From Candidatus Goldiibacteriota bacterium HGW-Goldbacteria-1 (GTDB taxonomy: Bacteria; Oederibacteriota; PGYV01), in NCBI GenBank assembly GCA_002839855.1, contig PGYV01000002.1, positions 267,125 to 331,124 on the forward strand: a stretch of DNA of 64,000 nucleotides, written 5' to 3'. This document shows, piece after piece, positions 1 to 64,000 of this stretch (positions are counted from its first letter, which is position 1; each line of letters begins with the position of its first letter). The position numbers were made by a program, and so were the translations under genes. Below the pieces are notes generated by a model. That model was not told the origin of the DNA, did no database searches, and was given only the letters and a program-made list of their open reading frames with translations.

Positions 1-40
1 CCGAATAAGGAAATTTACGCAGCAACAGTCAGAAAACGCC

Positions 41-57
41 GTTTTTATGGTAAAAAC
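41..57. repeat. short hairpin near window start
   Basis: GTTTTTA and TAAAAAC flank a three-base loop. It could be the end of an upstream transcription unit, or a chance AT-rich inverted repeat. No gene is visible in bases 1-80. Confidence 0.25.
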
Positions 58-81
58 AGTTAAAAATACATTCTAAAACTA

Positions 82-110
82 TTGAAACAAAAAACCCGTT
101 GTGATATGAT
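82..110 (+). promoter_or_regulatory. sigma70-type promoter of ppdK
   Basis: TTGAAA at 82-87 and TATGAT at 105-110 are separated by 17 bases. Transcription would start near 117, leaving about 75 bases of leader before the AAAGGAGGAAG ribosome site of ppdK. Confidence 0.6.
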
Positions 111-191
111 TATACCGTTTTGTATTACACAATTACATTACCTGATTAAGCTTTTTCAAGCGTTTCAGGAAATCAAAAGGAGGAAGTAGAA

Positions 192-2975
192 ATGGCCAAA
201 GCGAAGAAATCTGCAGCAAAGAAGCCGGCCGGAAAAGCCAAAAAGTATGTTTATTTTTTTGGCAATGGAAAGGCTGACGGCGAAGGGCACCAGAAGGCGT
301 TACTTGGAGGAAAAGGAGCAGGTCTTGCGGAAATGACAAAAGCAGGCGTGCCTGTACCCCCGGGATTCACGGTTACAACAGAAGTCTGCAACCTATATTA
401 TGAAGTGGGAAGGAAAATCCCTGAAGCTGTTGAAAAAGAAATGCTTATGCACGTTGACAAACTTGAAAAGTCAACCGGCAAAAAATTTGGCGGGGACAAT
501 CCGCTTTTAGTTTCCGTACGTTCAGGCGCAAAGTTTTCCATGCCGGGAATGATGGATACTATTTTAAATCTGGGATTAAATGACAATTCTGTATTATCCC
601 TTATCAAGCAGACAAAGAATGAAAGGTTTGCTTATGACAGCTACAGAAGGTTCATAATGATGTTTTCTGACGTTGCTATGGATGTTCCAAAAAACAAATT
701 CGAGCACTTATTTGAAGAGGCAAAACATAAAAAGAACGTTAAGCTTGACACCGAACTTGACGCGAAAGACTTAAGGGAAATCTGCGAAAGGTTTAAAGAA
801 CTTTTCAAGAAAGAAAAAGGAATGGACTTCCCGCAGAATCCGCTTGAACAGCTTAAGCTTGCAAGGAACGCGGTTTTTAATTCCTGGATGAATGACAGGG
901 CGATATATTACAGAAAGCAGAATGACATTCCTCACGACCTTGGAACAGCTGTTAACATACAGTCCATGGTATTTGGAAACATGGGAAATGATTCAGGAAC
1001 AGGCGTTGGTTTCACAAGGAACCCCGCAACCGGAGAAAACGTATTCTACGGCGAATACCTTATCAACGCGCAGGGTGAAGACGTGGTTGCAGGCGTAAGG
1101 ACACCGCAGCCTATTGCTTCGCTTGAAAAAGACATGCCGGAAGTTTACAAACAGTTAAGGCAGATTACTTCAAAACTTGAAAAACATTACAGGGACATTC
1201 AGGATTTTGAATTCACAATTGAAAAGGGAAAACTTTTCATGCTTCAGACCCGTTCAGGAAAAAGAACGGCTAAAGCAGCTGTAAGAATAGCGGTAGAAAT
1301 GGTCGGAGAAAAGCTTATTTCAAAAGAAGAAGCGGTTTTAAGGGTATCCCCGGCATCGCTTGACCAGCTTTTACACCCTGTATTTGACCCCAAAGCGGAA
1401 CTTCAGGTAATAGCCAAAGGGCTTCCGGCATCACCGGGCGCTGCTACAGGCAAAGCTGTATTTACGGCTAATGAAGCTGTTGAATGGGACGAAAAGGGCG
1501 AACACACCATCCTTGTAAGGCAGGAAACATGCCCGGATGACATCCACGGAATGGACGCCGCAAACGGAATTCTGACAGCACGCGGCGGAATGACATCGCA
1601 CGCTGCGGTTGTAGCGCGCTCTATGGGTAAATGCTGCGTAGCAGGATGCGAAGACATTAAGGTTGACGAACATTCCAAGACCATGACCACAAAGTCAGGC
1701 CTTGTAATTAAAGAAGGGGACTGGATTTCAATTGACGGTTCCACAGGAAAAGTTATTAAGGGAAAAGTGCCTACAGTTGAACCTAAACTTGAAGGTGAAT
1801 TTGGCACGTTTATGAAATGGGCTGACGCATACAGGACATTAACAGTACGCGCCAACGCAGACGTTCCAAGGGACGGAAAAGTAGCAAGGGAATTTGGAGC
1901 GGAAGGCATAGGCCTTTGCCGTACTGAACATATGTTCTTTGACGCTGACAGGCTGCCTCACATGCAGGCTATGATTCTTGCAACAGATGAAGCAGGACGC
2001 AGAAAAGCGCTTGAAAAGCTTCTTCCTATGCAGCGCAGCGACTTTAAGGGCCTTTTTGAATCTATGGATGGGTACAGCGTAACTGTAAGGCTTCTTGACC
2101 CTCCTCTTCACGAATTCCTGCCAAAAAGGGAAGAATTAATGGTTGATATCGCCAAAGCAGAAGCTTCCGGCAAAACCACCATTGAAACAGAAGGATTAAA
2201 GAAAGCGCTGGAACTTATCAAGACAAACGGCACAGAGCTTGAAAAAGCAAAAATGCTTCTTTCCCGCGTTGAAGAACTTCATGAATTCAACCCGATGCTT
2301 GGACACAGGGGATGCCGTCTTGGAATCACATACCCTGAAATAACAGAAATGCAGGCAACAGCCATATTTGAAGCGGCAGCGGAACTTATCAAAGCCGGCA
2401 AAAAGGTTGTCCCTGAAGTAATGGTACCGCTTGTTGGAAATGTAAAGGAATTCAAGGACCAGAAGGTTATCATTGACAACATGGCAAAGAAAGTAATAAA
2501 GGAAAAAGGCGTAAAGATGCAGTACATGGTCGGAACAATGATTGAAGTTCCAAGGGCTGCTGTTACAGCTGATAAGATTGCCGCAGAAGCGGAATTCTTC
2601 TCATTCGGAACAAACGACCTTACCCAGACAGCGCTTGGCTTCAGCCGCGATGACGCGGGTAAGTTCACCAAAGCTTATATTGACAAGTTTATCTTTGAAA
2701 AGGACCCCTTCCAGACTCTTGATCAGGACGGCGTAGGCCTTCTTATGATAGACGCGGTTAACAAAGGAAAAGCCACAAGGCCCGGCATTAAGCTTGGCAT
2801 CTGCGGCGAACACGGCGGAGACCCGGCATCTGTTGAATTCTGCCACAGAATCGGATTAAACTATGTTTCCTGCTCGCCTTACAGGGTTCCAATTGCAAGG
2901 CTTGCGGCTGCACAGGCAGGTATCAATTTTCCTGTTAAGAAAGCTGCGGCAAAGAAAACTGCAAAGAAGAAATAA
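192..2975 (+). CDS. ppdK: pyruvate, phosphate dikinase
   Basis: This cytosolic enzyme interconverts pyruvate, ATP and phosphate with PEP, AMP and pyrophosphate. At 927 residues it is longer than the usual ~875. The nucleotide-binding part lies at about 20-340. The swivelling phosphohistidine domain carries GGMTSHAAVVAR near 463, with the phosphorylated His. The C-terminal PEP/pyruvate barrel has GTNDLTQT near 805 and the catalytic Cys in GICGEHGGDP near 868. The ATG has a strong AAAGGAGG site. Unusual features are a Lys/Ala-rich insertion right after the first residues, before the typical KYVYFFG start, and a second basic tail ending KKTAKKK. The gene is monocistronic, with its own promoter and terminator. 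In an anaerobe it probably serves pyrophosphate-linked glycolysis or gluconeogenesis; the direction is inferred. Confidence 0.97.
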   Translation: MAKAKKSAAKKPAGKAKKYVYFFGNGKADGEGHQKALLGGKGAGLAEMTKAGVPVPPGFTVTTEVCNLYYEVGRKIPEAVEKEMLMHVDKLEKSTGKKFGGDNPLLVSVRSGAKFSMPGMMDTILNLGLNDNSVLSLIKQTKNERFAYDSYRRFIMMFSDVAMDVPKNKFEHLFEEAKHKKNVKLDTELDAKDLREICERFKELFKKEKGMDFPQNPLEQLKLARNAVFNSWMNDRAIYYRKQNDIPHDLGTAVNIQSMVFGNMGNDSGTGVGFTRNPATGENVFYGEYLINAQGEDVVAGVRTPQPIASLEKDMPEVYKQLRQITSKLEKHYRDIQDFEFTIEKGKLFMLQTRSGKRTAKAAVRIAVEMVGEKLISKEEAVLRVSPASLDQLLHPVFDPKAELQVIAKGLPASPGAATGKAVFTANEAVEWDEKGEHTILVRQETCPDDIHGMDAANGILTARGGMTSHAAVVARSMGKCCVAGCEDIKVDEHSKTMTTKSGLVIKEGDWISIDGSTGKVIKGKVPTVEPKLEGEFGTFMKWADAYRTLTVRANADVPRDGKVAREFGAEGIGLCRTEHMFFDADRLPHMQAMILATDEAGRRKALEKLLPMQRSDFKGLFESMDGYSVTVRLLDPPLHEFLPKREELMVDIAKAEASGKTTIETEGLKKALELIKTNGTELEKAKMLLSRVEELHEFNPMLGHRGCRLGITYPEITEMQATAIFEAAAELIKAGKKVVPEVMVPLVGNVKEFKDQKVIIDNMAKKVIKEKGVKMQYMVGTMIEVPRAAVTADKIAAEAEFFSFGTNDLTQTALGFSRDDAGKFTKAYIDKFIFEKDPFQTLDQDGVGLLMIDAVNKGKATRPGIKLGICGEHGGDPASVEFCHRIGLNYVSCSPYRVPIARLAAAQAGINFPVKKAAAKKTAKKK

Positions 2976-2999
2976 GATAAATAATATGTAATAGAAAAA

Positions 3000-3030
3000 G
3001 GCGGGGCCGTAAGGCTCCGCCTTTTTTTTT
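3000..3030 (+). terminator. intrinsic terminator of ppdK
   Basis: A 9-bp GC-rich stem (GGCGGGGCC with GGCTCCGCC, one G-T pair) and a GTAA loop are followed by nine T. Confidence 0.9.
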
Positions 3031-3082
3031 AGTAACGGTTTTATGGTACGCATGGCCTTAAATGCAAATTACGGAGGTAAAG

Positions 3083-4552
3083 ATGTCAAAGGACAGCATT
3101 GGTATCAAATTACTGTATTTGAATTCATTCATAGCCGGTCTGGTTACACTTATTATTGAAATTGCCGGTACAAGGATAATGGCGCCTTTTTTTGGAACAA
3201 CCGTATTTACATGGTCGGCGTTGATTGGAGTCACGCTGTTATCACTGGCGGTGGGGTATTACGCCGGCGGTATTTTTGCCGAAAAAAATAACAGGCAGTG
3301 GGCGGTTTTTGCCGCGTCTTTAGCGGCAGGCGCGGTGACTGCAATAATAATGCTGTACAAAGATCCGGTGCTGAAACTTTCTGATTTGATGGGTGCAAAA
3401 GCCGGGGTGATTACAGCTTCTATTTTGCTTTTCTCTCCGGCGCTGTTCATACTTGGGGCAATATCGCCATTGTCGGTTAAGTTTGCATCTTCAAAGTTAG
3501 GCGCCGGAAAATCAGCCGGTATGATATTTGCGGTGTCCACTGCAGGCAGTTTTTTAGGAGCCATCCTTGCGGGATACTGGCTTATACCGCATTTTGGAAT
3601 AAGAACTGTATTTATTATCTGTTCGGTATTGCCTGTTTTAACGGGGTTAGCCGGTATAGCGGTATTAAAAACAGATATAAAACCCGGGATTGTAACTTTA
3701 TGCGCGGTACTTTTGGCAGGGCTGACAGGTTATGCGGTATCCGGAAAAAATTACGGTAAAAATATTAAAGTTGTATATGAAAAAGAGAATCATTTTGGAA
3801 GGATTCTTATAATCGATTCGCCGCAAAATATAAGGATTCTTATGGTGGACGGTACAATTCAGATGTATTATGACCTTAATAAAAAAGAATCAGGGGCAGA
3901 ATACGTTGATTTACTTGAAAAAGGCGCTGATTTGGCGGGGCAAAAAAATACGGCGCTTGTAATAGGCGCGGGCGCAGGCGCGCTTACCGGAAAACTTGAA
4001 AAAAGGGGTATTCATACAGATAACGTTGAAATAGATAAAGATATTGCTTTTGCGGCAAAAGAATATTTTGGCAGCACATCTGAATTTATTATTGAAGACG
4101 GCAGAAGATACATACGCCGCTGCGGCAAAACCTATGACATGATATTTTTTGATGTATTTAAGGGGTATTCCATCTGCCCGTACATGGCAACAAAAGAGAG
4201 TTTTCAGGAAGCAAAAAATATACTGAATCAGGGCGGCGTTCTGTCGATGAACATAGTGGCCGAAGCTCCGGGGCCGTCAGGTATTCATGGAAACACCGTA
4301 AATTTGGTATATTCAACAATGAAAAGTGTCTTTAAAGATGTTAAAATATCGGTGATGACTGAAGGCAATTTTGCCAACTATGTTTTTTACGCGTCGGACA
4401 GCGGTATTAATTATGGTGATACTGTTAAACTGCAGGGTAAACATGCTGTTTTAACTGATGACAAAAACAATATGGAAAACATTTATTCATCTGTTATAGA
4501 AAAATGGCGCGACAGCAATAAAAAGCTTTTGGGCAGCAGGTTTATGCTGTAA
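3083..4552 (+). CDS. membrane-bound spermidine-synthase-like protein
   Basis: The N-terminal ~215 residues are strongly hydrophobic, with about six to seven membrane segments. They are followed by a soluble Rossmann domain like aminopropyl/methyltransferases of the SpeE family: VIGAGAGALTG near 292, an acidic ribose-binding residue in NVEID, and DGRRYIR with FFDVFKG further on. This matches the known 'fused transporter-like / spermidine synthase' class, whose substrate is mostly unproven. An ATG at 3062 is in frame, but GGAGG at 3073-3077 sits correctly only for 3083, so the shorter start (489 residues) was chosen. A small gene follows 18 bases downstream. Polyamine synthesis is possible but not demonstrated. 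Confidence 0.75.
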   Translation: MSKDSIGIKLLYLNSFIAGLVTLIIEIAGTRIMAPFFGTTVFTWSALIGVTLLSLAVGYYAGGIFAEKNNRQWAVFAASLAAGAVTAIIMLYKDPVLKLSDLMGAKAGVITASILLFSPALFILGAISPLSVKFASSKLGAGKSAGMIFAVSTAGSFLGAILAGYWLIPHFGIRTVFIICSVLPVLTGLAGIAVLKTDIKPGIVTLCAVLLAGLTGYAVSGKNYGKNIKVVYEKENHFGRILIIDSPQNIRILMVDGTIQMYYDLNKKESGAEYVDLLEKGADLAGQKNTALVIGAGAGALTGKLEKRGIHTDNVEIDKDIAFAAKEYFGSTSEFIIEDGRRYIRRCGKTYDMIFFDVFKGYSICPYMATKESFQEAKNILNQGGVLSMNIVAEAPGPSGIHGNTVNLVYSTMKSVFKDVKISVMTEGNFANYVFYASDSGINYGDTVKLQGKHAVLTDDKNNMENIYSSVIEKWRDSNKKLLGSRFML

Positions 4553-4570
4553 ATAATTAAGGAGGGCAAA

Positions 4571-4864
4571 ATGGATATTGAACGCAAAAATACAGGTGAT
4601 GAAAAACTTACTAAAATAAGAAGCGTTAATGAGGAATTTGAAATAGCGGATACTTTTATTATGATAAGAAGCAGGGATATTGACGCGGCCCCTCTTGGGA
4701 AAGTTATGTTTAAAGAGGTAAAAAGTATACTTATTAAACCGGCAGGGACATTATACGACGGGGAAGTTAAATTTGAACTTATTTCGGGAGATGAGCTTAA
4801 GTTTGCGGTAAAAAAGTATCAGCAGGAAGATTTTGAATTGTTAAAAAAGCAGATAGGGAAATAA
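4571..4864 (+). CDS. small protein of unknown function
   Basis: This 97-residue soluble protein has no signal peptide or membrane segment. It begins after a clear GGAGGGC ribosome site and probably shares a transcript with the spermidine-synthase-like gene. Alternating charged and hydrophobic stretches (EFEIADTFIMIRSRD, then KFELISGDELKFAVK) suggest a small beta-rich fold, perhaps PH-like. No family was recognised. Confidence 0.6.
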   Translation: MDIERKNTGDEKLTKIRSVNEEFEIADTFIMIRSRDIDAAPLGKVMFKEVKSILIKPAGTLYDGEVKFELISGDELKFAVKKYQQEDFELLKKQIGK

Positions 4865-4976
4865 TTTTTAAGCGGGAAAAAGCAAAGTTGTTATAGTGAA
4901 AAACCATATAAAAGCCTGCCGGGTAAGCGGATAATTGATATTTTCATGGCTCCGCGAAAATTATAAATAATTATTT

Positions 4977-5006
4977 TGTTAAAATTGACTTTTAATATTT
5001 TATAAT
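4977..5006 (+). promoter_or_regulatory. possible promoter of the methyltransferase / sia-like operon
   Basis: A perfect TATAAT at 5001-5006 is preceded 18 bases upstream by a weak TTGTTA. A TTGACT at 4985 is too close to pair with it. The ~220-base gap 4865-5084 holds otherwise only an AT-rich leader with a hairpin near the ribosome site. Confidence 0.45.
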
Positions 5007-5051
5007 GTATAAATCAGTCAAGGGGAAATAATCTAAAAACATCTGCTAAAA

Positions 5052-5078
5052 CTCCTTTATTAAAAGTTATAAAAGGGG
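5052..5078 (+). promoter_or_regulatory. possible Shine-Dalgarno-sequestering hairpin
   Basis: CTCCTTT at 5052-5058 can pair with AAAGGGG at 5072-5078, which is the ribosome site of the methyltransferase gene starting at 5085. The stem is 7 bp with one G-U pair and a 13-base AT-rich loop. Confidence 0.3.
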
Positions 5079-5084
5079 GCAGTT

Positions 5085-6083
5085 ATGGAGAATGTATCAA
5101 AAGAACACATCAATGAAATGGTGACCACTCTGTATGAATCCTGGAAAGGTTCTTTAATCACGGCGGGGCTAAATTCCGGTATTTTCGCGTCTATGAATTA
5201 TAATAATCCAGTAACTATTGATTTCCTGGCTGAAAAAATGAACTATGACAGGGAAAAACTTGATAAATGGTTTTATTTTTGTTCAAGCGCCGGGCTTGTA
5301 AGCAGAATGGATGGCGGATATATTTTATCGCCTAAATGTCATACTTTTATGCCGGATTCCCCGTTTAAGGATATTGTAGGATTTATGAGGTTAAATGACT
5401 TCTTCATGCGGTCAGTTGTTGAAGCGCAGCACAGTTTTAAAAAGGGAAACAGCCTTGATAAACTGACTGAGGGCAAAATAACAAGGAATTATCAGCCAAG
5501 CGTCAGCGATAATTTATCACTTGAATTAATTGAGTATTTTAAGCAGTATAATATGGGCGGCGATGACACAGTGCTTGATGTGGGGTGCGGGATTGGGGCC
5601 TTTGCGAGGACTGTCCTTAAAAACATACCGACACTTAGAATAACCGGGCTTGATCCAAATCTTTTTGCTATTGAATGGGGGCGCAAAGAAAACAGGGAAA
5701 AAGGACTGGGAGAAAAACTTAAGATGGTCGTTGGCGACGCGGTTGATGATATAGGTGAATTTGCGGACAAATCATTTGACTGGGTTATAGCGGTAAACCT
5801 TTTTCATTTTTTTCCCGTGCAGCACAGATTAAAACTTATGGAAAATATGATAAGAATAGCAAATAAAGGGGTTTTCTTTACGGAAACAGTAATTGAAAAA
5901 TCCAAGCTGGCAATTGCGGCAGACCCTTTAATGGCGCTGTTATGGAATGATTATACGGGCTTTTTCAGGGAAGAGGATGTGGATAATATTAACAATAAAT
6001 TAATTGCAGGGCATCCGGAAGTAAAAGCGGTAAAACATCTGATTCTTCAGAATTCCACGTATCTTATGACATTTATTAAATAA
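5085..6083 (+). CDS. SAM-dependent methyltransferase with winged-helix-like N-terminus
   Basis: The 332-residue protein has an N-terminal helical region (about 1-100) of the dimerisation/winged-helix type found in small-molecule O-methyltransferases. The class I methyltransferase core has SAM motif DVGCGIGAF near 163, the acidic residue in TGLDPN, and a motif II-like stretch DWVIAVNLFHFF. The substrate is unknown. It is the first gene of a compact run with the phosphatase/GGDEF cassette 17 bases downstream, so it may be co-expressed with c-di-GMP signalling, but no functional link can be read from the sequence. A hairpin may mask its ribosome site. Confidence 0.8.
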   Translation: MENVSKEHINEMVTTLYESWKGSLITAGLNSGIFASMNYNNPVTIDFLAEKMNYDREKLDKWFYFCSSAGLVSRMDGGYILSPKCHTFMPDSPFKDIVGFMRLNDFFMRSVVEAQHSFKKGNSLDKLTEGKITRNYQPSVSDNLSLELIEYFKQYNMGGDDTVLDVGCGIGAFARTVLKNIPTLRITGLDPNLFAIEWGRKENREKGLGEKLKMVVGDAVDDIGEFADKSFDWVIAVNLFHFFPVQHRLKLMENMIRIANKGVFFTETVIEKSKLAIAADPLMALLWNDYTGFFREEDVDNINNKLIAGHPEVKAVKHLILQNSTYLMTFIK

Positions 6084-6100
6084 CATAAAAGGAAGCGTTT

Positions 6101-7531
6101 ATGAAGCAGAGGAAAATTTTGTTTCCGGTTGTGGATAATATTTTAAGCTCCGGAATCAGGCATGGGGATGATATACAAAGAATACGCCTGATCCGCCAGG
6201 TGAATGGTTTAAACCTTTTTTTTATATTTATTGCCTCAAGCGTGACGATTATATTTACAATTATCACATCTTCACCTGAACTTAAAATAATTCAGGGTTT
6301 AGCCACCATATTATACGCCGCCAGCTTGTACATAAATTCAAAAGGAAACCTTAAACTTGCTTCAAATATGACGATGTATGTATTTGAAGTGCATATTTTT
6401 GGAGTGATGCTGCTTACTAATGGATGGAACAGCGCCGCAATAACGCTGATTATACTATATCCGCTTATGGCAGCACTGCTGGAAGTGCCCATAAAACGGC
6501 ATTTATTCATAGGCCTTGGGCAGGCGGCTGTATTGTTTATAATTTATAGGTTTATCCCGGGGCTGGATGCTTATCTTGTTTATAAAAGTAATATCGGACC
6601 GGATGCGGTGTTTGTGTTAAGCCTGATGGCTGTCACTTATACACCAATCATGGCGGCTGTAATAATAACCATAATATTTAAGGAAAATATTCTGGCAAGA
6701 AAAAAACAGAAGGAAATGCTTGTGGAAATATCAGATGTTAACAGGCAGCTTGAAATTTACGCGACACAGTTAAAAGATGAAACCCAGAAACTTAAAGCGG
6801 AAGTCAGTATTGCGAAAAAGATACAGACAATGGTTCTGCCTTCGTTAGAGGAAATAAAAGAGATAAAAGAACTTGATATTGCCTGCATAATGAGGACGGC
6901 GACAGAAGTCGGCGGCGACTATTACGACATTATAAAAATTGACGGAACAATTACAATAGGTATTGGGGATGTAACCGGACACGGGCTGTCAAGCGGGCTG
7001 ATTATGCTTATGGCGCAGACCGCTGTAAGGACGCTGGCAGAAATGAAGGTGAAGGAACCCAGCCTATATCTGTCTTTGTTGAATAAAATATTATACGCCA
7101 ATATCAGCAGGATAAAAGAAGACAGAAGCATGACTATGATAATAATTACTTATGTCAATAACAGGTATTATATCTCGGGTCAGCATGAATCTGTGATTAT
7201 ATGCAGGAAAAACGGCGAAATTGAAGTCATTGACACAATGGATAATGGTTTTTATGTGGGAATGACCCTTGATGTACCGGATATATATAAAAACATGGAA
7301 CTTGTCCTTGAAAAAGACGATGTTATGTTTCTTTATTCTGACGGCGTCACAGAGGCGGAAAACATTAGAAAAGAGCAGTTTGGGATATCCAACCTGTGCG
7401 ACACATTAAAGAAGTACCATAATTTAACCGCGGAAAAAATTAAAGATAAGTTCATGAAAGATCTGTACAACTTTATGGGAGAGACAGAAATATATGACGA
7501 TATAACGCTTGTGGTAATAAAACAGAAATAA
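6101..7531 (+). CDS. membrane PP2C/SpoIIE-type serine phosphatase (SiaA/RsbU-like)
   Basis: The protein has 476 residues. About six hydrophobic segments lie between residues 28 and 205, followed by a coiled-coil-like helix at about 205-250. The SpoIIE/PP2C domain has the metal-binding GGDYYD near 271, GDVTGHG near 290, LYSDGVTEA near 412 and DDITLVVI at the end. Such phosphatases dephosphorylate STAS-type partner proteins. The next three genes encode a kinase-like ATPase, a STAS-like protein and a GGDEF protein, the order of Pseudomonas siaABCD. SiaA, however, has a periplasmic sensor plus HAMP rather than a multi-helix membrane bundle. It therefore probably senses a membrane or extracellular cue and switches its partner protein; the cue is unknown. 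Confidence 0.85.
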   Translation: MKQRKILFPVVDNILSSGIRHGDDIQRIRLIRQVNGLNLFFIFIASSVTIIFTIITSSPELKIIQGLATILYAASLYINSKGNLKLASNMTMYVFEVHIFGVMLLTNGWNSAAITLIILYPLMAALLEVPIKRHLFIGLGQAAVLFIIYRFIPGLDAYLVYKSNIGPDAVFVLSLMAVTYTPIMAAVIITIIFKENILARKKQKEMLVEISDVNRQLEIYATQLKDETQKLKAEVSIAKKIQTMVLPSLEEIKEIKELDIACIMRTATEVGGDYYDIIKIDGTITIGIGDVTGHGLSSGLIMLMAQTAVRTLAEMKVKEPSLYLSLLNKILYANISRIKEDRSMTMIIITYVNNRYYISGQHESVIICRKNGEIEVIDTMDNGFYVGMTLDVPDIYKNMELVLEKDDVMFLYSDGVTEAENIRKEQFGISNLCDTLKKYHNLTAEKIKDKFMKDLYNFMGETEIYDDITLVVIKQK

Positions 7532-7545
7532 GGGAGGTATAAAAA

Positions 7546-8097
7546 ATGAAAATTGGAGATTATCTGGAAATTCCGGAAACAAAAAAAGTAATTCTGCTAA
7601 AGCTGACGCACGCGGACCTGCTTAAGATATGGAAAAGGTGCGGGTTAACCGCCAATTACGGGGCAAGTTATCTGGCATCATCATGCCCGGAAAAGAAAGA
7701 TGTTATGAATTCGGTTTCAATGATAATTAATGAACTTCTGGAAAATGCCGCAAAGTATTCGGATGAGGAAATGGGATGTATAGAACTTACAATAACACTT
7801 TCCGGAGATTCGGCAATTTTGCAGGTGGATAACATAATTGACGAGCAGAGATATATGATTTTTAAGAAGTTTGCCGACAAAATAGCAAACTGTGATGACG
7901 TAAATTCCATGTATATGGAAAAACTGCAGTCTTTCGGTGAAGATGACAGCATGAAATCGGGAATAGGGCTGCTGACAGTATTAAGTTTTTTTAATCCAAA
8001 AATGGGTTTTATGTTTCAGCCTCTTAAGGAAGCGAATAAATACAGGGTGTCGGTTCAGGCCGCAATGCCTATAGAGGGGGCGGCATCATGCAGATAA
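7546..8097 (+). CDS. HATPase-type kinase, SiaB-like
   Basis: The 183-residue soluble protein carries the N-box of GHKL ATPases (NELLENAAKYS near 61), a degenerate ATP-lid region and a GIGLL motif near 145, but no dimerisation or phospho-acceptor His domain. This is the architecture of anti-sigma-factor-like serine kinases such as SpoIIAB, RsbW and SiaB. It follows the phosphatase by 14 bases and overlaps the next gene by 10, so translation is probably coupled. It likely phosphorylates the Ser-containing STAS-like protein encoded next, opposing the upstream phosphatase. This is inferred from order and folds. Confidence 0.75.
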   Translation: MKIGDYLEIPETKKVILLKLTHADLLKIWKRCGLTANYGASYLASSCPEKKDVMNSVSMIINELLENAAKYSDEEMGCIELTITLSGDSAILQVDNIIDEQRYMIFKKFADKIANCDDVNSMYMEKLQSFGEDDSMKSGIGLLTVLSFFNPKMGFMFQPLKEANKYRVSVQAAMPIEGAASCR

Positions 8098-8441
8098 AGG
8101 GAGAAGACTATTCAATTGTATTTGATGACAAGCTAAATACCGTTAATTTCAGCGGCTCCCTTCGCCTTGAAAACATGGGGGAATATAAGTCAATAGAGCA
8201 GTTTCTTCTTGATGTGCATGAATTGAACCTTCCGTTTTTAAACCTGGATTTTAAAGCGGTTGATTTTCTTAACAGTTCCGGGATTGCAATGCTTTGCAGA
8301 TTTATTATGGATGTAAAAAAACAGGACAAAATGCCTGTTATTGTCACGGGAAATGACGATATTTTATGGCAAAAGAAGTCATTTGCCAATTTAAAACTGC
8401 TCTGGGATAAAGTGGAAGTAAAATTCGGAAGGGCGCAGTAA
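8088..8441 (+). CDS. STAS-like / SiaC-like switch protein
   Basis: The 117-residue protein fits an anti-sigma-antagonist-like fold. The motif DFLNSSGIAML at residues 59-69 resembles the phosphorylation loop of STAS proteins (DSSG) and the corresponding Thr/Ser loop of SiaC (DUF1987), making Ser63 or Ser64 the likely phosphosite. It lies between the kinase-like gene (10-base overlap) and the GGDEF gene (17-base gap). By analogy with SiaC it would bind and activate the diguanylate cyclase when dephosphorylated. An alternative is an slr1659-type regulator acting on something else. Confidence 0.7.
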   Translation: MQIKGEDYSIVFDDKLNTVNFSGSLRLENMGEYKSIEQFLLDVHELNLPFLNLDFKAVDFLNSSGIAMLCRFIMDVKKQDKMPVIVTGNDDILWQKKSFANLKLLWDKVEVKFGRAQ

Positions 8442-8458
8442 ACAAAAGGGGTAAAATT

Positions 8459-9103
8459 GTGGGTGATGAGGAAAATATTAAAAAGCCGGATGAATTGCGC
8501 GATGAACTGGAAGAGTTAAAAAAAGAGAATGAGGACCTTAAACTGCTTTATGATACTATTGTAAAGCACGCTACGACACTTGAAAACGACCTTGAAAAAA
8601 AACTGCGTGAAATTACGGTAATGTCGGTGACCGATTCCCTTACGAATATATTTAACCGCAGGAAATTTACGGACAGCCTTCTTTTTGAAGTGAAAGGCGC
8701 TTTAAAAAACAGCACCCCTCTTGCGCTTATCATATTTGACATAGATAATTTTAAGCAGATAAATGATAAATACGGCCATGATTACGGTGATTTTGTCCTT
8801 GTGACGTCGGTAAGCATAATAAAAAAAGTGCTTTTGAAAAATTCTATTTTTGCCAGGTGGGGCGGCGATGAATTTACAATTCTGCTGCCGGGAACCAATG
8901 CCGCGCAGGCGGTAAAAATAGCGGAAGCGGCGCGGGAAGAACTTCATAATCACTATCTGAATATTCACAGGGAAGTATCGTGCAGTTTTGGCGTGACGGA
9001 ACTGCTTTCAACTGACAATATTAAAAGTTTCATAGTAAGGGCTGATAACGCGCTGTATGACGCTAAGAATAACGGCCGCAACAGCGTTAAATGTTTTTTA
9101 TAA
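8459..9103 (+). CDS. diguanylate cyclase, SiaD-like
   Basis: The 214-residue cytosolic protein has an N-terminal coiled coil (about 5-50, rich in Glu, Lys and Leu) and a GGDEF domain: DSLTNIFNRRKF near 60, FDIDNFKQIND near 95 and an intact ARWGGDEF near 130, so it should be catalytically competent. The position of the inhibitory RxxD site upstream of GGDEF reads LKNS, so classical product inhibition is probably absent. The start is GTG, the only in-frame start behind the AAAAGGGG site. It closes the sia-like cassette; c-di-GMP made here would be controlled by the preceding switch protein. Confidence 0.85.
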   Translation: MGDEENIKKPDELRDELEELKKENEDLKLLYDTIVKHATTLENDLEKKLREITVMSVTDSLTNIFNRRKFTDSLLFEVKGALKNSTPLALIIFDIDNFKQINDKYGHDYGDFVLVTSVSIIKKVLLKNSIFARWGGDEFTILLPGTNAAQAVKIAEAAREELHNHYLNIHREVSCSFGVTELLSTDNIKSFIVRADNALYDAKNNGRNSVKCFL

Positions 9104-9134
9104 CAGGATTATAATTACAAGGAAAACAGATGGC

Positions 9135-9297
9135 TTGACATATCACTAAAATGGTAGTAATCTTATATTGAAATAAAAGATGAATCAAAAGGCTTTTTGC
9201 CTGACGGTGAATCTTCGGTTATTAAATTTATTGTGCTGAGTTGAAAGGGTTAAAACCCGACTGCAAAGGCAAGATAATAGTTAATCTTATTTATATT
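9135..9297 (+). ncRNA. candidate structured leader RNA before the hydrogenase-regulator/hydG genes
   Basis: A TTGACA at 9135-9140 (with only a weak -10) precedes ~160 bases without an open frame. Local pairings are visible: AGGC/GCCT near 9190-9202, GGGT/ACCC near 9258-9269, and GATAAT at 9283-9288 with ATTATC at 9295-9300, which would compete with the terminator stem. The region resembles no riboswitch I can name with confidence. It leads into an intrinsic terminator placed directly before the next gene, the arrangement of an attenuator. Confidence 0.35.
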
Positions 9298-9330
9298 ATC
9301 CCCGCGCTTTCGGTGCGGGGATTTTTTTTT
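9298..9330 (+). terminator. intrinsic terminator inside the hydG-operon leader
   Basis: ATCCCCGCGC pairs with GGTGCGGGGAT around a short TTTCG-type loop and is followed by nine T. It ends only 20 bases before the ATG of the next gene, leaving no room for a promoter in between. It is either the end of the GGDEF transcript with regulated read-through, or a true attenuator. Confidence 0.85.
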
Positions 9331-9350
9331 AGTATAAAAAGGAGGAAGTT

Positions 9351-9620
9351 ATGGAAACCAGAATTGCTGTTGTAAGCATAATTGTTGAAGAAGCAAAGGT
9401 GTCAGAGGAACTAAATGCCATAATTCATGAATATAGAAGTTATATTATAGGCCGGATGGGTATTCCATATCAGAAACATAATCTTGCGGTTATAAGTATA
9501 GTGATGGATGCGCCAAATGACATTATAAGCGCTTTTTCCGGAAAGGTTGGAATGCTGCCTGATGTGACGGCTAAAACCGCTTATTCAAGGGTGTTAAGTG
9601 ATACAGAAGTTAAAAAATAA
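9351..9620 (+). CDS. TM1266-family iron-only hydrogenase system regulator
   Basis: The 89-residue protein looks like a ferredoxin-like/ACT-type fold with the features of the TM1266 family. It starts METRIAVVSIIVEE, the middle reads HKHNLAVISIV-like (KHNLAVISIVMD), and it ends with the GMLPDVTAKTAYS signature. Members are found beside H-cluster maturation genes and are presumed, though not firmly shown, to regulate them. It has a strong AAAAGGAGGAAG site and is followed by hydG 36 bases downstream. It shows no DNA-binding helix-turn-helix, so it may sense a ligand or bind a partner. Confidence 0.85.
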   Translation: METRIAVVSIIVEEAKVSEELNAIIHEYRSYIIGRMGIPYQKHNLAVISIVMDAPNDIISAFSGKVGMLPDVTAKTAYSRVLSDTEVKK

Positions 9621-9656
9621 AATAAACGGTTAAATGACCGCGCGGAGGTATTAATT

Positions 9657-11078
9657 ATGTATAACGTAAAATCCAAAGACGCAAACGAATTTATAGATGA
9701 TGCTGAAGTTCTTGAGTCTGTTGCGCAGGCAAAAATACTTGTTAAGGATAAGAATGCAATTGAAACGATTCTTGAAAAAGCCGAAACCTGCAAAGGGTTA
9801 ACGCACAGGGAAGCCGCCGTTTTGCTTGAAGTTGACGATGATGAAACCCTTGAAAAAATGTATAAGTCCGCGAAGAAAATAAAAGAAAAAATATACGGCA
9901 ACAGGATAGTTTTGTTTGCGCCCCTTTATCTTTCAAATTACTGCGTGAATAACTGCAAATATTGCGGCTATAAATGTACCAATAAGATAGACCGGCTTCA
10001 GCTGTCACAGCAGCAGCTGCGCGAAGAAATTATAGCGCTTGAAGGAATGGGGCATAAACGGCTGCTTTTGGAAGTGGGAGAGGATGATGAAAAATGCCCG
10101 ATAGATTATGTGCTTGAATGCATAAAGACAATTTACGCCGAAAAATTTGAAAATGGTTCTATAAGAAGGGTTAATATAGACATTGCAGCCACAACCGCGG
10201 AAAATTACAAAAAGTTAAAGGACGCGGGAATAGGCACATACCTGCTTTTTCAGGAAACGTATCATAAGCCCACTTATCTTGCTATGCATAAAGGGCCCAA
10301 ACAGAATTATGAATGGCACACGGAAGCCATGGACAGGGCAATGATAGAAGGCGGTATAGATGACGCAGGCATAGGCGTGCTTTATGGGCTTTATGACTAC
10401 CATTACGATACCGTGGCTTTAATAATGCATGCGGAGCATATGGAAGCTGCCGCGGGTGTCGGGCCTCATACAATATCTTTTCCAAGATTATTACCTGCGG
10501 AAGGAATTGATTATAAAAGTTTTCCATATCTGGTAAAGGACAGGGATTTTAAAAAATTAGTAGCTGTAACCCGCCTGGCAGTACCTTATACCGGTATGAT
10601 ACTTACCACAAGAGAAAGCGCTGAATTCCGCAAGGAACTTCTGGATGTGGGATTCTCTCAGATGAGTGCGGGTTCAATAGTCGGGGTGGGCGGATACGCA
10701 AAGCGCGTTAAGGAAGAGAGCAACAATGAAAAGCCGCAGTTTGATGTTGCTGACCACAGAAAACCTATGGATGTTATAAAGGGGCTTGTAAAAGACGGGT
10801 ATATTCCAAGCTACTGTACTGCATGCTATCGCGAGGGAAGAACCGGCGACCGTTTTATGCCGCTGGCAAAATCCGGGCAGATTGGAAACTTCTGCCATCC
10901 AAACGCGCTTTTGACATTTGAAGAATACCTTAAAGACTACGCGGATGATGAACTTAAGGAAATGGGAAGAAAAATGGTGGACAGGGAAATACAGAACGTG
11001 CCGGATAAGACAAGAAGGGAAAAAGCGCTTGCCTATCTTGAACGTATCCGCAAAGGCGAAAGGGATCTGAGATTCTAA
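9657..11078 (+). CDS. hydG: [FeFe]-hydrogenase H-cluster radical SAM maturase HydG
   Basis: HydG cleaves tyrosine with radical SAM chemistry to supply CO and cyanide ligands for the H-cluster. The 473-residue length is normal. The radical SAM cluster motif CVNNCKYC (CX3CX2C) is near residue 96. The second, HydG-specific auxiliary cluster motif CX2C-X22-C is near 387 (CTACYREG to GNFC), which separates it from ThiH. The start has GGAGG at 9644-9648. It pairs with the TM1266 regulator. The partners HydE and HydF are not in this window, while hydA lies 48 kb away, so the maturation genes are scattered. Confidence 0.96.
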   Translation: MYNVKSKDANEFIDDAEVLESVAQAKILVKDKNAIETILEKAETCKGLTHREAAVLLEVDDDETLEKMYKSAKKIKEKIYGNRIVLFAPLYLSNYCVNNCKYCGYKCTNKIDRLQLSQQQLREEIIALEGMGHKRLLLEVGEDDEKCPIDYVLECIKTIYAEKFENGSIRRVNIDIAATTAENYKKLKDAGIGTYLLFQETYHKPTYLAMHKGPKQNYEWHTEAMDRAMIEGGIDDAGIGVLYGLYDYHYDTVALIMHAEHMEAAAGVGPHTISFPRLLPAEGIDYKSFPYLVKDRDFKKLVAVTRLAVPYTGMILTTRESAEFRKELLDVGFSQMSAGSIVGVGGYAKRVKEESNNEKPQFDVADHRKPMDVIKGLVKDGYIPSYCTACYREGRTGDRFMPLAKSGQIGNFCHPNALLTFEEYLKDYADDELKEMGRKMVDREIQNVPDKTRREKALAYLERIRKGERDLRF

Positions 11079-11083
11079 AAAAC

Positions 11084-12118
11084 ATGAAGAATAATATTAA
11101 GCATACGTTATTACTTGCAGTGTTTCTGTTATTGTCAGCCGCTTATCCGGTTTATGCCTCTGATTTGTTCAGCGTGTTACCATGGAACGGATATACAGGC
11201 GCGGTTTCGCTGACTTTTGATGACGGAGACCCCATTCATTTGGACCTTGCGATACCCGAAATGCAGAAACGCGGATTAAAAGGAACGTTTTTTCTGATTG
11301 CCGGAAATACTTCAAGGCAGGAAGAGTGGAAAAAAGCAGCGCGGGACGGAATGGAAATAGGAAATCATTCAATGAACCACAGGCGGGCAGCGGAACTTTC
11401 AGCTGATGATGAAATTACGGAAGTTGACTCTGCCGGAGAAATATTGAAAGAATTATCGGGACAGCCTGTTATTACATTTGCTTATCCGTTTGTTGAAATA
11501 ACTGACGGGCTTAAGGCAAGAATAGAAAAAAACTGCATTGCCGCAAGGGGCGGATATGGGCAGTATAATTATAATTCTGAATCGCAGCCGGATTGGCTTA
11601 ATATATCCAGCCGGACAACGATGACGGATTATGATATTGAAAAATATAAAAGCTGGATTGATCAGGCAATGTATTCGGGGGCGTGGACTGTGTTTATGAT
11701 ACACGCGGTGGAAGGGTCTGACTGGTACCAGCCGGTTCCAAAAAAAACATTCCTGGGAATTCTGGATTATCTTAAAGAAAATGAAAAAGACCTTTGGATT
11801 GCCCCGTTTGGGGAAGTGGCCGCTTATTGGAAAGCTCAGAAAATTCTTGAAAACGCGAAAGTAATAAAAGTAAATAATAATTACTATTTAAAGTGGAGTA
11901 AATCTAAAATTTTTCCATGCGGAGTTATTGTTAAAGTAAAGGTTTATGGCGATAAATTTATTATTTCTCAGGATGGCAGTGAATTAAAACAGATATCACC
12001 GGGGGTCTATCCCGTAATGTTTGATAGCGGAAATCTGGAGTTTCGTAGATTAAAAATGTTGAAAAAGACAGGGCGTGTAATAGAACCTGAATCCCTTGTT
12101 TTAAACGGCAAAATATAG
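11084..12118 (+). CDS. secreted polysaccharide deacetylase (NodB/CE4 family)
   Basis: The 344-residue protein has a signal peptide (about 1-26, ending VYAS) and a NodB-type domain: SLTFDDGDP near 43 with the catalytic and metal Asp pair, GNHSMNH near 93 with the metal-binding His pair, and FAYPFVE near 128. The last ~90 residues form an extra beta-rich segment. It would remove acetyl groups from an envelope or exported polysaccharide. It starts 5 bases after the hydG stop with no clear ribosome site, so it may depend on hydG translation; the functional pairing with hydG is odd. The glucan-synthase gene follows but has its own promoter. Confidence 0.85.
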   Translation: MKNNIKHTLLLAVFLLLSAAYPVYASDLFSVLPWNGYTGAVSLTFDDGDPIHLDLAIPEMQKRGLKGTFFLIAGNTSRQEEWKKAARDGMEIGNHSMNHRRAAELSADDEITEVDSAGEILKELSGQPVITFAYPFVEITDGLKARIEKNCIAARGGYGQYNYNSESQPDWLNISSRTTMTDYDIEKYKSWIDQAMYSGAWTVFMIHAVEGSDWYQPVPKKTFLGILDYLKENEKDLWIAPFGEVAAYWKAQKILENAKVIKVNNNYYLKWSKSKIFPCGVIVKVKVYGDKFIISQDGSELKQISPGVYPVMFDSGNLEFRRLKMLKKTGRVIEPESLVLNGKI

Positions 12119-12228
12119 CGGATAAGATTTATACTAAACGCCATACTTGATTTTATCGGGAAATTTCTGTGTTTTTTGGGTTGTGGGCCGTTTAATAATA
12201 CTCTTATTTTTAAAGCCTTTTCTGCGGT

Positions 12229-12257
12229 TTGCTTGATTTGTATTAGTATGTTATAAT
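12229..12257 (+). promoter_or_regulatory. promoter of the glucan synthase gene
   Basis: A perfect TATAAT at 12252-12257 lies 17 bases after a weak TTGCTT at 12229-12234. The gap 12119-12331 shows nothing else clear. Confidence 0.45.
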
Positions 12258-12331
12258 ACTTATAATTTGACCGTTCAACAAATAATCGGCAGGGCAATAA
12301 TTGTTTTTTTGTTTTAATAAAAGGAGGAGTA

Positions 12332-15300
12332 ATGCGCGGATTTTTTACGGATTTACCCCGAAAAATACAGGAAATTTTTACAATAAATCTGCCGGCAAAA
12401 AAAATAATAAATGAACAGCCTCTAAGGGCTGAACTTTTCAGTATGGATCAGTTTGAACTGCATGCCAAATTTCTGGCAGAGAAACATGATGTAAGCCTGA
12501 AAAAAACCCGGGAAAAACTCCTTATCCGCCTGAAAGATAATGAACAGATACTGCTGCGTACAAATAAAATGCTTAATGAAGCGGATAAAGCAAAAAATAC
12601 CATTACTCCTGCCGGAGAATGGATTCTGGATAATTATTACCTTATAGAAGAACAGATACGCCTTGCGCAGAAATTCTTCCCAAAAGTATACAGCCGCGAA
12701 CTTCCCGGCTTGTCTTCAGGGCCTATGTCCGGTTATCCAAGGGTTTATGATATTGCAATGGAAATAGTATCGCATGGCGACGGCCGTATTGACGTTAAGG
12801 GTTTAACCGCGTTTATTTCATCTTATCAGACAATAAAAAAATTGAAACTTGGAGAGTTATGGGCAATTCCCATTATGCTGCGGCTTGCTCTTATAGAAAA
12901 TCTAAGGCGTGTTTCTGTTTACATGATGGTTACGCAGGTGGACAGGGATAAGGCGGATTACTGGGCAAACAGAATTCTGGAAGTGGCGGTTAAAGATACT
13001 GATAATTATATTCACGAGATAGCGGCAATGGCAAAAGATAATCCCCCCATGTCGGACTCTTTTGTGTCGGAATTTGTAAGGCGGCTTCAGGGGCAGAGCG
13101 CGAACATTGATCTTCCTTTAAACTGGCTGGAAAAGAAACTGTCAGAGCAGGGCGAAACAGTGGAAAGGCTGATACGATCAACCAGCCGTAAACAGGCGGC
13201 TAATCAGGTTTCTATTGCTAATACTATAGAAAGTTTAAGGCTGCTGGAAGGCACCGACTGGCATGAATTTGTTGAAGCGCTAAGCGCTGTTGAAGAGGTT
13301 TTAAGAAAAGACCCGTATGGTGTTTACGGCACAATGTCTTTTGAAACCCGAGATGCATACCGTCATGTCATTGAAAAGTTGGCAAACAAGAGCAGGCTTA
13401 CAGAAGAAGATGTGGCTTTACGGGCTTTGCAGATTGCGTCTCTGGCGGCGGCAGATAATAAGGGTAAAGATGCATCCGCGCATATAGGGTATTATCTTAT
13501 TGACAAAGGGTTAAAACAGCTTTATAGCGAGCTGAAAATAAGGTTTCCTATAAGCGCGCTTTTACAGGCCAAAAAGACGGCATTGTCAATGTCATTATAT
13601 ACGGGGTCTATTGTATTATTTACATGTATCGGTTTAGCGGCAGGTTTGTTTTTAGCGGGCATATTAGGGCTGCGCGGCTGGCTGAATTACGCTATTCTTT
13701 CAATACCCCTTCTTTTTGTCACAAGCCAGACAGTTGTTTCCATTATTAACTGGATATCCACTATTATCGTAAAACCAAATAATCTGCCAAAAATGGATTT
13801 TTCTAAAGCAATAACAGCCGGCGCGCATACGCTTGTAGTTGTGCCCACGCTGCTTAATAACAGGCAGGGGATTGAATCGCTTATAGAAAATCTGGAAGTC
13901 AGCTACCTTGCGAATAAAGATCCGCAAATAAGTTTTGCACTTCTGACTGATTTTAAAGATGCCCTGCAGGAAAACATGCCGGAAGATGAATCGCTTCTGT
14001 CTTTTGTAATCGAAGGGGTAGAAACGTTAAACAACAAATATCCGGGCAAAGACGCTGAAATATTCTATTTTTTTCACAGGAACCGTAAATGGAATCCGCG
14101 TGAAAAGTTGTGGATGGCATATGAAAGAAAAAGGGGAAAACTTTCCGAACTTAACATGCTTCTTAGGGGCAATGGCAAAGATAAATTCAGTGTTATAAAA
14201 GGTGATGTACAGCACCTGCAGGACGTAAAATATGTAATTACGCTGGATACAGATACAAGAATGCCAAGAGATGCGGTGAAAAACCTGGTGTCTATTATCT
14301 GCCATCCGCTTAACAAACCCGTGTATGATGAAGAAAAGAAACGCGTGGTATCCGGATACGGAATTCTTCAGCCAAGGGTGGAAGCCGGCTATCCGGGGGA
14401 AAATCCATCCGCTTTTGTGAAAATTTTTGGCGGCGAAACAGGCATTGACCCGTATACAAAAGCCGTTTCAGATGTTTATCAGGACCTGTTTTTTGAAGGT
14501 TCATTTATAGGAAAAGGCCTTTATGAAGTCGATGCTTTTGAAAAATGTTTAAAAGACCGGCTGCCGGAAAATCTGATACTTAGCCATGATATGCTTGAAG
14601 GGTGTTATGCCCGCTGTGCCCTTGTGACCGAAGTTGAACTGCATGAAAAGTACCCTACGGCATATTTAAAGGATGTCAGCCGCAGGCGCCGCTGGATACG
14701 CGGCGACTGGCAGATAACACAATGGCTGTTTTCAACAGTTCCCGGTTTTAACGGTAAAAAAGTAAAAAATCCGCTGTCTTTTTTATCGCAGTGGAAAATA
14801 CTTGATAACTTAAGGCGCAGCCTTGTTCCTGTCTCTGTTTTTATAATATTTTTATCCGGATGGATAATGTTTAAATCTTCGTGGCCATGGACTATATACA
14901 TTATACTGCTTTCAGGCCTGCCTATACCGGTAAAATTGATGTATGACGCGGGAAGAAAACCGGAAGGCATAAGCATGGAATCCCATATGTCGGCATTATC
15001 TGCTTCGTTAACAAACCGAGGCCTGCAGTTTTTGCTTTCTTTTGTATTTATAGTGTATGAAGCCTATTACAATATCGCAGCCGTGGTTACCACTTTCTGG
15101 CGTAAGTTTATCACGCGCAGTAAGCTGCTGGAATGGAATACTTTCGCGGAAACGGAACTTGCGGGAAATATTACCGCGTTTGATTACGTCAGAAAAATGA
15201 TTGCGGCTCCGTTTGCGGCGTTGTTATGCGCCGCATCGGGATGCGTAAAATCGGACCTGCCTGCGGTTATGATATTGATTTCATGGATGGCTTCTCCTTT

Positions 15301-18300
15301 AGTTGCTTATATTATAAGCAGGCCGGTTTCATTACGCCGCGACGTACTGTCCGCGTCAAAGAAACTCTTTTTAAGGATGTGCGCAAGAAAAACGTGGAGA
15401 TTCTTTGAAGAATTTGTGACCGCCCGAGACAATTTTTTGCCGCCGGATAATTTCCAGGAAGAACCATTGGGCATGCCCGCGCGCAGGACTTCTCCCACAA
15501 ACATTGGGCTGTCTCTTTTGTCCAATCTCACGGCATATGATTTTGGCTACATTTCAATGGCGGTAATGCTTGACAGGACAAAGAAAACACTGGGCACCAT
15601 GAACGCGATGGAAAAATACAGGGGTCATTTTTACAATTGGTACAGCACAGAGACCTTAAAACCCCTGCTTCCGCTGTATATTTCTTCAGTTGACAGCGGC
15701 AATCTTACAGGCAATTTACTTGTTATGCGTTCGGGAATTCTGGAAATGCGCGGGGAAAAGATTATTTCTTTTAAAATAATTGACGGCCTTTTGGATACGC
15801 TTAATTTAATCGTGGAAAGTTTTAAGGAGCCGGTAAAAAACACGTCTGCCGCATCCAGGGAAACCGCTGTAAGAATAGAAGCAAGGCTTAAGCGGATGGG
15901 TGATAAACTTTTATCTGTGCCTGAAACACTTCCGGAATTGCACATGCTGATACGCCATTTGTCAGCCGAGTGTTCCAAAATGATAATTGACCTTGATTTT
16001 ATGGGGCTTGTAAAAACCAAGAAATGGGGCATGGCTTTTGAAAAACATTGTTATCACTGCCTTGAAGATATGGTATATATGGCGCCATGGCTGCAGCTTC
16101 CTACGGAAATACCGGGCATGTGGGATAAAGATGAAGAAAAGCAGAACGAAATGCGCGCTATTTTACGGGAAGAATTAAGGCATCTTGAAACGATACCTGT
16201 TCTTAACGATGCGGCAAGGCTGGAATTAAAACTTATTCCGTTAATAGATAAAATTCTTAACTCTTCTGAATACAGTAATGATGAAAAAACATGGTTTATG
16301 GCTCTTAAAGACGCGGTATCACGCGCGGGGACAAGGGCGTATGAACGGATAGCTATAATTGAAGAACTGGCGCTTTCCTGCGGTGAAATGTCAAATGTTG
16401 AATATGATTTTCTTTATAATAAGTCCAAACATTTGTTTCATATAGGATATAACGCGGGTGAAAGAAAAACTGATGCTTCGTGCTATGACCTTTTAGCGTC
16501 GGAATCTCGCCTGGCAAGTTATATTGCCATTGCTCAGGGAAGCGTTCCTCAGGAACACTGGTTTATGCTTGGAAGGCTGCTGTCAAAACGCGGCGGAGAT
16601 CCGGTTTTGGTATCGTGGGGCGGTTCTATGTTTGAATACCTGATGCCGCTTCTTATAATGCCGGATTACGAAGGTACGCTTCTTAACAGGACTTATAAAG
16701 CCATAGTGGGAAGGCAGATAGACTACGCAAGGCGCAATGAAGTGCCATGGGGCATATCAGAATCAGGATATAATAAAGTTGATGTTACCATGGCTTATCA
16801 GTACCGTTCATTTGGCGTGCCGGATTCTGGCTTTAAAAGGGGATTGGCAGAAGACCTTGTAATTGCCCCATACGCGTCTGCAATGGCTTTAATGGTGGAA
16901 CCGGAAAAAGCATGTGAAAATCTGGAACTTTTGAAAGATAACGGATTTGAAGGGGATTATGGTTTCTATGAAGCCATAGATTACACGCCGGCGCGCCTTG
17001 CCACGGATGAAAATTACTCGGTGGTAAAATCATATATGGCGCATCATCATGGTATGTCGTTTTTATCTTTCGCTTATGTCCTTTTAAACAGGCCTATGCA
17101 AAGGCGTTTTTTGGCTGATCCAATGTTTAAGGCCACAGAACTTCTGCTGCAGGAAAGGGTTCCTGTGGATGTGCCTTTTCTTTATGACACAGAAGTCACA
17201 GGGCCGCTTAGGCAGGTGGAAGAAAGGGAAGCTTTACTGCGTGTATTTACAAATCCGGATACTCCTACGCCGGAAATACACCTTTTATCAAACGGAAAAT
17301 ACAGCGTTATGGTTACAAACGCCGGCGCCGGGTACAGCAGATGGAAAAATATCGCGGTAACCAGATGGCGTGAAGACGCGGCTTTGGATAATGAAGGCAC
17401 ATTTGTGTACTTAAGGGATGTTAAGACCGGGGATTTTTGGTCTGCCGCGCACCAGCCGACACTGAAAAAATCAAAAAATTACGAAGCGGTTTTTTCGCAA
17501 TCACGCGCGGAATTTAAAAGGCGTGATTTTAATATTGACACGCATACAGAGATAGTTGTGTCGCCGGAAGATGACGTGGAATTACGCAGAATCAACATAA
17601 CCAACAGGTCGCGCGATAAACGCCGGATAGAGTTTACCAGCTACGCGGAAGCGGTGCTTAATTATCCTGAAGCGGATCAGGCACACAGCGCTTTCAGCAA
17701 TCTCTTTATACAAACGGAAGTTATTAAACCTTATCAGGCTATAATCTGCGGCAGAAGGCCGCGTTCTGAAAATGAAGCGTATCCTTTTATACTTCATCTT
17801 ATGGCTGTTCATGGCAATTCAACAACGCCCGCTTCATACGAAACTGACCGAAGTAAATTTATAGGGCGCTGCGGTACGACGGCAGACCCCGCGGCAATGC
17901 ACGATAAGGGAGTCCTATCGGGTACTCAAGGGGCGGTAATTGACCCTGTGCTAAGCATACGAGGCTGTGTGGAACTTGATTCCCAGGAATCGGCTGTGAT
18001 TGATTATGTTACGGCAGTATGCGGCAGTATGGAAGACGCAAAAAAACTGATTGAAAAATACAGGGACCGTAACCTTGCGGACAGGGTTTTTAATCTGTCC
18101 TGGACACACGGGCAGGTGGCGCTGCAGCAGATAAACGCGACAGAAGCGGAAGCGCAGCTTTATGGGCGCCTTGCCGGCGCTATTGTATATGCCAATCCGG
18201 CGTGGCGCGCGGCCGCAAGTGTACTTAAAAAGAACCTTAGGGGGCAGCCGGATTTATGGGGGTACAGTATTTCAGGCGACCTGCCTATAGTTCTGGTGCG

Positions 18301-21097
18301 CGTGGAAGACCCGGAAAATCTTGATATAATCGACCGGCTTATTCAGGCGCATTCATATTGGCGTATGAAAGGTTTAAGGGTGGATCTTATTATATGGAAC
18401 GAGGATCATTCAGTCTATAGGGATGATATGAGCGAGAAGATAAACAGCCTTATATCCAAGAACGGTCCGGGCATGTCAAACCAGCCCGGAGGAATATTTT
18501 TAAGGCGCGCCGATCAGATGTCCGAAGAGGACAAAATACTTATGCAGGCCGTGGCGCGGATAATAATTACAGACAGGGGCGGAACACTGGCTGAACAGAT
18601 AGAACGCATGTCGCACATAAGGCCGCAGCGGCCGCAGTTAAACGTAACTAAAAGGTTTGGTATTGAAAAAGAAGATGAAGGTATCAGCGAGCGTAAAGAC
18701 CTTGAATATTTTAACGGACTGGGCGGGTTTACCCGCGACGGCAGAGAGTATGTCATTAATACAGCGCCCGGCAGAAGAACGCCGGCGCCATGGGCAAATG
18801 TGCTGGCAAATAAAAACTTTGGAACGGTAATATCAGAAAGCGGAAGCGCCTATACCTGGAGCGAGAATGCACACGAGTTCCGCCTGACCCCATGGAAAAA
18901 TGACCCTGTTACCGATACCTGCGGAGAAGCAATGTACATCAGGGATGAGGAATCCGGGCGTTTTTGGTCGCCTACACCGCTTCCCGCGTCGGGAAAAACA
19001 GGATATGTATCGCGCCATGGTTTTGGTTACAGTGTTTTCGAACATAGAGAAAACGGGATAGAATCGGAACTGACTGTTTTTGTCTCTCTTGAACATCCTG
19101 TAAAGTTTTCTGTTTTAAAAATAAAAAATCATTCCGGGCGCAGGCGCAGTTTGTCAGCCACATCATACAATGAACTGGTAATGGGCACGCACAGGGATAA
19201 ATATCACATGCATATTATTACAGAGGTTGACCCTAAAAGCGGCGCTATGCTTGCGTACAACCATTACAATAAGGAATTTCCGGACAGGGTTGTATTTCTT
19301 GATACAAGCGAGACCGCCCGTTTTGTAACAGGAGACAGGCACGAGTTTTTGGGAAGAAACGGGTCTATGGGTTCGCCGGCTGCAATGTATAAAGACAGGC
19401 TGTCGGGTAAAACCGGCGCGGGATATGACCCCTGTGTAAGCGCGCAGGTTAAATTTGAATTAAATGATAATGAAGAAAAGGAAATAGTATTTCTATTTGG
19501 TTCAGGCAAAAGCCCTGACGAGGCGCGTGAAATACTTCAGAGCTATAACGGTTCAGCATTGGTGCATAAAGAACTTGAAAATGTATGGGAACACTGGAAA
19601 AGAAGCCTTGGCGTAATTTATGTTGAAACACCGGATAATTCCGTTAATTTTCTTGTGAACGGCTGGCTTCAGTATCAGGTAATAAGCTGCCGTTTGTGGG
19701 GGCGCAGCGGTTATTATCAGTCAGGCGGCGCTTATGGTTTCAGGGATCAGCTGCAGGATGTTATGGCGCTTATGCATTCTCATCCGGAAATGATAAGGGA
19801 ACAGCTGCTTACTTTTGCCTCTCATCAGTTTACAGAAGGTGATGTTCAGCACTGGTGGCATCCGCCGTCAGGAAGGGGCGTCAGAACAAAGTGTTCTGAT
19901 GACTATTTATGGCTGCCTTTGGTTGCTTCTGTATATGTTATGGAAATCGGAGATACGGGAGTATTAAATGAAAAAGTGCGTTTTCTGTATGGGCCGCAGG
20001 TAAATCCCGATGACGAGTCATATTACGGCATGCCGGGGATATCAGAAAACCGGGGAACTCTTTATGAACATTGTGTTGCGGCAGTCAGGCACGCTTTAAG
20101 ATACGGAATACACGGGCTTCCGCTTATTGGCAGCGGAGACTGGAATGATGGCATGAATCTGGTTGGTAAAGACGGAAAAGGCGAAAGTGTCTGGCTGGCA
20201 TTCTTTCTGCATAAGGTACTTATGTCTATGTCGCAAATGGCAAAGCAGCACGGGGATGAAACTTTTTCCGATGAATGCCTTGAAGAAGCCGCAAAGCTTT
20301 CTAAAAATATAGATAAAAACGCGTGGGATGGAAAGTGGTATCTGCGGGCTTATTTTGACAATGGAGAGCCGCTGGGTTCTTCGTTAAATACAGAGTGCCG
20401 TATAGATTCTATTCCGCAGTCATGGGCCGTTATTTCCGGTGCGGCAGATCCGGCAAGGGCAAAAGAAGCAATGGACAGCGTGGATAAACTGCTTGTTGAC
20501 AGGCAGGGCATGCTGATAAAACTTTTTACCCCGCCTTTTGATAAAACTTTAAATAATCCGGGGTATATAAAAGGCTATGTGCCGGGCGTAAGGGAAAATG
20601 GGGGGCAGTATACACACGCTGCTGTGTGGTCTGTAATGGCATTTGCCGCGTTAAAAGACAGATCACGGGCGTGGGAACTGTTGAATTTAATAAACCCCAT
20701 CAGGCACAGCGATACGGCAGAAAAATCCGCCTTATATAAGGTGGAACCATTTGTTATGGCCGCTGATGTGTACGGTGTTGAATCTAACACGGGCCGCGGC
20801 GGCTGGACCTGGTACACGGGTTCTGCTTCGTGGATGTATCAGCTTATTGTCAAGAATCTGCTGGGAATTCAGCTTAAAGTTGACCGGTTATATTTTGAAC
20901 CGTGCCTTCCGAAAGACTGGCAGTCATTTAAGGTTCATTACCGTTTCCGGGAAACTTTTTATCACATATCACTGCAAAGGTCGGGGGCAGAAGATAAAGT
21001 AATATCGGTAACTGTTGACGGCAACGCGCATCAGGATTTATCCATCCCGCTTGTTGATGACAGAATAGAACATACGGTGGAAGTGGTAATAGGGTGA
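12332..21097 (+). CDS. giant cyclic beta-1,2-glucan synthase-like protein (GT84/GH94 type)
   Basis: At 2921 residues this matches the size and domain order of NdvB/Cgs. It has a cytosolic N-terminus, membrane segments near 412-480, and a glycosyltransferase domain with the acidic TLDTDTRMP near 633 and RRRRWIRGDW near 785. More membrane segments lie near 830-875 and 900-1000. A glucoamylase-like domain follows at about 1050-1600, then two carbohydrate-binding/GH94 phosphorylase-like units to the end, with the GH94 catalytic Asp motif GDWNDGMN near 2601. In the family the GT polymerises UDP-glucose, while the GH94 domain controls chain length. Cyclic periplasmic beta-glucans act in osmoadaptation and host interaction. 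The AAAGGAGGAG start is clear. Whether the product is cyclic beta-1,2-glucan here is inferred. Confidence 0.88.
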   Translation: MRGFFTDLPRKIQEIFTINLPAKKIINEQPLRAELFSMDQFELHAKFLAEKHDVSLKKTREKLLIRLKDNEQILLRTNKMLNEADKAKNTITPAGEWILDNYYLIEEQIRLAQKFFPKVYSRELPGLSSGPMSGYPRVYDIAMEIVSHGDGRIDVKGLTAFISSYQTIKKLKLGELWAIPIMLRLALIENLRRVSVYMMVTQVDRDKADYWANRILEVAVKDTDNYIHEIAAMAKDNPPMSDSFVSEFVRRLQGQSANIDLPLNWLEKKLSEQGETVERLIRSTSRKQAANQVSIANTIESLRLLEGTDWHEFVEALSAVEEVLRKDPYGVYGTMSFETRDAYRHVIEKLANKSRLTEEDVALRALQIASLAAADNKGKDASAHIGYYLIDKGLKQLYSELKIRFPISALLQAKKTALSMSLYTGSIVLFTCIGLAAGLFLAGILGLRGWLNYAILSIPLLFVTSQTVVSIINWISTIIVKPNNLPKMDFSKAITAGAHTLVVVPTLLNNRQGIESLIENLEVSYLANKDPQISFALLTDFKDALQENMPEDESLLSFVIEGVETLNNKYPGKDAEIFYFFHRNRKWNPREKLWMAYERKRGKLSELNMLLRGNGKDKFSVIKGDVQHLQDVKYVITLDTDTRMPRDAVKNLVSIICHPLNKPVYDEEKKRVVSGYGILQPRVEAGYPGENPSAFVKIFGGETGIDPYTKAVSDVYQDLFFEGSFIGKGLYEVDAFEKCLKDRLPENLILSHDMLEGCYARCALVTEVELHEKYPTAYLKDVSRRRRWIRGDWQITQWLFSTVPGFNGKKVKNPLSFLSQWKILDNLRRSLVPVSVFIIFLSGWIMFKSSWPWTIYIILLSGLPIPVKLMYDAGRKPEGISMESHMSALSASLTNRGLQFLLSFVFIVYEAYYNIAAVVTTFWRKFITRSKLLEWNTFAETELAGNITAFDYVRKMIAAPFAALLCAASGCVKSDLPAVMILISWMASPLVAYIISRPVSLRRDVLSASKKLFLRMCARKTWRFFEEFVTARDNFLPPDNFQEEPLGMPARRTSPTNIGLSLLSNLTAYDFGYISMAVMLDRTKKTLGTMNAMEKYRGHFYNWYSTETLKPLLPLYISSVDSGNLTGNLLVMRSGILEMRGEKIISFKIIDGLLDTLNLIVESFKEPVKNTSAASRETAVRIEARLKRMGDKLLSVPETLPELHMLIRHLSAECSKMIIDLDFMGLVKTKKWGMAFEKHCYHCLEDMVYMAPWLQLPTEIPGMWDKDEEKQNEMRAILREELRHLETIPVLNDAARLELKLIPLIDKILNSSEYSNDEKTWFMALKDAVSRAGTRAYERIAIIEELALSCGEMSNVEYDFLYNKSKHLFHIGYNAGERKTDASCYDLLASESRLASYIAIAQGSVPQEHWFMLGRLLSKRGGDPVLVSWGGSMFEYLMPLLIMPDYEGTLLNRTYKAIVGRQIDYARRNEVPWGISESGYNKVDVTMAYQYRSFGVPDSGFKRGLAEDLVIAPYASAMALMVEPEKACENLELLKDNGFEGDYGFYEAIDYTPARLATDENYSVVKSYMAHHHGMSFLSFAYVLLNRPMQRRFLADPMFKATELLLQERVPVDVPFLYDTEVTGPLRQVEEREALLRVFTNPDTPTPEIHLLSNGKYSVMVTNAGAGYSRWKNIAVTRWREDAALDNEGTFVYLRDVKTGDFWSAAHQPTLKKSKNYEAVFSQSRAEFKRRDFNIDTHTEIVVSPEDDVELRRINITNRSRDKRRIEFTSYAEAVLNYPEADQAHSAFSNLFIQTEVIKPYQAIICGRRPRSENEAYPFILHLMAVHGNSTTPASYETDRSKFIGRCGTTADPAAMHDKGVLSGTQGAVIDPVLSIRGCVELDSQESAVIDYVTAVCGSMEDAKKLIEKYRDRNLADRVFNLSWTHGQVALQQINATEAEAQLYGRLAGAIVYANPAWRAAASVLKKNLRGQPDLWGYSISGDLPIVLVRVEDPENLDIIDRLIQAHSYWRMKGLRVDLIIWNEDHSVYRDDMSEKINSLISKNGPGMSNQPGGIFLRRADQMSEEDKILMQAVARIIITDRGGTLAEQIERMSHIRPQRPQLNVTKRFGIEKEDEGISERKDLEYFNGLGGFTRDGREYVINTAPGRRTPAPWANVLANKNFGTVISESGSAYTWSENAHEFRLTPWKNDPVTDTCGEAMYIRDEESGRFWSPTPLPASGKTGYVSRHGFGYSVFEHRENGIESELTVFVSLEHPVKFSVLKIKNHSGRRRSLSATSYNELVMGTHRDKYHMHIITEVDPKSGAMLAYNHYNKEFPDRVVFLDTSETARFVTGDRHEFLGRNGSMGSPAAMYKDRLSGKTGAGYDPCVSAQVKFELNDNEEKEIVFLFGSGKSPDEAREILQSYNGSALVHKELENVWEHWKRSLGVIYVETPDNSVNFLVNGWLQYQVISCRLWGRSGYYQSGGAYGFRDQLQDVMALMHSHPEMIREQLLTFASHQFTEGDVQHWWHPPSGRGVRTKCSDDYLWLPLVASVYVMEIGDTGVLNEKVRFLYGPQVNPDDESYYGMPGISENRGTLYEHCVAAVRHALRYGIHGLPLIGSGDWNDGMNLVGKDGKGESVWLAFFLHKVLMSMSQMAKQHGDETFSDECLEEAAKLSKNIDKNAWDGKWYLRAYFDNGEPLGSSLNTECRIDSIPQSWAVISGAADPARAKEAMDSVDKLLVDRQGMLIKLFTPPFDKTLNNPGYIKGYVPGVRENGGQYTHAAVWSVMAFAALKDRSRAWELLNLINPIRHSDTAEKSALYKVEPFVMAADVYGVESNTGRGGWTWYTGSASWMYQLIVKNLLGIQLKVDRLYFEPCLPKDWQSFKVHYRFRETFYHISLQRSGAEDKVISVTVDGNAHQDLSIPLVDDRIEHTVEVVIG

Positions 21098-21102
21098 ACT
21101 TA

Positions 21103-21172
21103 GTTACAAGTTACAAGTTACAAGTTACAAGTTACAAGTTACAAGTTACAAGTGGCAAGTTACAAGTTACAG
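21103..21172 (+). repeat. GTTACAA heptamer array, left arm of an inverted pair
   Basis: Ten contiguous 7-base units are visible: seven perfect GTTACAA, one GTGGCAA, one more perfect and a final GTTACAG. The array begins 5 bases after the stop codon of the glucan synthase. The reverse-complement array is at 21562-21589, so the two arms could fold together around the enclosed gene. Confidence 0.95.
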
Positions 21173-21201
21173 TAATAACTTAAAAAAATAGATGACTAAA
21201 G

Positions 21202-21609
21202 TTATATGCGATTATGTTTAGCTGTTTTAATTGATGCGTGTATCATGGCTGCTATTTCGTCAGCTTCTTTGTATAGAACTGTTACACTAGACTCTATTAC
21301 TAAAGCTGATTCAACTAATAATTCAAACCAATGCTTGCTTTCATCAATTTCTTCGGCAACAATGCCCAGCTTTGCGATAAATTCAGCAGTAGAACGTGCT
21401 TTTTTAGCGGCACGGTAATTAGCCGACACCGACGTTGCGCTTCTTAAAAGTTGATTGCCTAACGATTTATAAATATGATCATAAGGAAAGTTTTTTACAA
21501 GTTTTATGACATCAACTGCAAATTTCTTTGTCCTGTTTTTTAACTGATCTTTTTCATTAAGTTGTAACTTGTCACCTGTTACTTGCAACTTTATATCCCC
21601 ACTTTCCAA
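21202..21609 (-). CDS. four-helix-bundle protein (S23 / 23S rRNA intervening-sequence protein family)
   Basis: The ~125-residue core shows family hallmarks: [14 protein letters not shown] at the first helix, [21 protein letters not shown], a [22 protein letters not shown] helix and a final helix with EADEIAAMI. Such proteins were first seen inside 23S rRNA intervening sequences and also stand free in many genomes; their activity is unknown. No ATG lies upstream of the domain. The frame opens with TTG (21609 or another TTG inside the repeat), and its first ~15 residues are encoded by the right-hand heptamer array. It overlaps the comM end by 19 bases. With its flanking inverted arrays it looks like a self-contained element. 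Confidence 0.75.
21562..21589 (-). repeat. heptamer array, right arm of the inverted pair
   Basis: Four degenerate TTGTAAC units (TTGTAAC, TTGTCAC, CTGTTAC, TTGCAAC), the reverse complement of the GTTACAA array at 21103. It ends 1 base before the comM stop codon and encodes the start of the four-helix-bundle frame. Confidence 0.85.
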
Positions 21610-23135
21610 TGCTCTCTGTCCAGGCTTCTGTACTGAATGGCTTCCGCAATGTGGGTGGATGTAATATCCTCCGCGCCTTCTAAATCCGCTATTGTCCGTG
21701 ATACTTTTAAGACACGGTCGTAGGCACGGGCGGATAGCCCTAAATTCTCTATTGCTGTTTTTAATAATGCCTGCGATTCGTTATCCAGCTGGCAGAACTT
21801 TCTTGTGTGCCTTGGGCCCATGTGGGCGTTAAAGAAAACTCCGGATTTTTCAAACCTTTTTTCCTGGGCTTTACGCGCTGCGTTTACGCGCTGCCGTATT
21901 GACGCTGAAGTTTCCGCCTCTGCTTTTGACGCCAGTTCGTTATATTCCACTACCGGGACTTCCACATGAATGTCAATTCTGTCCAGAAGCGGGCCGGATA
22001 TTTTGGACATATATTTTTCACGCTGAGCCGGCGTGCAGGAACAGCTTTTGGTAGGGTGCGTGGAATATCCGCAGGGGCAGGGGTTCATTGCGGCAAACAA
22101 TACAAACCTTGCCGGATAAGTTATAGAAACAGCCGCGCGTGAAATTGTCACATGCCCGTCCTCTAACGGCTGCCTTAAAACTTCCAGCACGTTTCTGTTA
22201 AATTCAGGCAGCTCATCAAGGAATAAAACGCCGTTATGCGAAAGCGACACTTCGCCGGGTCGAGGTACGGCGCCGCCGCCTATTAACCCGGCGTCAGAAA
22301 TTGTATGGTGCGGTGAGCGGAATGGGCGTGTGGCAATAAGCGCGGTTTTTTCGCGCATGTATCCGGATACGCTGTGTATTTTAGTTGTTTCAATTGCTTC
22401 GGTTAAATTCATTTCCGGCAGGATAGTGGGGAACCTGCGGGCAAGCATTGTCTTGCCGGAACCGGGAGGCCCTATTAAAATTATGTTATGTCCGCCGGCG
22501 GCGGCTATTTCCATTGACCGCTTAACGTGCTGCTGGCCTTTAACCTCTGAAAAATCAATGTGATAAACTGAAGCCCTGGAAAAAACTTCTGTGATGTCTA
22601 TTTCGTGCGCGTCAAGGGTAATTTCCCCGTTTAAAAAGTCAAATACCTGCCTGAAGTGTTTTACCGCAAATACATCAATTCCTTCCACCACAGCTGATTC
22701 ATCGGCGTTGGCAAAGGGGACGATAATGCCTTTATAACCAAGGTTCTTTGCAAGCAGCGACATTGACAATGCGCCTTTGACAGAGTTAATAGAGCCGTCA
22801 AGCGACAACTCGCCGGTTATCATGTAGTTTTCAAGTTTAGCGGTGTTTAAGGTGCCGCAGGCGGCTAAAATGCCTATGGCTATGGGCAGGTCAAACGAAG
22901 GCCCTTCTTTTTTGCGGTCAGCAGGGGATAAATTCAGGGTAATTTTCTGGTTGGGGGGAAACTCTATCATGGAATTGGTAATGGCCGACTTCACCCTGTC
23001 TTTGCTTTCTTTGACGGAAGTATCGGGAAGGCCGACAATTGAAAAACCCGGAATTCCAAAGGTCATGTCTGTTTCTACTTCCACTTCATAAGCGTCAATG
23101 CCTAAAATAGATGCGGATTTAACTTTGCTTAACAC
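21591..23135 (-). CDS. comM: Mg-chelatase-like AAA+ ATPase ComM/YifB
   Basis: ComM-family hexameric helicases promote branch migration during integration of incoming DNA. The protein shows the N-terminal ChlI-like domain ([13 protein letters not shown] at the start), Walker [10 protein letters not shown] near 220, Walker B-type FLDELPEF near 295, the Cys-rich NPCPCGY with CSCTPAQ near 365, and the C-terminal Mg-chelatase domain with [14 protein letters not shown] place the start at GTG 23135, giving the family's usual LSKVKSA opening behind AGGTGA; a GTG three codons earlier (23144) is possible. It converges on the glucan synthase, with the S23-like element between the two stop codons. Confidence 0.93.
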
Positions 23136-23204
23136 AATAATCACCTGTAACTGCGCCGCATGCGGCCCAGCCCCTCTATGTTTTTATAACTGAATCTTAA
23201 ATTA

Positions 23205-23660
23205 TTATTCTATCCAGAAAGATATTACTTCCAGATTTTTGTTTGCCTGGCGCAGCCTGTTGCATAAAACACGCACAAGTATGTCAATTACTTTTAACGC
23301 TGTCTGCGGATATTTCTGCCTTAAAATCAGGTAGTTGGTGCGGGAAATTGAAATTACCACGGAATCGCCCGCGGTTTTTGCAGCGGCAGAACGGGGCATT
23401 CCGTCTAAAAGCGCCATTTCGCCGAAAAATTCCCCGGGATTAAGCACCGCTATGGTGTTTTCCTGGCCTTTAATTTTTTTTGTTATTTTTACCGAACCGG
23501 ATTTTAATATGTACATTTTATCTCCGGGCCCTTCTTCCGGAAAAATGGTTTCATTTGGTTTAAGATTTTCTTCAGCGCATACGCTGTTTAAAGCTTCTAT
23601 ATCCTGCGGGGTTAAATCTTTAAAACCTTTTGATCCTGACAGAAAGTCAGCTGTTCCCAT
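23205..23660 (-). CDS. single-domain cyclic nucleotide-binding protein
   Basis: The 151-residue protein consists almost entirely of one cNMP-binding beta-roll at about 10-130. Its phosphate-binding cassette reads GEFFGEMALLDGMPRSAAAKT-like near 78-98, with the key Glu and Arg present. No helix-turn-helix follows, so unlike CRP it should not bind DNA by itself. It may be a ligand-responsive partner or localisation domain. The ribosome site GGAGGGT precedes the ATG. It is probably co-transcribed with the TPR gene upstream on the same strand (86-base gap). Confidence 0.85.
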   Translation of the reverse strand: MGTADFLSGSKGFKDLTPQDIEALNSVCAEENLKPNETIFPEEGPGDKMYILKSGSVKITKKIKGQENTIAVLNPGEFFGEMALLDGMPRSAAAKTAGDSVVISISRTNYLILRQKYPQTALKVIDILVRVLCNRLRQANKNLEVISFWIE

Positions 23661-23746
23661 ATAAAGTACCCTCCTATAATTAATCTTTAATTTTTATAGA
23701 ATATCACGCGGTATAAACAATGGCAACTGCAAAATATAAAGAAATA

Positions 23747-25417
23747 TCAGTAGAAACTGCGTGTGATTTTGGGCGGCGGGGGATTGTCGTCTTTTTTAGG
23801 CACCATTGGTTTTATGGGTTCTTCCGGTTTTACAGTTATCTGCCGGTTTGTAACCGCGGCTTCATTGAATTCAGGCATGGAATCAGTGGGTACAGGCGCG
23901 TCTGACCCCACAGCTTTTATTATTGTTTCCCGGTATGCTTCCGGCGGAAAATAAGTGTTATTCTGTGCGGGCGATGCTGAAGGGGGCTGCGGGGTTTCAA
24001 ACAATGAAGGGCCTTCAAGTGATATAACCTGTATGGATGGTTCCAGCATAAAGCTGTTATTAACATGTGCGGACTCTTCAAAAGTGGGAAGTTCTACAAC
24101 CTGCGGGCCGCTGTCAATTACCTGAAAATCATGCGTGTTCACGGTGGGGGGGATAACAGGCGGCGGGATAACAGGCGCGACCTGCATTGCAGCGGCTGAT
24201 TCTGCGGCCATACGGGCAGCCTGTTCCTGTTTTATTTTCTCGCCAAGTTTTTTCATATATTCACTTCTATCATCTTCTGATTCGGCAGTGGTGTTAATAA
24301 CCGGGGCAGCCACAGGCGGCACAACAACTGCCTTAACCTCCGGCGGTGTTTTAATTTCGTGTTTTTCTTCCTGTGGTTTTATATATCTGCTGAATAATTT
24401 CTGCACTTCTTCATAGGGTATCTTTTTTAAATCGGCAATACGCGAAATGCAGTCGTCCACAATTGCCCCGGATTCCTGAATACGTATTTGCGTGGTGAAT
24501 TCAGCAATTGCCTTATCTGTATTGCCCCTGTTCTGATAAATCTGGGCAAGCATATAATGCGCGTTGGAATAAGCAGGGTCAAGTTCCACTGCTTTTTTGT
24601 AAGCTTTTACAGCCGTATCCGGATTTTCCATTTTGTCATATAGAAGCCCGATAGTGTTATATAGTTTGGCGTTTTTGGGATTAAGATACGCGGCGCGTTC
24701 AAGGGCTTTAATTGCCAGCATGTAATTTTCTTTGTGCTGGTAGGCATAACCAAGGTTTATATACGCGCTTATATAGTTGTTATCAATTGAAAGCGCCTGG
24801 TTAAAAGAAGCGACAGCTTTGTCGTACATATGCTGTTCAAGATAAGCCATTCCAAGGTCATGCATTGTTTTTGCTTTATTCATATTTTTCTTTGCGGCTT
24901 CTTCAAGCTTCTTTATGGCATCATCCATTTCGCCGCCTTTAATAAAGGCGTCAATTCCAAGGTGATAAAGCCGTTCGCTGTAAGCGGGATTAAGGTCGCC
25001 GGCTTTTTTGAAATTTATAAGCGCGTCCGCGTAACGGCCCATATCGTAAAGCAGGTTGCCCATGTTGTTGTATAACAGGGCGGCATCGGGGTTGTTTTCA
25101 ACGCCTTTCTGATATACGAAAAGGGAATCGCTGTACTTGCCCTGGCGGGCAAATAAAAGTCCAAGGCTGTTATACGCCTCTGTGTGTTTGGGATTGGTGT
25201 TTATAAGTTTCTTAAAAAGCGCATAGGCGTTTTTATACTGGCGCATATCAGAAAATATGAAACCCAGGTTAAAAAGGGCGTCTTCATCAGCCGGATCCAT
25301 TTTCAGGATCTTTTCAAACTCTTTTATTGCTTTGTCGTTTTCGTTTTTGTTTTCATATTCAAGGCCTTTTTTCAGAAATTCCTGTTTCTTTTCTTCTTCT
25401 GATTTAAAGAGCGCCAT
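23747..25417 (-). CDS. TPR-repeat protein with proline-rich C-terminus
   Basis: The 556-residue protein has about nine consecutive tetratricopeptide repeats from residue 10 to ~325 (recurring ALYNLGxxY..KAI.xFxKAL.xNP patterns such as AEAYNSLGLLFARQGKY). A charged stretch and a long low-complexity part rich in Pro, Ala and Val (about 350-556) follow. No signal peptide is seen, so it is probably a cytosolic scaffold. TPR domains mediate protein contacts; the partner is unknown. It lies between the cNMP-binding protein and two barrel-like envelope proteins, all on the minus strand. Confidence 0.8.
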   Translation of the reverse strand: MALFKSEEEKKQEFLKKGLEYENKNENDKAIKEFEKILKMDPADEDALFNLGFIFSDMRQYKNAYALFKKLINTNPKHTEAYNSLGLLFARQGKYSDSLFVYQKGVENNPDAALLYNNMGNLLYDMGRYADALINFKKAGDLNPAYSERLYHLGIDAFIKGGEMDDAIKKLEEAAKKNMNKAKTMHDLGMAYLEQHMYDKAVASFNQALSIDNNYISAYINLGYAYQHKENYMLAIKALERAAYLNPKNAKLYNTIGLLYDKMENPDTAVKAYKKAVELDPAYSNAHYMLAQIYQNRGNTDKAIAEFTTQIRIQESGAIVDDCISRIADLKKIPYEEVQKLFSRYIKPQEEKHEIKTPPEVKAVVVPPVAAPVINTTAESEDDRSEYMKKLGEKIKQEQAARMAAESAAAMQVAPVIPPPVIPPTVNTHDFQVIDSGPQVVELPTFEESAHVNNSFMLEPSIQVISLEGPSLFETPQPPSASPAQNNTYFPPEAYRETIIKAVGSDAPVPTDSMPEFNEAAVTNRQITVKPEEPIKPMVPKKDDNPPPPKITRSFY

Positions 25418-25441
25418 TGAAATAACCCTGTAAGTTACGCA

Positions 25442-26284
25442 TTAGTAATTCATTAAAACGCCGGCGCCTATTACAAGCCCGCTGAAATCAAAAGCAATAT
25501 CGTTTTCGGATGCATTTATGACAGTATCAGTTTCAATATATGTACCTTTTGCTTTCATCGTAGGCAGGTTAGCTATTCTATAACCGGCTGTTATTCCTGC
25601 AGAGATAGCGGTATTTATCATGTAGTCAAGCCTAAGGTCAAAGTCAGCGGCAAAGCATGAACCATAAATTTCTGACCTTTTCGGAACATTGGCTGTTCCG
25701 CCCACGTTTTCTTCAAACGTACCGTTTGCCCAGGCGTAGCCCGCGTAAGCGCCCGCTGAAATTATAAAATCAAGGTCAGTCAGGTAATAACTGTAAGTTA
25801 AACCGGCCATTACCGGAAGCAGTGAAACATCAATTTTATTCAAAGTACCTGTGCCTTCCGCGAAAGCTTTGATAAATTCAACTCTTGGGCCGGCTGACAA
25901 ACACTGAAGAATTTTGATTCCAAAATCAACGCCCACTAAAAGCGCTGATTTAATCTGCTGAATATTGGAATTTGATGCAAACTTATTATAGTCAGCCATA
26001 TTTAGGGTTGTATATCCCGCGAAAAAACGGACATCGCCAAAATAAATAGACTTGCTTGCTTCGTCAGGAAGGGCGGGGGATGTTTCCGGCTGTTCTGCTC
26101 CTTTTGTATCAAGTTCTTCCGCTTCTTCCGCGGCTTCGGCTTCTTCTGCGGAAGGTTTTGTATCTTCAACACTTACTTTTCCGGATTGAATATCCGCGTC
26201 AACAGGAAGTGTTTCTGCGGCAAAAATCGCTGCAGGAATAAAAAAAAGTAATAAGGCGGCTAAAAGTATTGCATATCTTTTCAT
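25442..26284 (-). CDS. outer-membrane beta-barrel-like protein
   Basis: The precursor of about 280 residues has a signal peptide (KRYAILLAALLLFFIPAAIFA). An acidic Glu/Ala-rich linker (about 30-75) follows, then a glycine/aromatic-rich region with alternating hydrophobic residues ending in VLMNY, typical of outer-membrane barrels. The ATG at 26284 was chosen over the in-frame upstream 26299 because GGGGG lies 7 bases before it and it starts directly at the signal peptide. It resembles the upstream gene at 26418 (VDFGI..AGPR, GAYAGYAWANG, final GVLMNY), so the two are probably paralogs. Function unknown. Confidence 0.65.
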   Translation of the reverse strand: MKRYAILLAALLLFFIPAAIFAAETLPVDADIQSGKVSVEDTKPSAEEAEAAEEAEELDTKGAEQPETSPALPDEASKSIYFGDVRFFAGYTTLNMADYNKFASNSNIQQIKSALLVGVDFGIKILQCLSAGPRVEFIKAFAEGTGTLNKIDVSLLPVMAGLTYSYYLTDLDFIISAGAYAGYAWANGTFEENVGGTANVPKRSEIYGSCFAADFDLRLDYMINTAISAGITAGYRIANLPTMKAKGTYIETDTVINASENDIAFDFSGLVIGAGVLMNY

Positions 26285-26356
26285 GTTGTACCCCCACAAT
26301 TTTTATTTATATTATTATAACATTAAAGACAGGTGAAAATCAAAAGTAAAAATATA

Positions 26357-26392
26357 AAAGCGGCAGGGTGTTTATCACGCTCTGCCGCTTTT
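26357..26392 (-). terminator. intrinsic terminator of the 26418 gene
   Basis: AAAAGCGGCAG and CTGCCGCTTTT form an 11-bp stem between the two barrel-like genes. On the minus strand it is followed by a T-rich stretch. Confidence 0.75.
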
Positions 26393-26417
26393 ATATGAAG
26401 GGTAATTTATGTAACTG

Positions 26418-27194
26418 TTAAAACCTTATATTTAATCCAACGCCTGCAAGAAAACCGGTATAGTTAACCTTTAATTTATCGCCGGCAAGGGATGTAAGCT
26501 GTTCATCGGCGCTTATAAGCACGTCTCCTGAAATAGGGTCTTTAACTTCATTTGTTACGTTAACATTTTCAATTAATGCGTACCTGTATCCGGCGTTTAC
26601 AGTAAGGTTTATCATGGGCAGTATGTTCCATTCAATTGCAGCCGCGGCGTCTGCCATAAAACCGCCGCCGTCATATGGGACGGCATAGCTGATTTCCGGA
26701 ATTGAAGTGCTGCTATTGGTTATTTTTGTCTGGTCAAGCCCGAATGCAAAACCGTAACCTGCGTAACCGCCTATGGTTATGGACACGGGGATAAAGCCAA
26801 GGTCCACATTGGCTGAAGCGCCAAATTCAACAGGCACAAGTATTGAAGAAACGGTATTCTTCTGTGTAACAAAATATGAAGGGTCCGGGTCATAGACATA
26901 ACTGATGGTATTGGTTACCGGCAGTACATATTGAAGCCCTGCTCGCGGCCCGACGTTAAGGGCGGGTAAAAGCGACATTCCAAAATCCACATTTACAAAT
27001 ATGGAATCGCCGAACCTCTTTACGTCAGAAGGAAGATTTTGTTCCTGTGCATCAGTTTTGGCAATTTCCCAGCCGTTATTCATCTGGTCCATGTTGGCAT
27101 ACGCGTAACCGGCGCTTACGCCCGCGTTCATAAGAGAAAAAGAAGGTACGGCAAAAACGGTAAAAACAAATAGTGCAAGAAAAAGTTTTTTCAT
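26418..27194 (-). CDS. outer-membrane beta-barrel-like protein
   Basis: The 258-residue protein has a clear signal peptide (KKLFLALFVFTVFAVPSFS) and a mature part made of glycine-rich amphipathic beta strands (SAGYAYAN, GGYAGYGFAFG, NAGYRYAL), ending GVGLNIRF with the C-terminal Phe expected of barrel proteins. GGAGGATTAA precedes the ATG. The gene has its own promoter and terminator and is followed by its paralog at 25442. It is probably an integral outer-membrane protein of unknown role. Confidence 0.7.
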   Translation of the reverse strand: MKKLFLALFVFTVFAVPSFSLMNAGVSAGYAYANMDQMNNGWEIAKTDAQEQNLPSDVKRFGDSIFVNVDFGMSLLPALNVGPRAGLQYVLPVTNTISYVYDPDPSYFVTQKNTVSSILVPVEFGASANVDLGFIPVSITIGGYAGYGFAFGLDQTKITNSSTSIPEISYAVPYDGGGFMADAAAAIEWNILPMINLTVNAGYRYALIENVNVTNEVKDPISGDVLISADEQLTSLAGDKLKVNYTGFLAGVGLNIRF

Positions 27195-27226
27195 TTAATC
27201 CTCCTGTTTTTATTTTGTATAGAATA

Positions 27227-27255
27227 AATATATCAATCATAATTTTATAAGTCAA
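27227..27255 (-). promoter_or_regulatory. promoter of the 26418 barrel gene
   Basis: On the minus strand TTGACT (27250-27255) and TATATT (27227-27232) are spaced by 17 bases, upstream of an AGGAGG ribosome site. Confidence 0.65.
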
Positions 27256-27314
27256 GTGGCATCAAAAATTAAAATTTTACGGCTAAATTTAAAAGCTTTA
27301 TTTTATGTTTGATA

Positions 27315-27343
27315 TTGACTTGCCTTTATTTAAGTGGTATATT
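27315..27343 (+). promoter_or_regulatory. promoter of tRNA-Gln
   Basis: TTGACT at 27315-27320 and TATATT at 27338-27343 are spaced by 17 bases, ending 17 bases before the tRNA. Confidence 0.75.
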
Positions 27344-27360
27344 TTAAAAGTTTTTCAGGT

Positions 27361-27436
27361 TGCCGGGTAGCCAAATTGGTAAGGCATCAGTCTCTGAATC
27401 TGAAGATTGTTGGTTCGAGCCCAGCCCCGGCAGCCA
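27361..27436 (+). tRNA. tRNA-Gln (anticodon CUG)
   Basis: A full cloverleaf can be drawn. The acceptor TGCCGGG pairs with CCCGGCA. The D arm is GCC...GGC. The anticodon stem encloses loop CTCTGAA with CTG at the anticodon positions, the T arm contains GGTTCGA, the discriminator is G, and CCA is encoded. One U-U mismatch sits at the base of the anticodon loop. It has its own promoter and terminator. Confidence 0.93.
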
Positions 27437-27441
27437 AAAAC

Positions 27442-27474
27442 AAAAAGCCCCTGTAAAGGGGCTTTTTGTTTTTA
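27442..27474 (+). terminator. intrinsic terminator after tRNA-Gln
   Basis: AAAAAGCCCC pairs with GGGGCTTTTT around a TGTAAA loop and is followed by a further T run. Confidence 0.9.
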
Positions 27475-27614
27475 TACGGGCGAGAAACAAAAACGCCGCT
27501 GACAAAAGTCAGAAAAGCGGGCAGTGGGCGGGCGTCAGGCGCGAGGTAAAATTACTATTTTCTTTTAATCCATATTTGTTGTAGAATTATTCATCACTTA
27601 TCGGAGGTAATATA

Positions 27615-28460
27615 ATGGGTAATATTATTGACGGAAAAGCACTTGCGGCAAAGATAAAGGCGGAAATAAAAGAGGCGGTATCAGGCTTAAATTCAAAGCC
27701 CGGACTTGCGGTAATACAGGTGGGGGATGACCCTGCTTCAAAAGTATATGTGGGCGGCAAGGAAAAGGACGCGCTTGAAGTCGGATTTCATTCGGAAATT
27801 CACAGGCTTCCTGCTGATTCAAAACAGGAAACAGTTATAGAATTGGTTAAGAATCTTAATGAAAAAAAAGAGATTAACGGCATCCTTGTTCAGCTGCCGC
27901 TTCCCAAGCACCTTAATGAAGAACTTATTACAAATTCTATAGACCCGCTGAAAGATGTTGACGGTTTTACTTATAACAGCGCCGGCAGGCTGTTTACAGG
28001 AAGTAAATGCCTTGTCGCGTGCACGCCAAGCGGATGTATAGAGATGATAAAAAGCGCGGGCTGCGAAATTAAAGGAAAAAATGCGGTTGTAATAGGCAGA
28101 AGTAATATTGTGGGCAAACCAATGGCGATACTTTTGCTGCAGGAACACGCAACAGTTACCATCTGCCATTCACGGACACAGGATCTGGCTTCAATTACTT
28201 CCAAAGCGGATATTCTTGTTGCCGCTATCGGCAAAACAAAGTTTGTAAAATCGGATATGGTAAAGCAGGGGGCGGTTGTAATTGACGTCGGCATGAACAG
28301 GGATGAAAACGGAAAACTGTGCGGTGACGTGGATTTTGAAAATGTAAAAGATAAAGCATCGTTTATTACTCCGGTTCCGGGCGGGGTTGGTTTAATGACA
28401 AGGGCGATGTTAATGAAAAACACGCTTGAAGCATATAAAATGCAGTTAACGGGAGGGTAA
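27615..28460 (+). CDS. folD: bifunctional methylene-THF dehydrogenase/cyclohydrolase
   Basis: FolD interconverts methylene- and formyl-tetrahydrofolate with NADP in one-carbon metabolism. The 281-residue length is normal. Visible landmarks are KVYVGGKEKDALEVG with the conserved Tyr and Lys near 42-52, GILVQLPLPKHL near 92, DVDGFTYNSAG near 118, the Rossmann motif VVIGRSNIVGKPMA near 158 and TPVPGGVGLMTRAML near 256. The CGGAGGTAAT site supports the ATG. coaD follows 5 bases after, suggesting a two-gene operon. Confidence 0.96.
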   Translation: MGNIIDGKALAAKIKAEIKEAVSGLNSKPGLAVIQVGDDPASKVYVGGKEKDALEVGFHSEIHRLPADSKQETVIELVKNLNEKKEINGILVQLPLPKHLNEELITNSIDPLKDVDGFTYNSAGRLFTGSKCLVACTPSGCIEMIKSAGCEIKGKNAVVIGRSNIVGKPMAILLLQEHATVTICHSRTQDLASITSKADILVAAIGKTKFVKSDMVKQGAVVIDVGMNRDENGKLCGDVDFENVKDKASFITPVPGGVGLMTRAMLMKNTLEAYKMQLTGG

Positions 28461-28465
28461 TAAAT

Positions 28466-28951
28466 ATGAAAAAAACAGCGGTATATCCAGGGACTTTTGA
28501 TCCGGTAACTAACGGGCATATAGATATAATAAAAAGGGCTTCTAAGATGTTTGACAGTGTAATAATTGCTGTTTCTGAAAGTAAGCATAAAAAACCGCTT
28601 TTTAGCCTTGAAGAAAGGGTGAAAATGACAAAAAGCGCGGTAAAAGGAATAAAGGGTATAACTGTAGAGACCTATTCAGGCCTTTTGGCGGATTATCTAA
28701 AAACCACCGGCAGAAACGTGGTAATAAGGGGTATAAGGGTAATTTCTGACTTTGAATACGAGTTTCAGCTGGCGCTTTTAAATAAAAAACTTAATCCGGA
28801 CGCGGAAATGATATATCTGATGCCGGACGAGAAATATCTTTACATTTCATCGTCTGCGGTAAAAGAAATAGCGGTTTATGGCGGAAAAACAGAATTGTTT
28901 GTGCCTGCACATGTTTCAAAAGCCCTTAAATCTAAAACTAAAAAGGCATAA
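28466..28951 (+). CDS. coaD: phosphopantetheine adenylyltransferase
   Basis: CoaD makes dephospho-CoA from phosphopantetheine and ATP. The 161-residue protein begins with the nucleotidyltransferase signature YPGTFDPVTNGHIDI, including the TxGH-like Thr and His. It retains IRGIRVISDFEYEFQ near 89 and ISSSAVKEIA near 128. It is co-transcribed with folD; the GGAGGG site overlaps the folD end. Confidence 0.97.
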   Translation: MKKTAVYPGTFDPVTNGHIDIIKRASKMFDSVIIAVSESKHKKPLFSLEERVKMTKSAVKGIKGITVETYSGLLADYLKTTGRNVVIRGIRVISDFEYEFQLALLNKKLNPDAEMIYLMPDEKYLYISSSAVKEIAVYGGKTELFVPAHVSKALKSKTKKA

Positions 28952-29030
28952 ATTTAAGGAATATTTATATTTTAAATAGAAATGTTATTATGCTTTTTAT
29001 TGGATATTGCCTTGCGATGCGATAAAACCC

Positions 29031-29059
29031 TTGACTTTTAAGGGGTTTTAAATTATACT
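29031..29059 (+). promoter_or_regulatory. promoter of the HU gene
   Basis: TTGACT at 29031-29036 and TATACT at 29054-29059 have a 17-base spacer and sit ~30 bases before the ATG. Confidence 0.75.
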
Positions 29060-29091
29060 TTAAAAAAGCTTAAAAGGAGGGTACCATAAAC

Positions 29092-29385
29092 ATGACTAAA
29101 ATTGAGATTGTTGACAAAATCGGTGAAAACATTGCGCTTCCAAAAAAGGACATTGAAAAAGTACTTGATCAGTTTGTGAAAATTGCTCAGGACGCATTAC
29201 AGGAAGGCACAAAAATTTCAGTAACCGGCCTTGGTTCTTTTTCTGTTAAAGAAAGAAAAGGCAGGCTTGCAAGAAATCCTAAAACCGGGGAAAAGGTTGA
29301 AGTTCCGGCAAAGAAAGTTGTTAAGTTTAAACCCGGCAAAGAACTTGTTGAAGTGATGCTGGGAAAACCTCCGGCCGCACAATAA
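29092..29385 (+). CDS. HU/IHF-family DNA-binding protein
   Basis: The 97-residue nucleoid protein contains the HU arm signature GLGSFSVKERKGRLARNPKTG near 44-64 with the DNA-inserting Pro region, followed by KVVKFKPGKEL. It acts as a dimer bending DNA. The strong promoter and the AAAAGGAGGG site imply high expression. Whether it is HU or IHF type cannot be told from this sequence. Confidence 0.94.
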   Translation: MTKIEIVDKIGENIALPKKDIEKVLDQFVKIAQDALQEGTKISVTGLGSFSVKERKGRLARNPKTGEKVEVPAKKVVKFKPGKELVEVMLGKPPAAQ

Positions 29386-29508
29386 ATAATTTAATAAATA
29401 TAGGCGGCAGTATTTTGCTGTAATTTTTGTTTTGCCTGACGGGAAAGTATTTTCGCACGCTGTTGGGTTAGTTTATGAAATGCATAATATATTTAAGGAG
29501 ATGTAAAA

Positions 29509-30720
29509 GTGGCGGCAAAAAAGGTTGTAAAAAAAACAGCTGTTAAAAAATCGGAAGAAAAACCAGTTAAAAAGACTGCTTCAAAAGCGGTTTCAAAAAA
29601 ATCCGATAAGCCTGTTTTAAAAGCCAAGGAAAAAGCCGCCGTTAAAAAAACCGAAAAGCCAATTAAGAAAGAGGCTGTAAAAAATATAGCCGAGGAAAAA
29701 CCGGAAAAAGCAATAAAACCTGCCGGAAAAAAGCTTTTGGCAAAACCTGCGGATAAAGAAAAGTTAACAGAAAAGAAAGTCATTAAAATTAAAAAAGCAA
29801 AAGCAGATATTCTTTCCGGCAAGACAATGTTAGAAGATGAAGAAAGTGAAGTGGAAGCCGCAAAATTTTACGCTCCTCAGGCAAAAAGTGATGAACTAAA
29901 AAAATACGAAGCTTCAATCGCCAAAGGCAGCATGCATGAAGGCGAACTTCCGGAGCGTTACTACGACAATAAACTTGTATTAATGGCACGAGACCCTTAT
30001 TGGTGCTATGCGTACTGGGATATTTCACCCGAAGTGATGGCACAGAACACCCGTGCTGTTCAAGATGAATGGGGAAGGCACTGGCTTGTATTAAGGGTAT
30101 ATGATGTTACCGGGGTCAGTTTTGACGGGACGAATTCAAACAAATATATAGATATTTCCGTAACCGGGGACGCCAATAACTGGTATTTAAATGTATGGGA
30201 AGCCGGAAAAACATATCTTGTAGAACTTGGTTTTAAAACCACTGACGGCCATTTTATTTCAATAGCAAGATCCAATCAGGTTGGTACGCCGCTTGATGCT
30301 GTATCCACAATTGTTGAAGAGGAATGGATGTCGGTTGACGAGGATTTTGATGAAATCTTTAAACTGTCAGGCGGAGGCAAGAACACAATTGGCGCGTCTG
30401 AAAGGGCGGGGTTAAATCTTAACGAAACACTTTCATCGCAGGGCGGATCAGAAATTTACGGCAGCAATCAGGGAGTGCCCGGGGAAAAGAAACGCAAGTT
30501 TTTTCTTGTGGCTGACACAGAACTTATATTATACGGCGCAACAGAACCCGACGCAAAGCTTACAATAAAGGGCGAACTTGTAAAACTTGAAAGTGACGGT
30601 TCGTTTTCGGCAAGATACCACCTGCCGGACGGCGTGATGATTCTTCCCGTAGACGCGACATCCTATGACGGTGTTGATAATTTAAAAATAACATTTACCG
30701 TTGAAAGAAGCAAAAAGTAA
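29509..30720 (+). CDS. DUF4912 protein with lysine-rich N-terminus
   Basis: The 403-residue protein starts with GTG behind AAGGAGATG. Residues 1-110 are a Lys/Ala/Val-rich, probably disordered tail with AAKK and KPVKK motifs. The DUF4912 domain follows at about 140-270 (KLVLMARDPYWCYAYWDIS, then WGRHWLVLRVYDVTG). A Ser/Gly linker then leads to a C-terminal beta domain. DUF4912 proteins are often encoded next to GH57 glucan enzymes, as here, but their activity is unknown. A carbohydrate-related or scaffold role is a guess. The GH57 gene begins 3 bases after the stop. Confidence 0.8.
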   Translation: MAAKKVVKKTAVKKSEEKPVKKTASKAVSKKSDKPVLKAKEKAAVKKTEKPIKKEAVKNIAEEKPEKAIKPAGKKLLAKPADKEKLTEKKVIKIKKAKADILSGKTMLEDEESEVEAAKFYAPQAKSDELKKYEASIAKGSMHEGELPERYYDNKLVLMARDPYWCYAYWDISPEVMAQNTRAVQDEWGRHWLVLRVYDVTGVSFDGTNSNKYIDISVTGDANNWYLNVWEAGKTYLVELGFKTTDGHFISIARSNQVGTPLDAVSTIVEEEWMSVDEDFDEIFKLSGGGKNTIGASERAGLNLNETLSSQGGSEIYGSNQGVPGEKKRKFFLVADTELILYGATEPDAKLTIKGELVKLESDGSFSARYHLPDGVMILPVDATSYDGVDNLKITFTVERSKK

Positions 30721-30723
30721 TTT

Positions 30724-32322
30724 ATGAAAAAGGATCCTTCGGGATACTTAGCCCTAATATTGCACGCACACCTGCCTTTTGTAAGGCATCCTGAATACAA
30801 TGACCCCCTGGAAGAAAACTGGTTTTTTGAAGCAATAACAGAAACCTATATACCTCTTATTAATACCTTCAATAAACTTATTGACGACGGTGTTGATTTC
30901 AGGATAACAATGTCACTTACCCCGCCTTTAATATCAATGATGCGCGATGAAATGCTTCAGCTGCGTTATTTAAAACACATAAACAGGCTTATAGAACTTA
31001 TAGAAAAAGAAGTTACCAGAACGAAATTTGAACCACACTTTAACGAGACTGCAAAAATTTACAGGGAAAAATTTCATAATGCCAGGTTTGTCTTTGAAGA
31101 GAAATGCAAAATGGACCTTGTATCGGCTTTTGCAAAACTGCAGGAAGCCGGCAAACTTGAAATAATAACCTGCGGAGCCACGCACGGTTTTCTTCCGCTT
31201 GACCCCCAGAAACACGCGGCTAACGCGCAGGTAAAAGTGGCGGTTGACCATTATACGGAAACTTTTGGAAGACGGCCAAAGGGAATTTGGCTGCCGGAAT
31301 GCGGTTATACGCCCGGCGATGATGAAATTCTAAAAAATAACGGCATAAGATATTTTATGGTGGATACGCACGGAATTCTGCACGGAAATCCACGGCCCAA
31401 GTACGGCGTCTTTGCACCGGTCTATTGCAAATCGGGGGTTGCGGCCTTCGGGCGCGATATGGAATCATCCAGGCAGGTCTGGAGCGCCAAATCGGGGTAT
31501 CCAGGGGATTTTCGGTACAGAGAATTTTACCGCGATATAGGATATGACCTGGATTATGATTATATAAAACCTTATATACATGAAAGCGGAATAAGGGTTA
31601 ACACAGGAATAAAATATCACAAGATAACCGGGGGCGTGGACCTTTCGGGGAAACAGCCGTATAATTATTATGATGCGCTTGAAGCTGCCGCCACGCATGC
31701 TGGCAATTTTATGTTCAACAGGGAAAAACAGGTGGAACATTTAAGGTCGGTAATGAAACGCAAGCCTGTAATTGTGGCGCCCTATGACGCGGAACTTTTT
31801 GGGCACTGGTGGTATGAAGGCCCTAATTTTATAGATTACCTTTTAAGAAAAATGCATTATGACCAGAACACCGTTGACACTATAACGCCTTCTGAATACC
31901 TTGAAAAATATCCTGAAAACCAGGTGGTAACGCCGGCCTTTTCAAGCTGGGGCGCCAAAGGTTATGCTGAATTCTGGCTAAATTCCACCAACGACTGGAT
32001 ATACAGGCATCTGCATAAGACATATGAAAAAATGCACGAACTGGCTGTAAAATACAAATTCAAACCAATAGACCCGATGACAGAGAGGTTATTAAAACAG
32101 GCGGCAAGGGAAGTGCTTCTGGCGCAGTCAAGCGACTGGGCGTTTATCATGAGAACGCAGACTATGGTTGAATACGCTGTTAAGCGCACAAAGAACCACA
32201 TTATGCGTTTTTATAAGATAAACGAAATGCTGTTGTCTGAAAATATTGACGCGGAATACCTTATGGAAATAGAATTAAGGGATAATATCTTTCCTAATAT
32301 TGATTGGACTTCGTTTGCGTAA
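30724..32322 (+). CDS. GH57 1,4-alpha-glucan branching enzyme
   Basis: The 532-residue protein has the GH57/DUF1957 pattern. It opens GYLALILHAHLPFVRHPEY, has the catalytic Glu in WLPECGYTPG near 192, and the likely catalytic Asp in APYDAELFGHWWYEG near 354. A C-terminal helical domain with SSDWAFIMRT near 462 is typical of the AmyC-type branching enzymes. These transfer alpha-1,4 chains to alpha-1,6 branch points of glycogen. It follows the DUF4912 gene with no separate ribosome site, so translation is probably coupled. Other glycogen genes are not close by. Confidence 0.88.
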   Translation: MKKDPSGYLALILHAHLPFVRHPEYNDPLEENWFFEAITETYIPLINTFNKLIDDGVDFRITMSLTPPLISMMRDEMLQLRYLKHINRLIELIEKEVTRTKFEPHFNETAKIYREKFHNARFVFEEKCKMDLVSAFAKLQEAGKLEIITCGATHGFLPLDPQKHAANAQVKVAVDHYTETFGRRPKGIWLPECGYTPGDDEILKNNGIRYFMVDTHGILHGNPRPKYGVFAPVYCKSGVAAFGRDMESSRQVWSAKSGYPGDFRYREFYRDIGYDLDYDYIKPYIHESGIRVNTGIKYHKITGGVDLSGKQPYNYYDALEAAATHAGNFMFNREKQVEHLRSVMKRKPVIVAPYDAELFGHWWYEGPNFIDYLLRKMHYDQNTVDTITPSEYLEKYPENQVVTPAFSSWGAKGYAEFWLNSTNDWIYRHLHKTYEKMHELAVKYKFKPIDPMTERLLKQAAREVLLAQSSDWAFIMRTQTMVEYAVKRTKNHIMRFYKINEMLLSENIDAEYLMEIELRDNIFPNIDWTSFA

Positions 32323-32357
32323 GTAATTTTGTAAGTTAAATATAATTAACAAAAAAC

Positions 32358-32386
32358 TTGACAAGAGTATCTTATTAATGTAATAT
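32358..32386 (+). promoter_or_regulatory. strong promoter of the 32438 gene
   Basis: A perfect TTGACA at 32358-32363 and TAATAT at 32381-32386 are separated by 17 bases. Confidence 0.75.
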
Positions 32387-32437
32387 TTAAGCAAGAACAG
32401 GACTTCAATCGACAGGTACCAGGGGGCGGTGGATACT

Positions 32438-32704
32438 ATGGCGGCTAAAAAGAACGGTAATTCTACCGAAACGAAGGCGGATTATTTCAGGGTTTCATTA
32501 ACACTTCCAAAAGAACTTGATGACTATCTGGAAAAGTTCGGGTCCGAAGCAAAGTCCAAAGGCGGTTTCAAGCTGGCCAAGACAACAATCATACGTTCCA
32601 TGGTCAGGGCATTAATGCATTTAAAAGTGGATTTGCAGGGAGTTAAACAGGAAGAAGAACTTGAAAAAAGAATAGAAGCCGCATTTAAAAAGAACGGCAA
32701 GTAA
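32438..32704 (+). CDS. small basic protein, possible ribbon-helix-helix regulator
   Basis: The 88-residue protein has a short Lys-rich head (AAKKNGN) and a stretch like a ribbon-helix-helix fold. The beta strand RVSLTLPKELDDYLEKFG is followed by helices containing AKTTIIRSMVRALMHL. A charged tail ends it. The ATG at 32438 is preceded by GGTGG at a proper distance; an in-frame GTG at 32429 is the alternative. It stands alone behind a near-consensus promoter. A DNA-binding role is inferred from the pattern only. Confidence 0.65.
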   Translation: MAAKKNGNSTETKADYFRVSLTLPKELDDYLEKFGSEAKSKGGFKLAKTTIIRSMVRALMHLKVDLQGVKQEEELEKRIEAAFKKNGK

Positions 32705-32860
32705 ACTGCCTTAATGCGCATCTTAAAACCGGTGCGCATATCTATGCGCTGGTATAACCATAAAATCCCTCATATAATCATATATATATCTAAAAAATTT
32801 ACGGCATAAAAAATGCTTATATCATATCAACTTGGTTTAAATAAATGTAAGGGGTAAAAA

Positions 32861-33277
32861 ATGAAAAAGTTGATAATAATAAGCTGCGCCTTGATTATGC
32901 TGTTTAATTGCACGGGATGCGCCACGCTTGCTTCCTATTTTGTTCCTGAAGAAAAAGATAATTATTTTGATTATCTGAACCCAATGTCGGGGTTTAATGA
33001 AATAGCAGCTAAACCGGTAAAAGCGGTTGCTGCCGGACTGAAAGAAAGAGCGAAAACTAAAAGCACCCCCGAAAATACTGTTCTGACAATTATTATGACT
33101 GCGGTAATAATTGCAGGTCCGATAATTGGCGCGACAATGGCGTATAAAGAGACGGAACCGCATGTACGTAATGGGGCATATATATTTGGGGTTATAGGCG
33201 CCGGACTTGGCCTTTTGGTAAGTTGTATTATTGACGCAGTGCTGTGGACTATAACGTCTTCAGATCAAGAACTTTAA
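32861..33277 (+). CDS. lipoprotein of unknown function
   Basis: The 138-residue protein has a lipoprotein signal peptide (KKLIIISCALIMLFNCTGC) with the likely lipidated Cys at residue 20. Two hydrophobic segments follow, near 76-92 and 105-128. Sequence between them is charged. The AAGGGGT site precedes the ATG. The family is not recognised. A strong palindrome begins at the stop codon. Confidence 0.65.
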   Translation: MKKLIIISCALIMLFNCTGCATLASYFVPEEKDNYFDYLNPMSGFNEIAAKPVKAVAAGLKERAKTKSTPENTVLTIIMTAVIIAGPIIGATMAYKETEPHVRNGAYIFGVIGAGLGLLVSCIIDAVLWTITSSDQEL

Positions 33278-33305
33278 TAGGACCTATTGGTCTTATAGGT
33301 CCTAT
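33277..33305. promoter_or_regulatory. 11-bp inverted repeat upstream of the TPM gene promoter
   Basis: ATAGGACCTAT and ATAGGTCCTAT are perfect reverse complements with a 7-base spacer, and each arm is nearly self-palindromic. No T run follows, so it is not a typical terminator. It ends 15 bases before the -35 of the next promoter, a good place for an operator. Confidence 0.5.
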
Positions 33306-33319
33306 CAAGGTCAGTTCTA

Positions 33320-33347
33320 TTGAAAAACCTTCCATATATGATATAAT
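33320..33347 (+). promoter_or_regulatory. promoter of the TPM gene, likely giving a leaderless mRNA
   Basis: TTGAAA at 33320-33325 and a perfect TATAAT at 33342-33347 are spaced by 16 bases. The ATG begins 7 bases after the -10, at the expected transcription start, and no ribosome site is present. Confidence 0.65.
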
Positions 33348-33353
33348 CTTTTC

Positions 33354-34100
33354 ATGAAAAAAATATTATTTATTACAGTATTTATATTAACCGCCATGTT
33401 TACTGCGGTTTTTGCCTTAACTACAAAAGAACTTAAGCCGTCAGCGTGGGTTAATGATTACGCGGGCATAATGGATGAAGCGGGTAAGCAGAAGACAGAA
33501 GCGCTTATAAACCTGGTGCAGGCACAGTCCGGGGCGGAAATAGCTGTGGTCACGCTTAGTTCTCTTGAAGGCAATGATTTAAATGACTTCACAAACACGC
33601 TCTTTGAACAGTGGGGAGTCGGCAAAAAAGGCAAAGACAACGGTATAATGCTTTTGGTGGCGTTTAACGAAAGGCAGGTCCGCATTGAAACCGGCTACGG
33701 CCTTGAAGGCGCCATTCCTGACAGCAGGGCAGGCACAATAATAAGAGAGACAATTGCGCCGGCTTTTCGGCAGAATGATTATTCCGGCGGAATTTACGCT
33801 GCGGTGTATCAGCTTGCCGCAATTGCTGCGGCTGAAGCGGGCGTTGAATTAAACGTACAGGCGCCGACAGCATATTCCTCTCAGGGCACAACAAGGCAGC
33901 TGACTAAAGGCGAGAAAATACTTATGGTTATCTTTATGATAATAATGATTCCTGTTATAATAAAAAATCCCTGGATATTATTATATCTGTTAAGCAGCGG
34001 GCGCGGCGGCGGCTACAGCGGACGGGGCGGTTTTGGCGGCGGCTTTGGCGGTTTTGGAGGAGGAAGTTCCGGCGGCGGCGGCGCGTCGGGAGGATGGTAG
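33354..34100 (+). CDS. TPM-domain protein (YgcG family)
   Basis: The 248-residue protein has a signal peptide (KKILFITVFILTAMFTAVFA). The TPM domain lies at about 30-160, with WVNDYAGIMDEAGK, SGAEIAVVTLSSLEG, the GIMLLVAFNERQVRIETGYGLEG region and DSRAGTIIRE. A transmembrane helix sits near 190-212, and the C-terminal tail is very Gly-rich, ending SGGGGASGGW. TPM proteins commonly neighbour LemA, found here two genes on. Suggested roles include phosphatase-like or membrane-quality functions; none is certain. The mRNA appears leaderless. Confidence 0.88.
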   Translation: MKKILFITVFILTAMFTAVFALTTKELKPSAWVNDYAGIMDEAGKQKTEALINLVQAQSGAEIAVVTLSSLEGNDLNDFTNTLFEQWGVGKKGKDNGIMLLVAFNERQVRIETGYGLEGAIPDSRAGTIIRETIAPAFRQNDYSGGIYAAVYQLAAIAAAEAGVELNVQAPTAYSSQGTTRQLTKGEKILMVIFMIIMIPVIIKNPWILLYLLSSGRGGGYSGRGGFGGGFGGFGGGSSGGGGASGGW

Positions 34101-34139
34101 TAAATATGCCGTATATGGATGAAATATACAGGAGGATAC

Positions 34140-34841
34140 ATGGATAAAAAAATTGAAAAGTTTATTAAAGAAGTAAAGACGGCGCTGGGAGAAAACCTGA
34201 AGTCTTTCATACTTTATGGCTCGGCGGCATCTAATGACAGTTACAAGACATCAGATATAAACACCCTTATTGTTGTTAAGGAATGTGATACCGTGACTTT
34301 AAAATCGCTCTCCGCGCCTTTTAAGAAATGGATAAAAACAGGAAATCCGGCTCCGCTTCTGTTTACGTATGACAGGATAAAATACGCGGATGATATTTTT
34401 CCGATGGAGTTTCTTGATATAAAAGAAAACCATGTAATGCTTTTTGGCGATGACATCTTCAAAAAGATGAAGATAAGGACGCAGCATCTAAGGCTTGAAA
34501 TAGAGCGCGAAATGAAAGGCAGTATTCTGCGGTTAAGGCAGGCATATATTCTTACGGGCGGAAACAGCAGGGATGTAATAAAACTTATCAGGGGTTCTGT
34601 TTCCACGTTTGTTGTTATTTTTAAAGCCATATTAAGGCTGTACGGAAAAAAAGTACCTGCCAAGAAATGGGATATTATTATGAATATGCCCAAAAACTTT
34701 AAACTTAACCACAGTATTTTCGCGGACGCGCTGGCTTTAAAAGAAGGGCGGGAAACCGTGGCGGACGCGAATATGTTTTTCAGCACATACATGGCGGAAA
34801 TAGAGAAAGTAAACCTGATAATAGACAGGTTTAAAAAATAA
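34140..34841 (+). CDS. nucleotidyltransferase-fold protein
   Basis: The 233-residue protein starts at ATG 34140, 7 bases behind AGGAGG (an ATG at 34119 is in frame but lacks a site). An N-terminal nucleotidyltransferase domain shows LKSFILYGSAASNDSYKTSD (GS and, further on, SDINTL near 39). The expected second carboxylate of the GSxxxxxxxSDxD motif is replaced by Asn in SDIN, so catalysis is uncertain. A helical C-terminal region of about 110 residues resembles a HEPN-like or four-helix part. It sits between the TPM and lemA genes, an unusual intruder in that pair. Confidence 0.7.
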   Translation: MDKKIEKFIKEVKTALGENLKSFILYGSAASNDSYKTSDINTLIVVKECDTVTLKSLSAPFKKWIKTGNPAPLLFTYDRIKYADDIFPMEFLDIKENHVMLFGDDIFKKMKIRTQHLRLEIEREMKGSILRLRQAYILTGGNSRDVIKLIRGSVSTFVVIFKAILRLYGKKVPAKKWDIIMNMPKNFKLNHSIFADALALKEGRETVADANMFFSTYMAEIEKVNLIIDRFKK

Positions 34842-34863
34842 AAAACATAAGGAGAATATTAAG

Positions 34864-35433
34864 ATGAAAAGCGGAATGAAGGTACTGGCGGTAGTCCTTG
34901 GCCTGGTGTTGCTTGTGGCTATGCTTTTTGGATCTGTTTACAACAAACTGGTTAAGTTTGACGAAGGCATAACAGCTGCATGGGCACAGGTGGAAAATGT
35001 CCTGCAGAGGCGCGGTGATTTAATTCCGAACCTTGTAAATACAGTTAAAGGCTACGCGAAGCACGAAAAAGAAATTTTTGAAAACGTGGCAGCTGCAAGG
35101 GCGGGGCTTGCCGGCGCAAGAACAGTTGATGAAAAGGCAAAAGCGGCAGGGGTTATGGATACGGCTATTTCAAGGCTTCTGGCTATCGCGGAAAATTATC
35201 CGCAGCTTAAAGCAAATGAAAGTTTTAATAAATTAATGGATGAACTTGCAGGATCTGAAAACAGGATAGCCGTTGAAAGAAAAAAGTACAATGATGTTGT
35301 TCAGGCGTATAACACAACTGTCAGGACGTTTCCGGCAAATATCATAGCCGGCATGTTTGGTTTCCAGAAAAAAGAAGTTTATTTTAAGGCGGAAGAAGCA
35401 AAAAAAGAAGTCCCGGCAGTAAACTTTAATTAA
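34864..35433 (+). CDS. lemA: LemA family protein
   Basis: The 189-residue membrane-anchored protein has one N-terminal helix (about 5-26). The LemA core follows: AWAQVENVLQRRGDLIPNLV near 40, then VKGYAKHEKEIFENVAAARA, and at the end YNTTVRTFPANIIAGMFGF. The cytosolic or periplasmic helical bundle is of unknown biochemical function. It has an AAGGAG site, 22 bases after the nucleotidyltransferase. Its stop overlaps the ATG of the next gene (TAATG). Confidence 0.93.
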   Translation: MKSGMKVLAVVLGLVLLVAMLFGSVYNKLVKFDEGITAAWAQVENVLQRRGDLIPNLVNTVKGYAKHEKEIFENVAAARAGLAGARTVDEKAKAAGVMDTAISRLLAIAENYPQLKANESFNKLMDELAGSENRIAVERKKYNDVVQAYNTTVRTFPANIIAGMFGFQKKEVYFKAEEAKKEVPAVNFN

Positions 35434-35924
35434 TGTTTTACGGCTTATTTAAAAGTAAATTCGGCACGGGAGCAGTTGTCCTGTCTTTAAATGGCGCCCT
35501 TGTTGAGGTGTTTTTGCCGGATGCGGGTATTGAAAAGACGTTGAATAAGAAGTATCCCGGTGCTGTAAGAAAAAGTGTTAAAGAAGCCGCGATGCTGGAA
35601 AACTATTTTGCAGGTAATGATGAAAGTTTTAAAGGCATTAAAATTGATTTTTCAGGGCTGCCGTTATTTACCGTTAAGGTATTAAAGGCAATAAGAAATA
35701 TACCGCGCGGTGAAACGGTGACTTATAAACAGGCAGCCGCCATGGCAGGCAATATTAAAGCCGCAAGGGCGGCAGGCAGCGCTTTGTCACGCAATCCTGT
35801 GCCGGTAATAATCCCGTGCCACAGGGTACTGGCAAAAAACGGGCTTGGCGGTTTTTCGGCGGGGATTAAATGGAAATTAAGGCTGCTTGAAATTGAAAAA
35901 AAGAAAATTAACCGGGAGATTTAA
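35433..35924 (+). CDS. ogt: methylated-DNA-protein-cysteine methyltransferase
   Basis: This protein repairs O6-alkylguanine by transferring the alkyl group to its own Cys. The 163-residue protein has a degenerate N-terminal domain and the C-terminal DNA-binding domain: IPRGETVTYKQAAAMAG near 91, the helix AARAAGSALSRNP with the Arg finger near 110, and the acceptor-Cys motif IIPCHRVLA near 127, followed by GLGGFSAGIKWKLRLLEIE. The start overlaps the lemA stop by one base. Confidence 0.94.
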   Translation: MFYGLFKSKFGTGAVVLSLNGALVEVFLPDAGIEKTLNKKYPGAVRKSVKEAAMLENYFAGNDESFKGIKIDFSGLPLFTVKVLKAIRNIPRGETVTYKQAAAMAGNIKAARAAGSALSRNPVPVIIPCHRVLAKNGLGGFSAGIKWKLRLLEIEKKKINREI

Positions 35925-35926
35925 AA

Positions 35927-36328
35927 ATGAAAAAAACTGTAAAAACTGTTCAGAAGAAAACGGTTTATAAGGCCGCCTGTGCGGACTGCGGCGCGCTTAT
36001 ACCTGAAGAACAGGTATGCGTAAAAGACGGAAAACATTATTGTGTTTCCTGCGCGGTCAATGAAAAACAGCCTTCCTTGTACGCGCCTAAAGGTTTTTTA
36101 AAAGTTATAGTTTATATTTTGTGCCTTAATCCGGTAATCGGTTTCCTGATAGGCACTTTGTATCATTCACAGCCGGATAAAACAAATAAGGCTTTTGCAA
36201 AGGTTTGCTATATTATCATGGCGATAGGGCTTGTGTTCTGCCTGTTTTTTCTTTTTTTAATGGCCGCGGCGGGTAGTTTTATGTCCGGCGCTGAAGGCGG
36301 GGCATACATACAGGAAGGATATTACTAA
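35927..36328 (+). CDS. zinc-ribbon membrane protein of unknown function
   Basis: The 133-residue protein has an N-terminal zinc-ribbon-like module with two Cys pairs (CADCGALIPEEQVC, then HYCVSCA, about residues 19-42). Two hydrophobic helices follow, near 60-80 and 95-120. The GGGAGATTT site precedes the ATG. It is embedded in a tight run between the MGMT and recO genes. No specific family was recognised. Confidence 0.65.
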   Translation: MKKTVKTVQKKTVYKAACADCGALIPEEQVCVKDGKHYCVSCAVNEKQPSLYAPKGFLKVIVYILCLNPVIGFLIGTLYHSQPDKTNKAFAKVCYIIMAIGLVFCLFFLFLMAAAGSFMSGAEGGAYIQEGYY

Positions 36329-36331
36329 ATA

Positions 36332-36973
36332 ATGGAAATTAAAACTTCCGGGATTGTTTTAAAAAGGTTTGACAGGGCGGAAAATGACAATGTTACTTCT
36401 GTTTTTACGGAAGGCGCAGGCAAGATATACGTTGTTTCCAAAGGCACCAGAAAACCTGCCAGCCGTTTTAAAAATTCGCTGGAACTTTTCAGTTTAAGCG
36501 ATTTTATGCTTACAAGAAAAAATCCTGATTCGCGTTATTTTACCCTTATACAGGCAAAGCCGCAGAACTCTTTTGCAGGCATAAGAAGCAGTTTAAAAAA
36601 AATCGCGCTTGCTTATTACATCATAGAACTTGTGGAAAAGTTTATGCAGCCGGAAGACGTCAATAATGAGATGTATGGCCTTGTTTTAAAGACACTGCTG
36701 GCGGTTGAAACCTGCGGGGTAAAAGAAGCGGCGGAGCACGGCGCAAGGTTCAAGGCCCAGCTTCTTAAATGCGCGGGGTTTAACCCGTCTGATGACGCGG
36801 AATTTCTGGATGCCCGCTGTGTTGAAACCTGCGTCAGAGAGCAGTTAAAAGAGATGGGCAGCGGTGATAATGGATGCTATTCGGATGCCCTTAATAACAT
36901 ACTGGATTCATACATTACGACAGTCCTTGAAGAAGAGCCTGAAAGCATGAAGTTTTACGGGAGCATAAAATGA
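36332..36973 (+). CDS. recO: DNA repair protein RecO
   Basis: RecO helps RecA load on SSB-coated single-stranded DNA in the RecF pathway. The 213-residue protein has the N-terminal OB domain (SGIVLKRFDRAENDNVTSVFTEGAGKI-like start, then VVSKGTRKPASRFKNSLELFS) and a helical C-terminal domain. The usual Cys4 zinc site is missing, as in many RecO proteins. It starts 3 bases after the previous stop and overlaps the next start by ATGA. Confidence 0.88.
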   Translation: MEIKTSGIVLKRFDRAENDNVTSVFTEGAGKIYVVSKGTRKPASRFKNSLELFSLSDFMLTRKNPDSRYFTLIQAKPQNSFAGIRSSLKKIALAYYIIELVEKFMQPEDVNNEMYGLVLKTLLAVETCGVKEAAEHGARFKAQLLKCAGFNPSDDAEFLDARCVETCVREQLKEMGSGDNGCYSDALNNILDSYITTVLEEEPESMKFYGSIK

Positions 36974-37431
36974 ACCGGAAGATTATTTATCTTATGGCGG
37001 CTGTGCTGTTTCTTTTTTCGGCGTGTGCTTCATTAAAAGGTTCGGGTGAGACTGCAAGGGCTTCCGGGCCGAACGCAAACGCAAGGGAAGCCGTGGTAAA
37101 CGCGGCCAAGGATATGCTTAACAGAAGCTATCAGTATGGATCGCTGGACTGTTCCGGGCTTGCACAGAAAGCTTATTCTAAGGCCGGTATTAGCATTCCA
37201 AGGACAGCTTTATCGCAGTATTCAAAGTCAAAAAAAATCGGCAGGTCAAACCTTGAAAAAGGGGATCTGGTCTTCTTTAATACAAGCGGCGGCGGTGTGT
37301 CGCACGTGGGCGTATATATAGGCGGCGGTGTGTTTATTCACGCCCCCAAAACAGGCGACTCTGTAAGAAAAGACGAACTTGAAAACGTCTATTGGAAAAG
37401 AGTTTATATGGGCGCCGGACATTACTTTTAA
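36970..37431 (+). CDS. NlpC/P60 lipoprotein endopeptidase
   Basis: The 153-residue protein has a lipoprotein signal peptide (lipobox LFSACAS, Cys at ~19). Its NlpC/P60 domain carries the catalytic Cys in SLDCSGLAQ near 59, the His in SHVGVYIGGG near 112 and the third polar residue in FIHAPKTG near 124. It would cleave peptide stems of peptidoglycan in the periplasm. It overlaps recO by 4 bases, and a paralog follows 11 bases downstream. Confidence 0.92.
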   Translation: MNRKIIYLMAAVLFLFSACASLKGSGETARASGPNANAREAVVNAAKDMLNRSYQYGSLDCSGLAQKAYSKAGISIPRTALSQYSKSKKIGRSNLEKGDLVFFNTSGGGVSHVGVYIGGGVFIHAPKTGDSVRKDELENVYWKRVYMGAGHYF

Positions 37432-37442
37432 GAGGTAATAAT

Positions 37443-38018
37443 ATGAGACTATTTAAAACAGCAGTCACAGGGGTTCTGGTTCTGGTTTTTATTATATCTT
37501 CGGGTATAATTAGCAGGGCTGAATTATATAATCTTGAAGTGCAGCAGGAAATTGAAAAAGAAGCTCAGCTTAAAGAAGCCGCAAAAAAGCCTGTAAAGAA
37601 AAAAGAGAAAAAGAAACCTAAATTGACGGGTGAAGCTGCCAAACGGGAAAAAATTGTAAACGCTGCCATGGCGCTTATAGGCCAGGATTACTGGCCGGGC
37701 GGGACAGGCAGCGAGGAAGATTATGGCTACGATTGTTCCGGGTTAACACAGCATGCTTATATGGCAGCGGGTATAGCCATTCCAAAGAAATCAACAGAAC
37801 AATACAGAAAAGCAAATATCATACTGCAGAGGGAATTAAAAAGAGGGGATCTTGTATTTTTTAACACGCGTGGAACGGGTGTGAATCATGTGGGTGTTTA
37901 TATAGGCGGAGGTATGTTTGTACACGCGCCGGGTATTGGCAAACAGATTCAGACAGCGGATTTAAATAAAAACTATTGGGGTTCCAGATTTTTTGGGGCG
38001 GGAAGATACATAAAATAA
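37443..38018 (+). CDS. NlpC/P60 family endopeptidase, secreted
   Basis: The 191-residue protein starts at ATG 37443 behind AGAGGTAA (an upstream in-frame ATG at 37392 lies inside the previous gene). The hydrophobic signal segment ends near residue 25. A Lys-rich linker (KKPVKKKEKKKPKL) follows, then the peptidase domain with catalytic DCSGLTQHAY near 99, NHVGVYIGGG and FVHAPGIG. It is clearly a paralog of the gene just upstream but has a basic linker and no lipobox. Confidence 0.92.
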   Translation: MRLFKTAVTGVLVLVFIISSGIISRAELYNLEVQQEIEKEAQLKEAAKKPVKKKEKKKPKLTGEAAKREKIVNAAMALIGQDYWPGGTGSEEDYGYDCSGLTQHAYMAAGIAIPKKSTEQYRKANIILQRELKRGDLVFFNTRGTGVNHVGVYIGGGMFVHAPGIGKQIQTADLNKNYWGSRFFGAGRYIK

Positions 38019-38039
38019 ATTTACGCTGCGGGGGTTAAA

Positions 38040-39275
38040 ATGGATTTGAAAAAATTAAAGAGCCGGGTTACCTTTATCAAACTGATGATATTTGTGGTTT
38101 TTGCCGTTGCCATCTTTTTTGCGGTCACTTCAAAGCCTAAACTTAGCCCTGAACTTGCCGCCAACCTTACAGAGGTGGTTTTTAAATCTTTCGGAGGCGA
38201 AAGGGCGGATTGGGCGTGGACACTTCTTGAAGATAATGGTTATGTAGCGGTGGGCGACACGGCTTCATATGGAGCCGGGCTTACGGATGTATATCTTATA
38301 AAGACAGATTATGACGGCAGCCTTTTATGGACAAGGACTTTTGGCGGCGCCGGAAAAGATAATGGGATAGCTGTTATAAAAGGGCATAAACAGGGTTATG
38401 TCATAGCGGGCGGCACCGGTACTGATACCGCGGGAGAGATGGACGCGTATATTGTAAGGACGGACAGCGACGGGGAAAAAGTCTGGGAAAAGACATTTGG
38501 CGGCGAAAACTATGACTTTGCTTATTCTGTAGCCAAAACACGCGACGGTAATTATGTGGCGGCGGGGTATTCAAGTTCTTTTAATACGGAAAAAAATTCT
38601 GACATTTACATTTTTAAGTTTGATGATAAAGGCAATAAGATATGGGATACAGTTTACGGCGGAGCCGGCTGGGACACGGCGTACAGCATAATTGAAACAA
38701 AAGACGGCGGGCTGATTTACACCGGATATATTGATAAGCAAAAAGAAGGCGAGACAGATATAATATTGATGAAAACAGACGCTGAAGGAAACTGCAGATG
38801 GGCAAGGACATACGGAGGCGTAAGAAAAGACGTGGGGACTAATGTCATAGAAACTAAAGACGGCGGTTATCTGATAACCGGAAAGTCCACGTCATATATA
38901 GGAAGAGGAATGGGATGGGATATAATAGCGCTTAAGACGGATGCAAAGGGCAACAGCCAGTGGGCGGCATTTCTGCCTGCAGCAGAGTCTGATGTGGGCT
39001 ACAACGCCGTTGAAGAAAAAGGCGGTTATACGATAGCCGGTACAAAAAGGTGTTACGGAATATGTGACGCGAATGTTTACATTGCTAAAATTGACCTTAA
39101 GGGCAACACGCTCTCTTATAAGATTTACGCGGGCAGCAAGGATGATAATTGCAGCTCTATAATTAAAGATTCAAAGGGCGATTATGTCCTTGCTGGTACC
39201 ACTTCTTCCGCCGGAAACCTAAGCGGCGATATATTCCTTATGAAAGTTGACCCGCAGGGAGTTAAAACCTGGTAA
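38040..39275 (+). CDS. membrane-anchored seven-repeat beta-propeller-like protein
   Basis: The 411-residue protein has an N-terminal membrane anchor (FIKLMIFVVFAVAIFFAV, about 12-30) and then seven repeats of about 50 residues. Each has the pattern W..T(F/Y)GG..D.A.S...T.DGGY...G....G..D.Y..K.D..GN..W, the last ending VKTW. Seven blades suggest a closed propeller exposed outside the inner membrane. The sixth copy lacks the TFGG element (it reads AAFLPAAESD). No enzymatic motif is seen; binding or envelope assembly is possible. GGGGT precedes the ATG. Confidence 0.75.
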   Translation: MDLKKLKSRVTFIKLMIFVVFAVAIFFAVTSKPKLSPELAANLTEVVFKSFGGERADWAWTLLEDNGYVAVGDTASYGAGLTDVYLIKTDYDGSLLWTRTFGGAGKDNGIAVIKGHKQGYVIAGGTGTDTAGEMDAYIVRTDSDGEKVWEKTFGGENYDFAYSVAKTRDGNYVAAGYSSSFNTEKNSDIYIFKFDDKGNKIWDTVYGGAGWDTAYSIIETKDGGLIYTGYIDKQKEGETDIILMKTDAEGNCRWARTYGGVRKDVGTNVIETKDGGYLITGKSTSYIGRGMGWDIIALKTDAKGNSQWAAFLPAAESDVGYNAVEEKGGYTIAGTKRCYGICDANVYIAKIDLKGNTLSYKIYAGSKDDNCSSIIKDSKGDYVLAGTTSSAGNLSGDIFLMKVDPQGVKTW

Positions 39276-39277
39276 AG

Positions 39278-39871
39278 ATGAAAATTCATACATTGGTATC
39301 AGAAGATTACGGGGAAAACACTTATATTCTGGAAACGGGTGATAATAAAGCTGTTGTAATAGACCCGGGAGCGGAATATCCGCAGATTTTATCTGTGCTA
39401 CAGGAAAACAAACTTAATGTTGAATATGTCCTGCTTACTCACGGACATTACGACCATACAATAGCGGCGGAAAATTTCAATTCCGCCATCATTTACGCTC
39501 ACGCCGAAGAAAAAGACCTGCTGGCAGCTCCTGCATACAATCTTTCCGCCTATACAGGACGGCAAATAAGTGTAAAAAACATTAATTATATAGAGGGTAA
39601 TGAAGCACAGGTTAACGGCATGAAATTCTATCACACCCCCGGGCATACTTTAGGCTGCATGGTAATTCTTATCGGGGATATCCTTTTTTCAGGGGATACG
39701 CTTTTCTATGATACGGTGGGAAGGACAGACCTGCCGTCGGGGGATTCGAAAAAACTTCAAAACAGCTTAAAAGTATTTGATAAATTTGATAAGGATATAA
39801 CTGTTTACCCGGGGCACGGCACACCATTTACGCTTAGGGATGCTTATAAAATAAACTATTTTTTAAAGTGA
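39278..39871 (+). CDS. metallo-beta-lactamase-fold hydrolase (glyoxalase II-like)
   Basis: The 197-residue cytosolic protein has the metal-binding THGHYDHT near 56, HTPGHTLGCM near 113, GDTLFYDTVGRTD near 140 and a final PGHGTPFTL near 172. This is the YcbL/glyoxalase II-type arrangement, hydrolysing thioesters such as acylglutathione analogues. The exact substrate is unknown. It starts 2 bases after the propeller gene. Confidence 0.92.
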   Translation: MKIHTLVSEDYGENTYILETGDNKAVVIDPGAEYPQILSVLQENKLNVEYVLLTHGHYDHTIAAENFNSAIIYAHAEEKDLLAAPAYNLSAYTGRQISVKNINYIEGNEAQVNGMKFYHTPGHTLGCMVILIGDILFSGDTLFYDTVGRTDLPSGDSKKLQNSLKVFDKFDKDITVYPGHGTPFTLRDAYKINYFLK

Positions 39872-39967
39872 TAAATTGCCGGCCAAACATACTGATTTAT
39901 AATATAAAAAATCGTTCGTGATAAATAATTCCGGAAAATATATGTATAACAGGCAGTTGGAGGGAAA

Positions 39968-40711
39968 ATGAATAAATACTTAATGATGATAATGTTTCTT
40001 TGTATTTTTTTAACTTCATGTCAGACTGCTCCGGTTATAGATAGTGCCAATTCAATGAAGGCAAATGAAACTAAAATGATTAATTCTTTAAGGTATTGTA
40101 AACAAGTATTTAGTAAAGGAACGGGGTTGCCGATTGATGAAACGGTATGGTATTTTGATATTGCAGCAGGTCCCAGAATTGGATTAGATGATTACTGGGA
40201 AGTTGGTGGTGTTGCAGGGCTTGGGCTTTCTTATTTGGGTGGTGATATAAAGCGCGAGCTTTTTAATGTGGGAGGTTTTTATACATCGGTGGATCTTAAT
40301 CTGATTCTTCATATACAATATTTTCAATATGGTTTTTTATTGCTTTCAACATTGGAAATACCTGACAGTTTTAATATAACTGCTGAAGTTGGAATTTGTT
40401 CTGTAAATGGATTTAATTCAAAAAATTATGCCGGTGGAGATAGAATGCCGACATATTTTCTTCCGGTAAGTGCGGCATATTTTGATGCCGGAATAATAGT
40501 AACGCATAAAGTGGGTGAAATGTCGGATAAATACGAAACGGACACGTCAGCAACTTCGAAAACAATAGAAACAAAATATGATATTTTATTAGGTATAAGT
40601 TTAATGTACAGAAAAGAAATTTCTGACTGGAAACTGGATTCATTTATACCTGGCCTGCTTATTACTTATCACGCTGCGAATAACAGGATATTTAATAATC
40701 CTCCAAAATGA
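39968..40711 (+). CDS. lipoprotein of unknown function
   Basis: The 247-residue protein has a lipoprotein signal (NKYLMMIMFLCIFLTSCQ, Cys at ~18). The mature part is rich in glycine and aromatic residues with likely beta strands (AAGPRIGLDDYWEVGGVAGLG), resembling barrel or barrel-associated envelope proteins. GGAGGG precedes the ATG. It is more AT-rich than its neighbours, which may hint at lower expression or foreign origin. No family was recognised. Confidence 0.6.
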   Translation: MNKYLMMIMFLCIFLTSCQTAPVIDSANSMKANETKMINSLRYCKQVFSKGTGLPIDETVWYFDIAAGPRIGLDDYWEVGGVAGLGLSYLGGDIKRELFNVGGFYTSVDLNLILHIQYFQYGFLLLSTLEIPDSFNITAEVGICSVNGFNSKNYAGGDRMPTYFLPVSAAYFDAGIIVTHKVGEMSDKYETDTSATSKTIETKYDILLGISLMYRKEISDWKLDSFIPGLLITYHAANNRIFNNPPK

Positions 40712-40830
40712 ATTTTTAATGCGCGCCCGCAAAAAGGGGTTTTATAAAAATTATATGTCCTAAAAATTTTATTTTGGACAACTGCAACAGGGAATAGGAG
40801 TTTTATCCTGAAAAATCTTATAATTACCCG

Positions 40831-40859
40831 TTGACATAACCCTGAATATACAATATAAT
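40831..40859 (+). promoter_or_regulatory. perfect-consensus promoter P1 of the small-protein pair
   Basis: TTGACA at 40831-40836 and TATAAT at 40854-40859 have a 17-base spacer, an exact sigma70 consensus. Confidence 0.8.
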
Positions 40860-40902
40860 CAATTTACTCAAATGATTAAATGAGAATACACGCTTTAACA
40901 TA

Positions 40903-40931
40903 TTGACAAATTCCACGTTAGTTAATATAAT
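40903..40931 (+). promoter_or_regulatory. perfect-consensus promoter P2 of the small-protein pair
   Basis: TTGACA at 40903-40908 and TATAAT at 40926-40931 have a 17-base spacer. It lies 72 bases after P1, in tandem. The rest of the 280-base gap holds no gene. Confidence 0.8.
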
Positions 40932-40993
40932 TTATATAACAAAATATTTAAAAAACACAATCGTGGTCAAAATAAGTATTAGGGAAGGTTTGG

Positions 40994-41311
40994 ATGACAA
41001 AAGAAGAATTCTACGAAGCTGTCAATCTGCTTGAGGCGGTTTATATTCAGTTTAATAACCGTACGCTTCGTTATAATTATATTGATGAAAAGCAGGGGAT
41101 GAACCTCTTGAAAGTTGTGTCTGTTCTTAGAATTAGCCCTGAATATAAAGGTACTCCCGCCGAAGCTTTTCTAAATAAAGCGGTCTCTTTTTCAGGTCTA
41201 AAGGACTGCTCCAGGATTGATGCCGTATTTGAGATGATTAAAGAGATAAAAAAATACATAGAAGAAACAGCGGCCGGCAAAAGGCTGAAGAAAAAGAACT
41301 TCATATTCTGA
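40994..41311 (+). CDS. small protein of unknown function, paralog of the next gene
   Basis: The 105-residue, helix-rich cytosolic protein has a basic end (KRLKKKNFIF). It aligns by eye with the following protein: EEFYEAVNLLEAVY against QEFTENLQTWLEIY, and GMNLLKVVSVLRISPEYKGTPAEAF against GMLRVCSAFRVPEAMEATPAKEV. Two perfect-consensus promoters in tandem imply very strong expression. AGGGAAGG precedes the ATG. No known family was recognised, and no toxin or DNA-binding motif is evident. Confidence 0.65.
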   Translation: MTKEEFYEAVNLLEAVYIQFNNRTLRYNYIDEKQGMNLLKVVSVLRISPEYKGTPAEAFLNKAVSFSGLKDCSRIDAVFEMIKEIKKYIEETAAGKRLKKKNFIF

Positions 41312-41322
41312 CGGAGATGGCT

Positions 41323-41622
41323 ATGGATACCCAGGAATTCACGGAAAACCTTCAGACATGGCTTGAAATTTACAGGGATAATGACAAAGTGAATATCCCG
41401 TACGATGATAAAACTGAAGATCAGGTACGTTGGGAAAACGGCATGCTAAGGGTATGTTCCGCTTTCAGGGTGCCGGAAGCAATGGAAGCCACCCCCGCAA
41501 AAGAAGTGATAACCACGCTTATAGAAAAATCAAAATCAGGCGACAGAAAAGTGCTTGGTGAAGTTTATGAAAATGCCTGCCTTATAGAGAAGTTCTTGAA
41601 AGGCTTTGAAAGTAATTCTTAA
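41323..41622 (+). CDS. small protein of unknown function, paralog of the previous gene
   Basis: The 99-residue acidic, helix-rich protein has ACGGAG at 41311-41316 which fits the ATG at 41323 (spacing 6). The in-frame ATG at 41317 is too close. It forms an operon with the 40994 gene (11-base gap) and shares the central GM-x(4-8)-R-(I/V)-x-x-x-x-x-x-T-P-A core with it. One paralog is basic at its C-terminus and the other acidic, which would suit a heteromeric pair; this is inference. Confidence 0.65.
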   Translation: MDTQEFTENLQTWLEIYRDNDKVNIPYDDKTEDQVRWENGMLRVCSAFRVPEAMEATPAKEVITTLIEKSKSGDRKVLGEVYENACLIEKFLKGFESNS

Positions 41623-41752
41623 CAGTATCTAATCCGCATTAATCCCAAAAAATTGTACCCTTAAGTTTTTCGGAATATATATTAAAATATCCTGAATAAT
41701 AAAATTTCTTCTTTATTAATACACTTACGGAATTATGCTTGCGTTTAATGCG

Positions 41753-41780
41753 TTGACAGAATGTTGTTTATGGATATAAT
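41753..41780 (+). promoter_or_regulatory. promoter of tRNA-Val
   Basis: TTGACA at 41753-41758 and TATAAT at 41775-41780, with a 16-base spacer, end 15 bases before the tRNA. Confidence 0.8.
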
Positions 41781-41795
41781 CAAATTATACAAGGT

Positions 41796-41872
41796 AGGCC
41801 GGTAACTCAGCTGGTTAGAGTGCCATCCTCACACGATGGAAGTCGGCGGTTCAAATCCGTTCCGGCCTACCA
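41796..41872 (+). tRNA. tRNA-Val (anticodon CAC)
   Basis: The acceptor AGGCCGG pairs with CCGGCCT. The D stem is ACTC/GAGT with GG in the loop. The anticodon stem CCATC/GATGG encloses loop CTCACAC with CAC at the anticodon positions, the T loop is GTTCAAATC-like, the discriminator is A, and CCA is encoded. Confidence 0.94.
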
Positions 41873-41885
41873 GAAAAAAACATAC

Positions 41886-41944
41886 GGGCTGTCAGCAAAG
41901 GGAAGTTTTAAGGCGAAACTTTTTTTGCTGACAGCCCTTTTTTT
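41886..41944 (+). terminator. intrinsic terminator after tRNA-Val
   Basis: GGGCTGTCAGCAAA pairs with TTTGCTGACAGCCC in a long stem, followed by seven T. The loop contains a further AAGTTT/AAACTT pairing. Confidence 0.9.
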
Positions 41945-42028
41945 ATCTCGTAATTGTATTTAAAAGGTATTTTATACGCTGGCCTTTAGCCCGCGGATTT
42001 TGAAATTTGTATTTGTAGATCTGATTGC

Positions 42029-42190
42029 CGCGCCTTTTAAGGCGCGTGTTTTTTTGATTTAAATACAACCTATAAAACCAACTGCCGCACATAATACCGA
42101 GCAATTTCATAATAGGCCAGGTATTAAAAAGGTGCGCCTACCGGAACAAGAGCGTTATTAAGAGCAACTGCCGCGGGCTAAAGACCCGCG
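42029..42190. repeat. cluster of REP-like palindromes
   Basis: The ~500-base gap between tRNA-Val and the PfkB gene holds several GC-rich hairpins of one family. CGCGCCTTTTAAGGCGCG is at 42029-42046, a half copy GGTGCGCCTACC is at 42131-42142, and CGCGGGCTAAAGACCCGCG is at 42172-42190, followed by TCTACC. The same motifs recur at 48.1 and 49.0-49.3 kb. Confidence 0.75.
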
Positions 42191-42260
42191 TCTACCACGG
42201 CTAACCGCAAATACTTGACTTCCGCTAATGCTTATCTGCTTATAGGTTAAGGTGCTTTTT

Positions 42261-42293
42261 AAGATAATTATCTTGTTTTCCTATATTTATAAT
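42261..42293 (+). promoter_or_regulatory. palindrome and -10 element before the PfkB gene
   Basis: The perfect 14-bp palindrome AAGATAATTATCTT at 42261-42274 covers the place of a -35 box for the TATAAT at 42288-42293, for which no good -35 exists. This is the layout of an operator or activator-dependent promoter. Confidence 0.45.
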
Positions 42294-42370
42294 GATAAAA
42301 TCGTATAAACATAAGGTTGTTTTTATGCCTTGCTGATGGCTCTGAATAGCGCTATTTATACGGAGGAAGT

Positions 42371-43273
42371 ATGTCTTTGATTATTGTAGGTTCGATGGCT
42401 TATGACACAATTGCAACACCTTTTGAACGCCGCGAGCGCGTATTGGGCGGGGCGTGTACTTACGCGTCTTTGGCTGCCTGTAAATTCTCCAAACCCGGTA
42501 TTGTCGGGGTAATAGGTGATGATTTTCAGGAAAAACACCTTAAAATGCTTGAGAATCGTGGCGTTGACATAACGGGAGTAAAGCGTGAAAAAGGAAAGTC
42601 TTTCTTCTGGGAAGGCGTTTATCATCTTGACATGAATACAAGGGACACGATAACCACGGAATTGAATGTGTTTGAAAAATTTGACCCTGTGCTGCCGGAT
42701 TCATATGTGGATATGCCGTACCTTTTTTTGGCAAACATAGACCCCGCGCTTCAGCTTAAGGTCTTAAAACAGATGAAAAATGTAAAGTTCTCGGTGTGCG
42801 ACACCATGAACCTGTGGATAGACATAAAAAGGGCTGAAGTGACAGAGGTATTTTCAAAGGTTACATGCGTGGTGCTGAACGATTCAGAGATAAGGCAGTT
42901 TACAAAAACCCCCAACCTGATACTGGCTGCAAGGGAAATAAGAAAGCTGGGGCCAAAGTACGTAATAATAAAAAAAGGCGAACATGGCGCATCTATTATT
43001 GGCCCCGAAGGAATGTATTTTTCAATACCGTCATATCCGGTGGAAAATGTAATTGACCCAACCGGCGCGGGCGATTCATTCGCGGGCGCTTTTATCGGGC
43101 ACATTGCGGGTCAGGATAAAACAGATGAAACTGTTCTGAAAAAAGCCATGGTTTACGGCAACACAGTGGCCTCTTTTGCCGTGGAAGGGTTTGGAACAGA
43201 CCGCCTTGCGGAAGCAGGTATGGATAAAATAGAAGACAGAATAAAAGAGTTAAGAAAAATAACTGACTTTTAA
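42371..43273 (+). CDS. PfkB-family carbohydrate/nucleoside kinase
   Basis: The 300-residue protein belongs to the ribokinase/PfkB fold. The N-terminal substrate region has VGSMAYDTI and RRERVLGGACTYAS, the typical GG with small residues. The signature with the catalytic Asp is DPTGAGDSFAGAF near 230. It phosphorylates a sugar or nucleoside with ATP; the start VGSMAYD and a short lid resemble adenosine-kinase-like members, but the substrate cannot be told. CGGAGGAAG precedes the ATG. The aminotransferase gene follows after 38 bases, probably in one operon. Confidence 0.88.
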   Translation: MSLIIVGSMAYDTIATPFERRERVLGGACTYASLAACKFSKPGIVGVIGDDFQEKHLKMLENRGVDITGVKREKGKSFFWEGVYHLDMNTRDTITTELNVFEKFDPVLPDSYVDMPYLFLANIDPALQLKVLKQMKNVKFSVCDTMNLWIDIKRAEVTEVFSKVTCVVLNDSEIRQFTKTPNLILAAREIRKLGPKYVIIKKGEHGASIIGPEGMYFSIPSYPVENVIDPTGAGDSFAGAFIGHIAGQDKTDETVLKKAMVYGNTVASFAVEGFGTDRLAEAGMDKIEDRIKELRKITDF

Positions 43274-43311
43274 GTTTTATAAACTTAATATAAAATCCGG
43301 AGGAAGTAAAA

Positions 43312-44499
43312 ATGATTGCTGACAGGATGAAAAAGGTACAGGCTTCAATCACGCTTGCAATTGACGCGAAGGCAAAACAGATGATAGCAGAAGGTGTTGA
43401 CCTGGTGGGTTTTGGAGCCGGGGAGCCGGATTTTAACACCCCTGATAACATAAAGGTGGCGGGTATTAAGGCCATTGTGGACAACAAAACAAAGTACACG
43501 CCTTCTTCCGGTATGCCGGACCTGAAAAACCCGATAGCCAAAAAACTTCTTGAAGATAACAAACTTGAATACAAGCCTTCCAATATAATAGTGTCATGCG
43601 GCGCGAAACATTCGCTGTATAACATCTTTATGGCGGGAATTAATCCCGGCGATGAAGTCATTATATTTTCACCTTACTGGGTATCCTATGTGGAAATGGT
43701 CAATATGGCGCAGGGAATTCCCGTGCTTGTACAGCTTGATGAATCCAAAAAATTTGAAATTGATTTTGAACTTTTAAAATCAAAGATAACAAAAAACACA
43801 AAGATGATGATTATTAATTCGCCGTCAAATCCCACCGGCTGTGTGCTTTCAAAATCATCGCTTGAGAAACTGGCGGAAATCTGCCTGGCAAACAACATAC
43901 TTATGATATCCGATGAAATATATGAAAAAAACCTTTATAACGGCAAAACACACATTTCCATCGCTTCGCTTTCAAAAGAGGCAAAGGCAAAAACAGTTGT
44001 GGTAAACGGCGTTTCCAAATCACACGCCATGACAGGGTGGAGGATAGGTTACATTGCCGCCGATGATATGGAACTTGTAAAGGCGATGGATAACATGCAG
44101 TCGCATTCCACTTCTAACCCGACCACTATTTCACAGATGGCGGCAATTGAAGCGTTAAAGACAGATTCCGCGATTGTAAATAAAATGGTGGCGGAATTTG
44201 ATAAAAGAAGAAAGTACATTCTGCAGAGGGTGAACGCGATATCGGGGCTTACCTGCGTGGAACCGGAAGGCGCTTTTTATGTGTTTCCTAATTTCAGCAG
44301 CCTTGTAGGTAAAACTTTTAACGGAGTGAAGATAGAAAATTCCATGAACCTGGCTGACGCGCTTTTAACGTCCGCCAAGGTGGCGGTTGTTCCGGGTGTG
44401 GCGTTTGGAAGCGATGTGCATTTCAGAATGTCATACGCGACTTCAATGGAAAAGATTGAAAAAGGGCTGAACAGAATAGAAGAGTTTTTTAAAGGATAA
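43312..44499 (+). CDS. class I/II pyridoxal-phosphate aminotransferase (aspartate aminotransferase type)
   Basis: The 395-residue enzyme shows the AspC-I-gamma pattern: GFGAGEPDFNTPDNIK near 24-39, NSPSNPTGCVL near 167, SDEIYEKN near 200, the PLP Lys in NGVSKSHAMTGWRIGY near 236, and the substrate-binding Arg in FRMSYATS near 372. It transfers amino groups between aspartate (or other amino acids) and 2-oxoglutarate. CGGAGGAAG precedes the ATG. It is probably co-transcribed with the PfkB kinase and the DUF2225 gene (2-base gap). Confidence 0.93.
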   Translation: MIADRMKKVQASITLAIDAKAKQMIAEGVDLVGFGAGEPDFNTPDNIKVAGIKAIVDNKTKYTPSSGMPDLKNPIAKKLLEDNKLEYKPSNIIVSCGAKHSLYNIFMAGINPGDEVIIFSPYWVSYVEMVNMAQGIPVLVQLDESKKFEIDFELLKSKITKNTKMMIINSPSNPTGCVLSKSSLEKLAEICLANNILMISDEIYEKNLYNGKTHISIASLSKEAKAKTVVVNGVSKSHAMTGWRIGYIAADDMELVKAMDNMQSHSTSNPTTISQMAAIEALKTDSAIVNKMVAEFDKRRKYILQRVNAISGLTCVEPEGAFYVFPNFSSLVGKTFNGVKIENSMNLADALLTSAKVAVVPGVAFGSDVHFRMSYATSMEKIEKGLNRIEEFFKG

Positions 44500-44501
44500 A
44501 G

Positions 44502-45197
44502 ATGAGCGGATATTTATGGTTAAAAGAGGTTAAATGCCCGGCGTGTGAAGCGCCGTTTAAGACCGCCAGAGTAAAGGCGTCTTCGCTTAAAGTAAAAGGA
44601 ATTGATACGGATTTTCATAAAACATACGAAGATGTAAAGCCGATGTTATACGCGGTTACCGTGTGCCCGGAATGCAATTTTGCGGCGCGTAATGACGATT
44701 TTGACAAGGCCATGCTGGACTATCAGAAAGAAGTAATTCAGATAGCGCTTGCGGTTAAAGCGGCAAAAAAGAACGTGCGTTTTACGGAAACGTTTGAAAC
44801 AAATACAGAAGACGCGGTAAAAAAACACCTTCTTGCGGTGACGTACGCGAAACACTTTAAGCCGGAAAATCCGAATACAATAGCCGGCCTGTACATGCAT
44901 ATCACCTGGATGTACAGGGAAGACGGCAATACGGATAAAGAAAAAGAATATATGATAAAAGCGCTGAAATATTACATTAAGACCTTTGAAAAGGGCACGT
45001 TTATTCCCGAAAAAATAGGCGAACCGGGAATAATTTATCTGATAGGCGAATTAAACAGGCTGCTTGGCAATAATAACGAAGCCGTGCAGTGGTTTTCAAG
45101 GGGTGTCAGGCACGACCATATAAGCAATTTCCCGAACATTGAACATCTTATCAGGGATGCGTGGGAAAAGATTACTGAAGAAAAAAGGAAACAATAA
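44502..45197 (+). CDS. DUF2225 protein
   Basis: The 231-residue cytosolic protein starts with a zinc-ribbon-like part. CPACEAPFKT near 12 and CPECNFAARNDDF near 53 give two CxxC pairs, followed by a helical TPR-like region (NTIAGLYMHITWMYREDGN onward). This is the DUF2225 layout; the function is unknown. It is tightly linked to the aminotransferase upstream. Confidence 0.85.
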   Translation: MSGYLWLKEVKCPACEAPFKTARVKASSLKVKGIDTDFHKTYEDVKPMLYAVTVCPECNFAARNDDFDKAMLDYQKEVIQIALAVKAAKKNVRFTETFETNTEDAVKKHLLAVTYAKHFKPENPNTIAGLYMHITWMYREDGNTDKEKEYMIKALKYYIKTFEKGTFIPEKIGEPGIIYLIGELNRLLGNNNEAVQWFSRGVRHDHISNFPNIEHLIRDAWEKITEEKRKQ

Positions 45198-45231
45198 TAG
45201 GGGCTTAAACCCGATATAACAGGAGGATTGC

Positions 45232-46428
45232 ATGAAAATTTTAATGGTAACAGACACATACAGGCCAAGGGTAAACGGGGTTGTTACGTCAATTGATACA
45301 TTTGCAAATGAATTCAGAAAACTTGGGCACGAAGCTCACATTGTGGCGCCGGAATTCCCGGCACAGAGAAAGACAGACCACCTTGCTGATGCGGAAGCAA
45401 TGGAAAAGTTTGTCACAAGGATAAAATCACATTACCTTTTCTTTGACCCGGAAGACAGGCTGCCGAACCCTTACCTGCCTTCAGCAAGGATTAAAATCAA
45501 GAAAGAAATACTTGAGAGAAAATATGACATAATTCACACGCAGACTCCTTTTGCCCTTGGAATAGAGGCGATAAAATGGGCAAAAAAAATGGACTGCCCC
45601 ATTGTGCAGACATATCACACCCTTTTTGAATCATACATTCACTATTTCAGGTTTATGCCAAGATGGATGTCCTTAAGGCTGGCAAAGGGAATAAGCAAAT
45701 GGTACAGTCAGAAGATGGACTTGAATATTACGCCTTCCACACAGATGAAAGACCTGCTTTTACAGTATGGCGTAACCAAACCCGTGGAAGTTAACCCCAC
45801 TGGTATTAAGATGGACAAGTTTAAAATATTTCATGGGGATGATTTCAGGAAAAAATTTGACATTCCCTCGGATACAATACTGTTCCTTTTTATGGGCAGG
45901 ATAGGTCATGAAAAAAATATTCCTTTCCTTTTTAAAATGTTAAAAAGGGTATTGGCTGTTAAGCCCAATGTGAAGTTAATAGTTGCGGGAAAAGGGCCGG
46001 CAGAAGAAGAAGTTCACGAAGCGGCTAAAGCGGAAGGGGTAATTGACAACGTAATATTCCTTGGATATTTTGAACCGCAGGACTGGGTTAACTGCTACGC
46101 CGCGGCGGATCTTTTCACGTTCGCGTCAATTACAGAAACACAGGGGCTTGTGGTAACCGAAGCAATGGCGGTAGGCACTCCGGTTGTGGCTGTAGGTGAA
46201 ATGGGTGTGGCTGAAGTTATGGCCGGAAACAAAGGCGGGCTTCTTGTTAAGCACGACCTGGATGAATTTACGGCAGCAGTCTTTAAGATGCTTGATGATA
46301 AGCAGTTATACGCGGAAAAGAAGAAAGAAGCGTTTGAATACGCTCAGTCCTGGTCCGCGGAAGCCATGGCAAAAAATATGCTTGGCCTGTATCAGAGGGC
46401 AATTGACGGGTACAAAAAGAAGAAATAA
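45232..46428 (+). CDS. GT4 glycosyltransferase (diacylglycerol glucosyltransferase-like)
   Basis: The 398-residue GT-B fold enzyme has an N-terminal acceptor domain with TDTYRPRVNGVVTSI and QTPFALGIEAIKWAKK, and a C-terminal donor domain with FMGRIGHEKNIPFL near 222 and TETQGLVVTEAMAVGTPVVA near 302. The latter includes the EX7E-type Glu that binds the nucleotide sugar. It most resembles alpha-monoglucosyl/galactosyl-diacylglycerol synthases. Membrane glycolipid synthesis is the best guess; other acceptors are possible. CAGGAGGATTG precedes the ATG. A paralog follows 62 bases on. Confidence 0.88.
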   Translation: MKILMVTDTYRPRVNGVVTSIDTFANEFRKLGHEAHIVAPEFPAQRKTDHLADAEAMEKFVTRIKSHYLFFDPEDRLPNPYLPSARIKIKKEILERKYDIIHTQTPFALGIEAIKWAKKMDCPIVQTYHTLFESYIHYFRFMPRWMSLRLAKGISKWYSQKMDLNITPSTQMKDLLLQYGVTKPVEVNPTGIKMDKFKIFHGDDFRKKFDIPSDTILFLFMGRIGHEKNIPFLFKMLKRVLAVKPNVKLIVAGKGPAEEEVHEAAKAEGVIDNVIFLGYFEPQDWVNCYAAADLFTFASITETQGLVVTEAMAVGTPVVAVGEMGVAEVMAGNKGGLLVKHDLDEFTAAVFKMLDDKQLYAEKKKEAFEYAQSWSAEAMAKNMLGLYQRAIDGYKKKK

Positions 46429-46490
46429 CAGGTTCTTTACCAAACACCCGTTATTGTATGCTTAATTAAACAGAGGTTGAAAATTATAAT

Positions 46491-47678
46491 ATGAAAATAG
46501 CATTGGTTTCTGATACGTATTTTCCGCGCATTAACGGCGTTTCTGTTTCAATGGATAATTTCGCGGAAGAGTACAGGAAATTAGGGCATGAAGTTTACAT
46601 TATCGCGCCGCTTTTTCCGGGGTATAAAGACAAAAATAAATATGTGATAAGGATTAAATCGCATCATATATTTTTTGACCCGCAGGACAGGCTTTCAAAT
46701 CCGTTTTCCCTGTCCATGAGCAGAAAGATAAAAAAAGAGATTCTGGCCAGAAAATTTGATGTTTTTCATACCCAGACGCCTTTCGCGCTGGGGTTAAGCG
46801 CTATTTTCTGGGCAAAGCAGACAGGCTGCCCGGTGATTAACACGTATCACACGCTCTTTGAATCTTATGTCCATTACCTTAAATTCGTGCCGCAGATGAT
46901 ATCTATAAGCATGGCGCGCAGGATAAGCCGCTGGTACTGTAACAGGATGGACCTTGTAATTGCCCCCACAAGAAGGATGAAAACGCTTCTTGAAAGCTAT
47001 AAGATAAGGGAGCGCATAGAAGTGGTGCCGACCGGCATTAAGATGAGCAAACCCATGAAGAATATATGCAAAATATTCTGTGAAAAATATCCGCAGATAA
47101 AAAAGGGTATTAACCTGCTTTACATGGGGCGGCTTGAAAAAGAAAAGAATATAGATTTCCTTTTTTACGCGCTTAAACGGCTTGTTAAAACAAATAAGGA
47201 TATTAAACTGTTAATGGCAGGCAGCGGGTATGATGAAGCCCGATTAAAAGACCTTGTTAAAGTAATGGGAATAGAAAAACATGTAATTTTTCTTGGAACT
47301 TATACAAACCTACAGCGTCCGAATATACTGTCGCTTGCGGATATTTTTGTTTTTTCGTCCGTTACAGAGACGCAGGGGCTGGTTATACTGGAAGCGCTGT
47401 CAGCGGGAGTTCCCGTAGTTGCGGTAAAAAGGATGGGCGTGGCAGAGGTAATGGAAGGCAATAAAGGCGGCATTCTGACAGAACTTTCAATTGATAAATT
47501 TGTAGCCGCCGTAAATAAGATGATTACGGATAAAAAGTTTTACGCACAGAAGAAAAAGGAAGCACTGCTTCACGCGAAAGAATGGGAATCATCCGCGATG
47601 GCAAAAAAGATGTTATCGTTGTATAAAGAAACAATTGCGGAATATAAAAAGAGCCCTAAAACGAAAGGAGAATTATAA
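46491..47678 (+). CDS. GT4 glycosyltransferase, paralog of the preceding gene
   Basis: The 395-residue protein repeats the layout of its neighbour: SDTYFPRINGVSVSMDNFAEEY at the start, TQTPFALGLSAIFWAKQ near 85, YMGRLEKEKNIDFLF near 212 and SSVTETQGLVILEALSAGVPVVAV near 285. It lacks the insert around residue 45 of the first copy (lost AQRKTDHLADAEAMEKF part). Such tandem GT4 pairs often add the first and second sugars of a diglycosyl lipid; this is inference. AGAGGTTG is a modest ribosome site. It overlaps the thioredoxin-like gene by one base. Confidence 0.88.
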   Translation: MKIALVSDTYFPRINGVSVSMDNFAEEYRKLGHEVYIIAPLFPGYKDKNKYVIRIKSHHIFFDPQDRLSNPFSLSMSRKIKKEILARKFDVFHTQTPFALGLSAIFWAKQTGCPVINTYHTLFESYVHYLKFVPQMISISMARRISRWYCNRMDLVIAPTRRMKTLLESYKIRERIEVVPTGIKMSKPMKNICKIFCEKYPQIKKGINLLYMGRLEKEKNIDFLFYALKRLVKTNKDIKLLMAGSGYDEARLKDLVKVMGIEKHVIFLGTYTNLQRPNILSLADIFVFSSVTETQGLVILEALSAGVPVVAVKRMGVAEVMEGNKGGILTELSIDKFVAAVNKMITDKKFYAQKKKEALLHAKEWESSAMAKKMLSLYKETIAEYKKSPKTKGEL

Positions 47679-48049
47679 TGAAAAATAGAAAAGTATTGCT
47701 TTGCTTAATGGCGGCGGTATTATCGGTTATGTTCTTTGCGTGTACAAAAGCGCCGGAAAAATATAAAGTTACAATAATAGAAAAGTTTGATTCGCACTGC
47801 GGCTCGTGCACCCTTATGAACCCTATAATCGCGCAGGTGGAAAAAAAGTATAAAGGGCAGGTTAAGGTTATTAAATACGACCTTGGCATCCCCGAAGATT
47901 ATGAGGCTTCAAAGAAGTATAATATTGACAGGATACCGGCGTTTATATTTCTTGATGAGGATGGCAATGAATTTTTCAGAAATGCCGGGGTAATGGACCT
48001 TGTTCAGATAGAAAATCAGCTAAAGCTTAAGGGTGTAACCGTAAAATGA
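47678..48049 (+). CDS. thioredoxin-like lipoprotein
   Basis: The 123-residue protein has a lipoprotein signal (KVLLCLMAAVLSVMFFACT, Cys at ~22) and a thioredoxin fold with active-site-like CGSC near 41, preceded by FDSH rather than the usual W, and the cis-Pro in DRIPAFIFLDEDG near 86. It is probably an envelope thiol-disulfide protein. It shares a TAATG junction with the glycosyltransferase upstream. Confidence 0.8.
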   Translation: MKNRKVLLCLMAAVLSVMFFACTKAPEKYKVTIIEKFDSHCGSCTLMNPIIAQVEKKYKGQVKVIKYDLGIPEDYEASKKYNIDRIPAFIFLDEDGNEFFRNAGVMDLVQIENQLKLKGVTVK

Positions 48050-48087
48050 GGGCAAATACTTCCCCCAGGCAGCCAAAATTTAAAGGG

Positions 48088-48107
48088 GCCGTGCCTAAAG
48101 GCGCGGC
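48088..48107. repeat. REP-like hairpin
   Basis: GCCGTGCC and GGCGCGGC form an 8-bp stem around a TAAA loop, like the CTAAAG-loop hairpins at 42.2 and 49.1 kb. No T run follows. Confidence 0.55.
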
Positions 48108-48175
48108 ATCAGGTACTGCGGTCAGGAAGTTTGGCACGAAAAATCTTATAAAAAGCACAAAAGGAAAACAAAACT

Positions 48176-48955
48176 ATGGCAGGTAAAAAAGTAATTGAGG
48201 GATTAGAGGAAACTTCCGCGGATAAAAAGAAAAACAATGAAATAGCAAAGCTGAAAAAGATTATAGCGGAAAAGAATATGGAAATAGAGACGCTTACCAA
48301 AATAAGCAAAACAATAGTATCGGGGCAGTATCTTGAAGAGATACTTCACCTTGTGGCCACATTAACCGCGCAGATGACGGATTCCAAGATTTGTTCCATA
48401 ATGCTTGTGGATGAAGAAAAACAGGAGCTTAAGATAATAGCCACCCAGTCGCTTAGCAAAGAGTACAGGGATAAAAATCCGCTTAAAGTGGGCGAAGGAA
48501 TATCCGGCTACGCTGTTCAGACAAAAAAGCCTATAGCCGTGTATGATATACAGGTTGAACCAAGGTATTTTTATAAGGAAATAATGAAAAAAGAGGGCAT
48601 GAAATCAATGCTTGCAGTACCTATGGAAGTCCGCGGCAAGGTTATAGGGGTTATTGATGTTTACACCGTGGTTAAACACAAATATACGGCTGAAGAAATA
48701 AGCATATTAAGCGCGGTTGCCAACCAGGCGGCTATAAGCATTGATAATATGAACTTAAAGGAAGAAGCGTTAATGGCAAAAGAGGCGCTTGAAACCCGCA
48801 AGCTGATAGAACGCGCCAAGGGTGTTCTGATGAAAAACGGGAAGTTAACGGAAGATCAGGCACACAAAGCCATACATAAAAAGTCAATGGACTCCCGCAA
48901 GAGCATGAAAGAAATCGCCGAAGCCATCCTTCTGGCCTCGGAAATGCAGAAGTGA
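48176..48955 (+). CDS. GAF-ANTAR antitermination regulator
   Basis: The 259-residue cytosolic protein has a coiled coil at about 15-40, a GAF domain at about 45-195 (SKICSIMLVDEEKQELKI, then VGEGISGYAVQTKKPIAV), a linker helix, and a C-terminal ANTAR domain at about 203-256 (ALETRKLIERAKGVLMKNGKLTEDQAHKAIHKKS, then SMKEIAEAI). ANTAR proteins bind two hairpins with AxxGxx hexaloops in leader RNAs and prevent termination; GAF is the sensory part. The gene stands alone. A matching hairpin pair lies ~530 bases downstream, before gdhA, suggesting control of nitrogen assimilation. The ribosome site AAAGGA is weak. Confidence 0.9.
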   Translation: MAGKKVIEGLEETSADKKKNNEIAKLKKIIAEKNMEIETLTKISKTIVSGQYLEEILHLVATLTAQMTDSKICSIMLVDEEKQELKIIATQSLSKEYRDKNPLKVGEGISGYAVQTKKPIAVYDIQVEPRYFYKEIMKKEGMKSMLAVPMEVRGKVIGVIDVYTVVKHKYTAEEISILSAVANQAAISIDNMNLKEEALMAKEALETRKLIERAKGVLMKNGKLTEDQAHKAIHKKSMDSRKSMKEIAEAILLASEMQK

Positions 48956-49014
48956 TTAAGGCATAAACTATAAGCAGATAAGCAGTTAAACATAAGCGAA
49001 ATATTATATAAAGG

Positions 49015-49126
49015 TTTGGCAGACGCACCTTTTAAGGCACGGTAGTTGTTTTTTTAGTGTTATTATTTAATGATTTGCAAACCGGATCAAATACACGCAC
49101 CCTAAAGGGTGCGGCTACCAGAACGA
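49015..49126. repeat. composite REP-like repeat, copy A
   Basis: The unit is a palindrome (GCACCTTTTAAGG-type at 49025), an AT-rich segment TTATTTAATGATTTGCAAACCG, then a second GC hairpin CGCACCCTAAAGGGTGCG at 49096-49113 and GCTACCA. It matches copy B base for base over most of its length. Confidence 0.8.
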
Positions 49127-49159
49127 AAAAAATCCCCCTTGAAAAAAGATAATTTAATG

Positions 49160-49272
49160 TTTGGTAGGCGCACCTTTTAAGGTGCGGCAGTTGTTTTTTT
49201 TAGTTTGATTATTTAATGATTTGCAAACCGTATCAAGAACGCGCGGGCTAAAGACCCGCGTCTACCAAAGCG
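49160..49272. repeat. composite REP-like repeat, copy B
   Basis: Same order as copy A: GCACCTTTTAAGGTGC near 49170-49185, the shared TTATTTAATGATTTGCAAACCG segment, then a different GC hairpin CGCGGGCTAAAGACCCGCG at 49242-49260 followed by TCTACC, identical to the hairpin at 42172. Confidence 0.8.
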
Positions 49273-49314
49273 AGAGAATTAAAGCAAAAACCTGCGGCGG
49301 TAAAAACGAAACGT

Positions 49315-49410
49315 CCGACCTTCCGACCTTCCGACCTTCCGAGCCTCCGAGCCTCCGAGCTGCCGAGCTGCCGAGCTGCCGAGCTGCCGAGCTGCCGAGC
49401 TGCCGAGCTG
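49315..49410 (+). repeat. octamer tandem array
   Basis: Twelve 8-base units in three blocks: CCGACCTT x3, CCGAGCCT x2, CCGAGCTG x7. An open frame across it (PSCRAAEL repeats) is an artefact. A four-unit inverted relative is at 54181. Confidence 0.95.
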
Positions 49411-49434
49411 CCGTCTTAATCAGTAAACTTCAAC

Positions 49435-49462
49435 TTGAATGTTTTGGATATTTTGTTATAAT
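49435..49462 (+). promoter_or_regulatory. promoter of gdhA
   Basis: TTGAAT at 49435-49440 and a perfect TATAAT at 49457-49462 are 16 bases apart. Transcription would start near 49469, giving a ~125-base leader that includes the two hairpins below. Confidence 0.65.
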
Positions 49463-49481
49463 TTACCGATTGAAAAAAACT

Positions 49482-49541
49482 CCCGGATACAAAGGTGTAG
49501 ACGGGCGTACTAAAATATCTTAGTCGGCACACCGGTGTGCC
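49482..49541 (+). promoter_or_regulatory. candidate ANTAR-type dual hairpin in the gdhA leader
   Basis: Hairpin 1 (49482-49505): CCCG, a tandem G-A pair and TAC enclose hexaloop AAAGGT. Hairpin 2 (49526-49541): GGCAC/GTGCC encloses hexaloop ACCGGT. Both loops have A at position 1 and G at position 4, the known signature for ANTAR binding, and the linker is 20 bases. Hairpin 2 is also a perfect 16-bp palindrome, so a DNA operator is an alternative. A further stem at 49542-49559 follows but lacks a T run. Confidence 0.5.
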
Positions 49542-49571
49542 TGCGGCATTGCTGCTGCGGAAGAAAATTAA

Positions 49572-50933
<1,362 letters not shown>

Positions 50934-50953
50934 TATTAAAGGCTGTTATCAAC

Positions 50954-50983
50954 TTAAGGGGGGCGGTTAAGCGCCCCCCTTAA
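50954..50983 (+). terminator. strong hairpin after gdhA
   Basis: TTAAGGGGGGC pairs with GCCCCCCTTAA (11 bp, 8-base loop). No T run follows, so it may be a partial terminator or an mRNA 3'-end stabiliser separating gdhA from nfnAB. Confidence 0.6.
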
Positions 50984-51027
50984 TATAAATCAGGCAGTAA
51001 TTTGATCCGATATACAGGGAGGTCTTA

Positions 51028-51888
51028 ATGTATAAAATTGTTGAAAAAAAAGCACTGACTAAAGATATTAAAATGCTGGCGGTTGAAGCGCCGGATGTGG
51101 TTTTTAACGCCAAAGCGGGCAACTTTTTTGTTGTTATTCCGGATGAAAAAGGCGAAAGAATTCCGCTTACAATTTATGACTGGAATAAAGAAACAGGGGT
51201 CTTATACATGATTTTCCAGGAAATAGGGTTATCAACCGTGAAACTTGGAAAATTAAATGTCGGCGATAATATTTACGCGGTGGCCGGGCCGTTTGGAAAG
51301 CACTTTCATTCAAAAAAATACGGAAAAGTGGCAGTGGTAGGCGGAGGGGTGGGCGTGCCCGCAATTTTTCCGATAGCGCGTCAGTTAAAAGAGGACGGCA
51401 ATAAAGTCTCTTCTATTATAGGATACAGGACAAAAGACCTTGTGATACTTGAAGAAGAAATGAAGTCGGTTTCTGATGAACTTCTGCTTGCTACAAATGA
51501 CGGTTCTGCCGGGCAGAAAGGCTTTGTTACCGATATTCTTAAAAATTTAATTGAAAGCGATAACAGGCCGGACCTTGTGGTGGCAGTAGGCCCCGTGGTC
51601 ATGATGAAAGCGGTGTCTGACCTTACAAAAAATTACAATCTTCCCACTGTGGTCAGCTTAAACGCCATGATGGTTGATGCAACCGGAATGTGCGGCGGAT
51701 GCAGGGTGACGGTAGGCGGGGAAGTTAAATTCGCGTGTGTGGACGGGCCGGATTTTGACGGGCATAAAGTTGATTTCAACCAGCTGACAAGCAGGCTTGC
51801 GGCTTATAAAGATGAAGAAAAAACATCGGCAGATCACCACTGCAGGCTTGATAATGGTATTAAGGAGGCTTTCGATGGCAGAAAATAA
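51028..51888 (+). CDS. nfnA: NfnA-like FAD/[2Fe-2S] subunit of NADH-dependent ferredoxin:NADP oxidoreductase
   Basis: The 286-residue protein is of the dihydroorotate-dehydrogenase-electron-transfer/ferredoxin-NADP-reductase type. An N-terminal FAD-binding barrel (about 1-95, IPLTIYDW near 50) is followed by an NAD-binding domain with VVGGGVGVPAIFPIARQL near 105. A [2Fe-2S] cluster site has GMCGGCRV near 220 and FACVDGPDFDGH near 234. Together with the next gene it forms NfnAB, which in known bacteria bifurcates electrons between NADPH, NAD and ferredoxin. A sulfide dehydrogenase is an older annotation of the same family. It overlaps nfnB by 14 bases. Confidence 0.88.
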   Translation: MYKIVEKKALTKDIKMLAVEAPDVVFNAKAGNFFVVIPDEKGERIPLTIYDWNKETGVLYMIFQEIGLSTVKLGKLNVGDNIYAVAGPFGKHFHSKKYGKVAVVGGGVGVPAIFPIARQLKEDGNKVSSIIGYRTKDLVILEEEMKSVSDELLLATNDGSAGQKGFVTDILKNLIESDNRPDLVVAVGPVVMMKAVSDLTKNYNLPTVVSLNAMMVDATGMCGGCRVTVGGEVKFACVDGPDFDGHKVDFNQLTSRLAAYKDEEKTSADHHCRLDNGIKEAFDGRK

Positions 51889-53314
51889 TGTTCCAAAAGC
51901 TAAAAGGCCGCGCATCAAAGTAAGGCAGCAGGAATCCGCGGACAGGATAAAGAATTTTAACGAAGTGCCTTTTGGTTATAACGAAGAAGAAGCAATTGAA
52001 GAGGCGAACCGCTGCCTTCAGTGCAAGAACCCCACCTGTATTTCCGGTTGCCCGGTAAATATTAATATCAAGGAATTTATCAGGCAGATTACCATAAAGG
52101 ATTTTAAGGGTGCAATTGATACCATAAAATTAGATTCCAGCCTGCCTGCTGTATGCGGAAGGGTTTGCCCGCAGGAAGAACAGTGCGAACACGCCTGCGT
52201 TATGCTTAAGACCAAAAATCCCATTAATATCGGCGCGCTGGAACGTTTTGCGGCAGACTGGGAAACACAGAATACAAAACCTGTGCCTGCGTCAATTAAT
52301 AAAATTAAGGATAAAGACGGCAATCCAATTAAAATAGCCATTGCAGGCGCCGGGCCAGCCGGATTGACCGTAGCAGGGGACCTTGCAAAAATGGGTTATT
52401 CTCCTGTAGTGTTTGAAGCCATGCATCTTGCGGGCGGTGTTTTAATTTATGGTATTCCTGAATTCCGCCTGCCAAAGGCAATAGTTCAGGGCGAAGTGGA
52501 TTATTTAAAGAGCCTGGGCGTTGAATTTAAATTGAACGTGGTGGTTGGAAAATCTTATACGGTTGAAGATGTATTTAAACTTGGATACAAAGCTCTTTTT
52601 GTCGGTGTAGGCGCAGGAACACCCATGTTTCTTGGGATTCCCGGCGAACAGGCAAAAGGTGTGTATTCGGCAAATGAATTTTTAACAAGAATAAACGCGA
52701 TGAAAGCATACAGGTTTCCGGAATATGATACACCTGTTAAACTTGGAAAAAAAGTGGCGGTAGTGGGCGCCGGCAACGTGGCAATGGACGCGGCAAGATG
52801 GTCTTTAAGGCTGCCCGGTGTTGAAGAAGTTTACATAGTTTACAGGCGGTCAGAAGATGAAATGCCCGCAAGGATAGAAGAAAAAGAACGCGCAAAAGAG
52901 GAAGGCATTATCTTTAAACTTTTAACTAACCCGATAGCTGTCATGGAAAATGAACAGGGTTGGGTGAAATCCTTAAAATGCATAAAAATGGAGCTTGGCG
53001 AACCGGATGAATCGGGCAGAAGAAAACCGGTTGCTGTCGCGGGCTCTGATTTTGAAATAGAAGTGGATACCGTAATATCCGCGCTTGGAACCAAAGCAAA
53101 TAAACTTATGACTTCTGATATTGCGGGGCTTAAACTTAATAAATGGGGATATATTGAAGCTGATCCGGAAACGGGCGCTACTTCGCTTCCCGGAATATTT
53201 GCAGGCGGAGATATTTCCACAGGGTCTTCAACTGTAATTGCGGCTATGGGCGCGGGAAAGAAAGCGGCAAAAGGGATAGATGCTTTTATCAAAGAAACGG
53301 TTTTAAAAAACTGA
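51875..53314 (+). CDS. nfnB: NfnB-like large subunit (GltD/homotetrameric glutamate synthase family)
   Basis: The 479-residue protein has an N-terminal cysteine-rich region for two [4Fe-4S] clusters (CLQCKNPTCISGCPV near 46 and CGRVCPQEEQCEHAC near 94). An FAD-binding Rossmann motif AGAGPAGLTVAG lies near 155 and an NADPH-binding VVGAGNVAMDAARW near 297. The C-terminal FAD closing motif is GIFAGGDISTGSSTV near 443. The ATG at 51875 behind GGAGG was chosen; upstream in-frame ATGs lie inside nfnA. The tight overlap with nfnA supports an NfnAB complex rather than a stand-alone glutamate synthase; gdhA nearby makes the NADPH link attractive. Confidence 0.9.
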   Translation: MAENNVPKAKRPRIKVRQQESADRIKNFNEVPFGYNEEEAIEEANRCLQCKNPTCISGCPVNINIKEFIRQITIKDFKGAIDTIKLDSSLPAVCGRVCPQEEQCEHACVMLKTKNPINIGALERFAADWETQNTKPVPASINKIKDKDGNPIKIAIAGAGPAGLTVAGDLAKMGYSPVVFEAMHLAGGVLIYGIPEFRLPKAIVQGEVDYLKSLGVEFKLNVVVGKSYTVEDVFKLGYKALFVGVGAGTPMFLGIPGEQAKGVYSANEFLTRINAMKAYRFPEYDTPVKLGKKVAVVGAGNVAMDAARWSLRLPGVEEVYIVYRRSEDEMPARIEEKERAKEEGIIFKLLTNPIAVMENEQGWVKSLKCIKMELGEPDESGRRKPVAVAGSDFEIEVDTVISALGTKANKLMTSDIAGLKLNKWGYIEADPETGATSLPGIFAGGDISTGSSTVIAAMGAGKKAAKGIDAFIKETVLKN

Positions 53315-53344
53315 TGAAGTTTTGTCAGTGAAGGCGGAGAGTAA

Positions 53345-54175
53345 ATGGCAGAAGATTCAGTAATTGCGGTTGCGGCGGCAAATTTCGCGCATACTTTTCC
53401 TTCACAGGTATTAACTTATATAACCAAATGCGTGAAGCCGGGGCAGAATATAACCAGGCTTCAGACATACGGAATGGCTGACGGTAATGACAAACTTTTA
53501 AAGGCGCTTGATAAAATAAAGCCGTCCGCTTTAATAGGGGTAAGCATTGATGTTCCTGCCGCAATAGTGGCCGAATACAGGGCTAAAAAAGTTCCTGTTA
53601 TCCTTATTGACGCAGAATGCGAAGGCGCGTCCACGGTGACAACCGATAATATGGCGGGCGGATATATAGCGGGCGCTTATCTTGCCAAACAGGGAAGAAA
53701 AAATATTGCAATGGTTTCCGGCCGCATGAATGTGGAAGGCGGCTTTAACGCGAAAAAACGTTATGCGGGTTTTTTGCAGGCGTTAAAAGAAAGCGGTGTT
53801 GAATTTAACCCGAAATTTCTTGCGGAAGTTATAAGTTATTCATATAGTGAAGGCACCGAAGCAATGCAGAAATTTATTAAAGACGGAATTCAGCCCGACG
53901 CGGTTTTTTGTGCCGCCGGCGATATGTGTGCAATGGGGATATTGAAATCAATAAGGGAACTTAAAATGGCAATTCCTGAAACTATCGCGCTTGTGGGTTA
54001 CGATGATATAGACGCCGCAAAGACCTGCAAACCCGCACTTACCACAATAAGGCAGCCTATTGAAGAAATGGCGGTTAATGCCTATATGATGGCGGTTGAT
54101 GAAGCAGAGGAATTAATTAAAAATCCGAAGAAGAAAATATTCAAACCGGAGCTGGTGAAAAGGGAAAGCGCGTGA
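53345..54175 (+). CDS. LacI/periplasmic-binding-protein-like sensor domain without DNA-binding region
   Basis: The 276-residue protein is the periplasmic-binding-protein type I fold: VTTDNMAGGYIAGAYLAKQGRKNIAMVSG near 93-120, RYAGFLQALKESG near 136, PDAVFCAAGDMCAMGILKSIRE near 184 and ALVGYDDIDAAKTCKPALTTIRQP near 216, all typical of LacI-family effector domains. It has no N-terminal helix-turn-helix and no signal peptide. An earlier start is excluded because nfnB ends 30 bases upstream. It therefore looks like a cytosolic stand-alone ligand sensor, or a DNA-binding-less repressor acting through partners. GGCGGAGAG precedes the ATG; it may be co-transcribed with nfnAB. Confidence 0.8.
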   Translation: MAEDSVIAVAAANFAHTFPSQVLTYITKCVKPGQNITRLQTYGMADGNDKLLKALDKIKPSALIGVSIDVPAAIVAEYRAKKVPVILIDAECEGASTVTTDNMAGGYIAGAYLAKQGRKNIAMVSGRMNVEGGFNAKKRYAGFLQALKESGVEFNPKFLAEVISYSYSEGTEAMQKFIKDGIQPDAVFCAAGDMCAMGILKSIRELKMAIPETIALVGYDDIDAAKTCKPALTTIRQPIEEMAVNAYMMAVDEAEELIKNPKKKIFKPELVKRESA

Positions 54176-54180
54176 ATTAG

Positions 54181-54212
54181 AGGCTTGGAGGCTTGGAAGG
54201 TCGGAAGGTCGG
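54181..54212 (-). repeat. octamer array, inverted relative of 49315
   Basis: Units AGGCTTGG x2 and AAGGTCGG x2. The latter are exact reverse complements of CCGACCTT in the array at 49315. It starts 5 bases after the sensor gene. Confidence 0.85.
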
Positions 54213-54379
54213 CAATACAACGACGCGGAAATAGAAGAGCATAGCAGTTCGGGGAAATTAATCTAAAAAATCAGACTAAAAATAATCACACATAGTACTA
54301 CTTTATACGTCATTATTGTTGGTTTATGGGTGTTTTGCAGTTAAGAAGAGTGTTTCACATAGTTGAACGCATAAAATTA

Positions 54380-54408
54380 TTGACAAAACACTTTTGGCTG
54401 TGTTAAAT
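54380..54408 (+). promoter_or_regulatory. promoter of the first hydrogenase operon
   Basis: A perfect TTGACA at 54380-54385 and TTAAAT at 54403-54408 have a 17-base spacer, giving a ~145-base leader. The 385-base gap 54176-54561 otherwise holds the octamer array and a degenerate Rex-like site. Confidence 0.55.
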
Positions 54409-54472
54409 TAGTTTCATTATTTGAGATATACAATTTCAGTTCTTCAACAGTCTAATGGTTTTTTGGGATTCT

Positions 54473-54490
54473 ATGTGAAATAAATTACAA
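54473..54490. promoter_or_regulatory. degenerate Rex-like operator
   Basis: ATGTGAAATAAATTACAA fits the Rex pattern TTGTGAA-N4-TTCACAA at 11 of 14 defined bases. The left half is good and the right half weak. A lone TTTCACA half-site lies at 54353-54359, upstream of the -35. Confidence 0.35.
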
Positions 54491-54561
54491 TGATTTGATT
54501 TCTACTAACAATATGCTATAAATTAAATTGATCAACATACTATTCTGCACAAGGAGGCATT

Positions 54562-55107
54562 ATGAGTCAGGGAAAAACTGTCCTAAAAGAAAAGAAAAAA
54601 GTCAGTGATTTTATTGATACAAAAAAGTTGGACGCAATCATCGCAAGCTACGATGGGAAACAGGGGAAATTGCTTGGTATTCTGGAACAGGCACAGGAAG
54701 CGGTAAAATACAAATACCTTCCTGAAGAGGTTTTAAATTACATCGCGTTAAAAACAGGTGTTCCATTATCAAGGCTGTATAGTGTCATAACCTTTTACGC
54801 GTTCTTTAATATGAAACCGCAGGGCGACCATACTATTATTGTCTGCAGGGGGACAGCGTGCCATACCAAAGGGTCTAAAAGCCTGCTTGATGACCTTGCG
54901 TCGCGTTTTGGCTGTCAGGATAAAATTGAAGGCGGCGAACCTTCCTTTACCACGGATGATAATAAATTTACGGTGAGGACAGTGGCGTGTTTTGGACAGT
55001 GCGCGCTGGCACCGGTAGTATCAATAGACGGCATAATTTACAGCAATGTCACAAATTCCGAACTTTCCAGGCTTCTGGGTAAAGTTACTAAAGGGGGCAA
55101 AAAATGA
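54562..55107 (+). CDS. hydC: NuoE-like [2Fe-2S] subunit of NAD(P)-linked hydrogenase (HydC/HndA type)
   Basis: The 181-residue protein is the thioredoxin-like [2Fe-2S] subunit of NADH-dehydrogenase-type modules. It has a helical N-terminus (AIIASYDGKQGKLLGILEQ) and cluster ligands in CRGTACHTKGS near 94-99 and CFGQCALAP near 149-153. It passes electrons in the HydABC type of [FeFe]-hydrogenase. AAGGAGGC precedes the ATG. It overlaps the fusion gene by ATGA, so it is first in a three-gene operon with the NuoF fusion and hydA. It resembles the 61610 gene in its fold and cysteine motifs. Confidence 0.93.
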   Translation: MSQGKTVLKEKKKVSDFIDTKKLDAIIASYDGKQGKLLGILEQAQEAVKYKYLPEEVLNYIALKTGVPLSRLYSVITFYAFFNMKPQGDHTIIVCRGTACHTKGSKSLLDDLASRFGCQDKIEGGEPSFTTDDNKFTVRTVACFGQCALAPVVSIDGIIYSNVTNSELSRLLGKVTKGGKK

Positions 55108-58100
55108 AAATAACCGATATCAATTCGCTTAACGCTGTCAAATCCGCGGGAATGAAAAAGATACAGCCTAATACCCCCATGATATCCGTGGGAATGGGAA
55201 CGTGCGGTGTTGGGAATGGTGCCGATAAATTATTTGAAGCTTTTGGAAGCGCTATAAATAAGAAAAAGGCGCCTATTAAACTTAACCAGACAGGCTGTTT
55301 TGGATTCTGCGCGGCAGAACCCCTGGTAAATGTCTACATACCGGGAATGCCGCTGGTAATTTTAAGCAAAGTTACTTTGAAAGATGTGGCTTCAATTGTG
55401 GACAGTGTGGCTAAGGGAAATATGCCCCTGAAAAAAGCGCTGTGTAAAGTGGAAGAGTGGGATTTTTTAACATCAAAAATAGAATACGGCAAAGACCTTA
55501 TGGAAGTTCCGTCATGGGATGAAATTCCTTTTTTCAAAGGGCAGAAAAAACTTGTCCTTCGTGACGCGGGAATAATTAATCCTACCGACATAGAGGAGTA
55601 CATTGCGGTAGGCGGATATCAGGCCTTGTTTAAAGCACTTACAAAAATGACACCTGATACAGTACTTGAAGAAGTAAGAAAGTCAAAGCTGCGCGGCCGC
55701 GGCGGCGCGGGTTTCCCGGTTGCCAAAAAATGGGAAATTATGAAGAATGTGCAGGCTGAAGAAAAGTTTATAATATGTAATGCGGACGAGGGCGACCCCG
55801 GCGCTTACATGAACAGAAACGAAATAGAAAGCGACCCTCATGCCCTTATTGAAGGCATGATTATAGGCGCTTATGTTATGGGCGCTTCCAAAGGCGTTGT
55901 TTATATCAGGGCTGAATATCCGCTGGCTGTAGAGCGTTTAAAAGCGGCTGTAAAGCAGTGCAAAGCGCTTGGCATAATGGGAGAAAACATATTCGGCACC
56001 AAATTTTCTTTTGACCTTGAATACGTTGAAGGGGCGGGCGCTTTTGTATGCGGCGAAGAAACGGCCCTTATGTCATCAATAGAAGGAAAGGCAGGCAGGT
56101 CCAAACCAAGGCCGCCATTTCCGGCGCAGAAAGGCCTTTGGGGAAAACCGACAAGTATCAACAACGTGGAATCGTGGTGCAATATCCCGCTTATTATTAA
56201 CAGGGGCGGGGATTTCTTCGCGCAGACCGGCACTGACAAATCTTCCGGGACAAAAGTATTTTCGCTTGTGGGAAAAATAAATAACACAGGCCTTGTAGAG
56301 CTGCCGCTGGGCACGCCGCTTGAAAATATAATTTACCAGATGGGCGAAGGCGCGGGAAAAAATAAAGTGATTAAAGCGGTACAGACCGGCGGGCCTTCCG
56401 GCGGATGTATTCCTGTTGAATTGTTTAACACGCCCGTGGATTATGAATCACTTGCTTCAATCGGCGCCATTATGGGGTCTGGCGGAATGGTGGTAATGGA
56501 CCAGGATAACTGCATGGTTGACGTGGCAAGATATTTTGTTGAATTCACTTCATCTGAATCGTGCGGAAAATGCACCGCCTGCAGGGAAGGGCTGTCTCAG
56601 TCGCTTAATATCTTAAACAGGATAACAAGGGGAAGCGGTAAACTGGAAGATTTGGAAACGCTTGAAAAACTTGCCTATGTTATTAAAGAATCATCGCTTT
56701 GCGGGCTTGGGCAGACAAGCGCGAATCCGGTTCTTACAACACTTAAGTATTTTAAAAACGAGTACATATCACACATTCTTGAAAACAGGTGTAAAGCGGG
56801 TGTATGTGAAGATTTATTTATGGCGCTGTGCGAGAACAGCTGCCCGCTTCACATGAACATACCGGCATATCTGCAGATGTTAAAAGAAGGAAGGCTGGAA
56901 GAAGCTTTTGAATCAACGCTTCGCGACAATCCGCTTCCGGGCACAATGGGCAGAATATGCCATTTCCACTGTAAGATGAGATGCCGCAGGGATTCGGTTG
57001 ATGAATCTGTGGCACAGGGCGAAATACACCGTTATCTTGCGGACACAATGTATAAAATGGGAAAAGAAAAACAGATTTACGCTAAACTTGTAAAAGAAAT
57101 GCTGCCAAAAACCGGCAAAAAAGTGGCAATAGCGGGCGCGGGCCCTGCCGGTATTACGCTTGCTTACTACCTTGCAAGGCTTGGCCATTCAGTTACCGTA
57201 TATGACCCGCATAAAGAACCGGGCGGAATTCTGCAGTATGGAATTCCGGCTTATAGATTACCCAAAGATATACTGCAGAAAGAAATAGAAATGGTTAAAA
57301 AATTCGGAGTTAAGTTTGTTATGAATACGCTGGTGGGAAAAGACATTTCAACAAAAGCGCTGCTTAAATCAAATGACATTGTTTACATGGCTTATGGCGC
57401 GCAGAAAGAGTCAGCACTTGATATTCCGGGAGCGAATTTGAACGGCGTACTTGCCGGGTATCATTTCCTGGAAGATTTCGCGCAGGGTAAAAAGGTTAAA
57501 GTGGGCAAAAAAGTTGTGGTGATAGGCGCGGGCAATGTGGCAATTGACGCGGCAAGGACAGCGTTAAGGCTTGGCGCGGATGTAACCATAGTTTACAGAA
57601 GGGACAGAAATGAAATGCCGGCAAACATCCATGAAATAGAGGATGCGGAAGCGGAAAATATAAAGTTTAAACTTTTATCAGGGCCCAAAAGTATCATAGC
57701 GGGGCCGGGTAAAACTGTAGCCGGGCTTGAAATCGAAAAGATGAAACTTGGCGGAATTGACAAATCCGGACGCCGCAAGCCGGTTCCAACCGGGGAATTT
57801 GAGACAATAAAATGCGACACAGTGATACTTGCAGTCGGTGAAAAAGTTGACCCCGCAGCCGCGCGGGAATTTGGCGTGGAAGCAAACAAAGACGGCACTT
57901 TAAAAGTTGATCCTTTCAATTATAAAACCGCAAATACAAAAGTATTTGCCGGCGGCGATGCAGTAACAGGGCCTGCAACCGCTGCAGAAGCAATGGGTAC
58001 CGCAAAAACAGCGGCAGGCGCAATTGACCTTGCGCTTATGGGCGAGAACAGGTTTGAAAAATTGTTCTGTGAATTTGTATATAAAAATGAAGTTCCGCTG

Positions 58101-58259
58101 AAACCCGAAGGCGGAAGAAACACCAAAACAAAGAAGGTTCCGGCCAAAGAAAGGGTAAGGAATTTTCAGGAAATACTCTCCGGATATTCGGGCGAGCAGG
58201 CAAAACGAGAAGCAGTACGCTGCTTAAGGTGCGACGTTAAGTCGTGCCAGAAACAATAA
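55104..58259 (+). CDS. hydB: TrxFd-NuoF-GltD fusion, flavoprotein subunit of a [FeFe]-hydrogenase
   Basis: At 1051 residues this is far longer than normal HydB (~600). Residues 1-115: thioredoxin-like [2Fe-2S] domain (GTCGVGNGA near 33, TGCFGFCAAEP near 62). Residues ~155-555: NuoF core with [10 protein letters not shown] near 196, [11 protein letters not shown] near 229, [13 protein letters not shown] near 311 and the [4Fe-4S] ligands SCGKCTACREG near 487 plus a Cys near 533. Residues ~560-1000: GltD/NfnB-like domain with CENSCPLHMNI, the FAD motif IAGAGPAGITLAY near 675, VIGAGNVAIDAART near 806 and the closing GGDAVTGPATAA. The end carries CLRCDVKSC, a motif that is N-terminal in NfnB. It could feed both NADH (FMN site) and NADPH (GltD site), an electron-bifurcating role by inference. 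It lacks the ferredoxin tail of the usual HydB. Confidence 0.92.
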   Translation: MKITDINSLNAVKSAGMKKIQPNTPMISVGMGTCGVGNGADKLFEAFGSAINKKKAPIKLNQTGCFGFCAAEPLVNVYIPGMPLVILSKVTLKDVASIVDSVAKGNMPLKKALCKVEEWDFLTSKIEYGKDLMEVPSWDEIPFFKGQKKLVLRDAGIINPTDIEEYIAVGGYQALFKALTKMTPDTVLEEVRKSKLRGRGGAGFPVAKKWEIMKNVQAEEKFIICNADEGDPGAYMNRNEIESDPHALIEGMIIGAYVMGASKGVVYIRAEYPLAVERLKAAVKQCKALGIMGENIFGTKFSFDLEYVEGAGAFVCGEETALMSSIEGKAGRSKPRPPFPAQKGLWGKPTSINNVESWCNIPLIINRGGDFFAQTGTDKSSGTKVFSLVGKINNTGLVELPLGTPLENIIYQMGEGAGKNKVIKAVQTGGPSGGCIPVELFNTPVDYESLASIGAIMGSGGMVVMDQDNCMVDVARYFVEFTSSESCGKCTACREGLSQSLNILNRITRGSGKLEDLETLEKLAYVIKESSLCGLGQTSANPVLTTLKYFKNEYISHILENRCKAGVCEDLFMALCENSCPLHMNIPAYLQMLKEGRLEEAFESTLRDNPLPGTMGRICHFHCKMRCRRDSVDESVAQGEIHRYLADTMYKMGKEKQIYAKLVKEMLPKTGKKVAIAGAGPAGITLAYYLARLGHSVTVYDPHKEPGGILQYGIPAYRLPKDILQKEIEMVKKFGVKFVMNTLVGKDISTKALLKSNDIVYMAYGAQKESALDIPGANLNGVLAGYHFLEDFAQGKKVKVGKKVVVIGAGNVAIDAARTALRLGADVTIVYRRDRNEMPANIHEIEDAEAENIKFKLLSGPKSIIAGPGKTVAGLEIEKMKLGGIDKSGRRKPVPTGEFETIKCDTVILAVGEKVDPAAAREFGVEANKDGTLKVDPFNYKTANTKVFAGGDAVTGPATAAEAMGTAKTAAGAIDLALMGENRFEKLFCEFVYKNEVPLKPEGGRNTKTKKVPAKERVRNFQEILSGYSGEQAKREAVRCLRCDVKSCQKQ

Positions 58260-58270
58260 GGAGGCCGGCC

Positions 58271-60049
58271 ATGGAAAACAACAAAGTATCAATTAAAGTA
58301 AACGGCAAAGATTATACTGTGGAAAAGGGGCTTACAATTGTTAAAGCCTGTAAGAAAATAGGAATTGATATTCCCACATTATGCTATCTTGAAGATGTTT
58401 CAAAGAACGCGTCATGCGGAATCTGCGTGGTAGAAATTAAGGGCGCCAAATCCCTTATCAGGTCATGCATTACCGAAGTGACACAGGGCATGGAAATTCT
58501 GACATCAAGCCCCAAGGTAATGGAAGCGCGCAGGACAAATCTGGAACTTATTCTTGCTAACCATCCGGATGACTGTTTAAACTGCGCAAGGAATGGGAAT
58601 TGTGAACTTCAGGCTATGTCATACACGCTTGGAATAGACGGCACAAGCAGGTTTGTTAAAACAAAAAATGACGAACCTTTTGACGAGACTTCTCCGTCAT
58701 TAATCAGGGATCCCAATAAATGCATCCTTTGCGGAAGGTGTGTGACAGTATGCGCGGATATGCAGACTGTTTATGCTATTGATTTTTCAAAGAGGGGCTT
58801 AAAAACAAAAGTTTCAACGTATATGGAAAAAGGCCTTGGAAATATAGCATGCACAAACTGCGGCCAGTGCGCCATTGTATGCCCAACCGGCGCCATTGTT
58901 GAAAAAGACGATACGCGCGCGGTATGGAAAGAACTGCAGGATCCGGAAAAAGTTGTTCTGGTACAGACGGCTCCCGCTATCAGGGTTGGTATCGGCGAGG
59001 CAATGGGAATGGGCGAAGGCGCCCTTGTAACGGGACAGATGGTATCCGCATTGCGCAGGCTGGGTTTCAGCAAGGTATTTGACACGGATTTTGCGGCCGA
59101 TTTAACCATCCTTGAAGAAGGCCACGAGCTTATTAAAAGGCTTACAAAAGGCGGCACACTTCCTATGATGACATCATGCTCGCCGGGATGGATAAAATTC
59201 TTTGAACATTTTTATCCGGAGCAGCTTGCGCACTTGTCAACATGCAAATCGCCGCAGCAGATGTTTGGCGCGCTTGCGAAAAGTTTTTACGCGCAGAAGA
59301 TGGGGATTGACCCAAGAAAAGTTGTGGTTGTATCAATAATGCCGTGCACGGCCAAGAAGTATGAAGCCAAAAGGGAAGAAATGGCAGGCGCGCTTAATTT
59401 CTGGAAGGATAAAATGGAACTTTCAAAAGATGATAAATTTTATGATATCGATTATGTCCTTACCACAAGGGAGCTTGCAAGAATGTTTAAGCAGGCAGGG
59501 GTGCATTTTTCCACGCTTCCCGAAGAGGAATTTGATTCGCCCCTTGGCGCTTCAACAGGTGCCGCGGTTATATTCGGCGCGACAGGCGGCGTAATGGAAG
59601 CGGCAGTAAGGACCGCGTATGAAGTTGTGGTGGGTAAACCGCTGCCAAGCCTTGATCTTAAAGTTGTCAGGGGTTTTGAAGGTATAAAGGAAGCGGAACT
59701 TGATTTAAACGGAACAAAGATTAAAGTGGCTGTGGCGCATACGCTTGGAAATGCCAGAAAACTTCTTGACCAGATAAAGGACGGCAAATCGCCTTACGCG
59801 TTTATTGAAGTTATGACATGCCCCGGCGGATGCTTGGGCGGCGGCGGACAGCCGATACCAACCACCTGGGAGATAAGGCAGAAAAGGGCGGATTCAATTT
59901 ATGCCGAAGACAGGAAAAAGGGTTTAAGAAAATCACATGATAACCCCGAAGTAAAAGCGCTGTATGACGAGTTCCTAAAAGAACCGCTTGGGCACCTGTC
60001 GCATGAACTGCTTCACACCCATTACGTAAAAAGGGGAATATTTGTTTAA
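58271..60049 (+). CDS. hydA: [FeFe]-hydrogenase catalytic subunit, NADH-dehydrogenase-associated type
   Basis: The 592-residue enzyme reversibly makes H2. The [2Fe-2S] ferredoxin domain has Cys ligands near 38-66 (LCYLED to ASCGICVVE). The His-ligated cluster region is HPDDCLNCARNGNCELQ near 97. Two [4Fe-4S] clusters have CILCGRCVTVC near 152 and CTNCGQCAIVCPTG near 196. The H-cluster motifs are L1 TSCSPGW near 300, L2 MPCTAKKYEA near 357 and L3 EVMTCPGGCLGGGGQP near 513. It is the multimeric, bifurcating-type architecture without a C-terminal [2Fe-2S]. L1 has Ser at the position of the proton-relay Cys of clostridial CpI. The ATG at 58271 behind AAGGAGG was chosen over 58244. The gene ends in a strong terminator. 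Confidence 0.95.
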   Translation: MENNKVSIKVNGKDYTVEKGLTIVKACKKIGIDIPTLCYLEDVSKNASCGICVVEIKGAKSLIRSCITEVTQGMEILTSSPKVMEARRTNLELILANHPDDCLNCARNGNCELQAMSYTLGIDGTSRFVKTKNDEPFDETSPSLIRDPNKCILCGRCVTVCADMQTVYAIDFSKRGLKTKVSTYMEKGLGNIACTNCGQCAIVCPTGAIVEKDDTRAVWKELQDPEKVVLVQTAPAIRVGIGEAMGMGEGALVTGQMVSALRRLGFSKVFDTDFAADLTILEEGHELIKRLTKGGTLPMMTSCSPGWIKFFEHFYPEQLAHLSTCKSPQQMFGALAKSFYAQKMGIDPRKVVVVSIMPCTAKKYEAKREEMAGALNFWKDKMELSKDDKFYDIDYVLTTRELARMFKQAGVHFSTLPEEEFDSPLGASTGAAVIFGATGGVMEAAVRTAYEVVVGKPLPSLDLKVVRGFEGIKEAELDLNGTKIKVAVAHTLGNARKLLDQIKDGKSPYAFIEVMTCPGGCLGGGGQPIPTTWEIRQKRADSIYAEDRKKGLRKSHDNPEVKALYDEFLKEPLGHLSHELLHTHYVKRGIFV

Positions 60050-60080
60050 ATTACTCTGATAAGATACTATAAGTTTTAAA

Positions 60081-60117
60081 ACAACCGCGGGTTTAATTAT
60101 CCGCGGTTGTTTTTTTT
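60081..60117 (+). terminator. intrinsic terminator of the first hydrogenase operon
   Basis: ACAACCGCGG pairs with CCGCGGTTGT around a 10-base loop, followed by seven more T. Confidence 0.92.
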
Positions 60118-60201
60118 ATATAAAAAATATGTTTTCTTTATTGCGCAGGTTATGTAAACTGACAGTACAACAGATTAAAAATCAGATATAAAAAAGGGTT
60201 T

Positions 60202-60564
60202 ATGGACAAAAAACAGCTGATTAAAAAACGCATGCTTAAAACAAGCATTAACTTCTCCTGCAGGCAGTGCGGCGCCTGCTGCAGCGTGGGTTTTATTTAT
60301 TTAAAAAGAGGCGAGAGTGAAAAGATAGCCGCACATCTGAAAATGCAGGTAAAAGAATTTAAAGAGAAATATACAAAATGGTTTGTCTGGCAGGGCAGGG
60401 CTTTAAAATGGGATGAGGCAGGAGCGTGTGTTTTTTTAAAGAATAACAAATGTTCTGTCTATAATGTAAGGCCATTCCAGTGCGCCTCTTTCCCTTTATG
60501 GCCGCGCCTTATGAAAAACAAAAAAGACCTTGCCGCCGCAAAAAAATACTGCAAAGGGTTATAG
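60202..60564 (+). CDS. YkgJ-family cysteine-cluster protein
   Basis: The 120-residue cytosolic protein carries the Zn/Fe-chelating signature CRQCGACC near 19-27. A Cys in GACVFLKNNKCSVYNVRPFQCASFP follows near 80, and it ends CKGL. The YkgJ/UPF0153 family is thought to bind a metal; its role is unknown. It has no strong ribosome site (AAAAAGGG). It converges with the TetR gene, the two stop codons being separated by an inverted repeat array. Confidence 0.88.
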   Translation: MDKKQLIKKRMLKTSINFSCRQCGACCSVGFIYLKRGESEKIAAHLKMQVKEFKEKYTKWFVWQGRALKWDEAGACVFLKNNKCSVYNVRPFQCASFPLWPRLMKNKKDLAAAKKYCKGL

Positions 60565-60567
60565 ATA

Positions 60568-60669
60568 AGTAACAGGTTATTAACAACTGTCAGCTAACAA
60601 GTTTCAACTGACAACTTAATACTTGCTATTTGCAACCTGTAACTTGTTAGTTGTTAACTGTTAGTTGTT
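60568..60669. repeat. heptamer inverted-repeat hairpin between convergent genes
   Basis: 7-base units related to GTTACAA run rightward to ~60619 (GTAACAG, GTTATTA, ACAACTG, then ACAAGTT, TCAACTG, ACAACTT) and return as complements TTGCAAC, CTGTAAC, TTGTTAG, TTGTTAA from 60629. It resembles the pair of arrays around the S23-like gene, but without a gene inside. It supplies the last codons and stop of the tetR-type gene. Confidence 0.75.
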
Positions 60670-61305
60670 CTTAATTTTATTCCAGAAGAAATTAATATGT
60701 TCTGACATCAGATTTTCTATTACATCTGTTTTCTTTTTGTAAAATTTAAGGACGTTATATTCCGTAAGCATGCCTATCAGCGTGTAGAAGTATTCAAACG
60801 CAAGAAGCTTGGGGTCAAGGGTTTTAATAAGCCTTTTTTTAATAAGCATCCTGAAGATGTTTTCATAATATTTTATCCTCATCTTATGAAAATCAATGGA
60901 CAGGATTTCAAATGCCTTCACATCGCGGTACTGTTCCATTGTGACTATACGCCAGACGCGCGCCATTAAAGGCTGTTCCATTACCTGACGGAATTCAAGC
61001 AGGCAGCTGTTAAGCAGGTCATAGCCGCTGCCGCCGTTTAAGATGCGGGTCATGTCAGTCTCGGAGAGCCTTGTCGCGTTGATATTTTCGGCAAAATAAA
61101 AATATATCTCGCTTAGCAGTTCTTCTTTATTTGTGAAGTGGTGGTACAGGGAACTTTCTTTCAGCCCGGCTGATGAAGTGATATCCCTTATGGATACGCA
61201 GCTGAAACCGTCTTTTGAAAATAATTCAACCGCGGTCTCAAATATTCTCTCTTTTGTACCGCGTCCTTTGGGTGTAATGCTTTTTTCGGATAAAATTTCA
61301 GTCAT
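60661..61305 (-). CDS. TetR/AcrR-family transcriptional regulator
   Basis: The 214-residue repressor-type protein has an N-terminal helix-turn-helix at about 20-65 (ERIFETAVELFSKDGFSCVSIRDI, then SAGLKESSLYHHFTNKEELL), the standard TetR pattern, and a helical ligand-binding domain of unknown specificity. AAGGAG precedes the ATG. It is divergent from the second hydrogenase operon, so it may control it, or itself, but its ligand is not evident. Its far end runs into the heptamer hairpin. Confidence 0.92.
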   Translation of the reverse strand: MTEILSEKSITPKGRGTKERIFETAVELFSKDGFSCVSIRDITSSAGLKESSLYHHFTNKEELLSEIYFYFAENINATRLSETDMTRILNGGSGYDLLNSCLLEFRQVMEQPLMARVWRIVTMEQYRDVKAFEILSIDFHKMRIKYYENIFRMLIKKRLIKTLDPKLLAFEYFYTLIGMLTEYNVLKFYKKKTDVIENLMSEHINFFWNKIKNN

Positions 61306-61343
61306 TTTTTTCTCCTTATTTAATACATTGCATGTACCGGAGC

Positions 61344-61372
61344 ATACTAACTGTGCGGTAAAAAAAAGTCAA
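61344..61372 (-). promoter_or_regulatory. promoter of the TetR gene
   Basis: On the minus strand TTGACT (61367-61372) and TAGTAT (61344-61349) have a 17-base spacer. It is back to back with the rightward promoter at 61386. Confidence 0.65.
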
Positions 61373-61385
61373 ATTAAAATTATTA

Positions 61386-61414
61386 TTGACAAAGAATAGG
61401 GCAGGGTGTATAAC
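61386..61414 (+). promoter_or_regulatory. promoter of the second hydrogenase-like operon
   Basis: A perfect TTGACA at 61386-61391 and TATAAC at 61409-61414 have a 17-base spacer. Two Rex-like operators lie downstream, at 61500 and 61561. Confidence 0.65.
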
Positions 61415-61499
61415 AATTTACGAAAGTTTTTGATATTTTTTTTATTGCTCTTTTAGACTAATATTAACTCACTTAAAGAAAACTTTTTTTTGCAGGGTC

Positions 61500-61517
61500 A
61501 AGTGAACGATTTCACAA
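61500..61517. promoter_or_regulatory. Rex-like operator 1
   Basis: AAGTGAACGATTTCACAA matches TTGTGAA-N4-TTCACAA at 12 of 14 defined positions; only the first two bases differ. Rex responds to the NADH/NAD ratio and commonly governs hydrogenase genes. Confidence 0.6.
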
Positions 61518-61560
61518 AGTAATGGATTAAACTAACAACATGGTTTTTTAAAGTGTTTTA

Positions 61561-61578
61561 AGGTGAATTATTTCACAA
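61561..61578. promoter_or_regulatory. Rex-like operator 2
   Basis: AGGTGAATTATTTCACAA also matches 12 of 14 defined positions of the Rex pattern, with the same inner GTGAA-N4-TTCACAA core as operator 1. It lies 19 bases before the ribosome site of the 61610 gene. Confidence 0.6.
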
Positions 61579-61609
61579 GAATATATTTTATTATATGGAG
61601 GTATTAAGA

Positions 61610-62101
61610 ATGACGATAGGGAAACAAGTGATAGAACTTGATTCAAATCTTCAAAGTTTCATTGAAAAATGGAAAGACAGGCCGGGCAGCGAAATCATGA
61701 TACTGCATAAAGTTCAGGAGATTTACGGCTATGTCCCCAGGGAAGTTGCAATGGAAGTTTCCAGAACAATCGGGATTCCGCTTGCAAAGATTTATGGAAT
61801 TATAACTTTTTATCACCTGTTCAAACTGAAAAAACCGGGCAAGAATCAGATTTCGGTATGCATGGGTACGGCGTGTTATTTAAAGGGCGGCAATGACATC
61901 ATCACTGAACTTGAACAGCTGCTTGATGTTGGTGTTAACGCCACCAGCCCGGACGGGCTTTTTTCGCTTGAACTGGTACGCTGCGTGGGATGCTGCGGGC
62001 TTGCGCCTGTTATGCTTGTAAACGGGAAAGTATACGGCAATCTTAAGAAGAATCAGCTTGCCGGAATATTCGCGGAATTCAGACCGGAGGAGGCAAAATA
62101 A
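61610..62101 (+). CDS. NuoE-like [2Fe-2S] subunit (HndA/HydC type) of a second complex
   Basis: The 163-residue protein has the thioredoxin-like [2Fe-2S] fold with CMGTACYLKGG near 83 and CVGCCGLAPVM near 124. A helical N-terminus includes ILHKVQEIYGYVPREV. The ATG at 61610, 8 bases after GGAGG, was chosen over 61595. It overlaps the next gene by one base. The order NuoE / small TrxFd / NuoF matches HndA-HndB-HndC of the NADP-reducing hydrogenase, so a catalytic subunit probably follows beyond the window. Two Rex-like sites sit upstream. Confidence 0.93.
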   Translation: MTIGKQVIELDSNLQSFIEKWKDRPGSEIMILHKVQEIYGYVPREVAMEVSRTIGIPLAKIYGIITFYHLFKLKKPGKNQISVCMGTACYLKGGNDIITELEQLLDVGVNATSPDGLFSLELVRCVGCCGLAPVMLVNGKVYGNLKKNQLAGIFAEFRPEEAK

Positions 62102-62496
62102 TGGCTAAAATGGAAAAAGGCGACCTTGCTAAATTCAGGAACACTTATAAAAATGAAAGCAAAGGCGAAATAATGATATCTATGGGAACCTGCGGAATAG
62201 CGGCGGGCGCTTCGGATGTATTTAAAGAAATGGAAGAGACATTAAAAGCAAACGGAATCACAAATGTAAAGCTGGAAAAAACAGGGTGCCTTGGAATGTG
62301 TTTCTGCGAACCTAACCTTGCGGTAAGGGTTGAAGGCATGCCGGAAATATTTTACGGCAATGTGGATGAAACGGTTGCCCATTCAATAATAACCGAACAT
62401 GTAATGAAAAAACAGATTTTGAAAAGCAACGTGATATTCATGCCGACAAAGGATACAGGCAAGAATATATTCAAAGCAGCGGAGGCCGACAAATGA
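62101..62496 (+). CDS. small thioredoxin-like [2Fe-2S] ferredoxin (HndB-like)
   Basis: The 131-residue protein has cluster ligands in MGTCGIAAGA near 22 and TGCLGMCFCEPN near 61-66, the pattern of HndB and of the N-terminal TrxFd domain of NuoF/HydB. It is the stand-alone version of the first ~115 residues of the 55104 fusion. It overlaps its neighbours on both sides (TAATG, ATGA), so the three genes are tightly coupled. Confidence 0.88.
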   Translation: MAKMEKGDLAKFRNTYKNESKGEIMISMGTCGIAAGASDVFKEMEETLKANGITNVKLEKTGCLGMCFCEPNLAVRVEGMPEIFYGNVDETVAHSIITEHVMKKQILKSNVIFMPTKDTGKNIFKAAEADK

Positions 62497-64000
62497 ACAG
62501 GAAATATTTTTTTATATGGGAACCTGAAAAGACAAAACAAAATCAGATGTATAACGCTTTTTCAAAGGTAATCAATGAAAAAGGATTACAGGAAAAAACA
62601 GAAGTGATAAAAAGCCTGTTTTTAGGGCTTACGGCGGACAAACCGATAGTAAGAATTATGCCTGAAGGCACAATTTATAAAGGGTTCACGGAAGCTGATG
62701 TAGAAGGTATTGTAGAGAATGCGCTTAACGGAAAAACCAGTAATTTTTTATTTGACTGCGGAAACAAAAATTCCGGCGTACCTGAAGCTGACCAGCAGAG
62801 CAAACAGTTTAAAATAGTATTAAGAAACGTGGGTTATATTAACCCTGAATCAATAGACGATTATATCCGGCGCGGCGGATACAGCGGCGTGGAAAAAGCA
62901 ATATTTGAAATGACGCCGGACAAACTTATAACGGAAGTTAAGGCTTCCGGTTTAAGGGGGCGCGGCGGCGCGGGTTTCCCGACAGGATTAAAGTGGGAAC
63001 TTACAAGGCGTGAAAAAGACCCTGTTAAGTATGTAATCTGTAACGCGGACGAAGGTGACCCGGGCGCGTACATGGATAGAAGCATAATGGAAGGCGACCC
63101 GCACAATCTTATAGAAGGAATGATACTTGGCGGCTATGCAATCGGCAGCAGCCAGGGATACATTTATATCAGGGCGGAATACCCGCTTGCAATTGAAAGG
63201 CTTGAAAAAGCCCTTGCAGCAGCAAGGGAAAAAGGGCTTCTTGGAAATAATATCCTTGGTTCTGACTTCAGTTTTGATATTGAATTAAGATGGGGCGCTG
63301 GAGCGTTTGTATGCGGCGAAGAAACCGCTTTAATCGCATCTGTGGAAGGCAAAAGGGGAAACCCAAGGCCAAGGCCGCCGTTTCCTTCAGTTTCAGGGCT
63401 TTGGAACAAACCAACATTTATAAATAATGTTGAAACATGGGCAAACATTCCCGTTATTGCCGAAAAAGGCGGGGCTTGGTTCGCGTCTATCGGGACGGAA
63501 AAGTCCAAAGGCACCAAGGTATTTGCCGTTACAGGAAAAGTAAGAAACCCGGGGCTTGTGGAAGTTCCCATGGGCACAACCATAAGGGAAATAGTTTATG
63601 ACATCTGCGGCGGAATAAGCGGCGATAAGAAATACAAAGCTGTTCAGACCGGCGGGCCTTCCGGCGGCGTTATTCCGGAACAGTTCCTTGACATGCAGGT
63701 GGACTACGAGACGCTGCAGTCAATCGGCTCAATCATGGGTTCCGGCGGGCTTATCGTAATGGACGAAGATGACTGTATGGTGGACGTAAATAAGTTCTAT
63801 CTTCAGTTCTCTGTTGATGAATCCTGCGGAAAATGTTCGCCCTGCAGAATTGGCGGCAAGCAGATTCTTGAAATTCTGGAAAAGATAACAAAAGGAAACG
63901 GAGAAGTAAAAGATATTGAAAAAATTAACAGCATAAGCATGGCGATGCAGAAGGCCTCATTATGCGCCCTTGGGCAGACCACGCCGAATCCGGTGCTGTC
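62493..64000 (+). CDS. NuoF-like flavoprotein subunit (HndC/HydB type), cut by the window edge
   Basis: The first ~502 residues are present with no stop. Residues 1-110 look like a TrxFd domain that has lost its cluster cysteines (only DCGN remains). The NuoF core follows: [12 protein letters not shown] near 154, [13 protein letters not shown] near 186, [13 protein letters not shown] near 268, and [4Fe-4S] ligands [12 protein letters not shown] near 445 with [10 protein letters not shown] at the edge. FMN and NADH sites are intact. Overlap ATGA with the previous gene and a GGAGG site. The C-terminus, and whether it also carries a GltD fusion or ferredoxin tail, cannot be seen. Confidence 0.92.

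Follow-up and report, generated by a model that had tools for sequence, protein, structure and literature searches.

A conserved leader with a terminator and competing pairings as a putative attenuator of the TM1266-hydG operon

In the stretch of DNA analysed here (the window; 64,000 nucleotides of contig PGYV01000002.1, Candidatus Goldiibacteriota bacterium HGW-Goldbacteria-1), the region 9135-9350 is, in our judgement, quite likely to be a cis-acting transcription attenuator of an operon composed of a TM1266-family gene and hydG, which would switch between terminated and read-through states according to the scheme set out below. The attenuator probably serves HydG specifically, as a leader that is riboswitch-like or senses a protein. 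Conservation, position, the terminator and the potential for mutually exclusive pairings are read directly from the DNA. A preliminary description of this region had proposed control by read-through of the terminator, and the proposal gains support from the retention of leader and terminator together with both genes at all five loci found.

Layout of the leader

The gene directly upstream, which encodes a GGDEF protein, ends at 9103 on the + strand. A gap of 247 bases separates it from the start of a putative hydrogenase-system regulator of the TM1266 family (9351-9620, + strand; TIGR03959, 111.3 bits; PF21699, 106.1 bits), and this is followed by hydG (9657-11078, + strand; TIGR03955, 686.7 bits), encoding the radical SAM maturase of [FeFe] hydrogenase. 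The leader occupies ~160 nt of this gap, from a promoter-like site to a strong terminator.

The terminator (9298-9330, + strand) has the G+C-rich hairpin and T run of an intrinsic terminator. The stem at 9298-9322 reads ATCCCCGCGC-TTTCG-GTGCGGGGAT, with 11 pairs, 7 of them G-C, and is followed by nine T (9322-9330). It was the sole + strand terminator in 7000-12000 in a terminator scan. Because the loose scan was overall at chance level (5 found versus 3.9 +/- 1.8 expected), the case for this terminator is built on the strength of its hairpin and on its presence in 5/5 leaders. It ends 20 nt before the ATG of the TM1266-like gene, and the intervening bases, 9331-9350, have room only for a ribosome-binding site (AGGAGG, 9340-9345, + strand, read from the sequence). 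The preliminary description was thus correct in placing a strong terminator up to 9330, with a ribosome site and the ATG at 9351 behind it, and in judging the gap too short for a promoter. A TAGTAT-like stretch at 9330-9335 was considered as a promoter and rejected, as it is not accompanied by a -35 hexamer and is lost in the relatives.

The promoter-like site (9135-9163, + strand) lies ~190 bases upstream of the TM1266-like gene and consists of TTGACA at 9135-9140, a 17-nt spacer and TAATCT at 9158-9163. TTGACA and the spacing are kept in all five leaders, with -10 hexamers TAATCT in the window and TATTTT, TATTCT, TATTAT and TATTAT in the others. The window hexamer matches just 3 of 6 bases, which is why the site is missing from the list produced by the promoter scan. 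The predicted layout is that of an attenuator, with a promoter-like site upstream, a terminator before the gene and no promoter between them. The promoter spacer (9141-9160) carries a conserved, partly palindromic ACTAAAATGGTAGT-like stretch, which is possibly a repressor site. A stretch of this kind precedes a dehydrogenase-like gene in genome G013 (L087, ~1501-1516), and there is another in G012 (L091, ~1501-1516). As a regulon-wide operator the spacer motif CTAAAWNGGTAGTATT was rejected, since it had 31 matches in five genomes at up to 2 mismatches, versus 138 for the reversed control.

Conservation and distribution

Searching 59 genomes with the TM1266-like regulator protein gave matches in eight. 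Five of these (G000, the genome of the window, and G001, G002, G012 and G013) were either the window's own copy or 70-80% identical to that copy, and three were 29-31% identical. A DNA search with the leader gave clear matches in G001, G002 and G012 (E 4e-14 or better); the leader of G013 was found by its position upstream of TM1266 rather than by a clear DNA match. The five full leaders can be aligned end to end, and in every one the promoter-like site, core and terminator stand directly before TM1266, with hydG next after it (cut by the contig end in G013). They span three genera of one order, G000, G001 and G002 being of one genus and G012 and G013 of another family.

The conserved, aptamer-like core (9175-9280, + strand) is 67-78% identical between pairs of the five leaders, and the promoter stretch is 69-90% identical. 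The corresponding figures are 46-52% for the 200 bases before the promoter (73% for G000 and G001, which have a common upstream gene) and 31-53% for the third codon positions of TM1266. By this sequence comparison the leader is under purifying selection.

A model built from the five leaders (R1) matched a single site in each of five genomes, scoring 104-112 bits; these matches are its own input sequences. The genomes searched were 14 from the order, 45 from the phylum and 384 overall, with five positive each time; the three sets overlap, and stricter filters were applied above 40 genomes. Among the genomes searched, the leader has so far been seen in a single order, which belongs to an uncultured phylum. 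A pattern scan of genome contigs for wider homologues returned five stretches, three of which could be equated, on R1 score, with the loci of G002, G012 and G013. Two pattern matches were rejected as chance: L054 lies inside a dapA-like coding frame and scores 18.6 bits, and L058 lies inside a 453-aa frame where R1 lists no match. No leader homologue was found in the viral contigs searched.

The genes upstream of the leader are of four kinds: GGDEF (G000 and G001), P-type ATPase (G002), rhodanese-like (G012) and outer-membrane-like (G013), the last three named by eye. Because the upstream genes differ, the leader belongs with TM1266-hydG. This bears on the possibility that the terminator merely ends the upstream operon, and that hydG owes its expression to a hidden promoter or to leakage without regulation. 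Such an arrangement would suit an upstream gene that lies on the same strand and ends at 9103 and a GGDEF operon common to G000 and G001, but the terminator and the preceding 150 nt persist although the gene upstream changes, and between that gene and the terminator stands a conserved promoter-like site. We therefore regard it as highly unlikely.

Helices and switching strands

The leader of the window folds better than its shuffled versions (z -2.82; 1 of 200 shuffles as good). Its 5' hairpin, P1 (9179-9213, + strand), is composed of GAU/AUC, a tandem G-A step, RYC/GGY and AGG/CCU. The P1 pairs are kept in all sequences that have letters there, and one of them occurs as A-U, G-U and G-C. P1 holds a 2x2 G-A step but lacks the three-base bulge that belongs to the definition of a kink turn.

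The same segment holds the start of a candidate leader peptide, whose translation could control attenuation, for example by sensing tyrosine, the substrate of HydG. By eye, an ATG at 9180 of the window opens a leucine-rich frame of 19 codons, but the frame has zero tyrosine codons, G002 has no ATG at that place, and the frames of G001 and G013 end after 6 and 10 codons. The loops also differ in length by numbers that are not multiples of three. The five leaders do not share a conserved short frame with regulatory codons, so a leader-peptide attenuator was rejected as most improbable.

Downstream of P1, strand A (UGYGCURA, 9232-9239, + strand) can pair either with strand B, through GCU:GGC, or as a whole with arm D. 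It is followed by hairpin P3 (GGG/CCC, 9247-9258, + strand), which is invariant in 5/5. The switching strand B (CCCGACUGCAAAGGCAAGAUAAUAG, 9256-9280, + strand) can pair with strand C (UAUUAUCCCCGCGC, 9294-9307, + strand), which comprises the terminator 5' arm and the flank upstream of it, and with the terminator loop. Arm D (9310-9317, + strand) is the 3' arm, inside the terminator.

In the attenuation scheme that we favour, transcription would start just downstream of the conserved promoter-like site, and the leader made would be structured. With the switch OFF, strand A would pair with strand B next to hairpins P1 and P3, C:D would form as the terminator hairpin, and transcription would stop at 9330. 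With the switch ON, strand C would be captured by strand B ahead of the synthesis of D, and A could pair with D around B:C; with no terminator, polymerase would read into TM1266-hydG. A bound factor would set the balance between terminator and antiterminator. We infer that the pairings form and which way the switch works, and also that a signal exists and what it might be.

An antiterminator that would exclude the terminator is pairable in all five leaders. The A:D pairing is the longest conserved helix of the leader, at 8 bp with 39/40 cells paired across the five leaders; among 300 column shuffles, 5 gave a helix as long. Its duplex energy was matched by 4, 2, 5, 0 and 1 of 500 shuffles in the five genomes; for B:C the numbers were 12, 13, 6, 47 and 21. 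The A:B pairing amounts to three invariant pairs (GCU:GGC). When the RNA was folded up to the terminator GGGG, the GAUAA:UUAUC antiterminator appeared in G000, G001, G002 and G013, and G012 folded otherwise. In G013 both partners have changed: the terminator 5' arm is CCUUCAC, strand B is GUGAAGG, and the two pair perfectly; the GAUAA:UUAUC pairing of this leader lies clear of the terminator hairpin proper.

The preliminary description had pointed to an alternative fold in which GATAAT would pair with ATTATC at the base of the terminator. That pairing is borne out at the level of sequence, with GATAAT at 9273-9278 (within strand B) rather than at 9283-9288 as given there, and its partner at 9295-9300. 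It is the inner part of a larger predicted antiterminator, which would sequester the 5' arm of the terminator; another strand further upstream can pair with the 3' arm. Covariance modelling in relatives had also been suggested, and a lack of conserved structure there was named as grounds for refutation. Conserved sequence and pairable helices are indeed present, but the five sequences show no excess of covariation, letter shuffles scoring as high in 188/500 and 169/500.

Comparing own with swapped strands gave no difference for B:C (-14.9 versus -14.7 kcal/mol) and a slight advantage for A:D (-9.5 versus -8.7 kcal/mol). In forced full-length folds the terminator was better by 13.0 (G000), 4.6 (G002) and 4.7 (G012) kcal/mol, and the antiterminator by 1.2 (G001) and 2.4 (G013) kcal/mol. 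Judged from these foldings, alternative folding is well supported as a possibility, short of proof.

hydG outside the hydrogenase cluster

The usual cluster, hydA-hydG-aspA-hydF-hydE, was read in two genomes that do not have the leader, G007 and G010 (L113, L115). The same maturation genes are present in the leader genomes. However, in the three of these that were read (G000, G002 and G013; L111, L114, L112), the cluster is hydA-aspA-hydF-hydE; hydG alone is missing from it and stands by itself with TM1266 behind the leader. The families tested in this comparison were five G000 proteins, the aspA product of G013, and those of aspA and hydG in G007; the remaining cluster genes were assigned from other profile searches, position and alike N-termini. 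G000 has a further unnamed frame of 158 residues between hydA and aspA. In G001, hydA and hydF are on one contig and hydG on another, and G012 is too fragmented for the cluster to be read. From the cluster comparison, therefore, the leader marks an arrangement in which hydG lies outside the hydrogenase cluster. The HydG proteins of the five leader genomes are 73-92% identical to one another (that of G013 being partial, 202 aa, at a contig end) and 40-50% identical to those of seven other genomes of the order; G003 and G009 were excluded, their matches falling below the HydG cut-off.

HydG makes the CO and cyanide of [FeFe] hydrogenase, both of them toxic, from tyrosine, so its separate control would be physiologically sensible. 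Derivation of the ligands from tyrosine is given in the title of PMC3105041. A new riboswitch class that senses a molecule linked to H-cluster assembly, such as a substrate or product of HydG, and switches HydG alone, apart from hydA, hydF and hydE, is a tentative suggestion that we hold to be doubtful as it stands. [FeFe] hydrogenase maturation has been well studied chemically, and a dedicated hydG leader would be a direct means of studying how cells monitor the state of H-cluster assembly. The leader would also be a new candidate aptamer, with tyrosine, SAM, iron species and intermediates of the pathway as ligands to try.

Elsewhere in the window, near its end, a [FeFe] hydrogenase catalytic domain (PF02906) is encoded at 58949-59845; the genome has three further matches to this family.

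Known RNA families and the nature of the signal

At the gathering threshold, Rfam 15 gave two tRNAs only in the whole window, and permissive scans of the leader in the five genomes gave nothing over the gathering score. The earlier impression that the region matches no recognised riboswitch thus agrees with the Rfam result at threshold. Sub-threshold matches on the window leader fell nearly all on the terminator, with one weak match upstream (STnc560, 9162-9228). In the part of the literature searched that was available to us, no mention was found of a hydG leader RNA or of RNA-level control of [FeFe] hydrogenase maturation. The RNA family is new as far as the Rfam and literature searches go; its kind, an attenuator and possibly a riboswitch, is known.

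Several of the sub-threshold matches are small RNAs, and the promoter-like site, structured RNA and terminator would make a complete unit. It could be proposed, then, that 9170-9330 is a stand-alone small RNA acting elsewhere, with TM1266-hydG transcribed by leakage only. However, those matches align mainly to the terminator, the RNA is found directly before TM1266 in 5/5, and the bases between terminator and ATG hold a ribosome-binding site only, so that the genes need read-through anyway. We consider a stand-alone RNA distinctly unlikely.

A cis-acting attenuator has closer counterparts. The transcription-terminating SAM-I and TPP riboswitches share with the hydG leader, in its predicted form, a promoter of their own, a structured conserved leader, mutually exclusive antiterminator and terminator, and a ribosome site and gene right after; what sets the leader apart is that none of the Rfam riboswitches matches it at threshold and that it is seen in one order only. 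Conservation of the 5' part well exceeds the needs of a terminator, which makes an aptamer for a small molecule our first guess. As a first guess, too, a small molecule is the most likely factor to be sensed and a protein, TM1266 included, less likely. By analogy with attenuators of the common sort, binding of the factor would favour termination.

The PyrR leader, a protein-controlled attenuator, resembles the hydG leader in having an alternative terminator and the regulator as first gene, but its model scores only 19.7 bits on the hydG leader, against a cut-off of 54. A protein-binding leader would be a sub-case of attenuation, and its probability overlaps that of our best explanation: TM1266 or another regulator would shift the balance of terminator and antiterminator, as in autoregulation. 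The regulator is the first downstream gene in 5/5, and the TM1266 family, with one solved relative (2nzc), is named as a putative regulator. On the other hand, relatives of TM1266 in G004, G008 and G011 are flanked by hydA and hydG, the three genes together, where there is no R1 leader, and our search turned up no sign of RNA binding by TM1266. On this evidence, control of the leader by a protein seems rather unlikely.

Two further features of the window flank the leader and its operon. Upstream, 6101-9103 is an operon encoding a SpoIIE-type phosphatase, slr1658-family and slr1659-family regulators and the GGDEF protein, in what we take to be the gene order of the Pseudomonas SiaABCD module; its last genes adjoin the leader in G001 too. 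Downstream, not far past the hydG operon, 12332-21097 on the + strand is an open frame of 2921 residues.
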